Source: Ischnura elegans (Eukaryota > Arthropoda > Insecta > Odonata > Coenagrionidae). Taken from it: a DNA stretch of 64,000 nt. Every line of letters begins with the position of its first letter. Positions within the stretch are counted from its first letter, which is position 1. The translations under genes and the position numbers were made by a program. Where the stretch lies: positions 75,288,866 through 75,352,865 of the forward strand of contig NC_060252.1 of NCBI RefSeq assembly GCF_921293095.1, written 5' to 3'. The notes beneath the pieces were generated by a model. The model did no database searches. It saw only the letters and a list, made by a program, of their open reading frames with translations, and was not told where the DNA came from. This document shows, piece by piece, positions 1 to 64,000 of this stretch.

Positions 1-442
1 AAGCAAACCCTTCCCATTTTCTTCCAAATTCTACCTACCATGATCACCTCACCCGTTCAAGAAATAACATCCACTCAAACCAGTATTCCAACTCTCTCTT
101 TCTTAAAGGTCCCAACCACTCTGCCTCGATCCTTTACAATAAAGTTCCCTGAATGAATGAATATCTGGAGGATGCATTGTAAGGTAATTTCCCAGATGGC
201 AACTAGAATTGCCTATTTTTTCCATGCTCTGTTAGTATTTATTAACCCTCTGGACTCTGTTTTAATGTTGTACATATCATAGTTAAATGATTATCTTGGA
301 AATTCCCAAGAATCTTATCCTGGTAATTTCAATATTCATGTATGTATGTAATTGTTTGTAAATTTTATACTTGATTTTAGCCTTGCAGATGTGTGTACTG
401 CCAATGGTGAAATAAATTTATTTCTTCAATCAAAAAAAAAAA
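1..442 (+). mobile_element. 3' end of a non-LTR retrotransposon (LINE)
   Basis: Frame 3 is open from the window edge to a TGA at 150-152 and encodes a typical LINE ORF2 tail: a TRSRNN box, then a stretch ending in LYNKVP, as found at the C-terminus of Jockey/CR1-like reverse transcriptases. A 3' UTR of about 280 bases follows and ends in AATAAA-like sequence and an A run at 432-442, the normal signature of target-primed insertion. The element is cut by the window edge, so its family and length are unknown. Assignment to a LINE is well supported; the clade is an inference. Confidence 0.7.
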
Positions 443-834
443 GAAATTATATCCCGACAAAGTAAAATATTTTTTCATGGCAAACTTCATCCTTAGGTGT
501 GTCAAAACGAAATTTAGTTTCAACATTATATTTGTGATTTAAGTCATCCTGAACGTGATGTGGATATTTTGAAAGGAAATATTTGACTTTTGCTTCGTTC
601 TTCAATATGCGCATGAACGCCTATACCGAGTTTTTGCCCACCCTTTACCACCGAGTAAAACTATTTTCCAAATCCATATGCTAAGGTTTGTGGCGTGCTC
701 CTGCACCCCTCCCTTGAAGCGGGAGGTCAGCATGATCTTCATTACGGCAAATATTTAAAACCAACAGAAACTAAAACCAATTCATAAATTTGTATTTATA
801 AAACGATATGCACGATCCGTACGGCCACTCTTAA
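443..834. other. no recognised feature
   Basis: AT-rich sequence between the LINE tail and the MITE. I see no open frame, repeat or splice pattern of note. Confidence 0.5.
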
Positions 835-1062
835 GGCCTGTTTACACGGTACATTAACACGTTAATGCCTAAATGTATGAACGCGAGAATAAACGCCAAA
901 ATGCACCTTGTAACCACCCAACTTGTGCGAATGCATGCATAGAAAATAGAACCTGTTCTAATTTGGTTCATGCATTCGTACATGTTCCGTTCCGGTCCAT
1001 AAAAATTATTCATGCAAACAGACATTAACTCGTACGTGGTAATGTATCGTGTAACCAGGCCT
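835..1062. mobile_element. MITE with TTAA flanks
   Basis: The ends are inverted repeats: GGCCTGTTTACACGGTACAT on the left matches the reverse complement of the right end (GGCCTGGTTACACGATACAT) with few mismatches. TTAA lies at 831-834 and again at 1063-1066, as expected for piggyBac- or Kolobok-type target duplications. The interior has no coding capacity, so this is a non-autonomous element of about 230 bp. The small frame running antiparallel through it is not a gene. Superfamily is inferred from the TTAA alone. Confidence 0.65.
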
Positions 1063-1267
1063 TTAAACCAGTCGTTAACTCCGACGCCGTTTTTATCAAC
1101 CCTTATCACGGGATTACCCTCTTTCGCAAATCCCAAACCTTTTAAAATGTAGCCATCCTATAAAATAATACGTCAACCTTTGGACAAATTCTTAACTTTT
1201 TTGAGACTTATTATCATTAAAAATACATATAAACCCATTGCGGCCAATTTATGATGGTTAGAAATTA

Positions 1268-1474
1268 GCCGGCCTCAGTGGCCGTGGGGTAAGGTCCTCG
1301 CCTGGCAAACTGTAGGTCGTGGGTTCGAATCCCACCTCGGTAGGTGGTACCTATCCAGGGCATGGATGTTTGTGTTGTGTATTGTTTATCCTCCGTTTTA
1401 AAGACCTTAAAGTGCTGTTTACGGGGAAATTGGAAAAAAAACACCTGAAAATAAATATAAAACGAGTCAGCGAT
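1268..1474 (+). mobile_element. tRNA-derived SINE, copy 1
   Basis: A tRNA-like head carries an A-box-like segment (TGGCCGTGGGGTA) and a good B box (GGTTCGAATCC, about 1322-1332), followed by a body containing TCCAGGGCATGG and an A-rich tail. A related copy lies at 39943-40140, sharing GCCGGCCTC at the start, TCCTCGCCTG between the boxes, and the TCCAGGGCATGG body. TTAGAAA occurs just before the head and again after the tail and may be the target duplication. Transcription would be by RNA polymerase III from the internal boxes. Confidence 0.75.
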
Positions 1475-2134
1475 TAGAAAAAAATAAGTTAAGATTTGTT
1501 AAGATAAAAATTAAATTAAGATGGGGAATTGACCCATAAACCATCATGTTCACATCAGCACGATCTTCACTAGTCCATCACATCTACAGTCAATTAAGGT
1601 CTAAAAATAATATAATACAGGGATATAATATAACAGGGAAAATACGCAGTAAATGTACACCAAATAATCACTAGAGACTTTTTTAGTAAATCTTAGGCAA
1701 TGAAGCACAGATTAACTAACTTACACTGACAATACGCATTTTGAACAATCTCACGTGATATTAGAGGGATGGGGCAAGGCCATATCTCGCGATATTTACT
1801 AGGGGGGGGGGGGTCCGAAAATCGCCAAAAACACCTCACGTAATTAATGGACTAAGGCTCTTTTAATTATTTTCTTACATGACGATCCTCTCATGAGCTC
1901 TTTCCTGTTCACGAAAGCCTCGTTTGTCATGACAATTCTATTCTTATATTTTTTAGTATCTGTTTTCCTCTAGTGTGCTGCCCTAATACTTGAACTGCTC
2001 CACCTATTCAAACTTGCAACGGCCCGATTTTTTTCAAGTTTCAAATTCCTTCTTTCGATGCTTTTCGAAACCACATTACCGAGACTACATAACACTGATA
2101 ATGACATTATCTCTCTCCCTATTTCTCTCCGCAG
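1475..2134. other. intron or upstream sequence of the 2135 exon
   Basis: AT-rich non-coding sequence with a G run at 1802-1811. Its last 35 bases are a pyrimidine tract ending CTCTCCGCAG, a strong 3' splice site for the exon at 2135. It is therefore most simply the end of an intron. Confidence 0.5.
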
Positions 2135-2761
2135 TTGGTGACCATAGTCCTGGACTTCGCCCTCTTCGTCCTCGGCCTCTACGACTTCCTCTTCTCCCGG
2201 CAGCCAGGGGGAGACCCCACCGGCTACCACGAGGATGACGAAGCGACTGCCGGAGGCCGCGGGGGCAGCCGGAGACGGGGAGACCACGCCCCCTCCTTCA
2301 ATAACCCGGGCTACAGGGAGGCCGGGGGCGGCAGGAGGAGCGGCTCCCGCAGGAACGGCTCCATCCGCCGCAACGGCGTGGCCGTAACGGACGCCTCGGG
2401 CAAGCCTTACGTCAAGTCGCACCGCAGCGAACCGAATGGGGTGCGCTACGAGTACTACGACACGCGGTCGAGCATAGCGGGCAACGGGAGCGTGCCATCC
2501 GTCCTCTCGTTCGCCTCGGACTCGACCACGGTGACGACGGTGTCTTCGGTGACCGGGGCTCCCGTCAGAGGACCACTGCGATCCAGCCTCAAGAAGCCCA
2601 AGCCGCAGCAGCCACCATCCACGCCGGACGAGTCGGTCGACTCGTCGAGCCCGTCCGCCTTCGGCATCCAGAACCCTGGATTCAGCGGAACCTCACCAAC
2701 GCTCTCGCGGAACGGTAGCGTGAAGAAGGTTCGCATCCAGACGCACAGCACGGCTGTGTAG
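2135..2761 (+). CDS. terminal exon of an unrecognised membrane protein with a PDZ-binding tail
   Basis: This exon begins directly after a strong polypyrimidine/CAG acceptor and is open for 208 codons to TAG at 2759-2761. Composition changes sharply to GC-rich, as in a conserved coding exon. The first about 20 residues (VTIVLDFALFVLGLYDFLF) are a transmembrane helix. The rest is a hydrophilic, low-complexity cytoplasmic tail rich in Ser, Gly, Arg and Pro, with RRNGS repeats, two NNPGY/QNPGF-like motifs, a basic SSLKKPK patch and a final THSTAV, which fits a class I PDZ ligand (T at -2, V at 0). I do not recognise the family; a small tetraspan neuronal protein such as NKAIN was considered but the helix does not match convincingly. 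Upstream exons lie outside the window. It is the best candidate here for a functional host gene. Confidence 0.7.
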   Translation: MVTIVLDFALFVLGLYDFLFSRQPGGDPTGYHEDDEATAGGRGGSRRRGDHAPSFNNPGYREAGGGRRSGSRRNGSIRRNGVAVTDASGKPYVKSHRSEPNGVRYEYYDTRSSIAGNGSVPSVLSFASDSTTVTTVSSVTGAPVRGPLRSSLKKPKPQQPPSTPDESVDSSSPSAFGIQNPGFSGTSPTLSRNGSVKKVRIQTHSTAV

Positions 2762-5700
2762 CGGCGTGTTGGTCCAACAACCCGGTCGCCCGGGAGACTG
2801 GCTCGACTGAGACCGCGTGCCCGGAACCAGGCGGATTGACTGTGCCAGCACGCCGAGTCCATATCGGGTGCTTGGTGAAACGCTATGCTAGCGTATGGAA
2901 GAAGGCGATTGGGTTTGAATTTTTTCTATCGTTCGACCCGAAATCCCGGTGATGAGAAGCGTTCGCCCCAGACTGGATACTAAAGACACTATTCGAAAAC
3001 TCAAGACGTTGGTTTTCAGATGGAGTGTACAAGACTTTCGCTCCCGGTTGCTGTTGTTTTAAGTGTGATGGAATCTGCGACGGGACGCAACTTAGAGTAT
3101 TTCCGGCGAACGAATGTGCGCACAGCATTGAGCATTGGAGTGGCTGCATCGTGCCTGCTACTACTTGCTTCAACTTCCCCTTGGAGTTGGCTGGATTCAG
3201 CAGCACTAATCTCAGTGATCAGTTCATCATGACCTAACATGCGCGCCGAAAGCAAATGTGCGCAGCCTGACTCTCACTTGTTTTCCAAGACCCTTCTCCG
3301 TTGTGATCAGTGTTGGACGATTTTATTCGCTCTGTAGAATGGCAACTGACAATGAGGTGACGTCTGACCGCACATTTCCATGACGTCACGCTACCTACTT
3401 GTAATGTAAGGTGATCGGTCAGTGTGGCCGAACGCACTAAGTGTTCACCAAACCGGAAGAAGTTTATTCGATGACGGCTGTAAGGTTAAAGAGCTCTTGG
3501 TTAAGGACAGCATACTTAAAATGGCGCAATGTCAACAATGTTATGTAAATATGTATTTTTCGCGACTGTACCTATGAAATGGATTTTAAAACTCTGCGGG
3601 CCCTCTTTTCTCCGACTACGTCAGTGGAACATAATCCCAATATTATGGGCAAATGACAGTTTACAAGCCACTTTAAGAGGGATTCGGCATGAGTTAGGGA
3701 ATCTTAGAGCAATTTGTCTTCTCCTTTCAATGCAAGTGATTCTTAAATGTTTTCGCCAGAATAGTGTTTCGGGAGTTATCTGGGTCGCTTTCGGGTGTTC
3801 TCGTGATACATGATGTGATGCCATATTTTTTCACCAGATGTGATCATTGACTCCTCCTTAAAGGCCTTAATTCTTAAGGCTAGCAGCGTGTTGGTAGTTT
3901 CATAAACGTATTTAAAGTATTTTACAGCTGCCATGGAAAAAAAGTTAAATAACATGGAAGACCTCATGAATTTTAACCGGCTGATGAATAGCTCATATTT
4001 GTCTGATACCTTTTGTGGTTGTCGGCTACAATAGATAAAGAGTTTTCATCACGGCAACTACGGAGTAATCTGAATATTTTAACACGTTTCGTCGATACCG
4101 ATAGGTAATTACAAAGGCATGATAACTTTCATTTCATAGACCATTGAAAACAATACGCTACCCTAAATGCCCCTTTAGGTCGTATATTGCTCCTGAAACA
4201 ATATTCCTATTAACGTAGTTTCTATTTTAGGACTCCGTTTTTCTCATGAGTTCGCAATTGAAGGTAAAATTTTAGTTTTATAAACCACCAATTGATAATG
4301 GACAAATATTGAAAAGTTGATTTGGAACTTAACAGCTGAAATAGCTCAAGTGCCTTCATTCCGTCCAAATAGTGATTTTTTCCCTTTGCTCTTGTCTGTG
4401 ATAATTTATTTCGATGTGACTACGTTCATTTCCCCAGTTATCTGTTTCGGATTTTTTTCTTGTTTTTATATCAATTGTTTTAAATCTCGTCGTTTGTTAA
4501 CGAAAGTCATGCTTGGCAGGGACTGACTTTCATTTTATAGAAGTCTAGGGAAAATGCTAATTCAATTTTTTTTCTTTTTTTTAATCGCCAAATGCGATGT
4601 CATAGTAGCTTGAATTCAAACAGGACTCAGCTATAAACACTGATCATGTCAGCGCGTCCCAGAGAATGCATTTCAAAGAGCCTTGGGTCCAGCATCACAT
4701 GATAAATTATTTTGCTTGAATACTCCAAAAGGGTGAATATTACTTCAGGAAGTTAATGAAATACATGCCAACATTTACTCATTCCCAAAATACCACTACT
4801 TCACTTTTTAGTTTTCACAAGAAATGGATAGAGCAGTCTTTTTTGGTAGATGTGTATATTCTTGCCGACTGTTCAATCATCATCAATCTGCTTAGCCTTC
4901 AGCTTTCATAATTGGCATTTTTCTTGAGTGTGGGTCGTGTAACATAATACTCATATGACATTTATTTGGCATAAGGTCAGCTTACATGCCAATGTGATGG
5001 ATATTTTTGGTGAAGTCCACCTGTCCCTATGTTGCTCATGTTTCCTGAGTTAAGATATGGAATTATATTTGTGTTTACCTAGTTATTAAGGTAGTTCTAG
5101 TACTGTTAACAAAGTTGATAGTATTAAGCATGGAACGTGAAGAATATATTGGATTTCATGTTGGCTCAGGAGAAGGTAAAACCTGTAATGGGGCTTCATG
5201 ACGGTGATTTAGTTAAGGATCTGAAATATATATATAAGAATCTTAATATTAAAGATGACTGTACATTTATATATGATAAATTTTGATAAGAGTATGTACA
5301 TAATGCAAAGGATACCTTTTTAAATGTAATATTTATTATAACATAGTGCTAAAATGGGCTCGTTCAAATATTTTTTATTGTTGATTGCGGTAGTGTTTTG
5401 AAAATAATGAGATGTATTTTTTCCGTTTTTTATTTTACCCGTCAACTTCTGGAACCATTTCCGACGTAGTATTAATGGCCTTAACCCTATCGCGGATAAT
5501 CTGATGACATCAGCAGCTGATGCAGGGCAGGAATTGCTTCTCAGAAACTTCTCGGTCTTGTGCATGGACCTCACGAGGTTTTCCTGTCGTGTACAATCTT
5601 GTGAGCGATTTTCAATGAGCGACCCTCAGTAAACGAATCATAAGACCGGAACTTTAATCACGTGACCGAATCATCAAAAGTGAGCGAAACTTTCGCCAAT

Positions 5701-5789
5701 GTATTTGTTAACGTACTAAGGAAACATTCAGTTTCCGGCGTAATTCGATGGAAATCTTTGAAATTTAACGTAACGGGAGTACTTGTCCG
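2762..5789. other. 3' UTR and intergenic sequence
   Basis: Directly downstream of the membrane-protein exon. The first few hundred bases are still GC-balanced and probably 3' UTR; from about 3500 the sequence becomes AT-rich. I see no coding unit; the short open frames have no recognisable motif. Confidence 0.45.
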
Positions 5790-5910
5790 TTTCCACACTT
5801 ATTTCTTTTAATCAGGTTTCGGCACATACTATCATTTTCAAGGTTGAAATTAAAGGACCTTGAAATTAGCATTATGTCCGAAACATAGTCGAAAGAAATA
5901 AGTGTGGAAA
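5790..5910. repeat. small foldback element
   Basis: A 19-base arm at 5790-5808 (TTTCCACACTTATTTCTTT) is perfectly inverted at 5892-5910. Inside it, GGTTTCGG...and CCGAAAC, and TTCAAGGT...ACCTTGAA, form nested inverted pairs. GTACTT-like bases extend the symmetry outside the arms. The whole forms a hairpin of about 120 bases, consistent with a tiny MITE or foldback repeat. No coding capacity. Confidence 0.6.
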
Positions 5911-7559
5911 TATGTAAGTACATCCAGCGTGTAAAATTAGGTTTTCTTTAACAATTTATCTTTCCCTTCTATCTTCCACATTCTTTTAATGGATATCGAT
6001 TTTGGGTGAACGGCCACGTTGGTGCGAAGTATTTTAAAGGATGAAGTCTGATTGGAAACTCTTTAATAGGGGGTCTGTATCCAAATAAATTTTAATTACT
6101 CTGGTTCAAAGATGAGCGATTTCTACAAAAAGGAAGGGAATCACATTATATCGAAGAAACAATTACTCTAACGCTCCCGACTCGCTGCGAAGCATTTATA
6201 GTATATTTTTGTGGACTGAATTTGTAAATACATGTAATGTGTACATTATTGAAGTTTCAAATACATTTCATATGTCATTCATTGGTGGTGGCCATTGATG
6301 AGGAAAACTCATATGGTAGGAACATAATAGTGTTTCTGTTTATCTTATGTTTGTCCTAACTTTATTATTTCTTCGATTTCACCTTTTTTGGAAAGTATTG
6401 AATAAACAAAGAAATAGTTACCTTCTCCCAATTCATAGTTATCTCGGGTGATACCATTTCGTATCATGGAAAATAATTTAATATCATATACTAATTCAAA
6501 TTCAGGTAATTCCCTAGTTATCGACTTATTTACGAAAACCGGCTACGTAGGGTAGCAAAGACATGGTGAGACGCTAAGATTCACGGATTTAATTTCCCGG
6601 GTAAATGCCGTAAAACTAATCATATCAAAAAATATCAGGAAGGGATTGATTTGAAACTCGTTCTGAAAACACTAAGCAAAGTATTCAAATGAAAAAAAAC
6701 ACGAGGTCAAACACTTTTCATCACTTCCAGATTCTTGCAAAATAATTTTGCACATCTGTGCCTTTCATGACATGGGCTTTTCTCCGATACTTGGGTGCTA
6801 AGCATTTCATCAGAGTAATAAAATAGTATAGCCATCAACTTTCCAATGATTTTTGTACTAGCTGTCTTGATATTCACCAAGACCATGGACGATTAGGTGC
6901 TATTTAATGTAAATAATGGCATCTACCTCCAAAATTAACAAAATTAGGTAACCAAGTGTTGATAAAAATACTTTTGAAATTTCAATTCCCTTTGCTACAG
7001 CATATGTAAATACATTGCTCTCGTAATCAATGCTTATGAAGCATATCTGGTCACCGTGGAGCATGAGAACATGAAGTTAAACTATTGAAATTGACATTTA
7101 TTTAAAAGATACTCCTTTTGTAATCATTTGAGAGTTGCCTGAAAAGGTGGTGTGAAGCATTAAGTTATATTGTTGAAAATGCTAACATTTGTACATATGA
7201 AATTGTAAGCCAAATGATCTGAGATAAATCTATATTTCTGTAATTTTTGTTATTTTTAGCGATTAAATTTTTATCGTGTTCTGTGTACGTGCTGGTTATT
7301 TTATTAATGCTCCTTTCCGATCGATTTACAATTATTTGTTTAAATATTACCTACACTAAAATGAATGTCCGCCAAGGAAAAAAGGAACAAGCTCTACAGA
7401 AAAACTACCCACATCTTCCAGTTTAACTACCAGCTTCGTGGCCTTTTTACCTGTCTCTGTCACTGCATTGACGTGGTTCTTTTTGCTTGGTTAGCGTTAG
7501 ACTTCGTCATGTGAGTAGATAAAGAGATAAATATAGAAAATAGTACTAGAATTGAGTGT
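5911..7559. other. no recognised feature
   Basis: AT-rich non-coding sequence with no open frame, tandem repeat or transposon motif that I can recognise. Confidence 0.45.
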
Positions 7560-7978
7560 TCGGGTGCGTCGACGGCTAGGTCATTCTGCACCACTGCTCA
7601 GTCATTTGATTCAAATCGTTTATTCAAAGGGTCGTAGGTATATGCGTAATTAATTTACATAAAATGGAACTTTTATATTTTGCTAAACAGACAAATTTCC
7701 TTGAGAAATAATATTACATTATTCAAATTAGTAGGGTGGTCTTCGAGAAGGGATTCAAGGTCCCCCCTATATTGAACCGTATCCTCTCGTCACGGTTTTT
7801 GTCACACACTGTACGGATATGTGGGATACTTGAGGGGCACCTACACTCATCACACTGAGGAGCTTGCTTCTCTTCGGTAAAGAGAGAGGCACGAGTCAAA
7901 GGGCAGTGCCTATCCTTAGCCGTGTATTTTACTACTTCCTCCCTTCGATTGTTCCTGGCGGAGGAGGGCCAAGCTGAC
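7560..7978 (-). pseudogene. LINE-A ORF2 C-terminus and 3' UTR (distal half, split by the P element)
   Basis: Read on the minus strand this encodes the post-RNase-H tail of an I/R1/Jockey-superfamily ORF2: a WPSSARNNRREEVV box, HCPLTRASLF, and a CDEC...H...C zinc-like motif. A frameshift near 7735 moves the frame to one ending LFLKEICLFSKI and a stop at 7673-7675. The remaining bases to about 7560 are 3' UTR. It joins in frame with the RNase H half at 12736-13865; the P element lies exactly between them. The copy is old and frameshifted. Confidence 0.8.
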
Positions 7979-7987
7979 GTTGTCGCC
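7979..7987. repeat. target site duplication of the P element, left copy
   Basis: GTTGTCGCC here is repeated exactly at 12727-12735 on the other side of the P element. P elements normally duplicate 8 bp; the ninth shared base can be chance. Confidence 0.85.
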
Positions 7988-8139
7988 ACGGTGAGTAGAC
8001 TGAGGGTGAGAGTGGGAGAAATTTGCGGCGAAGGGGGGTCGAGCCGCTACCCCGGCCACGGTGGCGTGGCAATCGCGTGACGTCAGGATAAGAGCCAATC
8101 GGAATTGACTGCCTATGTCGTCTGCATATGTTGCTATAT

Positions 8140-8320
8140 TTACGTATTTTTTCTTAAATCTTATTTATATATTTTTTCTTATATAATATATTTATATATT
8201 TTTCTTATATAATATATTTATATATTTTTTACATAATATATTTATATATTTTTTCTTATATTATATATTTATATATTTTTTCTTACATAATATATTAATA
8301 TATTTTTTCTTATTTCCTTT
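8140..8320. repeat. AT-rich tandem repeat in the P element
   Basis: Imperfect repeats of about 28-30 bases built on TTTATATATTTTTTCTTATA, roughly five to six copies. It lies in the subterminal region at the 3' end of the transposase gene. Confidence 0.8.
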
Positions 8321-8480
8321 AACCAGCGCGAATTTAGGGACAGGATTTTGTAGGGATCTTATAAGGATAGAGGTATTTCTGCTTCAAATAAGTAAAAAAA
8401 TCCGATTACGCTTCAAAAGACTTTATTGCATGTTGGTGTCAGTACATGAGTGGTTTACAACAGAAAATTTTTAAGAAAAA

Positions 8481-8833
8481 ATTGGAACATTACGCCCAAG
8501 GTACTACTCGTACGTTCCACCAGTCTGAACTAACAAGGTGAAAATTTTCATACAAATAAACAGGTTATAATGAACACATTAAAGTAGAAATTAAAAACGC
8601 CCTAACAGTAAAATTGGAACGTTACGCCCAAGGTACTACTCGTACGTTCCACCAGTCTGAACTAACAAGGTGAAAATTTTCATACAAATAAACAGGTTAT
8701 AATGAAAACACATTAAAGTAGAAATTAAAAACGCACTAACAGTAAAATTGGAACGTTACGCCCAAGGTACTACTGGTACGTTCCACCACAGTCTAAACTA
8801 ACAAGGTGAAAAATTTCATACAAATAAACATAG
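8481..8833. repeat. 132-134 bp tandem repeat, about 2.7 copies
   Basis: Copies begin ATTGGAAC at 8481, 8613 and 8747 and share CCCAAGGTACTACTSGTACG and CTAACAAGGTGAAAA. The third copy diverges after about 85 bases. It lies just inside the left inverted repeat of the P element, downstream of the transposase stop, so may be a subterminal binding region or simply a local duplication. Confidence 0.85.
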
Positions 8834-9030
8834 GTAAACATAGCCTACAGAAACCTGTTGGAAAAATTTCCAGCTGCAGTCATCCATTCATAATGCAAAG
8901 TGCATTCATATCAATGATTAATATCCAAGTCGATCCTTCAAAAATAAAGCAAATTAAGTACTTTCAATGGAAATTGATGGGAAGGTGATCCCAACTGTAA
9001 TAAATATTAAACATAACATTAAAAAACCCA

Positions 9031-12000
9031 CTATTTAGATTCTGCACAGTATTGGCGAATCACAAATACAGCTACTGACCCTACAACTTTTTCAGTAACA
9101 GTGTTACAGTGAAGCCAAGAAAATGCCTCAGAGCCCAAGCTGTCAACTAATAGTTTCCTAACACCCACTTTGGCTGCAACTGAGGGGATATGTTCATTCA
9201 TATGATTAACAGCCTCCTTCACTGATTGCATCATTAATGCTGAAGGGTACAATGGCCTCCCTTCAGGACAGCATATGTCCTTAATGGATTGGAAATGTTC
9301 TCCAATTAGAGACTGCTCTGAGGAGAGCAATTTTCTACAGTCTAAGCAGCTAACTTGGCCAAGAATGTTCTTCAAGATAGCATTAGACGCAGAAAATAGA
9401 CTTAAATCTCCTTCCGTGGAAGTAATTGATACATCACCATCTTTAGTGTTGTCAATGCCTGAGGTGCTGAGAAGAGGATTCACAGGTTGGTGTGGCATGC
9501 TCTGAAGAATCTCCTCCAAGTCAGTGATGAATTCATCTGAGTCAGCCTCACAATTACCTTTCGGGTTATTCTTACACAGCCCATTCACAATTGAAGCTTT
9601 AAGTCCAGAGGTGAACTGCAGGATTGTAGGCTTTGAGTTGGACCCACAGTGTAACCTAATATTCCCAAAAAAATTCTCTATTGGGTCCTGATTGAGTCGC
9701 CTCATTTCCAGGCTGGTGTATCCTTCGTTCCTCAATGCATTCCACAATAGTTTTGTAGCTTTAATGGAAATAAGCCAACCATTTTGAGATTTTGGCCGTG
9801 TAATTATAAGTTGCCCAGAAGGAGACAACTTAAGAAATTTAAATTTGTTAACTTTTTTAACAGCGTCTGCCCAAAATGCCAAATGCTGACTTTTATTGCT
9901 TAAGGGGCCTAAAAAATCTCCATCTAAGTCCTTCTGGACACTTTCATTAAAGCTGCAAAACAGCTGCTTCATGAATTCTAGGAATTCTGCAGTGATACTT
10001 GCGCCTTGATCAATCAACCCTGTAATAGACAATAAAAATAACATAGATGTCTCCTGGCCAAAATTGACCTCTTTAAAGTTTCTTAAATATATATGAAATC
10101 ATACTAACCTAACCCAACGAAAATGTCCATTTGAGATGCCAGTGCTCTACTGAACACATGAGCAGCATGGCATCTTCGGAAAGGGGAAAATGCTCCCACT
10201 GAGCCTTCTGCTTAGATTTACAGTTTCCTGAATGTGGGTCCATTTCCCAACCCTCATTATATCCACACCACCAACTGTAACCTACAACAAAATCAAAGTT
10301 AGTGCCGGCTATTTAGAGAATGTTGTTAATTTCAAAGCATTTGCTTGTGTTCATACTTCTCCTTTAATATTATGTTTCATAAACATGTTCCGTGAACACT
10401 TCAGAAGATGTGGAGGGTCATAGATGGTATATATTTTTTTATCTTCAAATCTGGAAGAAGATAAGACTTCATTAGCCAAAGTGTACCTTGAGGGAATAGA
10501 AAGGACTTGATCTTCATAGGGATTACTCATCACATCAGCTTACCTAATATAAGGGTGAATCTTTGTGGAGCCCAACAAGGACAGTGCAGAGCAGTTGTTG
10601 CTCCCCATATCACACACTGTCGCCACTACCCTTAAGCCGGCAGTGCTTGTGGCACTAAGGACATCCTTCAATATGTTGGCCAGCACGGGGCCAGGTGTGC
10701 TTCTACAATTAAAGAAGAATGCAATAGGCATTTTCCAATTGGTGCTGAGCCCTCGCACCATGAAAACAAGGGCTTCAGATGCAATGCCATTGCCTCTTCT
10801 TCCAGAACCATGATCTTCAAAGCCTTCAATAACATCAGTAGTCTGATTGTAAATCAGACAAGGCTTGATTGACATTTCATCAAAGATTAATGAACAAAAT
10901 TTTTCTTTTTCAGACATCTTGGAAACTTGTAATCTTAAATGTTTTATAATGAAAGAGTTGATACCGGGAGAGAAAGGGATGGAACGAAGGATAGATTTAA
11001 GAGTAAAAGCAGATGGCATACTAAGAAGAGTGGAAAGGTACAGATAATTTCGGGGGCTTCTCTTATATAGTGATAGGAACATCAGCTTCTCCTTCAGCGT
11101 CCATCGCCTAGCATTCTTTTTTTTGTTGCAATTCCGCAGCAGAGCTGTCATAATAATACTGGAATTGAGACCAGCTTTGCCCAATAGCATTCGGCAAACA
11201 TCATCCGATTCTCTTTCTAGGATGGTTTTCACCCTTGTCTGCTGCCTCTTCCTAAAATTGGTTAATTGTTTGGTTAGTTTAACACATTTGTCATAAAGAA
11301 ATTTCTTTCTCGGCGATAGAGTTCCTACTTTCTTCACGCTTAATTTCTTTATTACTGTATGTGTCATATTTGAAGGTGAAGGGGGAGTGTGTGAAATAGA
11401 AGGCAGAGATTGAGTCATGGACTTTTTGGTTTGGCTAAACTCAGGAGAAATCTCATCATCAGAACGGAGAGGATCAGCAACAGAGGAAGAAGTATTACAT
11501 ATGAGAGGATTATGAAGATTAGAAGACAGGGTCGAAGAAGATGAGACACTTGAAAGAGTTGACTCGATGGGAATAGGATTGCTTTGTGGAGAAGAAGAAG
11601 GAGATAGTAAAGAAGCAACTGTAGGATGAGAAGCAACTGTAGGTGAAGAAGTAACTGGTAGGATAGGCGAAGTCTCAGAGCCAGGAAATATGGAGGGAAT
11701 GGCATAATCATGAAGTTTTTTCTTCTATGGATACTGATATTGGTCAGCTGAAAAGTGACGCTCACACAGGTAAGCATAATTGCTCACTTTTCTCAATGGC
11801 TTTCCCATCAACGATGGGTTGTTCGCTCTTTTAACCCACTCCGCACACCTATATTAAAGAAAAAATGCATGTAAATTTGTGCACAATAACTGCATCGCTA
11901 AAGATTCTGAGCAGCCCTCCTTAAGTGCAAGTTGAAATCATAACAAACCCCACATGAAAATTCGATAATGATAAAAACATTAGAACGAATAAGAGTGATC

Positions 12001-12548
12001 AAATATTTGTGATAAGTGATATCAACCAAATTAAGTTTAAATTTCAAATACCACATCCAAGAATTGATGACATTCATTCCAAAATGCGCAGAAAAAATCA
12101 CAGAACTCCCGTGAAAATGCCTCATTTGCTGTAAATGACTGTCATTCGCACGCAAGAAAGTAACGACCTAATAGTATCAAAGTCCCTCACCTTTGCACTT
12201 GCATTAACCCCATTAAAACACCATTTACAACACGTATACAACATGACACTAATGAAAAAACACAGATAATCTAAGAATAAGAATATTATGTGCTATTTAT
12301 GGTATGTCACATCAAAACCGATCGTTTCATCAGGTTTGAAAGAGAATTGGAAGCACAAGGCACATGCAGCGGAACCGCGCTACTAACCTGCTCGCTTTCA
12401 ATGGATTAATGGACGACTTATACTACAAAATTCTTTCATTTTGTACTTACAGATACTCATGCATAGGAAATTTATGCAATTTTATTGGGTTTTCCGTAGT
12501 TTTTCGCTCCCCGCATCCATAAGCATGGCAACGTTGAGACGAAGGCAT
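9031..12548 (-). pseudogene. THAP-domain P-element transposase, five exons, two lesions
   Basis: Exons on the minus strand are 12548-12451, 11848-10544, 10450-10357, 10281-10109 and 10019-9031; every junction has GT/AG borders and compatible phase except for one frameshift inside exon 4. Exons 1-2 give a THAP zinc finger with C7, C12, W37, C61 and H64 (CERHF) and a YAIPSIF end motif, which would bind DNA at the element ends. A Ser/Pro linker and a basic, coiled region follow, then the RNase-H-like core (LIFDEMSIK, residues DE; FMVRGL; VCDMGSNN; YDPPHLLK) and the P-type C-terminus (RRLNQDPIENFFG in exon 5). The full protein would be about 880 residues, like THAP9. Lesions: TAG at codon 74 (11725-11727) and a frame change near 10170. 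Start codon chosen because it is immediately upstream of the first zinc ligands. Confidence 0.9.
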
Positions 12549-12726
12549 GTTTGTTTACATTCAAACGATTACAAACTGTTTGTTGTTGTCTGCTAGTCGC
12601 TGCTGATTGGCTGTTATCCTGACGTCACGCGATTGCCACGCCACGGTGGCCGGGGTAGACGCGGTTAAAGCTCAACCCCCCTTCGCCGCGAATTTCTCCC
12701 CCTCTCACCATCAGTCAACTCGCCGT

Positions 12727-12735
12727 GTTGTCGCC
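12727..12735. repeat. target site duplication of the P element, right copy
   Basis: Exact repeat of 7979-7987. Confidence 0.85.
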
Positions 12736-13865
12736 TTGATGCTTCGTAGTTTGTTATCGTTCAGGGACTCGACTCCACGACTCCCTCCGCTGTTCAAGTA
12801 CAGCTTTTCTTAGCGACGCTCTTAGGTCTTCGTGGGGAACTAGCCTTGATGTGTACTCTTCGTCACTTAGAACTTCCTTGGCCAAGATGTCTGCTTTTTC
12901 GTTCCCAGCTATGCCCTCGTGTCCCAGAACCCAGAGAAAGCAAACATTTACTCCCTTACTCATGAGGGATAGCAGCATGGAGTGAATATCTTGAACAATT
13001 GAGTGCATGGGTGAGAAGCCAGTAATAGATTGTAGTGAGCTAAGGGAGTCGGTGCATATGACGAAGGAGCCATCATCGTCACTTGAAGCTTCCAAAGCCA
13101 TCTTATTTGCGAAAAGTTCCGCTGTGTAGACACTACACAGAGAATGTAATTTCGCCTTCATGGCTTCATGGAGAGTAGAGAACGATGCACATGGAGAGGC
13201 TGAGTTGCACTTTGATCCGTCAGTGTAAATGGGGATGAAGTACGGGTGGTTCCACCGAAATATAAAAAACTGACGCTGGTATTCCGAGGGAGTAGTAGCG
13301 GATTTTGGTCGAGATCGTAAAACCGTATGAACAATAGGAGTGGGAGTCAACCAAGGTGCGTGGATAGAGTATGCAACAGGGTATACGTCGGGTAAATGTA
13401 AATTACATCCGGGAATAAAATCGTTAAAACGAATACTTACGGGTCTCGTTGCGCAAGTCCTTCGATTAAAAACATTTGTAACACGGGCTTTAAAAAGTAT
13501 GTCGTAACATGGGCGACTCGTCATGGATAAAATTTTGGATGCATAACTGCAAAGAAGCCAAGTCCTACGATAGCACAAGGGAGGTTCCCCTGCATCAAAA
13601 TAGATGCTTGGAACCGGGCTTATTCGGAAGGCCCCAGTGCAGAGTCGTCGTGTTATGCAAAGAATTTAATGCTAGTAGATACGATGAGCGAGCGGACGCA
13701 TAAACAAAGGAGCCGTAGTCTAGTCCGCACCTATGTGCGGTACAGAAGGAGCAAAGTGGTGTGGTCTGCTCCCCACGATACGTGGCTTCAAAACTTTAAA
13801 ACATTTACGGACTTATCTTCAGATTATTTATTTGGTCTCGCCAATGGGGTGCTCTCATAAAATTA
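12736..13865 (-). pseudogene. LINE-A ORF2: end of RT and RNase H domain (proximal half)
   Basis: On the minus strand the segment begins in the region after the RT fingers (YASARS-type motif near 13690) and runs into an RNase H domain: IPIYTDGSK, YTAELFA, CTDSLSSLQSI, and WVLGHEGIAGNEKAD, which supply the expected D-E-D-D set. It then reaches KLRSIKATT, where the P element interrupts it. Several frameshifts and stops are present. LINEs with RNase H belong to the I/R1-type superfamily. The 5' end near 13865 is a truncation, as is usual for LINEs. Confidence 0.85.
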
Positions 13866-14235
13866 AAAAGGTAATTTTTTTACAAGTTTAGATAAGTAAG
13901 TTAAAGTTATTAACATATGCAAAATATGACTTCATAATTCTCAATATTCTTGTTGATAGAGAGCTTAAAAGTTCGCAAAAATTACTAAATTCTTTCGCGC
14001 TACAAAAACGCCCTGTGACGTCAGAATGCGAGTAAGCAGACTCGCTCCATGTTAGTAACAAAACAGTAACGACGATAACAGCGATAACAAACATCTACGA
14101 CGATACTGATTCATAACGTGAAGGGTGTGTGAAAAACAGATGTGAATAGTTTATAAGTTTTTGCGGTACTTGTATAGCGCAATGGTTGACTCTGACTTCG
14201 TGAAGACCATTCTGTGAACATTCTGGTGGTAGATT
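13866..14235. other. no recognised feature
   Basis: AT-rich spacer between the LINE-A 5' truncation and the next element. Nothing recognised. Confidence 0.45.
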
Positions 14236-14789
14236 CCCAAGGAGGATGGAAAGTCAAAATGACATCACTTTGACCTCAAAATGACCCACGAAAAGTCAAT
14301 ATTCAGTCATGACTGTGAAGGCGACTTTTTGCGGGTCATTCTGAAGTCATAGTGATGTCATTTTGACTTTGAATTCATTTGTACAAGTTTTCACTAAAAG
14401 TGATAACCTATAAAATAATTGTCAAATATTGTCTACGATACTCACTCTCCCCTCTTTCCAACCTGAAGGTTGGTTTGGAAAGGTGAGGGTAGAGTTCACC
14501 CCTGACAGTTCACACAACCGGGCATGCGAATATCATACCTTAAGGAGGGGGGCCAGTTCCTTTCCCTGGGCTAGTTCTACAGATAATTATTAATTTTGGG
14601 GAGCCCAAAGCTTCACCCCAGGTTTGAAATCCTGGGACCCATCTGCCAATAGCCAGTGGCTACATCTAATAGGCCACTCAGTGGCATAGCCATGTTTTAG
14701 GTCAAAATTTAAAAGGCGGCGCCCCTTAAAATTCTCCCCTCCTTCCCTTCCCCTATTGATACCCCAAGACGTGACTGCGCCACTTGCCC

Positions 14790-15640
14790 TGGGCGATATA
14801 TATCGTGAAATATCGCGATAATTAATTATATCAGGAATACGAATTTGAGTTTTATACATTATCGATAAATGATTATCCGATAAATAGGGCCCAATAAAAG
14901 TATAGGAACCGATAGAATATCGGAACCGATAAAATATCACGATATATCGTCCAATAAAAATGTTGGGTGCGATAAATTAACTGAGCCATTAAAAATATCG
15001 GAATCATTAAAATTAGCCTTCCGATTAAATACTACGGAACTACTATTATAAGGTAGAAATATCCTTTCGATAAAATATAAAGATATATCATCCGATAACA
15101 AATATTTGGCCGGAAAAACTCGCCATCTGATAAAATACTACGCTTGATAATCCGATAAAAAATCGCCACTGCTAAAATATCACGAAATATCATCCAATAA
15201 AAATTGCTGCTCGAAATAAATATCACGATTTATCGTCTCATAAAAGCCGCAGACGCGATAAAACATCGTGATTTATCACCCGATCGCGTCGTCGCGCGCG
15301 ATAAATTATCATGTTTTGGCATCGGGAAATTAGTTTGGGAAAATACAGCTATGTATAGGGTTGGCCTTCGTTTATGCTAGACCATAAATCGGTGCGTTAA
15401 AAACTTACTAATGTATGGTACATTGCGATATTAAATAGAAGGTATTTTTCCATCGAATTATATAACGTGATATATTTCATCTGAAGGCAAATTTTTATCG
15501 GGCTGGAGATTTTTTTATGAAATGATACATCGTGGTGTTTTATCGGTAGGCGATTATTATGGGCCCCGATATTTGTATCGGATGATATATATCGTGATAT
15601 TTCATTGGATAGCGATTTTTTGTCTCGATATTTTTACCGA
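14790..15640. repeat. degenerate palindromic repeats around GATATATCG
   Basis: Many diverged copies of a motif like GATAAAATATCACGATATAT followed by CGTCCAATAAAA recur at roughly 45-70 base spacing from about 14790 to 15330. After about 15400 the same motif appears in reverse complement (ATATCGTGATATTTCATTGG near 15590). The block therefore has an overall inverted layout centred near 15350 with a GC-rich centre (CGCGTCGTCGCGCGCG). It has no coding potential. A transcript would fold extensively. Confidence 0.65.
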
Positions 15641-15950
15641 TTTTCGTCCGAGATTTAATGACGTCATATGATAATAATTGTTCCTTAAAAATGGTCTATT
15701 ATTCGCTTTTACCGCAAGACAGTCCCCGGGAACGAACCTATTTCGCCAAAATATTTCGAAGGAAATCCGTGACGCGCCAATTAGAATGCGCCGCGGTTTT
15801 TTTAAACAACTCATCGTCGCTGATTGCTGCATTTGCGTAAGAAATGATTAAGCTTCTCGTTTTCAATAATATTTTCGGTGAGAGCTCGTATGTGCGACAC
15901 TACGGGAATAATAGACAATAATAAATATCGGTCTTCATTTCAAATCAACA

Positions 15951-16780
15951 ATGGAGCGTTTGTTTCACTTATTTTTATTATTATTACAATCTGCCATTTC
16001 TCGGATTATTTACGCTTGTTTTTACAAACGAGACAAGAGATTGCAGCCATACAGGAGAGGAAAAGGAAATGAACATTTGCTTTATATGGCTCCAGAAGAT
16101 GAGATGTTTGAAGCAGCTAATATGCCAAAACTCAGTATTGAGAGAAGGATTGACTCAGATGACGAAAAGGATTTAAACAACTTTGAAGAGCTCCTAAAAA
16201 CCTCATCTCTCTTCAAATCATTTGTGAGCAAATTGACAGTTATCCGCTCTACATCATCCATCAAATTAACCCTTTCTATTTTCCCTTCTTGTGCCATATG
16301 TTAAAGTTAAAATTTATTTTGGTTTCCTTTCTCACAGGTTTAACATCTTAGGCAAATTACAGTTGATCATACTGATGATATGGAGTTTTCAGCAATATGT
16401 GTACAAATGAATTTGCTCGCTGCATCAATTGGGATGGAGAGCTTGGAAAAATTTTGTTCAAGAAACCCTACATCAATATGGCTATTTGCAGTTAGTATAA
16501 ATTTTTCTATTTAATGCATCATCAAAATTAGAAACTTTCAGCTTCTCTGTGTTATTTTTTCCTTTGTTTGTAGTCCCACAATGGAAGAATTTCCCTAAGG
16601 GTAAAGTAATTAAGACGAAGGCAAAGATTCAGCGGCGGTTAAATACAATTCCTTAAGCAACCAGAGGCAACTGAAGGGAAAGGAAATGCTACAGAATCAA
16701 CTGAAATGGCCAATGTAGATGATTTTTCTCCATTTGTATTTGAAGAGGGAGAAAAGGATCATTAAAAGGAAAATTAAAAA
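15951..16780 (+). other. unrecognised ORF and possible downstream exons inside the foldback element
   Basis: A 117-codon frame runs from 15951 to 16304 with a hydrophobic start, a basic stretch and an acidic segment (IDSDDEKDLNNFEELL). Two further stretches look exon-like: one after TTTCTCACAG near 16340 ending at GCA/GTTAGT near 16492, containing NLLAASIGMESLEKF in one frame, and one after TTTGTTTGTAG near 16574 ending in a stop near 16765 with EEGEKDH. I do not recognise the protein and the phases do not join cleanly. It may be a captured gene fragment. Confidence 0.35.
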
Positions 16781-17112
16781 CGAATCCTGAGGAATTTCTT
16801 CTTGTAAAATCTATCTGTTTTTTGTTGCAATAAATCCTAATAAAGGTGGAGTTTCATATCTCAAGTGCTTAATTTATCCCTAAATGACAATATAAATACA
16901 GAGATAAAAGTATGAATTGTCATAAGAAGAACAAATAAATTTGGTCACAAATTGTCAAAATGATAGGTAGTCATTTAAAGTCATATTGACATCATCATGA
17001 GTCACGAAGGATGCCATTTCAAGGGACCATTTTGAGGTCACCGTGACTACCAAGCCATGACTTGAAAATGACATCAAGATGATGTCATAATGACTTTTCA
17101 TTCCTCCTTGGG

Positions 17113-17723
17113 ATTAATTCATGGCCACTTATTTCTTGTGTAGTAATGAATATATCTCGGTGCGGAGGTGTAAAGCCGCGAAATTGAATCGTAACATTAA
17201 TTAAATCAATAATCACGTTCCCTAGTAATCTAAAGCTTGGTTTGTCTCTCATTTAACTATTGTCATTTGCTCATTGTTTTTAATGTGTACTTGTAGCAAA
17301 ATTGGAATATGTGAAGCTAATGTTTTGGAGAAATACAACGGATCATATTTTACGCCGATTTACTTAGCATTTATAAGGTCTGGAAGAGAGACATATGGTG
17401 TTTCAGCAGTTTGTTAGGTTCTAGTGTTAATAAATTTGAGCGTTTGCACTGTTGGGGCTAAGGGCAGGCGCGCACTGGCGCGACCACGGCCACGATCTGT
17501 GGCACACGACCAGTTTTAACATTGCAACAAATGGAGCGACGCGCACTAGGCCAAGTGCGACTCGTTGGTCGGACTCGAGCCGTCCGACCAAAATTTTTGA
17601 ATTTGGTTGTCCCCGACTCAGCGGTCGTTGCGGCCAGAAATTACATTCATTGTGATGGCGCGCCGCGCACTGCCTCCGACTTCACTCTCACCTGACCATA
17701 CCGACTGAGCAAGTGGACGGTGA
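17113..17723. other. spacer with a GC-rich block upstream of the MADF exon
   Basis: 17113-17440 is AT-rich with nothing recognised. 17450-17680 is GC-rich (GCGCGCACTGGCGCG and related words repeated), suggesting the terminal or promoter region of the element that carried the MADF gene. No matching inverted end was found. Confidence 0.4.
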
Positions 17724-17949
17724 ATGTGTTTTGCTATGTCTCAGGCAGAGTTTGATACGGAAAGTTTTGCAATGTCGCAGGTAGAGTTTGATACAGAAAG
17801 TTTTATTGTGGCGATTGAAGATAAACCCTCTTTACGGGATCTCCCGCCGGATGAGTACGCAAATAGAGTTAAAGAAGAAAATGTGGGAAGAAGTGACCCT
17901 TATGTTTGGGGAAGTTAGTGCACTACAGCGAAGGAAAAGGCTGAATTAT
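17724..17949 (+). pseudogene. first exon of a MADF-domain protein, frameshifted
   Basis: The frame encodes FIVAIEDKPSLRDLPPDEYANRVK and, after a one-base shift near 17875, KMWEEVTLMFGE, the N-terminal half of a MADF (Myb/SANT-like) DNA-binding domain with its conserved first helix, aromatic Y and W positions. The exon ends at AATTAT/GTAAGT (17949/17950), a strong donor. The N-terminus carries an in-frame 36-bp tandem duplication (17736-17771 and 17772-17807) that repeats the MSQ.EFDTESF start. MADF proteins are abundant in arthropods, both as host regulators and with transposons. The next exon is not identified; the RTE LINE lies 110 bp downstream. Confidence 0.6.
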
Positions 17950-18063
17950 GTAAGTAGTACATGTCTTCGTGGCTTTGGGCAATATCGTATAGAGTTTATA
18001 TTCATAAATGCTTTGTTACCTCCTATATTCTTATAATTTCCATTTAATTTTAATTTTATAACT

Positions 18064-19897
18064 TGTAGTGTGCACACCCACACAAGGGCATTGTACAGGG
18101 ACAAGGAGGGAAAGATACTGGGAGATGATGACAAAATAGTAGAGAGATGGACAGAACATTTCTGCGACCTGTTGAATGATGAAGGGTTTGAGGAAGAGAG
18201 CGAGGTGCATGAATATCAAGAGGGAAATGGTGAGGACGCTATCGAAGAGCCTACGATGGAGGAAGTGGAAGCGGTTGTCGGGAAATTAAAAAATAATCGG
18301 TCACCTGGTGAAGATGAAATTGCCCCAGAACTTATTAAGAAAGGCGGAAATACGCTCATGAGATGCATGCATGAATTGATCAGAGACATTTGGAGACAGG
18401 AAATAATGCCTGTAAAATGGAGAACTGGCATTATATGTCCCATACACAAGAAAGGCGACAAAACGCTCTGCAATAATTACAGAGGAATTACGCTGTTGAG
18501 CATTGCATATAAAGTGCTCTCAGGAATTATACAAATGAGAGTTAGCAAAAGAGCTGAAGGCATCATTACCGAATATAAGGGTGGATTTCGACGAGATAGG
18601 GGCACAACAGACCAAATATTTACTTTGCGTCAAATGATGGAGAAGCACTTCGAGCACAACCAAGATTTACACTTACTGTTTGTAGATTTTGAGCAAGCGT
18701 TTGACAGTGTGAAGAGAAGCACACTGTATGCAGCACTAAACGAATTAGGCTTGCCTAAGAAGTTAATCAGACTGGTAAGGATGACAATGCAGGAAACCAT
18801 AGCTAAGGGTAAAGTCGGCAATAAAATGGGTAGTGCTTTTCCATTTAATATGGGAGTAAAGCAAGGAGATGGCTTGTCTGCAACATTGTTAATATTGGCC
18901 TTGCACTGGGCAGTAAGGGGAGTTGACACTGGTGGAACAATATTCTATCGGAGCAGTCAAATACTGGCGTATGCAGATGATATAGTCATTGTAGCCAGAT
19001 CTGCAAGGAAGTTGAAAGGAATATTTGGCTCACTAAAGGAAAGCGCAGGAAGACTTGGACTGAAAGTTAACTGAGGCAAAACAAAATACATGTGTATGTC
19101 CACATCTGAAACTCGCAGACGACCTCAGACATTAGATATCGACGGAGATAAATTTGAGGGTGTCTCATCCTTTAAATATCTTGGGGCATTGGTGACATCG
19201 GATAACTCATCAGTGCTTGCATAAAAGACAGAATCACCGCTGGTAACAGAGCGTACTTCGCAAATCATAGGGAGATAAATTTGAGGGTGTCTCATCCTTT
19301 AAATATCTTGGGGCATTGGTGACATCGGATAACTCATCAGTGCTTGCATAAAAGACAGAATCACCGCTGGTAACAGAGCGTACTTCGCAAATCATAAACT
19401 GTTGAAAAGTAGACTGATAAGAAGAAATACTAAATATAAAGTATATAAAACTTTAATAAGACCTGTTGTCACTTATGGATGTGAATGCTGGATGTTATCA
19501 ACAGCAGAGGCGCACGCACTTAGATGTTTCGAGAGAAGGATCCTAAGGAAAATTTATGGACCCATACAAGAGTTTTTCGAAGACGATGGAATGAAGAACT
19601 TGACGACCTCATAGAGGGCCAAGACATTGTGAGATTTATCAAGTCACAGAGACTCAGATGGATGGGACATTTGATAAGAATGTCAGAGGAGAGAGTGGCC
19701 AAAAGAGTTTGGGAGGGAAAATTATTCAGCATAAAAGGAAGAGGACGTCCACGCCTAAAATGGCAAGATGGAGTGGAAGCAGATCTGGCTACTTTGGGGA
19801 TAAGAGGATGGAGAAATAAGGCCATTAAGAGGGAAGAATGGAGGAAGATTGTATTGAAGGCCAAAGCTGACAAAAAGCTGTAGCGCCAAGGAAGGAA
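18064..19897 (+). pseudogene. RTE-type LINE reverse transcriptase, copy 1
   Basis: A long frame from 18064 carries the RT domain: NYRGITLLS, GGFRRDRGTTDQIF, FVDFEQAFDSV (motif A), GVKQGDGLSATLL (motif B) and AYADDIVIVA (catalytic YADD). It stops at 19072 and resumes in other frames, with the thumb and the C-terminal RRILRKIYGP and RRWNEELDDLI... RWMGHLIRMSE segments to AKADKKL at 19880. The endonuclease half is missing, so the copy is 5'-truncated. The 3' end is CTGTAGCGCCAAGGAAGG followed by AAGG repeats, matching the 3' end of the copy at 32401-34235. A 127-bp internal duplication shifts the frame. Confidence 0.88.
19144..19397 (+). repeat. 127-bp tandem duplication inside the RTE LINE
   Basis: 19144-19270 is repeated almost base for base at 19271-19397. 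Because 127 is not a multiple of three it breaks the frame. The near identity suggests a recent slippage or unequal exchange event, later than the insertion. Confidence 0.93.
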
Positions 19898-20021
19898 GGA
19901 ATAATACATAGGTAAATAGTAATTTAACCTTTTACTAAGCATCATTGCTAACCAATGTTTCTTCTTGAGCAGAGATGAAATTCCTCACGTTTTTCACCAG
20001 ATGAGGAAAATGTGATGAAAA

Positions 20022-20805
20022 CTATAATTTTCTTGATGAACTGAAAGGGTGACCACAGCTCACATTGTTGTCATTGATACCAAATTGCTTCCAAATGGCT
20101 CGATTCCATTCGGCACCATCACACGTGACGATGTCTACATATAATTTGCTTTCTCCAGCAAAATAATGCATTCTAAAACCAAGTGGTGCAGGATGGTACC
20201 TGATTGGCAGGATTGCACAGCCCTTACTGAGGAAATATGCCAATACTTGCATCGACTTAGGAAGGGCTGAAATATCATGACTAGAAAATCGTCCCCACGC
20301 TGATTTCTCTGATGAAGTGGAATGTGGTCAATCAAATCCGTGATGCCATTTATCCCCAGAGTGCCCTTCTCCAATATAACACTCATGGATAGCTTATAAT
20401 AATATAATAAATAAATCACCATTCGCATAAAATAAAGTCACCGATTCGGAAAAAGATGTACAGCAGCAAAAAAATGGACAGAACATGCTGCTTTACCCCT
20501 TCTATCCTCAGGGGCCGTGTGGGAAGGGCTAAGAGCTTGTGGGCTCTAAGATGTTAATATGCCTTCCTACTCTTAATTCTAAGTAGAAGGCATTCGTAAA
20601 CCCAGTTGAGTGGGTATTGCTGACACTTAGGGATCTTCACCAGGGAGGCAGCAAAACAGACTTGCACAGCCTCTTGCTGGGGAACAGGCAAAAAAGGCTC
20701 TCGATGGCTTCTCCAGAATCTTTGGAGCATTTCTCCTGAAGAGCAACCATCTTGGACTCGATTCGCTGGAAATGAAAATGTAAATAGGTTGTTGTTAAAG
20801 TTCAA
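20022..20805 (-). pseudogene. P-type (THAP9-like) transposase fragment, minus strand
   Basis: Read from 20805 down: an exon begins after a TTTCATTTCCAG acceptor (reverse strand, near 20775) and encodes YPLNWVYECLLLRIKSRKAY...HLRAHKLLALP, the helix-turn-helix block that follows the coiled coil in THAP-type P transposases. After a gap near 20450-20540 the RNase-H-like core appears: GINGITDL, VMIFQPFL, then RMHYFAGESKLYVDIVTCDG, AEWNRAIWKQFGI and NNVSCGHPF down to 20022. The frame changes several times. The exon and its upstream flank recur, inverted, at 38990-39452. The C-terminal part is absent. Confidence 0.75.
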
Positions 20806-21380
20806 TAATTAAAATACATCCATGAAAAACTGTTTAGCAGACAGTAGTTCATGTTAGACATAAGATATTGTGAAATAATAATACCTGCTGCACCAAACGT
20901 TTATTCATTACCCTACACATCTTCAATGCAGCCACATGCCTGGGTTGCGATGGACATTCCTTTTCCTCTCACGGTCCCTCATCCTTCCACTGGAAATTCG
21001 GTACACAATGCAGAGGCTGCTATGGACACTACCCCTCCGAGTCCCAAGTTTATGGAGCGAATTACAAGAGAAAAAAGGAGAACATACCAGCGAAAATATC
21101 AACAAACACCGCTCGCGTGTACCTTGTCGGTAGGCCTAAAAATATGTATAGGTTATGAAGTGGAGGCCATGGATCATTGTCCCCTCTTGCCTAGAAATAG
21201 TTTGTTTGTCAATAAAAGATTCCGTTACCCTACTTTAAGCACACGATTAAAGTCCATTCTCCGTAGTAGTATATGGAATGCACTCAAAGAAAGAAGCTTG
21301 AAAGAAAGAAGAGGAGACTACCTAACTCTGAGGAAGGTGGTAACGCGCCACCGAAAATGTAGTACTGTGAGTGTGTTTTA
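20806..21380 (-). other. intron and upstream part of the P-type fragment
   Basis: Sequence on the 5' side (minus strand) of the exon at 20805. Bases 20840-21000 match 39000-39140 in inverted orientation (shared GGGACCGTGAGAGGAAAA and CACAATATCTTATGTC), so this is a repeated element rather than unique DNA. An open plus-strand frame across it has no recognisable motif and is not called. Confidence 0.5.
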
Positions 21381-21889
21381 TCTTTTTTTGTGTACTGTGA
21401 TTCTGCCCAACCTGGGGTATTTTTATGTTATTTACCTCGTCGAGGAACACTTCGAAGTATCTATTTTATATCCGTCTGTCCTTGCGCAACGAAAACCTTC
21501 GCTGGTCAATCTGTCACTACTGAACTCCTACCTGCCTCATAGGAACAGCACAGCATCCAGAGGACTTCATCCGTGAACCGGAGACTACTGCGACACGGCC
21601 GTCGAGGACGACAGCCAGCGTTGTCCGGCCACCGGCATCATCTGCGTGTTTAACCCGCCACGTCAACGCCCTTCCCGCTGCCAATAGGGCACCCGGGGGG
21701 CCGCAGCTGACTGGCCTCATACCTACCTTTCGAACCCGGTCACTATGGTTATCACCTCCGGGTGGCGCCTTGCCCACGGCGGCAATCCCAGGTCTTCTCG
21801 GCCGCTACCCCAGGCACGAGGTAAAACTCATTGCATGCCTGGGGGACACGGTCGGGTCCCCACGCTAGGGTGTTAGGCCCCAACCAGCC
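21381..21889. other. GC-rich leader upstream of the Jockey-type LINE
   Basis: From about 21570 the sequence is GC-rich without a sustained gene. A 9-bp stem, CCCCAGGCA at 21808-21816 with TGCCTGGGG at 21836-21844, can form a hairpin with a 19-base loop. It may be LINE sequence upstream of the endonuclease, in degraded form. Confidence 0.35.
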
Positions 21890-24240
21890 CTCCTTGCCCT
21901 CCACAACGATCAGACACACTCACAATTCTCTCGGCCTACCACCGACCTGGGCATAACTTCTGTGCTGATGAATATGCTGCGATACTACAAAGAAGATCAC
22001 CAACAGTAGTTGGTGGTGATCTAAATTCCAAGCATCATTCCTGGCAGTCGAACGTCCCGAATCCGAGAGGCAACAAGCTGCGGAAATGGCTAGATAACAA
22101 CAATATCCGTGCATTGGGTCCAGATCATCCGACGCATTACATGCCCAATGGCTCCTGTGACGTGTTGGACATCTTCCTAATTGCAAACATCAATCTATCC
22201 GTCTCCTACCGCACCGTACATGCACTGGAAAGTGATCGCTACCCAGTGATCTGCTACCTGGGGATCAAACCGCTTCATCTCCCACTCCCAGAGAACATAA
22301 ACATCGCAGAACCTGATTGGACCTTGTTTCGGACTGAACTTACATCATCTCTACCAGATTCCTACTCAGCAGACTCGAGTGAAGACACAGATAACCTTGT
22401 CTCCACACTCACAACCAAAATCCAGAAAGCGGAAGAAATTGCGATACCTCTCGCGAAGGGCAGTCCACCTGACTATCTCGACCTTCCGGCTGGAATTAAA
22501 GAACTGCTGCAAAGGAAAAATAAGGCACGAAAACGCTTCCAGCGCACACACGATCCCCGCGACAAGAGAACATTTCAAGACCTAAACGGAAGGCACATGA
22601 CGCGCTCTTGGATTTCCGGCAGTCGACCTGGGAGAAGAAACTGTCCTCGTTAACCACCGACGACGGCAGCATATGGCGCATGGCGAGAACACTCAGAACG
22701 CCTTTTACAAAAATTCCACCCATTCGCTCTGAATCCGGACTAGCCTGCAGCAACAAAGAAAAAGCCTCTTGCTTCGCTGACTTCTTGCAAGACTGCTTTG
22801 CGCAATATACTCCTACTCCTCTGGCTGCTAACATCACCCAACTGGAAGAAGAGCTGCCGATACCAATTGCCACCGATCCTCCGGTAATCACACTGCCCAC
22901 CATTGCTGAGGAACTACAAAGACTCAAACTCCGGAAAGCTCCTGGTCCTGACTGGACCAAGAATAAAATACTGAAGCAACTTCCAAGAGCAGCTGGAGTG
23001 CTTCTGGTCTTCATTTTCACAGCATGCCTCAAACTCAATTACTTTCCAAGAGCTTGGAAAAATGCTATGGTGATAGGATTACAAAAACCAGGCAAACCTC
23101 CGTCTGCAATTTCAATCTACAGACCCATTTCGCTCCTAGCTAGACTAGGAAAAATGCTAGAAAGAATCATACAATGCCACTTACTATAGCACACCGACTC
23201 AGCAAAGATCCTCCCTGTCTTCCAGTACGGATTCCGCAGCCAACATTCAACGCAGCATGCCCTACTTCGTGTAACGAATTTCATCACCAGCGCCTTCAAC
23301 GCGAAAAGCTGCTGTGCTGCTGCCTTTTTAGACGTGAGCAAAGCCTTCGACAGGCTATGGCACGAGGGACTGCTGTGGAAATTGAAAACCTACCGCTTCC
23401 CGCATTGGATCACTGAAATCATCACAAACCACCTCCAGAATAGACAATTCAGCGTCCATTGGGATGGAGCCACTTCATCTGATCGGTCAATTCTTGCTGG
23501 CGTTCCGCAAAGATCAGTACTAGGACCACTGCTATATTCCATTTTTACTGCAGACTTCCCAACAACGTTTTCTGATACAACCGCCTTCCTCTTCGCGGAT
23601 GACGCTGCCATCGTCTGCAAATCCACTCGGCCACGTTACGCTGCGAAATATCTCCAAACGGCCCTAGACAAAGTGGCAGATTGGTACGCCGAATGGAAAA
23701 TAGACCTCAACCCGGCCAAAACGAAAACGGTCATGTTCCAATATAGGAATAGATGGTTTCTACTTCCTGCTGCTCCACTCACTCTGCGATGCGTAAACAA
23801 ACCATGGAGCGACAACGCCACATAACTTGGAGTTCACCTGGATCCGCAACTACGATTTGGCCACTATCTGCGAGAACTTCAAAATAAACTCAGCAGGACA
23901 AACATGCAACTTCGTCCAATCACGACCTCGCAACAAATACCTCAACATCTGCGGCTGCGCATATTCGCAGTTCGCAGTTGTTGAGGTTTTTATTATTTGC
24001 GTATTAGTTCGCAAGCAACGACGTACTCTACCTGGCCACCGACGAGACGGCTTTAGAAGAAAAATTCCAGGAAGCAGCGAAGCGGTTCTACGAGACAACA
24101 TCATCTTCCGAAATAAATGACATTGCTGCACTTGGAATGGCGAGACTTAATCCATGGGATCGCCATTGCAGGCCGATCTCAACAGGAGATGCAGAACAGC
24201 AGCCGCCACATTGGTAATGTTAGTCAAGAGTCCTGGCAGG
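21890..24240 (+). pseudogene. Jockey-type LINE ORF2: endonuclease and reverse transcriptase
   Basis: The first part is an apurinic-type endonuclease C-terminus: SAYHRPGHNFCADEYAA, VVGGDLNSKHHSWQS (the GDLN motif), GPDHPTHY and CDVLDIFL. The linker follows, and the RT begins near 22900 with KAPGPDWTKN, YRPISLLARLGKMLE, FRSQHSTQHALLR, DVSKAFDRLWHEGLL (motif A), AGVPQRSVLGPLLYSIF (motif B) and FLFADDAAIV (catalytic FADD). The C-terminal tail includes MARLNPWDRHCRPIST near 24135-24190. At least five frame changes separate these blocks. The endonuclease start is missing, so it is 5'-truncated near 21890. Confidence 0.88.
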
Positions 24241-24261
24241 ACACTGAATACTGCCACCACT

Positions 24262-25215
24262 TCATAGTACTTGAAAAGGCGGAATGGAGAACAAAAGAAA
24301 TGAATGACAACTGCCGAAGACCTTCGTGCACCTGTGTGTTGGGTGGTCGAAACCCTGACACCTGCGGCATTGGGCGGTTTGGCAGCGTGGCGGATGGGAG
24401 TGCTCAACCATGAACCGTTTGCCAAAGGCAATAAGTTCATCGTGTAGGAGCCGCTGCGCCGTGTCTGCGTCCCTCGTGATGACCCTCATCAAGGTGATTG
24501 GTTGGCAGGTCCATCTGGCGGTGATCCTCATCACCCGGATACAGCGAAGACCGGCGAAGCTCAGTGCCTCCTTGATGTCCGCCTCCGTGGTCGTCCTATC
24601 TACGCCGCGCACCACAACTGAACAGGAGGGAAGAGAGGGGCGGTTAGTTGGTGCCGGCAGAGCGGTCGAGCGCCGTAAGAATGCGGATCTCGACTCGCCC
24701 AGCCGGTGGCTCAGCTTCTTAATCTTCTCCGCATTCTCGAAGAGACCGCCATACGCCGCTGGGATGCGGAGCATGGCGAGTTTCTCTTGCAAGAATACGG
24801 AGACTTCTGCCGTACGGAGAAAAGCGAAGGTTAAGGTCAATGCGGAGAAGATGGATTTTTGGGTTACGGATGCGGGAAGGTTGCTAATAAACACCGAAGA
24901 GTCATTGGTAGGTGGTTTGGAGGCGGCAGAGGTCGAAGGAGTCGGGTATCGTTAGGGTGATAGCTCGGTGTCAGACGCTGTGTCGTATTGATAGGAGGCG
25001 TCTGATTCTGCTGCTGACGTGGATGGAACGGGGCTTGGCTACGACGGCGAGGCAGGAACGGGGTTGGCGGGCTTGTCGGGCTGCTTGTTGACCACTCCGG
25101 TCACGACGACTTTCTTCTTCCTCCGGACTTTCAGCCAAGACACGCCATCATAAGGGTCCTTAGACGCCTCATTCCGGTCGTGCTCCGAACTACTCATCAT
25201 AGTCGTCCTTCCTTC
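24262..25215 (-). pseudogene. LINE ORF1 (gag-like) with CCHC knuckle, minus strand
   Basis: On the minus strand an N-terminal piece begins at a methionine near 25212 with charged, Lys-rich sequence (VRRKKKVVVTGVV). After frameshifts the frame at 24894-24262 carries an RRM-like fold (SVVVRGVDRTTTEADIKEAL, VMRITARW, MRVITRDADTAQRLL) and a zinc knuckle CRRCQGFDHPTHRC. This is the usual ORF1 architecture of Jockey-superfamily LINEs: RNA-binding chaperone forming the retrotransposition RNP. The remaining knuckles are cut off where the plus-strand LINE begins its 3' end, about 20 bp away, so the two inserted tail to tail. Confidence 0.8.
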
Positions 25216-25332
25216 CTTTCCTCCTTGGCTGTCCACTGCTCTCTTCCTCCTCGAGTCTTCGCCGAACACATTACATGTCAGCGCCGAAGGTGGGTATAAA
25301 TTTGCTGTACCGGTGAGAACAAAACTCACCAC

Positions 25333-25822
25333 AACCAGCCAGTTTACAAAATAAATTAAGTAATTGGCGCATGTATGTCGTTGTCAGTGTGATTGTTGTG
25401 AAGAAAAGAAAAAATTGTGAAACAATTAATTAACAAAATTTTGCTTTAAAAGAGTAAATCGTATCATTTTTTTCCTTATGCAGTGAGAGCAGCAAAAGAT
25501 TTATTTATATTATTTTTTAAATTGATCTTTTCATCACATATGGAATTCCAGATTCAGGTATAGGAATATTAATTGTCCTTAAAGCAAGAACAAATTTAAA
25601 ACCATTAAAAACCTGTGATTGGAAGGAGGTAAGACATAGGAAAGGCACATAGTCGTGATATAATTAAGGCAGCGTAATTTGTATTTGGATAAATGTCTGT
25701 AAAAGTTTTAATTTAGCCCTTTAGCATGGACAATTATTGGGAATGAATGATTAACAGTTGAGAGAATAAAAACGATATCTTTTCGGCAATTGTATTTAGG
25801 GATGACAAGTGAGAATATATAC
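25333..25822. other. AT-rich spacer between two ORF1 copies
   Basis: No recognised coding or repeat structure. Confidence 0.45.
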
Positions 25823-27345
25823 CTAGGAACTATGAAAGGAGGTCTTGGTTATCGGAGGCGGAAGGTGCAGAGGAAGTTTTTTGGGTAGGTAGGGAAGGAA
25901 AGGCTTCAGGGTTTGCGGCAGAGGCGAATGATTTAGTAAGGGGAGGTGGGGTGGCAGGATTTTGGAAGACGGCTGCACGTCGTGCGGCCATTCCCGCTTT
26001 AGCCTCTTCATGCTTAATTCAGCCGCGGTAGTTGGCAGGATGGGCTTCATTGAACAAAGTACATTTAGCCGGCAGTTCTTTAGGCTTGACGCATTCATTA
26101 CTAAGATGGCCCTGACCGCAGCGAACGCACCTCGGAGGTAGAGAGCAGTGGTTTTTGGTATGTCCAATGCCTTGACAGCGGTGACCTTGGACAGGGACCG
26201 CACGTTTTACATAATTGGTTATTGTTATGTTGAGACCGAGAACTGATTTGAGGTTGAGAAATGCAGGAATGTCAATTTCGGGATCAGTGGTTATATGGCA
26301 GACTATGGTACGATATTGCGGAAATGAATTAATGATGGAATCGCGTTGACTGGCTGAAGGCCGGGTGGAAAAAATACGTTTGACTGAATGGACCGGAAAA
26401 CCTTGGGACTGAAGGGCCGCTAAAAAATTTCTGCATCGGACATTGAAGCTACGGTACCGCGAAGCGCGAAGTCGCGGCGACGGTTTTCCGGAAGTTGATA
26501 AGTCGTATACGGAATTTTTAATTCATCTAGCACTGATTTAGTTATTATAAAGTCGCCGACACATTGACATTTAAGGATTGCGGTTGAATCAATAGTGGCA
26601 TGAGAAACTGGCGGAGAAGAACAGGCTTTCACAAGTCGCTGATGAATTAAGGGCCACTTTGTGGTGTCGGCCAGGCGTATTGGCGGGATTTTAGGCTTTT
26701 TTGCCTGATCGTTAGATACCGGAACTGACTTTTGACTTGATTTTTGAGTTGAGAAAGAATTATTTATCGAAGAAGATTGAGCTGATCCTGAAGGACAAAA
26801 AGAAACATTTGGGTTGGTAGAAAGAATCGTATACTGATTGTTTAACGGAATAATAACGGGGGCAACGGGTTTAGGTTTAGCTGCCTTACGGAGAGACGAC
26901 ACCACAATAAATTTGTCGAGGCTATCACAATGCGCATGCGCACTCAAACACCGGCTAGAGGTGGGGATTGAACTCACCGGATTGGATGGCTGGACTGCAT
27001 GAGGGCTGGAGGCGGCCACGGGAAACTGCTCGCAGTCCTTGGAATCGGACCTCTTAGGGGACGCTGGTGACTGGATGAGGCAGGCGGTGGAACCGGACAG
27101 CTGCGGGCTGACTACAGAAATGGTCCTCTTTGGGTCCTTTGATGGCGCTGGGCTGGGCTGGTTGGCGGCTGCAGGTGGCGGGAAAGCAAGGGGTGAGTGC
27201 CCGGAGGCACGGGTTGGAGTAAGGAGCTCCTCGGCTGCCTCAGACGGCAGCTTGTCGATGCGACGCCTGATGGTGGTGGCTTGGAGACGTGTTTTGAGAG
27301 TGCTCCGAGCCCGACCGCGAACGTGGATTTTCCCGTTGTGATGCG
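25823..27345 (-). pseudogene. LINE ORF1 (gag-like) with three zinc knuckles, minus strand
   Basis: The minus-strand frame is open from about 27345 (no ATG until 27019) through a Pro/Ser-rich N-terminus and an RRM-like part (IPPIRLADTTKWPLIHQRLV, TTYQLPENRRRDFALRG). A frame change at about 26425 leads to FLAALQSQGFPVHSVKRIFS and then knuckles RCQGIGHTKNHC, RCVRCGQGHLSNEC and KCTLFNEAHPANYRG, ending at 25823. It is a different family from the neighbour at 24262. Expected length about 500 residues. ORF2 is not present next to it. Confidence 0.8.
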
Positions 27346-28112
27346 CCCACCCTGGCCGCCAAGAGTGATAGCGTGAGGCCCGGCAGCGAGCTGCCGGCGA
27401 TTTTCGGGAAAACTAAAACTGCGATTGTGAACGATGTACTAATTGTGTGCCGACGGGATTTATACAGTGTTGCCCTTTACCACAGTGCCCCCTCCGCCGT
27501 AATTTCTAAGCCCTAAGTGCTACAGTTTTCAGGATAGCCAATCCGGAAAAAATTGTGATTACTGCCCACCACATCCACATCCCTGCAGTCACGACCTACA
27601 AACTTCAGCGGAGAGTGTGGGGTAATCTTTTACACCTCTGGTGTAAATTTGAGCCCAATCAGAGCAAGTGACGTCATACCGGAACATGTGACTCGCCAAC
27701 CGGAAGTGCCTTACCATCGCCATTTTTGTTGTATTGACCAGCGAAAAATACAGTAAGTACATTGTTCAATTTTAAGTGATTTCGCCGACCAGATTCTTGA
27801 TATCTATCATTAGTGCTGACGAAAATAAATTTGAAAGTGTAAGACTTTGACCCATTATAGTTCCTGTAATTTTGCCCCTACAGCTTAGTTAAATTTTTTT
27901 TTTGCAAGCCCCTTGCATCAAGTGAATTGTTTTAGTGTGACCAAACCAAAACGATCAAGTGTATTTCTCCCTAAATTAAAATTTTAAATTTTTGCCTCCT
28001 GAGAATACGTAAAGGCGAAAAGGGGGCTCTGAGTCTTGGGCTATGTTGCACTCGTATATCGATAGCTTACTCTCCGGGGCAATAGGAAGGAGGGCACCTG
28101 ATAGAACAAACG
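27346..28112. other. sequence upstream of the ORF1 at 28113
   Basis: Mixed composition, no ORF. It includes a TGACGTCA palindrome near 27671. It could hold the 5' UTR of the LINE whose ORF1 starts at 28113, but no boundary is visible. Confidence 0.35.
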
Positions 28113-28756
28113 ATGGAGGTATCGACCCCGTCCAAATTACCAGAAGTGGAAGCCTATGTGAAAAACCTGCAAGAGACGTTTGACAAGCAGCTCCTTCAAA
28201 TAAGCCAAACAGTGCAGAGGACAAGAGCAATTACAGCTAGTCTAAAGGCGGAAATAACAGAAGGTTTGGAGAATGCCAGAAAGACATTTTTCGAAGCAAC
28301 TTGTACAAACATTAAGCTTGCTACCAGGCTGGAACTAGCTGAGGGTCAACCGCGTTATTATGAGGACTTTAAGAAAGTTGTTGAGGACAGTGTGCAAAAA
28401 ATGGCAACGAAGCCCAGCTATGCAAGAGTATTTACTAAACCCGTGTCAACAGCTGTGAAACTACCAAGAGGCAAAAAACAAAGTAATACGTACACTGTTT
28501 TGATTTCGCCCACAGAACCTGGAAAAGAAACCACCAGCGATGAGACGAAGAATCAAGTTATGAATCTGATTGATCCCAAAAAAACTCGGAATTAAAATTA
28601 AGAGCATAACCAGAACCAAGAATAATTCAATCAGAATAGAATCAGAGTCTCCGAACATTGAAAATAAACTCAAGGAATGTAAAAAGCTAGAAGAGAATAA
28701 ATTCGCGGTAACAACCCCAAAGAGAATGCTCCCAACAAGGCTATTCTGTAAAAGAT
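28113..28756 (+). pseudogene. LINE ORF1 N-terminal part, 3'-truncated
   Basis: The frame starts with a good ATG after TTTGCC-rich leader sequence and encodes a coiled-coil-prone N-terminus (YVKNLQETFDKQLLQISQ...), then SYARVFTKP and TVLISPTE...SDETKNQVMNLIDPKK. A one-base shift at about 28575 leads to LGIKIKSITRTKNNSIRIES, an RRM-like strand order typical of ORF1 in R1/Jockey-type LINEs (the DP..LGI..K.V....GGV.IE pattern). It ends after ENKFAVTTPKRMLPTRLF; no zinc knuckles follow, so the 3' part is lost. Confidence 0.65.
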
Positions 28757-29169
28757 AGCGGCTCCGCTATCATGACGAAGATGTTATTTGTGGCGCAATA
28801 TTACGCCCCCCTGATTCACTATCTCAAAATAGCGGCCCCCAAGCGGAATTTGGGGTCGATTTATAGCATCGACAATAACGCCAGCATTTGGTTCGCGTAA
28901 TTCCTATTACGACCCCCTACCAGGGCATTTGTAATGTTCCACACATCGCGCGCGAAATTTATTTTAGAGATAGGCGAGATAGATTGTGATAGATACAAAA
29001 ATGTCCGTCCGTTAGTTAGTGGTTAGTGGCCCGGTCCCTCAGTGAGACTGGTGAGGCTATCAGAAATGGCCCACACAAGAGTTTAAGCAATAATTTTTAT
29101 CAAAATTTGGCTGGGGAGTATCAACAACCATAGTGTTTCTAGAAATAAGGCGTAAGAGAAATAAGCTAC
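28757..29169. other. unassigned spacer
   Basis: Contains a small perfect hairpin (AGCGG-CTC-CGCT region at about 28758-28770) and repeated GCGGCCCC words. Nothing coding was recognised. Confidence 0.4.
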
Positions 29170-29759
29170 CTGTAACACCTTTAGTTGGGAAGAGTCGGCG
29201 CTGCGAAGATGTGCCTCAATATCCCCTAACTTTTTTTATCTCTCTGCTGACTGACTGTGAAAATATGTCACCATAGTTAAATTTTGATTGTAATTATACA
29301 TAATTTATGTTTTCTAAAAGTAAAGAAGATAGTTTTCTTACTTGCATAACTTGTGGATGTACAAGGCAGTGCCTCTTCTAAATGATGCTGCAGATGCTAT
29401 TCAGAAGTATTTTTATTGCATGGCACAGTAACCTAAGAAAGAAAGGAAATGGATAATGCTGGTAACAGCTAAAATCTACTATTTATATAATGTACTATGC
29501 TCTTACCTCGTTAATTGCATCCCCAATATCGTCAGCAATGACGTCTACTTCAACATTAATCTGTTGGAAAAACATAAGTACTGCTTTGTGATTGTCAAAT
29601 GCAAACCAATAAAAATATGAAATTAATTTTTGTGGTACTTACTGTTTGTGGAGCATCATCTTCCAGGTTTGCACCAACATCCATCAAGGGGGTCGATGTC
29701 TGCTTGCCAATTATTGACAAGATGAGATTGTCAATATCACTTAACACGGGGGTGTGACC
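29170..29759 (-). pseudogene. four-exon remnant of a Myb/SANT-like (Harbinger ORF1-like) gene
   Basis: On the minus strand four exon-like blocks have matching splice sites: 29759-29643 (39 codons, donor ACA/GTAAGT), 29560-29507 (18 codons, acceptor TTCCAACAG, donor GAG/GTAAGA), 29432-29342 (acceptor TTTCTTAG, donor CAA/GTAAG) and about 29246-29170 (donor CAG/GTAGCT). Phases agree across the first three. The peptide is acidic and then helical: VLSDIDNLILSIIGK, INVEVDVIADDIGDAI, HLQHHLEEALP, and KLGDIEAHLRSADSSQLKVL. The last block resembles the C-terminal helix of Myb/SANT-like proteins accompanying PIF/Harbinger transposases. A TAG after TSE in exon 3 and a stop in exon 4 indicate decay. The family call is an inference; exon structure is seen directly. 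Confidence 0.5.
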
Positions 29760-29867
29760 CTTAAAAAACATATAAACCAGCGTATAAATACAAACGGAGA
29801 GCAATTATTATTTTAGTTTTCCTTGATTAGTTAACTGTTGCTACTAGTCTAGTCTACAGAGCGGGGG

Positions 29868-30252
29868 GTGATAGGAGGGGAGGGGAGGGCGATAGGAGGG
29901 AAGGGGGTGATAGAAGAGGATGGGAGGGTGATAGGAGGGGATGGGAGGGTGATAGGAGGGGATGGGAGGGTGATAGGAGGGGATGGGAGGGTGATAGGAG
30001 GGGATGGGAGGGTGATAAGAGAGGGGAGGTTGATGGGAGGGGAGGGTGTTAGGAGGGGAGGTTGTTAGGAGGGGAGGGTGTTAGGAGGGGAGGGTGTTAG
30101 GAGGGGAGGGGATGGTGATGGGAGGGGATGGTGATGGGAGGGGATGGCGATGGGAGGGGATGGCGATGGGAGGGGATGGCGATGGGAGGGGATGGTGATG
30201 GGAGGGGATGGTGATGGGAGGGGATGGTGATGGGAGGGGATGGTGATGGGAG
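29868..30252. repeat. G-rich minisatellite
   Basis: The block begins with units of about 20-21 bases built on GGAGGGTGATAGGAGGGGAT and shifts to 15-16 base units of GGAGGGGATGGTGATG/GGAGGGGATGGCGATG. Strand composition is extreme (purine on plus). Open frames in both directions are low-complexity shadows. G-run spacing would permit G-quadruplexes. Confidence 0.93.
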
Positions 30253-30299
30253 GGTCGTAAGGAACATGAACAGTGCTACGAATATGAAGGGTGTGGTTA

Positions 30300-30930
30300 G
30301 CAGTGCTGCTCTTGTATATTTTTCCGCAAGCGTAACAATCATTCTTGCTTGTCATGCTTCCACATACGGTGTAGGGGCAGTTCTATCCCATATCACGCCT
30401 GACGGAAGTGAACGACCTATTATTTTGGGTCTCACACTAACTTCTGCCGAAAAGAACTACTCCACGTTGATAAGGAAGCCTTACCAGTGGTGCATGGGGT
30501 GCAAATGTTTTATATGTACTTGTGGGGAGAAGCTTCACTATTTGTTCAGACAGTAAACCAGTGATTGGCATTTTTAAAAGGGACAGGAAATTTTCGCCAG
30601 ATGTCCCAAGGGTCCTTCGATGATGTCTGTACCTTTCAAATTTTAATTACACGATTCAGTATAAGCCAGGGCCAAGTAATCTAAATGCGGATTTCTGTAT
30701 TAGAATGCCTGTGGTTGGTGCAGCAGATGATTCATTCCCTGATCCAGTGGGCATAATGATGCTGGAGGAGGCACCCCGTCTTTCCCTTGACTGCCGCCTC
30801 TATCTCCGAGTGGACGCAGAAAGACCCTACCTTGTCACAAGTCTTCCAATCGGTCATTGACGGTCGTGTGCATGCCACCGATGAAGAGGTCCAAAAGTAT
30901 TTCAAGGGACCTGACGAGATGAAGCATTAG
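30300..30930 (+). pseudogene. Ty3/Gypsy retrotransposon RNase H fragment
   Basis: The frame encodes CHASTYGVGAVLSHITPDGS, RPI...LTSAEKNYST and, after a shift, KEALPVVHGVQMFYMYLWG: the N-terminal half of a Gypsy RNase H domain (the first catalytic D is replaced by H in CHAS). The expected continuation follows in another frame: SNFNYTIQYKPGPSNLNADF...RMP. The part to about 30930 is the RNase H/integrase connection, weakly conserved. No LTRs or integrase are adjacent. Confidence 0.8.
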
Positions 30931-31099
30931 ATTTCATTAGATTTTCGGTGCAAGAGTCACATTTCAGTCGTTTTGCTTGAGAAAATGCACAATAGCCAGA
31001 GACGTAGAGTAGAATGGGTTAATCCTCTTTGTGAAGTTCCTGGTTATGAGCACAAACATTGACTTCACTGAAAGGTATGAGAGTCTAAGAATGGCTTTT

Positions 31100-31812
31100 G
31101 CCACCAATGAAGTCTCTGGATGGACCAACTGAGAGATCAATGTGAAGAAATGTGTTTCATATCATGCATTGTCTTTGTCATTCATAGTTTTGTCTCTACT
31201 TCAACGACTTGGCGAACTGAGAGGTTGTACTGAGCACCAGCCAGTTGTCTATAGAGACCGAATCGTGCCTCTAATGCAACTGTCTGGAATTTTCCAAGGA
31301 GCACGTATTTCATTTTACCTTCTTCAAATCAAAAGGAGGTTAATTCAATGAGAGCATGTGTAGTGTGTTTAAGATCTGAAAATGTCTCTCTGGCGAGAAA
31401 ACCTGTAGAGTAATTCTGCTAATGCCACATTTCAAGCCAAGAGAAGAATTTGTTAAGAACTTTCACATTGTGGTCAATAATATTGTTCGTGATGGGTGTA
31501 AGGTACGTATCATAATGTCGCCTTCCTTTATCTGTGGTTTTTACATTGACCACTCTCCACCATTGAGAAATTATTTTAATGAAAGCAGCAGTTCCCTCAG
31601 CATTATTTAACACCTTTGACTTACCCAGAGTATTAAGAGCCTCAACAATATAATCATTAAAAATCTGGCAGCCTAACTCAATATTGGAGGGCCATAGAGC
31701 TTTGACAGAAAGACTATATCCAAACTTGAGCAACTGGGATGCTTCAAGATTGTACAGCTCTCTTAAAGTACTGAAAGAAGCGGGTAGTGTAGTGTCATCC
31801 TTGATCCAACAG
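31100..31812 (-). pseudogene. P-type (THAP9-like) transposase C-terminal fragment
   Basis: On the minus strand a near-continuous reading runs from about 31812: TLRELYNLEASQLLKFGYSL, LWPSNIELGCQIFN, then GTAAFIKIISQWWRVVNVKT and FFSWLEMWH to 31419. After a stop it continues with FLARETFSDLKHTTHALIEL, YVLLGKFQTVALEARFGLYR and LAGAQYNLSVRQVVEVE to about 31150. This is the insertion and C-terminal region of THAP9-like transposases (the E-A-R-F-G.YRQL.G.....S.RQ box). Only a few stops interrupt it. The N-terminal half is missing because LINE sequence starts at about 31830. Confidence 0.75.
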
Positions 31813-31829
31813 GTCCCCAGGGAGTGTAT

Positions 31830-32400
31830 TCTTCTATGATCGGGTGCATGGGTGAGAACCCAGAGATGTATAGTAGAGAGCTCATGGAGTCAGTGCATAT
31901 GAGCCACCGTCGTCACCTAAGGTTTCAAGAGCTGTCATTAAAGCTTAAAGCTCTTCTGTGTTAACACTACACATCGGATGTAACTTCGCCCTAATGTCCC
32001 CATGGAGAGTCGCAGAGTCAGAGAGTGCAGAGTCGCAGTGCTGCATTATGCACTGAATTAAGTGCTCTCAAGTATGTCTCGCGAGCGGACGCATACATGA
32101 ATGTGCCCTTATCCAATTTCGACCGCACCAGTGTGCGGTTAAGTAAAATGAAGGCGGTACGATCGGTTTCCCCAGATGCGTGGCTTAAAAACTTAAAAAC
32201 GTGAAATGGCTTTAAACGGTTCGCCTTTACAGTACTAATATGCTTCCTCCAGTTGAATCTATAGTCGAGGGTCACCCCAAGGAAACGGACGGATTCCACA
32301 AATGGGAGGTTCTTTCCGCCAAGGTGTAATATGGGATTTACATGGACGCCTCGAGAACAAGAAAAGTGAACGCACTTGGTTTTCTCCAAAGAGAAAAGGA
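31830..32400 (-). pseudogene. LINE-A fragment: RT thumb and RNase H, minus strand
   Basis: Minus-strand frames encode KTKCVHFSCSRGVHVNP, FVESVRFLGVTLDYRFNWRK and MYASARETYLRALNSVHNA, then after a deletion an RNase H remnant (CSVNTEEL, ALETLGDDGGSY). The order and wording match the LINE-A copy at 12736-13865 (SLHN and YASARS boxes). It lies between a P-type fragment and an RTE LINE that begins at about 32401. Confidence 0.75.
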
Positions 32401-34235
32401 AGCCGTAAACGTGAAGTTAAGAAAAAAACATTACTTAAAAGGGTATGTGGAAAAGATTGAGGAACTGAACACACAAAATGAAAGTAGAAAGTTATACCAG
32501 GCAATCAAACGGATGACAAATAAATTTCAACCAAGAACAAAGGCATGTACGGATAAGAATGGGGGGTTGGCTGGAACAGAGGAAGAAGTAATGGGAAGAT
32601 GAGCCGAGTACTTTAAGGAATTGCTGAATGTCAATGAGATAGATGAGGAGGATGGAGAAATGTTGGACATTAGGGTGGACACCAATATTAGTAGGCCATC
32701 AATTGAGGAGGTGGACGAGTCGTTAAAACGGCAGCGGAATGGGAGAGCTCCAGGGGTAGATCAAATTGTACCGGAGTTATTCAAGTATGGAGGAAAACAT
32801 TTAACGAAGAACCTACATAGACTGATATGTGAAATATGGGAGAAAGAAAGAGATGCCTGGGAAATGGAAGATTGATTTCATTTGCCCTATATTCAAGAAG
32901 GGAGATACATTCCAATGCAGCAACAATAGGTGAATCACATTACAAAATGTCACTTACATGATACTTTTTTGTATACTGCAGAGGAGACTTAACACGTATG
33001 ATGAAGTAATTCTTGGTGAATGCCAATGTGGGTTCAGGCCGGGAAGAGGAACAACCGACCAAATCTTTGTAATGAGACAATGCATGGAGAAATGTTACGA
33101 GTACAACATTGACCTACATATGCTTTTCATTGATTTCCAGCAAGCTTTTAATAGTGTCAATAGAAGAAAAATGTTGAAAGCATTAAAAAGGGCTTTGGAA
33201 TACCAAAAAAACTAATTAAGTAGGTAAATATGACTATGGAAGGATCTCAAGCTAAGGCCTATATCGGGGGCTAGTGAAGCCTTTTAGATAACAACTGGAG
33301 TAAGACAAGGAGATTCTCTACTAGCAATACTATTTAATCTGTGTCTACATGAAGCCATGAAAGAACTGGGGTTAGAGGGGACAATTTTGCATAAATCTAC
33401 TCAGGCATGTGCCTATGCCGACGATATAGTTCTAATGGCACGGAAGATGGATTCTCTGAAAGAAATATTCAAAATCTTAGAACAGAAGAGTAAGAATAAA
33501 ATGCTCAGAATAAATGAGAGAAAAACGAAATACATGAGAATGTTGACCACGGAAGACAGAAAATGGACTCAAAACGTTACATTTGGGCAGTACAACTTTG
33601 AAAATGTAAAATATTTCAGCTACCTCGGTACTAAATTAAACTGTAAGAACTCAATGACAGAAGAGATCAACAAGAGGATAATGGCTGGAAATAGGGCTTA
33701 CTTTGCTAATATTAAGCTCCTGAAGTCAACTCTTCTATCTAAGGAGATGAAATTCAAGATCTATTAGACACTTATCAGACCGGTCGTGACATATGGAGCA
33801 GAAACGTGGAGCATCTCCGCTGGAAACGAGCAAGCTCTGCGGATATTTGAACGGAAGGCTTTGCGAAAGATATATCGTCCCGTGACAGATGGGGTAACTC
33901 GGAGGATAAGAAAAAACAAGGAAATAGAAAATATTATCCGAGGCGAAGACATAGTGAGATTTGTGAAGACCCAACGGCTAGCTTAGCTAGGTCATGTAAA
34001 AAGAATGAGTGAAGAAAGGCTGCCTAAGAAGATTCTACATGGAAATATGGATGAAAAGAGAAAAAGAGGAAGACCAAGGAAAAGATGGATGCAGGATGTG
34101 GAAGAAGACATAAAGGCTATGAGGATTGTCATATGGTGGGAGAAAGTGCAGAACAGGAGAGAATGGACAGGCGTCTTGAGGGAGGCCAAAGCCCATACCT
34201 GGCTGTAGTGCCGAGGAAGAAGAAGAGGAAACGTG
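32401..34235 (+). pseudogene. RTE-type LINE reverse transcriptase, copy 2
   Basis: Plus-strand blocks in order are: KLYQAIKRMTNKFQP, SIEEVDESLKR...NGRAPGVDQIVPELFK (RT entry), QCGFRPGRGTTDQIFVMRQC, FIDFQQAFNSVNR (motif A), TTGVRQGDSLLAILFNL (motif B) and CAYADDIVLMA (catalytic YADD). The C-terminal part has FSYLGTKLN, LIRPVVTYGAETWSI and RRKRGRPRKRWMQDVEEDI. Frames shift about six times. The 3' end, CTGTAGTGCCGAGGAAGAAG, matches the terminus of copy 1, with an AAG-type instead of AAGG-type tail. The endonuclease is missing. Confidence 0.88.
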
Positions 34236-34779
34236 AAGGTAAAGGATTTACTGCAGCTGGCGACAGGATATACCTAAAGACAGTGAGAGTTAAAAACATG
34301 AACGTAAAAGTTAAGGTGTCGGCTCAATCAAGTTTCGGGACAGGATATACCTATATACCAAGTGAAGGCAACAGTGAGAATCATATGACTCAAGGCAAAG
34401 AGAAATTACTGATTATGCAAGGTAATATACCCAAATACTGTTAAAGCCTTACATCGCCCATGATACTGAATGATGAAGAACTTATGGCATTAAATGCTCC
34501 CTTTCACTTCTCATCCACTACCCTTTTCTATTCTTTTGCATGAATATGCAGCCTCAAGGTTCCAGATTTTTTCAGTACTACATTACCTACTCGCATTTAC
34601 ATGCATTAAATAGAGGGAAATCCATTCTCTTCTCTATAATAGTCATCAAATGCCAGATGACACATATTTTCAAATGTCGCGTGAGATTATCCTCGGCATC
34701 GTGGATTTCCTTGGAAGTTATAACTTATGTTCGGTAACACCCACGATGTCTTGAGTTAAAGAAAGCGTTCTCCTCATCT
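34236..34779. other. no recognised feature
   Basis: Spacer after the RTE 3' end; small frames have no recognisable motif. Confidence 0.4.
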
Positions 34780-36520
34780 GATGGCCCTTCAGCAGCAATC
34801 AAGGAAGTTCTCTTCACATGCCAATTTCTTCTCAATTATACCTGCCACAGCTGACCCCAATAAATATTTCAGAGCCTTGCTGATTTCCGTCCTCCCCTTT
34901 CCGGCCATGGGATGCCCCCTCATCCTCACTTTCAGAGAGAACAGCTTGAGATACCGTGCAGCACTCCTCCGATCCATTCTGGGTATCCCCCTGGCCTTTG
35001 CATGGTTACAGTCTACCATATGTGCAGCCTCATCTGGCATGTAGCTCTCGGCACCAATGGGTTCTGAAATGAAATAGGTGACCATGATCAGTTTCAGAGC
35101 CATCTGTGCTTGTAGGGCATAAGGATTAATGTTCCCATGCCGTTCTCAAGTCACTTCTCCAAGTTGGAGAAGAGACTCGAGAACATCTTGATTGAAGCAA
35201 GCAGTCAATATGACTTATACCCGCCTCTGAGGAGATATTTAATCACTTCAATAACATTTAAAATATCCATATCAATTCCAGTTTGAACTGGCTTGAACTA
35301 TTTCCTGCCCTCCGTCAAGCATTGAAATCCAGCAGGATATCCTCATGTTATTATTAGTTTTTTCATCGTCACTGCCACCTGGAACCTCCTCATGTTTATT
35401 ATATTGAACCAGAATCGCACTTCTTGAAGAAACCATATGGTTGTCTCCGCAGCATAAGGCAGAAGTCCCAGCTTCACCAGGAAGGGCGGTAATGGTCTGG
35501 AGGCTGAATATACGAAGGACCAGGCACACTTTCATTTTATCAAACTGACAAGTGTTAAGCGTCATGTCAATGATATTAGATACCAGAGTTTGCACCTCCT
35601 CTTCTGAATATCATCCAGACTTTTCAGATGCCCTAAACTAACAACATTGCTGGACAACCCAAACCTTTCCTCGAAGTCCCTAGGCAAAAATATGTCATGG
35701 GACAGTAGGGCACTCCTAAGGTTCTTGAGTAGGTGAGGAACCATCTGGGAAAAGTACAGCATATCATTACCCCTTAGGGGATGTAGGACAGAGTTCACCT
35801 TAGAGTACCTACCGGATTGCACACCATAATATCATTAAAACTTGATTTTTGGGCCACATATCACTTACATGGTCAATGATATTAAATCCGATACCTTCCA
35901 CTGCCTCCACACAATCATTTACAAAATGGAACATGTGATACGGCTGGGTACTTGCGTTTGTTATATGATACACTATTACCCGTTTCCAATTTTTTAAATG
36001 CACTACAAACCATTGCCACACCAAATTGAATGCCATTGATGTTCATGTCTTTGTCATTCAATGCGACATGACCGACATATGTCCCAAAGGACTATTCACA
36101 GCATAGTCCACTACCGATGTCCATTTCATCTACCATGAAAACACCATCCCTCTCCAGGGATGACGAGGAGCTGCCCTGGAACTCCAAGGGAGGAAGGACA
36201 GCAGTCAAAACGATTAGAGATGATTTTATGTTCTGCAGTTTCTTGCAGTGTGACGGAAGGGGGGATCCTTTCTGCTGAGGCACCTTTTTACCTTTCCAGC
36301 CCACAGCAAATCTCACCTGCAGAGCATCTTTCATGACCTCCTTTGGCCAAGTGTGCTTTTTTCCCATCAAGATATTTACACATTGACAGACGTAGAAAGA
36401 GAAGAGTGGCAAACTTCCTCCTCACCTGGCGAAGTTCTGCGCTTGCGACCAGAAGAGCTTTTCCCTTCAGCCTTAGTATGCGCTGAAGTTTTGAAATCTT
36501 ATTCAAAAGCATGGTTTCCT
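34780..36520 (-). pseudogene. degenerate P-type transposase, minus strand
   Basis: Reading from 36512 down: a coiled-coil start (KISKLQRILRLKGKALLVAS), TWPKEVMKDALQVRFAVG and a KGSPLPSHCKKLQ helix-turn-helix, VFMVDEMDIGSGLC (catalytic DEM), NWKRVIVYHITNAS, GIGFNIIDHVSDMWPKNQVL (second catalytic region), then MVPHLLKNLRSALLSHDIFL and FGLSSNVVSLGHLKSL. The C-terminal third to about 34790 is less certain (RRSAARYLKLFSLKVRM). The order is that of THAP-type P transposases. At least eight frame changes or stops occur, so this copy is old. The THAP domain and inverted repeats were not found. Confidence 0.7.
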
Positions 36521-37199
36521 ACTAGTAAGTGAAGTTTGAAGATGAGTTACCGGTTTCCTTTCCTAACATACCCTTTGAAAGTAAAAAACAAATATTTGAA
36601 GTACTTTGAGAAGCATGACTTCAGAACTTTGAGGTGATCGAATCTACAGACATCCAGTAAGCAGTACTTCGGGTACCTGAATAACAACACAAGCTCAAAC
36701 ACAGCTATCTTCAATGATGCACAGGGCTGTCAAAAATGGCCAAGAAATCTAAGAACGGGTATTTTGGAACACTTAAGTAGTCGATATGCGCAGTGATGAA
36801 AATTGGAACCGCTCATTTACGGAAAATTTGGCCAACAAAATGGGGTTCTGAAGAGACCCATAAACAACGTATATGGTGGCCTATGATCATGTGCTTCCAT
36901 GGAAACACATGGTTACTATCATACGTAGGATTACGCAAAACGTGGTAATACTCCTTTCACTCTCCCCACGCACATCCTCACTTCTCTCTGAGACTGAGTG
37001 TATGTCTACAGGTAGTACAATTGGCTCTGGGATATTTCAAGTTCATTAGGTTGAAATTTTCATTGATCAGTTTTCGAATCAATTCCTCAATCTTGTTACT
37101 TACCTCATAAAGGTCACATATTTTAAATGTAGGGATCGGCGCGATGGAGATGGGACGGTGGGGGCGCTGTTCCCCAAAGGAAGAGATCACTCTCTTCCC
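36521..37199. other. spacer with an unrecognised C..C-containing minus-strand frame
   Basis: A 70-codon minus-strand frame (37190-36978) ends with YPRANCTTCRHTLSLREK, reminiscent of short zinc-binding N-terminal modules in arthropod transposon proteins. The rest is non-coding. Too short to name. Confidence 0.3.
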
Positions 37200-38371
37200 C
37201 TCGCGCGGGGTGGTGTTTACTTTTCAAGGAGAGTTGCATTCGATGATTTTAACTGCCCATTGAGAACAGATGATAGTTTCCAAAATAAATTAGATGATGA
37301 TCATCATATAAGTACTTCACCATTGCATGCTATACCAGGAAAAATTAGTATCTCAAGCGGTCTTAGGGTACACGCATTTAGTATGCCTTGGTGTCATGAG
37401 GAAAATGTTATTTCTATTTCAGTGGGGAAACTTGAGAGGCAGGCAGGCTTACAGTTGAGCTAAATAGTAAAATTCAGGGCATTAGAAATTTTATGCCAAT
37501 GGAATTTACTCGGAAACAAAGAAGTTTAGGCGATATTTCAAATTGGAAGCAACAGGACTGAGACAACTTTTACTTTACAGTGGCCCATGCGTTTCAATGG
37601 GATACTGCGTCCAAATGTCAGTAAGCACTTTTTGTCATAACATTTTGCTATAAGAATCTTAATATCTGAAAGTTATTTCCCTATATACCTACAATATGCA
37701 AAACAGTTGCTACACTATCTTGTCCCCAATTTTGGTGCACTTTATGGTTTAGAAAATCTTACCTATAACGTTCATGGTCTTCTACATTTAGTTGATTGTG
37801 AGAAATATGGGCTACTAGATAAGTTTAGTGCTTTTAAATTTGAAAATAAGTTCCAGGATTTGAAAAAGTTCGTCGTACACTTCGAGAAAACACTACAGCC
37901 TACCTACTATTGATCCGCCGCATTGAAGAAGAAATGGCGGTAGACAAAGTTCCGGAATATGTAAATACTTCTACCTTTATAATCAGGAAAATAATTACAG
38001 AACCGTTGCCAATCGGTTTGGAAGCTCCCTGTTTTTCAGCAATGAAACTTGCAAGTTTTAAAATTACATGCCAGGTGCCTAATTAGTGTGTTATCTTAGA
38101 TACCAGTGAAATAGTAGTTGTAGTTCAGTTAATAGCAACATGCAATAATGAGCAATATTTTATTGGAAAACAATTTTCAGTTTATGATGACTATTGTAAT
38201 AAACTAGAAAGCTCTTTAAAATTAGGAATCTATCTTGCCAGTACCCTTTCAGGTTTACAACTGTATTCAGTAGAGAAAATAAAAAAGAACGCCATAATGA
38301 TTCCTACTGGCAACTTGGCCAAAGATATGAGCAGAGTAACTTCACCAGAATTAGTGAAGAGCTTCAGTTGA
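37200..38371 (+). pseudogene. transposase-like protein fragment (NVHGLLHL type)
   Basis: Plus-strand blocks give RKQRSLGDISNWKQ, an aromatic core ending in HFAIRILIS, then HYLVPNFGALYGLENLTYNV, HGLLHLVD, LLDKFSAFKFENKFQDLKKF and, near 38300, KIKKNAIMIPTGN. This order is common to a class of uncharacterised arthropod transposon-associated proteins. I recognise the arrangement but cannot name a superfamily with confidence. Multiple stops and shifts are present. Context gives no inverted repeats. Confidence 0.45.
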
Positions 38372-38479
38372 CCAACAGTAGGTGATTTTAGGAATTTTTA
38401 ATGCATGAATTTGCTAGTGAGATTTGCTTGATGCTTTGTGGGGTCCTATGCAATGAGCACGCCCAAGTAAAATAGGGTT

Positions 38480-38890
38480 AGCACTAACCTTCAATTTGTC
38501 CGTGAAAAACTCTTCTGCTACCTTCAGAGTCCTCTCGGAATCTCTCTCCTGACCTCCGCGAATAAGAAGGCAGTTCTGGCGGGAGCATTGTTCCTAGGTA
38601 TACAGACGATCCTCGAAGTTCTCCGACTTTTCCTTCAGCTCGTTCAAGCATCTTAGTACACGCTTGAGGTCAGTTTTTACCACGTTCTTGAAGGACGGGA
38701 ACGTTTCCTCGAGAGCAGAGGTTATCCCGCTTCTTAGGAGAGTCATCTTTCTTCACCTCATCTAAACCTTCCTTGAATGAGGATTTTAATGAGAATATGA
38801 GGACATCAATCATAGAGCGGAGATCACTACGGTTGGACTCCTGGTCCTTCTTGGGCTTGGGAGGCATGGGGGTAGTAGTAGAATTGGGTG
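38480..38890 (-). pseudogene. LINE ORF1-like fragment with coiled coil
   Basis: The minus strand encodes a Lys/Pro-rich start (MPPKPKKDQESNRSDLRSMI), a helical stretch FKNVVKTDLKRVLRCLNELK, and EQCSRQNCLLIRGGQERDSE followed by LKVAEEFFTDKLKV. The coiled coil followed by an EQYSRRN-like box and a short RRM-like strand is the layout of L1-type ORF1/FP25-like transposon proteins in insects. One stop and one frameshift are visible. Confidence 0.5.
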
Positions 38891-38946
38891 TCGTCACGGT
38901 ATTTCTCACACACTGTAAGGATATGTCAGGTACTTAAGGGGCACCA
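38891..38946 (-). repeat. short LINE-A fragment
   Basis: About 55 bases match 7785-7840 (shared TCACACACTGTA, GGATATGT and GGGGCACC) in the same orientation. It encodes the HILTVCEKYRDD-like part of the LINE-A tail. Confidence 0.6.
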
Positions 38947-38989
38947 CCGTGCGACCGCTAGGTACGTCAGCCTCCTACGAGCATTAATG

Positions 38990-39452
38990 AGAGACTGATT
39001 AAGGTTGAGGGACCGTGAGAGGAAAAAGAGGGCCAAGCCATCGCAAACCAGACATGTGGCTGCATTTAACATGTGCACGATAAAGAATAGACGTTTGGTG
39101 GAGCAGGTATTATAATTTCACAATATCTTATGTCTAGCGTAAACTCATGCCTGGTAAAGTTCTGTCATGGATTAAATCTCAATATTGAACTTTAACAAAA
39201 ACCTACTTACATTTTCAGATCCATCGAATCGAGTCCAATATGGTTGCTCTTCAGTAGAAATGCTCTAAAGATTCTGGAGAAACCATCAAGAGTAGAATAG
39301 TTAAATTGCCTGCTGCCCATCCAGAGTCTGTGCGAGTGTGCTTCGCTGCTTCCCTCATAAAGAGCCCAAGGGTCGGCGTGCCCACTAAACTGGGTTTACT
39401 AATGCCTTCTGCTTAGAATTAAGAGTAGGAAGGCATACGAACATCTTAGCGC
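38990..39452 (+). pseudogene. P-type transposase exon, inverted second copy
   Basis: This is an inverted relative of 20554-21000. Shared landmarks are GGGACCGTGAGAGGAAAA, CACAATATCTTATGTCTA, an acceptor TTACATTTTCAG, the exon start with CGAATCGAGTCCAAT, and its end with AAGAGTAGGAAGGCATA. In the plus frame the exon ends AYEHLSAQMI, intact at the glutamate where the 20.6 kb copy has a stop. Divergence is high, so these are separate old insertions or an old duplication. The Penelope-like element starts directly at the 3' break. Confidence 0.65.
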
Positions 39453-39942
39453 CCAAATGATCTTGACCCTTCACTGCATTAATACAGTGACAGGAAAAAT
39501 GTCTAGAGATCCTACTGCCTCGGTCACCAAGAGAACAATCTCGTTGATAAAGAGTTCGCCTCTACCCAACGGATACTGCCAAGAGTACACCCTCCGGCAC
39601 CGGCTCCTCCAAGACTCTATGGACTACCAAAAATCCACAAGAAGGACGTACCCCTGAGACCGATCGTGAGTTCCATTGGTTCACCTACCTACAACCTCGC
39701 ACAATTTCTTACGGGGATTTTACAACCACATGTTGGAATATGTGTTCACCACATTAAGAATTCCTCGGAGTTTGTGAAGAAACTGGCCGACATCCAACTA
39801 GAGAAGGGGGACCTGATGATCAGCCTTGACGTCGTATCACTGTTTACCCAGTCGCCACTGACTGACACACTCAGGCTTCTGAAGGAAAAATTCGACGTAG
39901 ACACAGTGAAACTGTTTCACCGCGCATTGACCACCACGTATT

Positions 39943-40140
39943 GCCGGCCTCGGTGATAGGCGGGGAAGTCCTCGCCTGCCAAACATGAGGTCGCGGGTTC
40001 GAGTCCCGCCTGGGTAAGTTCCCCTAATCCAGGGCATGGTTGTTCGTGTACGTTTCATTGTTGAATTTGTTGAATACCCCGATTTAAAATGGCCTACGAG
40101 AGCTGTATTCGGAGGTTTGGGAATTAAAAAAAATACGACG
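39943..40140 (+). mobile_element. tRNA-derived SINE, copy 2, in the Penelope RT
   Basis: The head GCCGGCCTCGGTGATAGGCG and B box GGTTCGAGTCC match the SINE at 1268, as does TCCAGGGCATGG. The tail ends in an A-rich run before TACGACG at 40134. It splits the Penelope RT between ALTTTY and the EFYKQTDG-like block. No clear target duplication is visible. Confidence 0.75.
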
Positions 40141-40261
40141 AAGAGTTTTACAAACAGACTGATGGGGTGGCAATGGGATCTCCACTCTCCTGTGATAGCC
40201 AATTTCTCCATGGAAGGTTTCGAAGAAAAGCCCTCTCATCTGCTCCTCTAACACCTCCAAC

Positions 40262-40387
40262 TCCTCTATAGCCAATGAGTACGAAACCATTTGGAACTCC
40301 CCAATGTGACTTGGTGCAATGGACGGGAAGCACATAGCATTCAGCCCATCACCCAGCGCGGGATCACATTATTTTAATTTTAAAGGG
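40262..40387 (+). pseudogene. Harbinger (DDE_Tnp_4) transposase fragment
   Basis: Forty codons encode IANEYETIWNSPM, a TGA stop, LGAMDGKHIAFSPSPSAG and SHYFNFKG. The GA.DGKH box with a following S..Y.N.K is the first catalytic-aspartate region of HARBI1-like/PIF transposases. It is flanked on both sides by near-identical Penelope sequence (40150-40255 and 40390-40490), so it sits inside a locally duplicated segment. Only this one motif is present. Confidence 0.75.
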
Positions 40388-41525
40388 GTTCAGACTTATG
40401 GGGTGGCAATGGCATCTCCACTCTCTCCTGCGATTGCCAATTTCTTCATGGGAGATTTCGAAGTAAAGGCCCTCTCATCTGCTCCTTATGACCTAAGTGT
40501 TTCTTCCGTTTCGTAGACGACACTTTCATCGTATGGCCCCATGGACCCAATGCTTTGAAGCTCTTCCTTGAACACATGAATGGACAACATCCGAACATCG
40601 AATTCACCCTGGAGACGGAGAAAAACCTAAGGATACCCTTCCTTGACATCCTCATCCACCGCAAGGAAGATGGTACGTTGGGCCACAGCGTTTACAGGAA
40701 GCCGACGCAGACGGACCTATACCTAAACGGACGAAGCCATCATCGCCCTTCACAGAAAGCGGCGATCTTATCAACCCTACTAAATCGTGCTTAAACCATT
40801 TCTGACGCGGAGTCTCTTCCTAATGAGTTTCGTCATCTAAAGAAGAATTTTATGCAGAACGGATATAGCGGCATAGACATATCTAAGGCCCTAAAAAAGG
40901 CCTTTACAACACAAGACGTAATGACTGGGGAAGAAAGCAAGAAGCCGATTGCCAGGGCTGGCATTCCGTTCATATCAACCGTTTCGGGAAAAATCGCCAG
41001 AATTTTCAAGAGGCACGGAATTGAAGCCTATTTTCGCCCGCCGCCCAAACTTCGAGGCCAACTCGTGACGGCCAAAGACCCTTGTTGACTTCAGACTCCG
41101 GGTATCTACCAGATACTATGCACATGCGGCCTGGTGTACGTGGGAGAGACAGGGAGGACCATCGAAACAAGATTAAAAGAACACCCTGAAAAATCGGCCG
41201 TGGCCGAACACAGCATTTCCTCTGACCACTCCATCTGTAGGGAGAAGACCAAGGTCCTTTGTCGATAAAAATTTTTGGGAAAGACTGGCAAAGGAGGCCA
41301 TTGAAATTCGTCTCAACACCACCATGAACCGTGACACTGGTTACACTCTGAGCGCCTTATGGAAACTAGTGCTGAGGAGCATTCGTGAGGAACGAGGAAA
41401 AAGGGGGGAAGCTCTCGATCAATCGCATAACACCTGCCCTGGTTGATACCGCCGTCAACCATATATAAGGAGGACGATTTTCACGATGTCAGGCCATCGG
41501 GCATACTAAAAATCATTACTTCTTA

Positions 41526-41607
41526 CAGCACCGGTGAGTCCGTTGCGCCGGCAATCATCCTTCATGTGAATGTGTAAAGCCCAGGGAACAACCGGCTACA
41601 TGCGCAC
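41526..41607 (+). pseudogene. LINE ORF1 zinc-knuckle fragment, left part
   Basis: One frame reads RCAGNHPSCECVKPREQPAT and C, joining across the 41608-44285 element with APCAKSHPASYRGC. It is the knuckle region of a Jockey-type gag. The last eight bases (41600-41607, ATGCGCAC) are the target duplication. Confidence 0.7.
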
Positions 41608-44285
41608 TAGGTTGGTGCGAAAAAACTCAAGTTCCCAATTTCGTGTCGTAATAGCGCGGAAAAGTAGCGATACGTTAGTACAAGAAAAACAAAAAAAGAA
41701 TTATTAAAATCGGACGTCATCTTCCGATCCCGCAAAGCACTTGAAAAAATGACGAGAATGAAAAAAAATGTTTTTTTTTTCGTTGTAAAAAAATGAAATA
41801 AAATTAATATCTTTTAACGCCACAGCAAAAAATGGTTACAAATAGCTTAGGTTATTATTAATATATGCATATTTATGGTTTTAAACTCTTATTACCGATC
41901 GCACCAGATCATTAAAAATGTATAAATTTTGCAATTTTGCCGGTTTTTCAGAGTTGTGTAATAATCACTTAAGGTAATATTTTAGGCTAAAATACATGTT
42001 TGATTATGCAGCTCTTCCTTTGTTTATATATGATTTAATTATATTTGAACAATCCAGAACTCACCGCGGAGAGGTGCTGCACTTTGAGTTCTACCCACAC
42101 CCTCCTTCCATCCAACTAATGAGGGTTACTGCTATTTATAATATTAAATTTTTTTGTCCTTCTTTTAAATTTTAGCTTGTGAAAACTACTTTGTACTGCG
42201 ATTTTGTGGTGAAGTCGGGCATAATGGACCTTGATTTGAATATAGCCCTAATAAATCCATCTCTGGATCGATAGCCACAAAGCTTAAGGGATGCCTCTGT
42301 TACCAATTTCACACACGGCTCCATTGCTTGCCTGTGATGTAGGAAGTTAAAATATCCCAATCTTGTTTATCACCAGATTCAATGAAGGAAGCTATTTCTT
42401 CATTAGCAATTATTCTCATAAGAAGAAGTGGAGTAGATAGTTTGACTACATTGGGTGCTTTCCATTCATGTGACTCACGAGTCGACTTGTGTCGACTCAC
42501 GGAAACTGTTTATAACTCTCCTATTCCTGTGCGTTACCGTTTGTTGACTTGTGTCACAACAGTCGGCGACACACACAGAATGGAACACGAAAACCGCGAC
42601 CCAAGTCGACTTGTGTCAATGAATGGAAAGCACCTATTCAAGGCAATCAATTCTATTCAGTCATTTATTTCGAAGTTCATGGCAGGAGTAATGAAGTTTA
42701 CGATAGGTTTGCTTTTAGTTAAGTCTGTTTGGTCTTAAATACTCTTTTTAGCCCTAGCTCTCTAATGTGCCTTCTGTAATCAAAAACCATCGCCATCAAT
42801 ACGTTCTCTGCGTGGTCAAATTTAGAGTTCCATTCAATAACAGGGAAAACTACTTTCTTTTAATATTCAGGTATGTATCGAGAGGTTTCCATTGCTCTGG
42901 TTTGGTAAGTCATTTGGAAATTCAGCACTTGTGATTGCTTGTCTAATGTCAATAAGGTATCTTTTGTCCTTGCTCAAAATTTATCTATCAACTTGTAGAA
43001 TTTCACATTGAATTGCTTGGAAATGCAGAATTGGAAGCTTTCCATTACCATTCAGATTAGTCCAATTGGCCCACTAAATGATTTTTGGCCACTTGTTTCA
43101 CCATCTACATACTGAAAAATATAACAAAAGTAATTCAATGAAATGAAGTAAACCAACTGCCCACTGCAGTGAAGGTCCAATGTTTCCTACGAGCTCTCTA
43201 ATAGTGCACCTTTCCATCTAATGTTGATGTTCGTGCCATCACAGCATACTAACCCTAAGTGCTCTAATGATACTCCTTGATCAGAGAGATAAGATAATAT
43301 GGAGACCACTATATCTTTAGCAGACCCGGAGCTTGGAGAAACATGACTCAAATACACAAAATCCGGTTCTTTTATTAGAGACTGGTGATCCGCTTTAACT
43401 GTCCGGCAGTACTCTTTCAATTCAATCATTTCTATTACTATGGTATTGTATATCCTTCCCTCAAAGTATAGCCCGTGTACTTCACCTAGATCAAGATGGA
43501 TTTTCTAAGTATATCGCTAATAATATTTCTCTTTTCCCTTCTAATTCTACATCAGTCAATGAACTTAAAAGTATATTCTTCAGTTATAACACCATTGTCT
43601 ACAAATACCCTTGATGCTATTGCAGCAGCTGTACGGTGAGGTCACAATGAAAAGCTGTAGTTTATAAATTTACCCCAATTTGCCATGGTGATTTATATTT
43701 TTTAGGGTGTACTAGGCATGTGATCTTCCTGGTCAACAAATTTCTCCTTGATTGTTGAACTTTGCGTTGCGTCATTTAAAACCTCAACATCTTCACTTTC
43801 GGTTTCAATAGGGTTAACATGCTGCCTTTTTAAGGTGCAATTTTGCCTTTCAATTCTAGTGGCCAGTTTTATTGTCATTTTGATCTGAAGGACTATTTAA
43901 AACTTCGCAAAAATTATCCTCAAGTAATTATTACAAAACTCTGAAAAACCGGCAAAATTGCAAAATTTATACATTTTTAACGATCTGGTGTGATCGGTAA
44001 TAACAGTTTAAAACCATAAATATGCATATATTAATAATAAACTATGATATTTGTAACCATTTTTTGCTGTTGCGTTAAAAGATATTAATTTTATTCCATT
44101 TTTTTACAACGAAAAAAAAAAAGAATTTCTTTCATTTTTGTCATTTTTTCAGGTGCTTTGCGGGATCGGAAGATGACGTCCGATTTTAATAATTCTTTTT
44201 TTGTTTTTCTTGTACTAACGTATCGCAACTTTTCCGCACTATTATGACACGAAATTTGTAACTTGAGTTTTTTCGCACCACCCTA
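41608..44285 (-). mobile_element. DNA transposon with ~340-bp inverted repeats and 8-bp target duplication
   Basis: The ends are TAGGTTGGTGCGAAAAAACT and, reverse-complemented, TAGGGTGGTGCGAAAAAACT. Similarity continues for about 340 bp (left to about 41955, right from about 43930) with few changes. ATGCGCAC flanks both ends (41600-41607 and 44286-44293), and removing the element restores a gag zinc-knuckle reading frame. Length is 2678 bp. The duplication fits the nTnnnnAn pattern of Ac-type hAT elements. The sole gene is a decayed minus-strand frame of an uncharacterised family. Confidence 0.9.
42170..43890 (-). pseudogene. uncharacterised transposase-like gene of the long-TIR element
   Basis: Minus-strand blocks from about 43890 down are: TRIERQNCTLKRQHVN, an acidic linker, AAAIASRVFVDNGVITEEYT, CRIRREKRN, then DFVYLSHVSPSSGSAKDIVV, GLVCCDGTNINIRWKGALLE, YVDGETSGQKSFSGPIG, and near 42800 SRYIPEY followed by FDHAENVLMAMVFDYRRHIR and ELGLKRVFKTK. 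I recognise the CDGTN.N..WKG and DG.T.GP.SFSGPIG boxes as a recurrent family of unannotated animal proteins. Its position as the only gene between intact inverted repeats suggests it is the transposase. Several stops and shifts are present. Confidence 0.65.
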
Positions 44286-44690
44286 ATGCGCACCCTGCGC
44301 TAAAAGCCATCCTGCCAGTTACCGCGGCTGCGAGAAACACCGCGCCGCAAAAGTCACCATGGCCGCACGCAGAACAGCAGCCCAAGCTGAAAACTAGCAT
44401 CAACAAAGTTCTCCGACACCTCAGTTTCCCTTCCTTCAGACCCCAACACTGACGTTAGTGAGCTACTAACCTGGTTCACTGACATCAGCCCCCGCCTCTC
44501 CTCTTTCCGCACTGTACCCTAAAGAAAGATTTTCCTTCTCCAACAATTGCTGCTCCTTCAGACCGAACATTGATTTTAAGTCCAGGCTCGGGGCAACCAA
44601 AAACCCACTGCTAACACGCATATGGAATTATGTCCCATCAATTCCAACAACATACAAACACCACGTCTATGAGTCTTTCCTTCTCGTAGT
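44286..44690 (+). pseudogene. LINE ORF1 zinc-knuckle fragment, right part
   Basis: The frame CAKSHPASYRGCEKHRAAK, continuing VTMAARRTAAQAEN to a stop at 44396-44398, completes the knuckle begun at 41526. The HPASYRGC box is diagnostic of Jockey-type ORF1. Sequence after 44400 is more degraded and may be the rest of the same ORF1. Confidence 0.7.
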
Positions 44691-45065
44691 CTTAATTTTT
44701 GTCAGTGCTTTTTCGCAAAATTTTTTTTGCAAAAATAATTTTAAAATATCTTTATAAAAATTATTGCAATTCATTTGGAAAAATAAAAAAAATAACTACT
44801 AATTGAAAAATAAAAAAACGAATTATTACCATAACGCAATAAAAAATTAATAAATAAAGAAAAGCAAGTACTAAAAAATGATATAATATTAAAAAATAAC
44901 TTTAAAAAACTTTAAGTTTTAATTGTTCATGTCAAATAAAATTAAATTAGATGTAAGTTTCCGTTCACACAAACCCAACACTACACACACAACACATTCA
45001 AAGGCGTAAAATAATCAATCTATTGTGAACTTGCTGGTTAAGGTGAATATGGTTCATCGGTACAT
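44691..45065. other. very AT-rich spacer
   Basis: Runs of A/T with repeated AAAAATAA words between 44740 and 44950. No coding features. Confidence 0.5.
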
Positions 45066-45165
45066 CTGAATCGCACTGACGATGGACAACTCGCCCATCG
45101 AAACGTCGGCCGAGATGGAGTTGGAGAACATGACCCGGTGGAAATCCCGTGTAACCTTCCAAAGA
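45066..45165 (+). other. Penelope-LTR-like hairpin with GAAACGTCGG
   Basis: CTGACGATGGACAACTCGCC followed by CATCGAAACGTCGGCC contains an ATGG/CCAT stem and a CTGANGA...GAAAC arrangement. Such sequences occur in the terminal repeats of Penelope-like elements, some of which carry hammerhead ribozymes. Stem II and the GAAA spacing here are not canonical, so activity is doubtful. It may be the end of another Penelope copy. Confidence 0.35.
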
Positions 45166-45491
45166 TATTGGGATGGCTTATTGTTAGTAACGATTGTTAT
45201 ATTTGTGGATTCCTAGTTGTTGCGAAGGAACCACTGGAGTTACAAGGTATGGTGATAAGATAGCCTCGGCTTGTTTAATCAATGTGTAAGATTGCAATGA
45301 TGTTGGAGAGGTTGTGGAGATATGAGCTGCATGAAAATTATTTTTTTTGGTCTTAAAGGCGATTTGAAAAAATTTGCAACTTTTTTCGTTTTTGTACCAA
45401 TTATGAGTACGATGCTCAAATTCATCCCAACCCCAAGCTAAATCAAATTTGGATAGTTTATCAAATTTTCAATGGTTAATTCAGCGAGTTT
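45166..45491. other. no recognised feature
   Basis: Spacer before the piggyBac fragment. Confidence 0.4.
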
Positions 45492-46535
45492 TACACTCCA
45501 GAAAGGGGTGTGACAGTAGACGATAACCTCTTGCTGCATAAAGGACGATTGGGATGGTGTCAATATATTCCCCAAAAAAGAGCTAGATTCGGAATAAAAA
45601 CTTTTCTCCTCTGCGAGTCCAGCACTGGATACGTCTGGTCAACAAATACATACCGGGAAAGGTACACACTTTGAAAGTAAGCCAACTCTAAGTAAGCGAC
45701 TCTTGATACAGACTTTTAAAGTAAGCCAATGTCCTCCCAAGTAGTATTGTCACTCATGAAACCATCATTTGAAAAAGGGTATAGCGTCAAAACGGACAAT
45801 TTTTATACCTCTCCACAAAACAACACTGCGGAACAAATTTCTCATTCCTGTGATACATACGGAACTGTGCGCGGAACACGAAAGGGACGCCATAAGGGCG
45901 GAAGAAGAAAAAAATGAAGAAAGGTGATGTGGCAGCTTTCCGTAAAGGTAAAATTTTTGTTCTCCGCTGGAAGGACAAGAAGGAAGTGACGTTACTCTCT
46001 ACGGTTCACAGTAGAGAAGTGCAGAAAAGGGGGGTAGTGGTTATTAAACCAAAGGTAGTCGTCGACTATAATGAGACCATGGGGGTGTTGACAGGGTGGA
46101 TCATCATTTGACTGACTAACCAATCCCAAGAAAAAGAGGAAAAAATATTATAAGAAATTATTTTTTCATCAGTTGGACATTAGTCTATGGAATTCATATG
46201 TTTTATATCGAAAAACAGTTGGTAATAAAACACATTTGCAATACAGTCTTGACCTGATTGATAAAATGATTGAACTATACTTCCCAAGCGTTCCCTCCCC
46301 TAAGGCAGGTAGGCCACCCGAAATATCCTGTCCCCACCGAATTACCGAGAGGCTTTTCCCAGACCTAATCCTACACGGAAAATAAGGCAAACGCAACTAG
46401 GAAGTGTGCTGCGTGCTCCCGAAAGCGAGATGCGCGTGAAAAAAGGTGAGGAGGGAGAGTCACTTTTTTTGTTCAGACGGTAATATGGGTCTTTGCGTTG
46501 CCCCTTGTTTAAAAGTTTGCAACACAAAAATAGAC
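45492..46535 (+). pseudogene. piggyBac transposase, C-terminal two-thirds
   Basis: The frame opens with TPERGVTVDDNLLLHKGR, QYIPQKRARFGIKTFLLCES and GYVWSTNTYTGKGTHFES, then SSQVVLSLMKP, YSVKTDNFYTSP (second catalytic D), DTYGTVRGTRKGR, MKKGDVAAFRKGKIFVLRWK, LLSTVHS, and KPKVVVDYNETMGVLTGW (third catalytic D). The C-terminal part (ISLWNSYVLYRKTVGNKTHL, then GRPPEIS and ERLFPD) leads to a degraded cysteine-rich tail near 46400-46530. Four or more frame changes break it. TTAA ends were not located. The order and catalytic motifs make the family assignment secure. Confidence 0.88.
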
Positions 46536-47149
46536 TTTTAGTATATAATATATTAAACTGTGTTTCAAAATAGGAGTTTATATAAATAATTATCTTATAT
46601 TATCGTCTATTTTTATAGTGAGTAATTTTTGTGACTAATGTATATTGAAATATTTCACTTGATTTATATGCAATAAATACATGGAAAGTAATAAAATTGT
46701 GGTCCAGTGTACGAAGTGTACGGAGAAATTGCAATGAAAGGATGATCTGTCCGGAAATGGTGCATTCTGTTTAAAGCATATAAACATTACATATGTATTT
46801 AATAAACAACCAACAAAACATTTTTGTTATCATCCCTATCAAGTTATAACACATGTATTTACCCTCAATTTTATTTGGTCATATCACCCTTCCACCATCT
46901 CTCCAGGATGTAATTACTTTCGCCACTTATCTAATCGCCCTACGCGCTAATCCCCTAAGTTGCTCTTTCATTGTCCTGCAACTGACCCTTTTGCTACAAA
47001 GTATTTATTCTCCCGTCAGTATAGGATTATTCCTCGCGTTATAATTGCTTCTTCGTGCTTGCCTTTCGCTGTCGTAACTACAATGTAGGTATTCGTTGCG
47101 ATCTAACTTCCCCTTTTTCTTCATCTACCGTCCATAGTTTGCTTCTGAA
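46536..47149. other. no recognised feature
   Basis: AT-rich spacer between piggyBac and the Gypsy fragment. The plus-strand 63-codon frame at 46853 has no motif. Confidence 0.4.
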
Positions 47150-47640
47150 ATCGGGTTAAGACGGTTGTGGTGTTTGCGTGTGTGTTTTTGTGATCTCTCC
47201 TTGATATCGTTTTAACTTGGATACATGGAATACTCCACGTTCTTCTTCTCTTATGGGATGTAACAGTAGAAAAGTAAAACTTCCCTTGGACTCCTTGATC
47301 CCGTATGGACCCTCATAGATAGGTAAGAATGCTTTGAAAATTTTTCTTTCCTTATTTGAAACTGGATCCGTACGTATCAACACTAGGTCTCCCACTTCAA
47401 ACTTTTCTATCCTTCCTTTGTGTTTTCTTTCTTCTCTCAACCGCCTCTTCTCCCCTTTCTTCGCAATATGTTCACGGATTTTAGTTATAAGAATTTCATC
47501 ATTCTCCGCTTCCACGGCGTCTTCGTTAGATGACCTTTTGTGCCAAATACGTTCGGGTTTATGTCCGAAATGTGCTTCAATAGGAGTTACTTCAATTTAT
47601 CCAGCACTCTCGCCATAGTCTTGTTAGAAGAAATAAATCT
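47150..47640 (-). pseudogene. Ty3/Gypsy integrase C-terminal domain fragment
   Basis: The minus-strand frame reads AKKGEKRRLREERKHKGRIE, KFEVGDLVLIRT, IYEGPYGIKE and GVFHVSKLKRYQGE, the C-terminal SH3-like (GPY/F) module of Gypsy integrases. Upstream, HFGHKPERIWHKRSS in a second frame matches the linker before it. The catalytic core is absent and no LTR is seen. Confidence 0.75.
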
Positions 47641-48754
47641 CTCGGTACTCACCAACGAGGAGCTGGACGTGAATGCAGTCTTCTCAAATGCCACACTAAT
47701 TGAGCAAGCTTGTATTCCCCTTGTCGGCTGTGATGATCGCTGCCATTCAATTTCTGAGGCATTAGTTAGATTTTCATTTGCACATGAGTGCAAATTGCTC
47801 CTAGGTAAGCTAATGCCAAAGATAATGCACAGAAGGAGTTCAAAAGGCTCCAAAGAAAAAGAGGGAACCTGTTGAATCGGTAAATACTAAGTTTTCTAAA
47901 TTCTGTAAAAAGTTATAAACTATCTCTTACATTTTATTGTATGGAGTATGTGTTACATATCTTAATTCCATTTTCTGCATTCTACCTATTAGGTGGAGTA
48001 TTGCCGTGGTTTTGCTGTTCCGATAGCAAGGATGATGGGCCAGAAAAGACTGCTAATGTAGTGCAATTGGTGGGATTGTTGTTAAATTAGTGATAGTGAA
48101 GTGCAAGTAATGCTATTATGGCGGAATCAGTGTTATCATAGTGCAATTAGGTTTGTGAAGTGCAAGTGATTTCAGTGATACTAGTTTTGACCTTGTGTAT
48201 CAACTTTTCTCAATGCTGTTTCATTATTTATTTGCTATGTTTTATTTCTTAATCTGGGAAGTGAATTTTGCAAGTGAATGGTTTTGATATTTTGTCTGGT
48301 ATCAAGTGCAAAATAACCTAATGTTTTATGAGCTTAATTGCTGACTGTAGTAAGTTGTTTAACGTGACTGTCACTTTGAGACAAAGCTATAAATTGATAT
48401 TCCATGACTTTTTACTTAAGACTTCTGGTCATTTATATTGCCTCTTTTGCATTTATTTGAGCACACAGACTTAATGTCCAGTTTTGGAATCTTGGCAATT
48501 AATGCCTGAAAAAGACAAAAATGTTTCTTGGAAGTTCCGAGGACGATAACTCAAGCACAGAGTATATACAGAGAGGACAGAGGCCGCTTTAAGGTGTAAT
48601 CACTGGTGCGCATTTTAGCCATGTTCTTAGTAAGTTAACTCGTTGACGCAGCGGATTCAGTGATACGGCTAGCTAGTTAGGTTGAGGTTGAAGCCAACTA
48701 ACTTGTGCCTTATTGTGAACCTATCGTGAAGCTTTCATTCTTTAGTCTTTCATC
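47641..48754. other. upstream region of the second P-type gene
   Basis: Contains a degraded plus-strand frame near 47630-47870 with no recognised motif. The remainder is AT-rich and may include the promoter and left end of the P-type element. I found no inverted repeat matching the first P element. Confidence 0.4.
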
Positions 48755-49313
48755 ATGGATGAAGAACAGAAGAAAGGCACCAAAAAAGGTGGATTTGCGT
48801 GGTGCTCGGCAATTAATTGCCGAAATAATTCAGGAATGCCGAATAGCACCTCGAGTTTCTTCCGTTTTCCGAAGGATCCAGTCAGGTAATCATTTTTGAC
48901 TCTGTTACCATTTTTATACGGCTTAGGTATTGAATTTATTTGTTCTACATACATTTTCAAATTTATGTATGGGAAATTAATGTGATTTTTTACTTTCCTT
49001 GGGAAATTTTTCCATGTGCCATGTGCTCACGTCTTGTGAAGATGCAAGGAGTGGATAATTTGGTCTCGGCGCCAGGATCTGGAGGGTAAAAGTTCCAGCT
49101 ATTTGCATTCGAATACCAGACTATGTAGCGAGCATTTTGAGGACTCGATGTTCTTAAATTATTTCAAGAACAAGCTTCATACCCATGCGGTACCATCAGA
49201 GTTCAATGTGCCAAACCCGCCGCCGCTTGTTGGGAGTTCGAGAAAGCCTCCTAAGAAAAGGCAGATGCTGGAGATTTCACTGGATAAATGCTCCAACAGG
49301 GAAAGCGATTACA

Positions 49314-50474
49314 GTAAGTGTGATTTACTACGTTTGACCTCTAGGATTAATATAACGGAAAGGTATGAATCTAAATTCACCTAGATTAATAAATTTTTCG
49401 TCAGTTCAATCCTTAAATCAGTGTTTCCTCTTCAAGTTAGCTAGTATTAATTTTTTTCAGTCCCTCTCTAATTAAGTGGTCATAATATGTATCTTGAATT
49501 ATTTGTATCACTGTCGGTATGTGCTTCCCAGCATATTTCATGATCAAGTAACTATTTTACACAGTGATCTTCAATTGGTTTATGCACGGTTATGTCTTTT
49601 GCATTCAAGCGCTTTATTATTTGCTCTGTATTTTACTTGAAATTAAATTAAATTATCTCGGTCTCTTGTTAGTGGTGGCTAATATTACTATGTTGTGTTG
49701 TATAAGTACTTGACATGTCAATATAATTTTATATTTTGACTCATAAACACCACCACTATTCCCTCTTCTGTTTGCCCCTTCTTGTTTGTAGACCTTTAGG
49801 GAAACAATGTTTGAGTTTCCTTTGAAATTTTTCAGTGAACAATCTAATTTACTTCACATAAACATCACGAGGCCTCCAAACATAACTATGTTCTTGTTCT
49901 CTTACTGCTCATGATTTATTGTGTAGATCATGCACAAATTCTATCAGTCCAGATACCCATTTTGTATGTAGATGATAATTTATGCCTTGGAATTCATGCA
50001 ATTAAGTGTAATCATTAGTTAAATTGGAGAGATACCGATTTCTGTTGTGCAAGGTCTCAGTATCTTATAATTGATAGAGGGGCATTGTACTTTCTTATTT
50101 AATTATTTCATACTGTGTCATGACTTTTAACTGTATGATTAACTTCCTGAGACATAGAAATCTCTCACTTTTTACTGCAATTGCTAAACGTATTTTGTCT
50201 TCATGCATAAGAATCATAACTGTGCTTCATGGTAAAAAACACCAATGGTAATGTCCACACTTTTTGTTGTCGATTGAATCCAGCTGATTGATTCAATTGA
50301 TTCTTTTATCATGGATATGATCAACTTCCACAAAATCAAGCCTGGAAAGATTTTATATGTGCTTGATGGCTTTATTGGAATGAAAATAAATGTTATCATT
50401 GGTTCTCAAACACTGATAAGGCTATTCTTACATATATGTGATACTAATAAACCTTTCTTTTTTGTGCATTGCAG
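49314..50474 (+). other. second intron of the P-type gene
   Basis: Bounded by TTACA/GTAAGT and a TTTCTTTTTTGTGCATTGCAG-type acceptor (pyrimidine-rich), 1161 bp. AT-rich with no internal element recognised. Confidence 0.75.
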
Positions 50475-50788
50475 CGCTAGGTCAACTCTCAGTCACTGAT
50501 AGTGATGATGCCCAAATGGGACAAGAGGTCTTGCAAAACTCAGATATACAGAATGCCTCCAATGACGCTGAATACCTCAGACTGAAGAAAATAATTAACC
50601 AACAGAGAGTTAAAATTCACCGCCTAAAGAAGAGGAATGAAGAGCTTGAGCAAAAGCTCAAGGCATCACAAGGTGACACATCTCTAGAAGTTTTGTGTGA
50701 GAAATTTTTGCCAGTACAAATGAAGAACTTCATTTTGATGTTTGAGAAAGGTAAAAGCAAGTGCCTAAAAAAGCGACATGATCTAGGA

Positions 50789-53563
50789 CAGTGGTTCCCA
50801 ACCGGTGTGCCGCGGCACTAAGGGGTGCCGTGAGATCTTTTGAGGGTGCCGCCAAAATTTCGGGGAAAAAATTGCACGAACGTCATTCTCTCTTGGCGGG
50901 AGAGGGGGAGGGAGGGAGGGGACTACCGAGATAGCGGAGTCCTTCTCCAACCCACCTCACCCCACCCGTTCCTCAGTGAGGGTTGTGGATTGACGCGTAT
51001 AACACACGTACAGGACAGGGCGCACAGCGAGTCGCCAGTCGCCACTCGCCAGCATGGCTCAGTACTGATTGGTGACTCAAAGGAGGCAGAAGGTATTGTA
51101 TTAAGCAGCACGTGCACGAGTGCACGTAAATTTGTGATCAAGTGCAATCCTTGTGATAAGCTAAAACTGTGTTTGTCGCTCTCTACTTAACTATCAGAAA
51201 CTAATTTAAGCCTCTGTGATTTTTTCCTTTTTTTTCAGAATACATCTTATCTGACAGCGTCGAAAAAGAAGGATGGATAAGTTCGTAGTGAGGAAGCGAA
51301 AAGTACAGGCGGATGAATCTCCAGACCAAATGGTGGCTTCCAGTATTGGTACTGCTTCGAAGTCAAACACTGAAGGTGTTCCTGCTCCATCTGAATCAAA
51401 TTGCGAAAAGGGGAAACACGCATCTCTCTCGAAGAAAAGGACATATATTGATGCCTATTTAGCATATGGTTTTACTTCAAAAAATGATGAAGATAATCCG
51501 CGTCCTGTGTGTTTAGTTTGTGGAGCTACACTCAGCAATGAAGCCATGGTACCTAGTAAGCTCAAGCGGCACCTCAATAGCAAACACCCTTTTGTGTCAC
51601 AGAAGGGCATGGCATATTTTTCTCGTATGTTAGAAGGGAAAAGTAAGGCGGCTAATAAAATGGTCAAGAAGGTAACAGTAGCTGACACTGCTCTTGAAGC
51701 TTCCTTCAGAGTAGCAGAGCTGATAGCAAAGAAAATGAAGCCTCATACAACTGGTGAAGAAATCATTGGCCCTGCATGCAACATAATTGTAGAAACAATG
51801 CTTGGCAAAGAAGCTCAGGAACAGATTTCGAAAGTACCTCTTTCCAACAACACAATCAGCCGTAAGATATCTGAAATGTCAACAGATATTAATGAAGAAG
51901 TAGTGAAGCAGATAAAATCGAAAAGAAAATTCGCATTGCAGGTAGATGAGAGTACTGACATTGCTGGAAAATGCCAACTGCTTGGGTTTTGCAAATTCAT
52001 TGACAAGGATATTGTGGAACAGTTTATGTTTTGCAAAGAGTTACAGACTACAACTACTGGAGAGGATATCTTTGCATCTGTAAATTCGTACCTCACTGAA
52101 CATGGTCTTTCATGGAATTACTGTTGTGGCATATGTACTGGTGGTGCACCGTCGATGATAGGGAAGTACAAAGGCTTCATCACCAGGGCATTGAAAGAAA
52201 ATCCATCTATAACTACAACTCACTGCTTCCTACACAGAGAGGCTTTAGTAGCCAAGACGTGTGGAGAAGAGTTAACTGAGGTTTTAAACCAGGCTGTCAA
52301 GATGGTTAATTTAATCAAATCCAGGCCACTGCAAAATAGAGTTTTTCAAAAGATGTGTCAAGAAATGGGTGCGAATCATATTTCACAGATTTTGCATACT
52401 GACATAAGGTGGTTATCAAGAGGTCGTGTACTGAACCGCGTTCTTGAACTCAAAGAAGAATTAAAAGCGTTTTTCCGAGAGGAGAGGCATGATATATTCA
52501 TAAAGCTGCTTGAAAATCATACTTGGTGTTTGAAGCTGTCATATTTGGCAGACATTTTCATGAAGCTGAATGAACTAAATCTCTCAATGCAAGGAAGACT
52601 TGAGGGAATTGTAACATCAGTTAACAAGATGAAAGGTTTCCAGAGAAAGCTGAAATCATGGAAGTCGGCTGTTCAGAGAGACGATGTGTCAAACTTCCCT
52701 TCTCTTCAACAAGCAGGATATAACGGCTTTGGAACTGTAAAAAATCTGATTCTTAATCACTTGGAACAGCTGAGAGAAGCAGTTGATAAGTATTTTCCAT
52801 CGCTGTCTACAGAAAAACTAGAATGGATTGTATCACCCTTCGAACTGGCTGACATGGCTGAAGAGCTGGACTTCACGGCAATAGAACGTGACGAATTTCT
52901 TGATATGTCTGCTGATTCAACACTGAAAGTCAAATTTGAGAAGAGTGACATGACACTGGCAGCTTTTTGGCATGCAACATTGGGGAAATACCCTAATTTG
53001 GGTCAGAAAGCTATTTCTCTACTTTTGCCCTTCTCCACATCGTATCTGTGAGAGCAGGCATTTTCTGCCATGGCTACAACAAAATCGAAACAAAGAAATA
53101 GGCTTCTTTCACTTGAGGACGATATGCGGGTGGCATTGTCAACAATAAGACCTGATATCAAGAGTTTGTGTTCCAAGCATCAATCACAAGTTTCACACTG
53201 AGTATACATGCATGGTGCACTGTGGTCTATTTGTGTTTTTGTCTTGTATCATAGTGTAACACTGTAACTACTTGAATACATTGTGCAACTACAGTAAAAC
53301 TTGTCACAATTACATATTTGTATCGTAATACTATTTATTTATTAAGGCAGAATCAATGTAAGCAGTATTCTCATATCATCTAGGACTATTGTTGTTGTTA
53401 TCAACTAGGACTGTTGCATGCAAACTCTTGAAATGAAACAAATAAATAAATAATAATAAAAAAATTACGGAGATTTTAAATATCTATTTCCTTATAAGGG
53501 TGCCGGGAACTTTTGAAAGGCTTTCCAAGGGTGCCTCAAACAAGAAAAAGTTGGGAACCACTG
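50789..53563 (+). mobile_element. Buster-type hAT element, nearly intact
   Basis: The termini are CAGTGGTTCCCAAC and GTTGGGAACCACTG, perfect 14-bp inverted repeats, with further GGTGCCG words repeated near both ends. The flanks are ATCTAGGA (50781-50788) and ATCTAAGA (53564-53571), an 8-bp duplication with one change, matching the nnnTAnnn preference of the Buster family. The element is 2775 bp and carries one long transposase frame. Its removal restores the P-type transposase frame. Confidence 0.95.
51273..53201 (+). pseudogene. hAT (Buster/ZBED-type) transposase with a single late nonsense codon
   Basis: 592 codons are open from ATG at 51273 to TGA at 53049-53051; the same frame continues to a natural-looking stop at 53199-53201, giving 642 codons. 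A BED zinc finger lies at C80, C83, H100 and H105 (CLVCG...KLKRHLNSKH). The catalytic core starts with FALQVDESTDIAG (first D), continues through GICTGGAPSM and THCFLHREALVAK, and the insertion domain carries DIRWLSRG and VLELKEELKAFF. After the stop come EQAFSAMATTKSKQRNRL and DDMRVAL, the hAT C-terminal dimerisation region. The stop replaces the cysteine codon before EQAFS, so one base change may account for inactivation. It resembles SCAND3/ZBED5-like proteins. An ATG-proximal leader of about 480 bp lies inside the element. Confidence 0.92.
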
Positions 53564-54681
53564 ATCTAAGATCATTTAGTTTAGGATTATATTTCTTGAG
53601 CCCTAAGGCCTATTCTTTTGTGAGGTATTTTTTGCCATTGGTATCACCGAGGACTATTCGGAGAATTCTGAGTGGCCTTCCTGGGACTACAGGATTATCG
53701 GACTGGATTCTTAAAAACATTGAAGTCCAGGTCACTGTTTTGGGTAATTCAAGTCAAGATTGCATAATTTGTATGGATGAAGTGACATTAAAGCCTCACT
53801 TGTTTTATAATATAAGCAAGGATGAAGTGGTAGGACATTTGTGGACATAGGAGATGGGAGGAGAAGTTCTACAACTTCAAATGCAGCTTTTGTTGTAATG
53901 GTTAGGGGCAGCACTGTTAATTGGAAGCAGGCCATTGGCTATTTTTTTGTAAAGGAGTCTTGCCCAGCTCTTGGCATTAAAGGTATCATATTTGATGCCA
54001 TCAGGAAGTTGACTGGCTTGGGGTTGAAGGTGCATGGTGTTGTATCTGACCAGGGATCTAACTTCCAACAGTAAGCTAGAATTTTAGGTGTCACTCCAAC
54101 CAGACCATATTTCAATGTTGATGACAAAGTTGTTAACTATATATTTGATGTACCTCACCTTCTGAAATCGATTAGAAATAACTTGATCAATCATAAATTT
54201 TACTTTGATGGTCATGTTGCATGTTGGGATGATGTAGAGGCACTGTACAATGCAGATAAGCAGCAAAGTTTAAGATTGGCAGTTAAGTTGAGTGACGCAA
54301 TGATAAACCCCAACAACTTCATGAAAATGAAGGTGAAGTATGCTGCCAAAGCATTGAGCCATACAGTTGCTGCTGCACTAGAGACTCATGCTCGCTTGGG
54401 CACATTGCCTGCATCTGCTTTGAGGACTGCAAAATTCTGCCATACATTTGATAAGCTCTTTGACTGCTTAAATAGCTCCTCCCTGGAGTAAAAAAATGCT
54501 CATCGAGGGACAGCGGCAAGGAGGCGAGCGTACCGTCGACGACCCGCGTCAAGGAGAGAGGACAACACCCGCCAAGGAGGTTCCGTCCGAGGAAGCGCTT
54601 GCCGCAACCGAGGACAGCCGCCAAGGCGTGCCAAGGAGGGAGAGTCCCTCTCAGGGCTAACCCACCTACCACCAATCTCCA

Positions 54682-55230
54682 TTGCTTAAGGTCCTTTTAA
54701 GGGCCTACACAGTCGATCCGACCGACTAACCTTCTTCCACAGGGGACAAGAGCAAGGACCGACCGAGGAAGGAGGACAACACCGCCACCAAGGGAAACCG
54801 CCTGAGGAAGCGCTAGTCGCGACCGAAGGCTACGAGCCAAGGACCGGACAGGGAAGGAAGACCACCAGCCTAAGGACCAGACTAGGAAGGAAGGAAGTCC
54901 ACCACCAGGAGGAGGGAGGCAGTCTATTCTCCTTTGCTTAAGGTCCTTTTAAGGGCCTATACGGTCGGTCCGACCGACTAACCTTCTTCCACAGGGGACA
55001 AGAGCCAGGACTGACCAAGGAGGACAACACCGCCACCAAGGGAAACCGCCTGAGGAAGCGCTAGTCGCGACCGAAGGCTAGGAGCCAAGGACCGGACCAG
55101 GAAGGAAGACCACCAACCTAAGGACCGGACCAGGAAGGAAGGAAGGCCACCACCAGGAGGAGGGAGTCACCACCAGCCTATTCTCCTCGGCTACTTGGTC
55201 CTCTTCGGGGCCATTTTCTCTCCTGTCTCT
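54682..55230 (+). repeat. 252-bp leader repeats, two copies and a partial third
   Basis: TTGCTTAAGGTCCTTTTAAG begins copies at 54682 and 54934; a third, diverged start lies near 55185. Each copy has CCGACCGACTAACCTTC, then CTTCCACAGGGGACAAGAGC (which looks like a 3' splice site) and a purine-rich GGAAGGAAG tract. A GTCGGT-CCG-ACCGAC hairpin occurs in the second copy. Repeated leader units of this sort act as promoters or enhancers in some LINEs; that role is inferred. Confidence 0.85.
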
Positions 55231-55849
55231 TTTAGGCCAGTGCAAGGAACTTTCTGCGGGCCCTACGGGTAACCCAAAGTTTGCACCCTTGTGACTGCAG
55301 GGGCATTCCCCCGCCCGGGGGAACTAGTATCTGCCCAAGCGAAGTCTGCAAGTGGAGAGGGTTCGGTCCTCCAATCGCCGGCTGGTACACGCAAAACCTC
55401 TCATTCGACCTACCCCGACGCACTCGTTGGCCATAGGGTGAGAGTCCCCATTTCCTGAAGCTTGCACGCTAACGCACTCGTTAGCAGCTGACGGACCACC
55501 CCTTCACAAACATTAACGGCGCCCACGTAACGTGCGGTGGGTTCTCCAGCCGTGGGGCAGCGATCATCGTTGGGGCTTTTCTGCTTGTCTGCGGGCAAGT
55601 AGTCCAATAGGCACACTGGGGTAGGGGGGACAACACATCGCTAGGCGGCCCTCCCCCGTCAGGGGGGGACCTGACACCAGGGCCTTCAGCCACCAAAGCG
55701 AAAAGGACCCAAAGAGGGCCTTTTACGGACTTCTCTTGAAAACTCTTCGAATCTAAGCGCGCTCTCAGAAGAGGATCATCGTAAGGGAGTTGGCATAAGA
55801 GCCTCTCTCCAACAGTAAGTCTGCGGTTAGTTCGCTAGTTTGCTCTTGG
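55231..55849 (+). other. GC-rich structured leader block
   Basis: Several strong stems are visible, including an 8-bp palindrome TTCCCCCG-CC-CGGGGGAA at 55306-55323 and two CGCACTCGTT words at 55420 and 55472. A GCATAAGAGCC hairpin lies at 55793-55803 and a GTAAGT donor-like site at 55815-55820. Minus-strand frames here are compositional shadows. No coding role is evident; it may be a folded 5' UTR. Confidence 0.45.
55793..55803 (+). promoter_or_regulatory. ATAAGA-loop hairpin 1 (left of the array)
   Basis: GGC-ATAAGA-GCC, with a looser outer GGAG/CTCC pairing. Same loop as the three hairpins right of the array. Confidence 0.5.
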
Positions 55850-58800
55850 ACTTCATTTAACTTCTCTTCCGGACTTAGTCAATTTTTGAAACTTGGGCAA
55901 TTATCTTATTTTACTTCACTTTTGGACTTAGTCACTTCGGCCTTCGTCAACACTTAGCTTCATTTAACTTCTCTTCCGGACTTAGTCAATTTTCAAACTT
56001 CATTGGCACTTAGTTTATTTCTTCTCTTCCGGACTTAGTCAATTTCGAACTTGGGCACTTAGTTTATTTTACTTCACTTTTGGACTTAGTCACTTCGGCC
56101 TTCGTCAACACTTAGCTTCATTTAACTTCTCTTCCGGACTTAGTCAATTTTCAAACTTCATTGGCACTTAGTTTATTTCTTCTCTTCCGGACTTAGTCAA
56201 TTTCCGAACCTTGGTCACATAGTTTATTTTACTCCACTTTTGGACTTAGTCACTTCGGCCTTCGTCAACACTTAGCTTCATTTAACTTCTCTTCCGGACT
56301 TAGTCAATTTTCAAACTTCATTGGCACTTAGTTTATTTCTTCTCTTCCGGACTTAGTCAATTTCCGAACCTTGGTCACTTAGTTTATTTTACTCCACTTT
56401 TGGACTTAGTCACTTCGGCCTTCGTCAACACTTAGCTTCATTTAACTTCTCTTCCGGACTTAGTCAATTTTCAAACTTCATTGGCACTTAGTTTATTTCT
56501 TCTCTTCCGGACTTAGTCAATTTTCGAAACTTGGGCACTTAGTCACTTTACTTAGTCACTTCGGCCTTCGTCAACACTTAGCTTCATTTAACTTCTCTTC
56601 CGGACTTAGTCAATCTTCAAACTTCATTGGCACTTAGTTTATTTCTTCTCTTCCGGACTTAGTCAATTTTTGAAACTTGGGCACTTATCTTATTTTACTT
56701 CACTTTTGGACTTAGTCACTTCGGCCTTCGTCAACACTTAGCTTCATTTAACTTCTCTTCCGGACTTAGTCAATTTTCAAACTTCATTGGCACTTAGTTT
56801 ATTTCTTCTCTTCCGGACTTAGTCAATTTCCGAACCTTGGTCACTTAGTTTATTTTACTCCACTTTTGGACTTAGTCACTTCGGCCTTCGTCAACACTTA
56901 GCTTCATTTAACTTCTCTTCCGGACTTAGTCAATTTTCAAACTTCATTGGCACTTAGTTTATTTCTTCTCTTCCGGACTTAGTCAATTCTCGAACCTTGG
57001 TCACTTAGTTTATTTTACTACACTTTTGGACTTAGTCACTTCGGCCTTCGTCAATAATTAGCCTCATTTAACTTCTCTTCCGGACCTAGTCAACTTCCGA
57101 ACTTGGGCACTTAGTCTATTTTACTTCATTTAGTCACTTCGGCCTTCGTCAGCCCTTAGCTTCATTTAACTTCTCTTCCGGACTTAGTCAATTTTCAAAC
57201 TTCATTGGCACTTAGTTTATTTCTTCTCTTCCGGACTTAGTCAATTTCCGAACCTTGGTCACTTAGTTTATTTTACTCCACTTTTGGACTTAGTCACTTC
57301 GGCCTTCGTCAACACTTAGCTTCATTTAACTTCTCTTCCGGACTTAGTCAATTTTCAAACTTCATTGGCACTTAGTTTATTTCTTCTCTTCCGGACTTAG
57401 TCAATTTTCGAAACTTGGGCACTTAGTTTATTTTACTTAGTCACTTCGGCCTTCGTCAACACTTAGCTTCATTTAACTTCTCTTCCGGACTTAGTCAATC
57501 TTCAAACTTCATTGGCACTTAGTTTATTTCTTCTCTTCCGGACTTAGTCAATTTTTGAAACTTGGGCACTTATCTTATTTTACTTCACTTTTGGACTTAG
57601 TCACTTCGGCCTTCGTCAACACTTAGCTTCATTTAACTTCTCTTCCGGACTTAGTCAATTTTCAAACTTCATTGGCACTTAGTTTATTTCTTCTCTTCCG
57701 GACTTAGTCAATTTCCGAACCTTGGTCACTTAGTTTATTTTACTCCACTTTTGGACTTAGTCACTTCGGCCTTCGTCAACACTTAGCTTCATTTAACTTC
57801 TCTTCCGGACTTAGTCAATTTTCAAACTTCATTGGCACTTAGTTTATTTCTTCTCTTCCGGACTTAGTCAATTTCGAACTTGGGCACTTAGTTTATTTTA
57901 CTTCACTTTTGGACTTAGTCACTTCGGCCTTCGTCAACACTTAGCTTCATTTAACTTCTCTTCCGGACTTAGTCAATTTTCAAACTTCATTGGCACTTAG
58001 TTTATTTCTTCTCTTCCGGACTTAGTCAATTTCCGAACCTTGGTCACTTAGTTTATTTTACTCCACTTTTGGACTTAGTCACTTCGGCCTTCGTCAACAC
58101 TTAGCTTCATTTAACTTCTCTTCCGGACTTAGTCAATTTTCAAACTTCATTGGCACTTAGTTTATTTCTTCTCTTCCGGACTTAGTCAATTTCCGAACCT
58201 TGGTCACTTAGTTTATTTTACTCCACTTTTGGACTTAGTCACTTCGGCCTTCGTCAACACTTAGCTTCATTTAACTTCTCTTCCGGACTTAGTCAATTTT
58301 CAAACTTCATTGGCACTTAGTTTATTTCTTCTCTTCCGGACTTAGTCAATTTTCGAAACTTGGGCACTTAGTCACTTTACTTAGTCACTTCGGCCTTCGT
58401 CAACACTTAGCTTCATTTAACTTCTCTTCCGGACTTAGTCAATCTTCAAACTTCATTGGCACTTAGTTTATTTCTTCTCTTCCGGACTTAGTCAATTTTT
58501 GAAACTTGGGCACTTATCTTATTTTACTTCACTTTTGGACTTAGTCACTTCGGCCTTCGTCAACACTTAGCTTCATTTAACTTCTCTTCCGGACTTAGTC
58601 AATTTTCAAACTTCATTGGCACTTAGTTTATTTCTTCTCTTCCGGACTTAGTCAATTTCCGAACCTTGGTCACTTAGTTTATTTTACTCCACTTTTGGAC
58701 TTAGTCACTTCGGCCTTCGTCAACACTTAGCTTCATTTAACTTCTCTTCCGGACTTAGTCAATTTTCAAACTTCATTGGCACTTAGTTTATTTCTTCTCT

Positions 58801-61715
58801 TCCGGACTTAGTCAATTCTCGAACCTTGGTCACTTAGTTTATTTTACTACACTTTTGGACTTAGTCACTTCGGCCTTCGTCAATAATTAGCCTCATTTAA
58901 CTTCTCTTCCGGACCTAGTCAACTTCCGAACTTGGGCACTTAGTCTATTTTACTTCATTTAGTCACTTCGGCCTTCGTCAGCCCTTAGCTTCATTTAACT
59001 TCTCTTCCGGACTTAGTCAATTTTCAAACTTCATTGGCACTTAGTTTATTTCTTCTCTTCCGGACTTAGTCAATTTCCGAACCTTGGTCACTTAGTTTAT
59101 TTTACTCCACTTTTGGACTTAGTCACTTCGGCCTTCGTCAACACTTAGCTTCATTTAACTTCTCTTCCGGACTTAGTCAATTTTCAAACTTCATTGGCAC
59201 TTAGTTTATTTCTTCTCTTCCGGACTTAGTCAATTTTCGAAACTTGGGCACTTAGTTTATTTTACTTAGTCACTTCGGCCTTCGTCAACACTTAGCTTCA
59301 TTTAACTTCTCTTCCGGACTTAGTCAATCTTCAAACTTCATTGGCACTTAGTTTATTTCTTCTCTTCCGGACTTAGTCAATTTTTGAAACTTGGGCACTT
59401 ATCTTATTTTACTTCACTTTTGGACTTAGTCACTTCGGCCTTCGTCAACACTTAGCTTCATTTAACTTCTCTTCCGGACTTAGTCAATTTTCAAACTTCA
59501 TTGGCACTTAGTTTATTTCTTCTCTTCCGGACTTAGTCAATTTCCGAACCTTGGTCACTTAGTTTATTTTACTCCACTTTTGGACTTAGTCACTTCGGCC
59601 TTCGTCAACACTTAGCTTCATTTAACTTCTCTTCCGGACTTAGTCAATTTTCAAACTTCATTGGCACTTAGTTTATTTCTTCTCTTCCGGACTTAGTCAA
59701 TTTCGAACTTGGGCACTTAGTTTATTTTACTTCACTTTTGGACTTAGTCACTTCGGCCTTCGTCAACACTTAGCTTCATTTAACTTCTCTTCCGGACTTA
59801 GTCAATTTTCAAACTTCATTGGCACTTAGTTTATTTCTTCTCTTCCGGACTTAGTCAATTTCCGAACCTTGGTCACTTAGTTTATTTTACTCCACTTTTG
59901 GACTTAGTCACTTCGGCCTTCGTCAACACTTAGCTTCATTTAACTTCTCTTCCGGACTTAGTCAATTTTCAAACTTCATTGGCACTTAGTTTATTTCTTC
60001 TCTTCCGGACTTAGTCAATTTCCGAACCTTGGTCACTTAGTTTATTTTACTCCACTTTTGGACTTAGTCACTTCGGCCTTCGTCAACACTTAGCTTCATT
60101 TAACTTCTCTTCCGGACTTAGTCAATTTTCAAACTTCATTGGCACTTAGTTTATTTCTTCTCTTCCGGACTTAGTCAATTTTCGAAACTTGGGCATTTAG
60201 TTTATTTTACTTAGTCACTTCGGCCTTCGTCAACACTTAGCTTCATTTAACTTCTCTTCCGGACTTAGTCAATCTTCAAACTTCATTGGCACTTAGTTTA
60301 TTTCTTCTCTTCCGGACTTAGTCAATTTTTGAAACTTGGGCACTTATCTTATTTTACTTCACTTTTGGACTTAGTCACTTCGGCCTTCGTCAACACTTAG
60401 CTTCATTTAACTTCTCTTCCGGACTTAGTCAATTTTCAAACTTCATTGGCACTTAGTTTATTTCTTCTCTTCCGGACTTAGTCAATTTCCGAACCTTGGT
60501 CACTTAGTTTATTTTACTCCACTTTTGGACTTAGTCACTTCGGCCTTCGTCAACACTTAGCTTCATTTAACTTCTCTTCCGGACTTAGTCAATTTTCAAA
60601 CTTCATTGGCACTTAGTTTATTTCTTCTCTTCCGGACTTAGTCAATTCTCGAACCTTGGTCACTTAGTTTATTTTACTACACTTTTGGACTTAGTCACTT
60701 CGGCCTTCGTCAATAATTAGCCTCATTTAACTTCTCTTCCGGACCTAGTCAACTTCCGAACTTGGGCACTTAGTCTATTTTACTTCATTTAGTCACTTCG
60801 GCCTTCGTCAGCCCTTAGCTTCATTTAACTTCTCTTCCGGACTTAGTCAATTTTCAAACTTCATTGGCACTTAGTTTATTTCTTCTCTTCCGGACTTAGT
60901 CAATTCTCGAACCTTGGTCACTTAGTTTATTTTACTCCACTTTTGGACTTAGTCACTTCGGCCTTCGTCAACACTTAGCTTCATTTAACTTCTCTTCCGG
61001 ACTTAGTCAATTTTCAAACTTCATTGGCACTTAGTTTATTTCTTCTCTTCCGGACTTAGTCAATTTTCGAAACTTGGGCACTTAGTTTATTTTACTTAGT
61101 CACTTCGGCCTTCGTCAACACTTAGCTTCATTTAACTTCTCTTCCGGACTTAGTCAATCTTCAAACTTCATTGGCACTTAGTTTATTTCTTCTCTTCCGG
61201 ACTTAGTCAATTTTTGAAACTTGGGCACTTATCTTATTTTACTTCACTTTTGGACTTAGTCACTTCGGCCTTCGTCAACACTTAGCTTCATTTAACTTCT
61301 CTTCCGGACTTAGTCAATTTTCAAACTTCATTGGCACTTAGTTTATTTCTTCTCTTCCGGACTTAGTCAATTTCCGAACCTTGGTCACTTAGTTTATTTT
61401 ACTCCACTTTTGGACTTAGTCACTTCGGCCTTCGTCAACACTTAGCTTCATTTAACTTCTCTTCCGGACTTAGTCAATTTTCAAACTTCATTGGCACTTA
61501 GTTTATTTCTTCTCTTCCGGACTTAGTCAATTCTCGAACCTTGGTCACTTAGTTTATTTTACTACACTTTTGGACTTAGTCACTTCGGCCTTCGTCAATA
61601 ATTAGCCTCATTTAACTTCTCTTCCGGACCTAGTCAACTTCCGAACTTGGGCACTTAGTCTATTTTACTTCATTTAGTCACTTCGGCCTTCGTCAGCCCT
61701 TAGCTTCATTTAACC
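55850..61715 (+). repeat. satellite-like array with a 12-unit higher-order repeat of ~1830 bp
   Basis: The basic unit is about 160 bp and ends with CTTCGGCCTTCGTCA; I located 38 occurrences between 55935 and 61681. Their spacing follows a fixed order: 160,147,160,160,158,160,160,146,160,160,160,98. That order occurs completely at 57137-58966 and 58966-60796 (1829 and 1830 bp), with its last eight steps before 57137 and a six-step shortened version at the end. Within each unit GGACTTAGTCA recurs about three times, indicating an older sub-unit of about 50 bp. The array has no ORFs. Confidence 0.95.
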
Positions 61716-62133
61716 TCTTCTTAGACTTTGAAACTTTCCAACTTCATTTAGCCTCTACTACTACCTGCACTAGCGAACTAAGTACTCCGCAAGGTTAATA
61801 CCGAAAGGCATAAGAGCCTTTGACGGTTAAGTGTACCGGGCATAAGAGCCCACAGCGCTCCCCAACTGGTTAGGGCGAAAGGGGTATAAGAGCCCCTTTC
61901 CTATCATCTAATCCAACACCAGCCAATTGTTCATTGCTCACTCCATTTAGTTCCACCCCAAACTTTATTCAACCTTTCATTCTACATGTAACAACACTCT
62001 TAGTGCATTAGCTTCTATCTATAACTACAGTCTTGCTACCATATTCACACCGTTTCATCCTTGACTTTACTTAAAGCAACGCACTTGGCGACTTGTTGAT
62101 AGAAAACTTCACTCTACCAATTAATTAAATCAC
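61716..62133 (+). other. right flank of the array, leader of ORF1
   Basis: Diverged array sequence gives way to unique leader. It holds three ATAAGA-loop hairpins between 61805 and 61900. No ORF precedes 62134. Confidence 0.5.
61805..61900 (+). promoter_or_regulatory. ATAAGA-loop hairpins 2-4
   Basis: Three stems close the same six-base loop with different base pairs: AAAGGC/GCCTTT at about 61805, GGGC/GCCC at about 61839, and GAAAGGGG(T)/(G)CCCCTTTC at about 61878. The change of stem sequence with preserved pairing argues for RNA structure. Function unknown: packaging, translation or processing signals are all possible. Confidence 0.55.
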
Positions 62134-63791
62134 TTGTCTACGTACCACAGCAACTTGCTTTTAACTTCACTTGTTCATTTCGTGTCCTCTTTAAAAGTAG
62201 CACTGTATCTACTAGCCGCGTCACGGCGACCGCCATCAAAAGAACCGCCTATCGGCCACTTGCCTAGGACTGCCCCGCCTCCCGGGGACCAGACACCGAC
62301 AACGGGCCTGGGCAAGCCTAGGGATGGACCGACTCCATCGCCCAAACTCCCGCATCCGCCGCCCAAGCTCCCTATGCTCCCTACGGTGTTATGCCCTGAG
62401 GTCGCACGGGCCACCACCCTTCTTATCGACCCTTGTGTCGCCCAGCGTGCCCCCGGATGGCAAAGGTGTCTCTAAAGGGGCGAAGCCGTCTGCCTCGCCA
62501 CTGCCGGATTCGCCTGACTCCCCGGGCTCAAGCGTGCCGTCAGCGCGAGTGAGTCGGGATGCACCCCTTGATGATGCTGCCTCGCCCTCTGCGCAGGACA
62601 TCACTCCCCCCCGTGCTGCAATGTCTTCCCTTTCGCCATTCCAGGACAACTCCATGAGGTTGCTCACCTCCCCTAGGTCCGCCTTTGTCCCAATCAACCC
62701 TGCGGCTACCTCAACCCCATCCTCGGTGCTTACTATGGTTCGCGCCACTCCAGCCAACCCCACTTCCGTGAACCCGAGCAACACCGTCCGCCTTAATACA
62801 ACAAGGCCTCCATACGGGGACCCAGCACGCCCCCCACCTACTACCACCTGCCCCCCCCGAGAGACCAACCCTCACCTCACCTCAACCTACCCAGCAACCT
62901 AGAAGAACCTCCCCCCTCCAAATTTCGGGCCTCCCTAGAAGCTGCAGTCAGCGCGGGTTTTCCCAAGCCTGGCGAGCGGTTTTCCCGGGACTCAGCCAAG
63001 TCTCTGGAATAGTAAATACAGACAGAGGCACAGCCGTGGTACATGTAACGACCACGGAGATGGACTTCCTCAGGCGCGGATACCGCCTCCTAGACCACCG
63101 CCTGGGGGAGCCGCTCCGATGGCATTTCCCCCCCGACAGCAGGAATCGTCCACCCTCCGAATCGCCTACTAATGATCGTGCCCGCACATGCTTTGTTGTG
63201 TGCGGAGTTCATTTCTCCACCAGGGTGGAAGTTATCGGCCGGAAGCTGGAGAGGATGGGCATCCGGTTCGTCGAGGCATGGAGGATAACTGACTACAGAT
63301 ACCGGAGAACGAAGTACATCCGGGTCCTCCTCCGAGACACACAGGCAGCACAGGACGTTATCGATAAGATGTGCAGGACTGGACTTTGGCTGGGCAATCG
63401 CTGGTATCGGTGCGAGCCGCCCCGCCCAGTCTCCAGGGAGTTTTACGGAGAGGAGAGACGCCCCCATCGCGACCAGCGGCCCCCGTCGCCAATGGCCGCC
63501 CCTTCCCACGCCCCGACGCCGGCACGCCCCCAGCGTCAGACGGCGGAGCGTGAAGACACACCTAATCTCCCCGACCCTTTCTCTGACCTTTTACAGGTTC
63601 CGGAGACCGACACGTCCAGACCGGCTACAACAAACGACGTAGTACGGTTCTTCGCCAGGGTGGTCAAGGAGACGTCACCATCAAGAGACGGGGGAGCACT
63701 GGCAGCCATCATCCGCACGGCAGCTAGAGAGGTCTTCGGATGGGACAGAGACGACGCGAGCTACGCCAACATTCTATCCCGCAATGGATAA
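62134..63791 (+). pseudogene. LINE ORF1: Pro/Ser-rich N-terminus and RRM-like domain
   Basis: Three overlapping frames (62134-62475, 62324-62902 and 62901-63791) are each coding-like in turn, so ORF1 is probably one gene with two indels; a C8 run near 62851 is a likely place for the second. The N-terminal part is low-complexity Pro/Ser. The C-terminal frame (251 codons from the ATG at 63036, but open upstream to about 62770) has TEMDFLRRGYRLLDHRLGEP and an RRM-like fold: TCFVVCGVHFSTRVEVIGRK, FVEAWRITDYRY, YIRVLLRDTQAAQDVI. No CCHC knuckles follow. It would coat the LINE RNA. Sequencing error is an alternative to real frameshifts. Confidence 0.7.
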
Positions 63792-64000
63792 GTCCCAACC
63801 TAGAGTGTCGTTCCTCAACATCAACGGGGCAGTGACCCAGAAACGGGCGCTGCTCCGGGAACACCTACGGAGCAGGAAGGTCGCCATCATGGGACTGGTG
63901 GAGACCTTCCTCAAACCCTCCGCTAAAATAAAGATCTCTGGCTTCCAGGAATTCTCCGTGCCGAGGGCCCAACCACGATCCGGCGGGGTCGCCCTTCTGA
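63784..64000 (+). CDS. LINE ORF2 N-terminus: AP-type endonuclease, cut by window end
   Basis: The ATG at 63784 overlaps the ORF1 end by eight bases (ATGGATAA), a typical reinitiation arrangement in two-ORF LINEs. The frame is open to the window end (72 codons): VSFLNINGAVTQKRALLREH, VAIMGLVETFL (the E of the catalytic site) and then RSGGVALL. This is the first third of an endonuclease/exonuclease/phosphatase fold that nicks target DNA for priming. It is intact as far as it can be read, suggesting a young insertion. Clade cannot be decided without the RT. Confidence 0.85.
   Translation, partial: MDKSQPRVSFLNINGAVTQKRALLREHLRSRKVAIMGLVETFLKPSAKIKISGFQEFSVPRAQPRSGGVALL

Follow-up and report, generated by a model that had tools for sequence, protein, structure and literature searches.

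A tandem array of 39 units in a 64,000-nucleotide stretch of Ischnura elegans contig NC_060252.1 (the window) belongs to a LINE and is not a chromosome-centre satellite. It is probably a regular, length-variable array internal to the leader of an endonuclease/reverse-transcriptase LINE, a start-codon-free spacer that grew at the DNA level. The features concerned are as follows (window positions, strand).

54486..54498, +, 13-bp target-site duplication GAGTAAAAAAATG, 5' copy (its final G is possibly part of the LINE)
54498..55199, +, 5' part of the LINE: one truncated and two complete G+C-rich monomers of 248-252 bp
55200..55853, +, left leader, present at 14 loci of the LINE; its first 533 nt are also in a sister LINE subfamily
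55783..55813, +, predicted RNA hairpin left of the array, with ATAAGA loop and 3-bp inner stem
55822..55839, +, left complementary arm, TGCGG-TTAGTTCGCTAGT
55854..61711, +, array of 39 units of 98-160 bp (sub-units of about 53 bp) in a 12-unit order of 1829/1830 bp
57132..58960, +, first of the two full periods (1829 bp), in the anchor register
58961..60790, +, second of the two full periods (1830 bp), in the anchor register
61712..62323, +, right leader; its sole ATG, at 61986, reads ATGTAA (a start directly followed by a stop)
61769..61791, +, right complementary arm, ACTAGCGAACTAA ... CCGCA
61804..61821, +, predicted hairpin AAAGGC-ATAAGA-GCCTTT
61838..61851, +, predicted hairpin GGGC-ATAAGA-GCCC
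61877..61900, +, predicted hairpin with a 9-bp stem round ATAAGA
62324..63791, +, ORF1 region, starting with ATGGACCGACTC at 62324
63784..64000, +, start of ORF2 (endonuclease, reverse transcriptase), which is open for 991 codons and runs beyond the window

Unit order of the array

The anchor AGTCACTTCGGCCTTCGTCA was found 39 times in a search of the window, every occurrence lying within 55930-61676. Anchor spacings are 158,160,160,146,160,160,160,98 in the first block, 160,147,160,160,158,160,160,146,160,160,160,98 in the second, 160,147,160,160,158,160,160,147,160,160,160,98 in the third and 160,147,160,160,160,98 in the last. Cutting the array at 55854-61711 gave 39 units with 12 distinct unit strings, the twelfth of which (H') is the 98-bp unit H lengthened by 5 bases through the cutting. 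The unit order is A B C D E F D G H / D I F D B D D E F D G H in blocks 1 and 2, and D I F D B D D J F D G H / K I F D G H' in blocks 3 and 4.

With the final unit scored as H, 21 of 27 unit pairs at a lag of 12 are identical, compared with 1/26 at lag 13 and 2/28 at lag 11. The half period (lag 6) is also prominent (16/33 pairs). These counts bear out the 12-unit period of 1829-1830 bp, with its order of unit lengths, which had been described in an earlier note on this DNA. Only two periods are complete; they differ in a single unit, are preceded by an 8-unit partial period and are followed by a 6-unit (885-bp) version without B D D E F D. Since the 160-bp unit itself consists of about three 53-bp units, the array has three repeat levels.

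Likeness between periods is greater than that between units, as in a higher-order repeat. In higher-order repeats of the alpha-satellite type, units are strongly diverged within one period. Such divergence was not found here: full-length units inside one period share about 95% identity (D differs from F at 8 and from G at 6 of 160 positions), so divergence within the period is small. None of three longer unit cores tested occurs elsewhere in the 64-kb window, and there is no ORF in the array, its longest stop-free stretch being 61 codons.

The LINE insertion and its sister copies

The array lies within one LINE insertion, which extends from window position 54498 to about 67211 and is followed by the 3' copy of the target-site duplication at window-equivalent 67212-67224. 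The LINE, which with its array is about 13 kb long, inserted into a P-like transposase (TNP-like_GBD match of 1.4e-22 ahead of the insertion), and on our reading of the sequence MYRSAITVDSPHVKFLQDA... beyond the LINE appears to continue the same gene. The window copy does not have the further-upstream sequence found in copies C12:71.8, C19, C11, C8 and C12:91. Its ORF1 has no single open frame, while 490 codons are open in copies C79 and C46. ORF2 (991 aa) matches RVT_1 (2.3e-37) and Exo_endo_phos_2 (1.1e-13), and its closest solved relative is LINE-1 ORF2p (1.6e-24); the endonuclease start alone gave only a chance match to solved structures. An endonuclease and a reverse transcriptase, together with a target-site duplication and a disrupted host sequence, identify an endonuclease-type LINE. 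No RNase H domain was matched in the 991-aa ORF2, which, together with the motif QYADDTALW, we take to be compatible with the jockey clade. No relatives of the ORF1 piece or of the unit 25-mer were found in IMG/VR. Rfam gave 0 matches for the whole window at gathering score, and 0 for 54400-62400 plus stretches L035 and L046 at E up to 1; a tRNA scan also gave 0.

A genome search found 13 other loci at which the same left and right leaders enclose an interval of 53-bp units, so that all 14 loci having the right leader, the window copy included, have the order leader, interval, leader. ORF1 sequence, at least partial, lies downstream at 13 of the 14, with none in the C8 stretch examined. The interval is between 78 bp and about 2.3 kb long at the 13 other loci (or 3.1 kb in a copy interrupted by a foreign insert); counting the window copy, its length between the same flanks ranges from 78 bp to 5.9 kb, as in a UTR VNTR. 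It is shortest, at about 78 bp, in copy C7:57.7. The mark GGACYTAGTC is present at least three times in the interval at 12 of the 14 loci and once in C7:57.7; in C1, the most diverged copy, it is absent, and the interval is degenerate and pyrimidine-rich. The 1829-bp order is confined to the window copy among the loci found.

When the 160-bp unit was searched for elsewhere, as the earlier note had proposed, it matched 110 places with up to 2 mismatches, and the 100 of these that were listed are all within LINE loci. An exact 25-mer of the unit occurs at 64 places, 58 of them in the window array. Copies lacking the array, or free blocks of it, had been named as evidence for chance adjacency. 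Among the loci found, no copy has both leader flanks without an interval (78 bp in one, degenerate in another), and there is no free-standing unit array among the 100 listed of the 110 near matches. Because the same leaders bracket the intervals and unit matches are confined in this way, the array is an internal, family-shared part of the leader and not a neighbouring satellite. The note's tentative placing of the array in a LINE leader is supported; its term 'satellite-grade', if taken to mean a satellite, is not, since nothing free-standing was found among the listed matches.

Copies C34, C46 and C79 have left leaders that are 99.8-100% alike. Their arrays, compared in pairs, show 4/1230, 1/1539 and 3/1229 mismatches, and each pair has a single large gap (308, 52 and 360 bp, respectively); two steps (52 and 308 bp) account for all three gaps. 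Near-identical sister arrays that are separated by such single steps make amplification at the DNA level likely. C34 and C46 also have about 2 kb of host flank in common and would therefore be one insertion whose array length changed afterwards, although so short a shared flank would also fit two copies of some larger repeat instead of two alleles. In the diverged copy C1, slower evolution of the left leader than of the coding parts was considered and rejected, as identity measured piece by piece is 82-84% for ORF1 and 80% for the left leader; an ORF1 value of 63-64% is an artefact of forcing interrupted pieces into one alignment.

In two copies of a sister LINE, the same leader slot holds a different array, made of 147-bp hairpin units rather than the 53-bp pyrimidine-rich units seen here. 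Each of the two slot arrays has almost no start codons, and both adjoin the same AUAAGA-type hairpins.

Start codons, hairpins and complementary arms

The 7.8-kb leader contains one AUG ahead of ORF1. For the unique leader this compares with 7.7 expected, and only 1 of 2000 shuffles was equally low; two sister leaders have 1 against 6.8 expected (3/1000 shuffles) and 1 against 11.6 (0/1000). Depletion is uneven, with 0 AUGs against 0.7 expected in the 5' monomers (449/1000 shuffles), 0 against 3.3 in the left leader (16/1000) and 1 against 3.8 in the right leader (76/1000). Thirteen right-leader pieces contain 12 ATGs, 8 of which run directly into TAA or TAG. The array itself has no ATG; shuffled arrays average 10.7, and 0/200 had none. 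The absence of ATG from the array may reflect composition alone. Counting of array substitutions gave 0 gained ATGs against 0.7 expected, an expectation so low that it leaves this test for selection without power.

The arms on either side of the array have an exact inverted match of 13 bp, whereas 0/300 shuffles exceed 11. Pairing across 9-13 positions is present in 12 of the 13 loci at which both arm regions could be compared, with G-U pairs in 7 of those 12, counts that are not independent because related copies share ancestry. The arms have been lost in C1, and they were unpaired in a fold with an artificial loop of 30 A. Covariation among 54 distinct hairpin hits involves outer positions 2 and 3 and was reached by 0/1000 shuffles. 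A z of -0.90 (3/20 shuffles) gives no support to an exceptionally stable left-leader fold. The array folds weakly (z +1.15), 19 of 20 shuffles folding at least equally well.

Origin of the array and related systems

The higher-order unit order and high homogeneity would suit a free satellite that adjoins the LINE by chance or was seeded elsewhere. This is extremely unlikely, however, given that the array is within the insertion, has the same flanks at 14 loci and has no match outside LINE loci among the 100 listed of 110. False expansion during assembly might leave two full periods differing in one unit only, but the window contains no N, periods and partial periods have distinguishing variants (units C, E/J and K, and the missing block) and other copies show independent blockwise change; an artefact is thus improbable. 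An extreme promoter or enhancer array of the mouse L1 kind, whose length is kept since more monomers give more transcription, would be consistent with the repeated CTTCCGG core of the unit, which is presumably ETS-like. The tandem 5' UTR units of mouse L1 provide a precedent in the parts of the literature available (PMC6454616, PMC9022269). However, the array is not at the extreme 5' end, as it would be in a mouse-L1-type element. It begins about 1.35 kb downstream of the 5' end of the window copy, and other copies reach further upstream, which leaves the promoter monomers proposed by the earlier note unsupported. Separate 250-bp monomers already occupy the 5' end, the C7:57.7 interval is merely about 78 bp, two sister copies carry another array instead, and a promoter role is accordingly unlikely.

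It is conceivable, though doubtful, that the array is a functional RNA loop, closed by the paired arms and skipped by ribosomes or reverse transcriptase (a shunt), or that its pyrimidine-rich units bind many copies of an RNA-binding protein. The exact arms, whose pairing is largely retained with G-U changes, the recurrent AUAAGA/AUCAGC hairpins with paralogous covariation, the single leader AUG, the right-leader ATGs directly before stops and the other array in the sister slot all point to such a loop; the loss of the arms in C1, the unexceptional fold of the left leader and the unpaired arms in the artificial-loop fold point away from it. There is a similarly minor chance that the LINE lineage keeps a dedicated leader slot filled by unrelated arrays, the array being a working RNA part (ribosome-bypassed loop or multivalent protein platform) and its higher-order growth ordinary change. 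If the array were an intron, mature mRNA would skip it and unspliced RNA would transpose. GTAAGT (55815-55820) is found left of the array in 11/11 aligned copies reaching the site, most copies have CTGCACTAG or CTCTACTAG at the right array edge, and TTAG or CTAG follows pyrimidine tracts within or right of the array. However, GTAAGT is at 616-621 in the left leader, and the 29 left-leader matches all stop at other places (435-538 or 635-654, or a short 10-109 match), so no spliced retrocopy is seen and an intron is quite unlikely.

Under the preferred explanation, a length-variable leader array that grew as DNA, the 53-bp unit would first have multiplied within the LINE lineage. The array DNA may then have passed, through unequal exchange or replication slippage, from trimers to a 6-unit (885-bp) block and on to the 12-unit period. 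This growth could have followed insertion or taken place in a source copy without other descendants among those found; the 1829-bp order may predate the insertion, in a source copy missing from the assembly. In RNA the array would be an AUG-free spacer, rich in pyrimidines and with weak structure, that separates leader modules carrying hairpins and is closed off by the complementary arms, and it would be tolerated at any length because scanning ribosomes would meet no AUG.

In a LINE copy with known boundaries, a higher-order repeat of three levels (53 bp, 160 bp and 1829 bp) has thus formed, and with sister arrays one 52- or 308-bp step apart the steps in its formation are directly readable. 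How ORF1 is translated becomes a testable question, given a 7.8-kb leader that has one AUG, recurrent hairpins and arms on either side of the array. The arms round the array, the recurrent AUAAGA-loop hairpins, the one-AUG leader and the different sister array in the slot are new features.

The closest known systems are compared here as they are described in the available parts of the sources cited. Mouse L1 (L1Md) has tandem 5' UTR monomers that act as promoters, vary in number between copies and reach extremes, with 50 monomers in one promoter (PMC6454616, PMC9022269). There the monomers occupy the 5' end and a tether precedes ORF1, whereas the present array is internal, behind other monomers and a leader common to the copies; these parts of the two papers describe no fixed higher-order period for mouse L1 monomers. 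Fungal telomeric FoTeR/MoTeR LINEs carry 5' VNTRs, in FoTeR mostly upstream of the RT ORF, and these are suggested to expand and contract actively (PMC12857005). VNTR coverage there is 425-1395 bp, compared with one motif of up to 5.9 kb in an ordered period here, and the present LINE has an ORF1 as well as an endonuclease domain of the Exo_endo_phos type. Ogre LTR-retrotransposons in Lathyrus also have arrays expanding in an untranslated region, the 3' UTR, but these seeded long satellites (PMC7004042), while here no free array is seen among the 100 listed of 110 places. In Hebe, a rotifer LINE of the jockey clade, the number of UTR tandem repeats likewise differs between copies (1 to 4), but the repeat is short (72 bp) and in the 3' UTR, the 5' UTR being only 220 bp (PMC2861651).

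Structure of the array and the LINE insertion around it

The array of 39 units (98-160 bp) at 55854-61711 is real; the earlier note saw the feature correctly but misread part of it. All 39 occurrences of the anchor AGTCACTTCGGCCTTCGTCA in the window fall within 55930-61676, and their spacings reproduce exactly the order of unit lengths previously described. The units fall into 12 distinct strings, one of them distinct merely through the point at which the array was cut. Two complete 12-unit periods (1829 and 1830 bp) are preceded by an 8-unit partial period and followed by a 6-unit form of 885 bp, which is without six units of the full period. Units were identical in 21 of 27 pairs at lag 12, in 1 of 26 at lag 13, in 2 of 28 at lag 11 and, at the half period (lag 6), in 16 of 33. 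As the 160-bp unit itself consists of about three 53-bp units, the array order has three levels. Full-length units inside one period are about 95% similar; units of centromeric alpha satellite are much less alike within a period.

The array lies inside a single LINE insertion of about 12.7 kb, since GAGTAAAAAAATG flanks the LINE on both sides and the host of the insertion is a P-like transposase, matched 5' (54075-54488, TNP-like_GBD, 1.4e-22) and probably continued directly 3' by the sequence MYRSAITVDSPHVKFLQDALIFINGIK.... The LINE runs on beyond the window (C7:75288866-75352865) into the downstream DNA (L030). It has an open ORF2 of 991 codons, which encodes endonuclease and reverse-transcriptase domains, and a TTGAC-type tail closes the element near window-equivalent 67211. 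The layout of the leader, 5' to 3', is as follows.

Leader features in the window copy
54498-55199, monomers of 248-252 bp
55200-55853, left leader
55783-55813, ATAAGA-loop predicted hairpin
55854-61711, array
61712-62323, right leader
61804-61821, 61838-61851 and 61877-61900, ATAAGA-loop predicted hairpins (loop AUCAGC in the sister LINE)
62324, start of ORF1

The window copy is 5'-truncated; the C12:71.8, C19, C11, C8 and C12:91 copies reach further upstream. The G+C-rich 5' monomers, which are separate from the array, fold better than shuffles (z -2.08, 0/20). They are likelier to be promoter monomers than is the large array, which is internal in the leader, so that its reading as an extreme promoter-monomer array is not favoured as such.

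Elsewhere in the window, 51273-53051 is an open 592-codon hAT-like reading with BED zinc finger and DUF4371 (Pfam matches below curated cut-offs). A minisatellite of G-rich GGGAGGGTGAT-type repeats of 16-21 bp at 29859-30254 can possibly form G-quadruplexes. A perfect 127-bp tandem duplication (19144-19396) stands just 3' of a reverse-transcriptase reading (18070-19074). On the minus strand, 24262-24894 is weakly similar to ORF1 of the window LINE (E 9e-05 in a single comparison; 32% over 118 aa) and may be a remnant of another LINE ORF1.

Other copies and changes in array length

Searches of the 1.72-Gb genome gave 21 right-leader matches at 14 loci, window copy counted, and 29 left-leader matches, which include all 14 of these loci. 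The order left leader, interval, right leader was constant at 14/14 loci, and at least part of ORF1 followed at 13, with none in the stretch of the C8 copy examined. The earlier suggestion that the array is part of the LINE was thus right, as it lies inside one insertion and has the same leader flanks at 14 loci.

Interval between left and right leader, ending where the first right-leader block is projected to start
Window copy, 5869 bp
C7:57.7, 78 bp
C1, 396 bp
C8, 504 bp
C2:142.7, 598 bp
C12:71.8, 665 bp
C3, 808 bp
C11, 1108 bp
C46, 1185 bp
C12:91.2, 1241 bp
C34, 1494 bp
C79, 1545 bp
C19, 3099 bp
C2:85.8, about 2.3 kb (from match coordinates; 1.5 kb of sequence examined)

GGACYTAGTC, the mark of the array unit, is present at least three times in 12 of the 14 intervals, once in C7:57.7 and not at all in C1, whose left leader is the most diverged. 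In C19 (L035, C19:14.18 Mb) the array is split by stretches of ~1.8 kb and ~0.6 kb without unit marks.

An exact 25-mer of the unit occurs at 64 places in the genome, 58 in the window array and six at four other LINE loci. A 22-mer with up to two mismatches occurs at 110 places; among the 100 matches listed, all in the loci of this LINE, there was no free-standing array, and a satellite seeded by the LINE, the other alternative raised previously, is not favoured as such.

Arrays of three sister copies with left leaders 99.8-100% alike show how length changes. Each pair differs by a single large gap: 308 bp for C34/C46 (4 mismatches in 1230), 52 bp for C34/C79 (1 in 1539) and 360 bp for C79/C46 (3 in 1229). 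Two steps, of 52 and 308 bp, would explain all of these differences. In the 1.5 kb preceding the left leader, C34 and C46 agree at 98.8%, and ~0.9 kb of this stretch is host DNA that is absent from C79; the next 1152 bp outwards match at 99.5%, and beyond that there is no match. Judged by this common host flank they are a single insertion, which was later duplicated or is present as alleles, and array length would then have changed after insertion. ORF1 has a gap in C34 and not in C46, and a 178-bp periodicity is present in C79 and C34. We infer that the 1829-bp order of the window copy may be the length-change process of the sister arrays carried further after insertion.

Fifteen left-leader matches lie outside the 14 loci; two of them, L046 (C7:79.44 Mb) and L047 (C8:8.51 Mb), represent a sister LINE. 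They share with the window LINE the 250-bp monomers (95%) and the left leader up to position 533 (90-94%), but the slot of the array then holds different tandem repeats, with units of 146-148 bp (1.9 and 4.5 units) in which GGCATCAGCGCC and GGCATAAGAGCC hairpins are frequent. Their ORF2 is 75-77% alike in DNA to that of the window LINE, and nine more left-leader matches end at 533-538. That the 5' modules are common to both LINEs although the coding parts have diverged suggests either constraint on the leader or exchange of such modules. The C12:91 copy (L042) has an ORF1 of the C3 group (99%), yet 5' monomers like those of the window copy (97%); C79, C46 and C34 are without these monomers save for a 73-bp match. 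Module exchange between LINE lineages looks real in C12:91, to judge from these sequence matches.

Start codons, arms and hairpins of the leader

Only two ATGs are found in the leader, at 61986 (reading ATGTAA) and at the ORF1 start. The unique leader parts hold one against 7.7 expected, as few in 1/2000 shuffles: none in the 5' monomers (0.7 expected; 449/1000), none in the left leader (3.3; 16/1000) and one in the right leader (3.8; 76/1000). The array has none (10.7 expected; 0/200). Two sister leaders, counted up to an ORF1 start that was placed in the first through likeness alone, have one ATG each (6.8 expected, 3/1000; 11.6 expected, 0/1000). Controls gave 20 observed against 13.6 expected in ORF1, 37 against 40.3 in ORF2 and 7 against 8.8 in the 3' region. 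Intervals at 13/14 loci are free of ATG (first 1.5 kb for C2:85.8); that of C19, with its insert, has 39. Substitutions added three ATGs in the left leader (8.1 expected) and none in the array (0.7 expected, too few for this test to have power), and the lack of ATG in the array alone may be an effect of composition. The 13 right-leader pieces contain 12 ATGs, eight of which stand directly before TAA or TAG, several through common descent.

Complementary arms, TTAGTTCGCTAGT and ACTAGCGAACTAA, bracket the array, with TGCGG and CCGCA beyond a 5-nt offset; no shuffle of the 200-nt flanks (0/300) gave a match above 11. Among 13 loci covering both arms, window copy included, 13 positions pair in the window copy, C12:71.8 (one G-U), C19, C2, C11 and C8, 12 in C7:57.7 and nine in the C3 group (C3, C79, C46, C34 and C12:91; one or two G-U), and there is no pairing in C1 (6). 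When the flanks are joined directly, the predicted fold pairs the arms; with an artificial 30-A loop it leaves them unpaired, which argues against strongly favoured pairing.

Three of the four ATAAGA hairpins have a stem of at least 4 bp, and the fourth has a 3-bp inner stem. A hexamer loop recurring three times with a 4-bp stem, as ATAAGA does in the real flanks, appeared in 0/1000 shuffled flanks. The block of right arm and hairpins is repeated inside the array in C3 and C12:91. Across 54 distinct hits from all copies and the two sisters, some of them outside leaders, the outer pairs of the stem covary: position 2 is paired in 78% vs 49% and position 3 in 54% vs 32%, levels reached in 0/1000 shuffles; positions 1, 4 and 6 gave 3/1000 and position 5 gave 90/1000. 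The recurrent hairpin had no match in Rfam. The predicted AUAAGA/AUCAGC hairpin could be a protein-binding element.

A probable spacer in the leader and its parallels

The best reading of the array is as an internal spacer of the LINE leader that is transcribed and can expand. Its presence in retrotransposed copies suggests transcription, and the range from 78 bp to 5.9 kb suggests tolerance of length, for which the lack of start codons offers a possible reason. A positive role in the RNA, as a loop closed through the arms or as a protein platform, is possible. Alternatively, the array may be spliced out at a conserved GTAAGT, which is present in 11/11 aligned copies that reach the site; however, not one of the 29 matches to the left leader stops at it.

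The array is of a known kind, variable tandem repeats in untranslated regions of retrotransposons; it is an unusually ordered expansion, seen in one copy, within an unusual leader. In the open-access literature, no title or abstract was found that describes higher-order repeats from the leader of a LINE. Parallels are provided by mouse L1 monomers (PMC6454616, PMC9022269), fungal FoTeRs (PMC12857005), Hebe (PMC2861651) and Ogre-derived satellites (PMC7004042).
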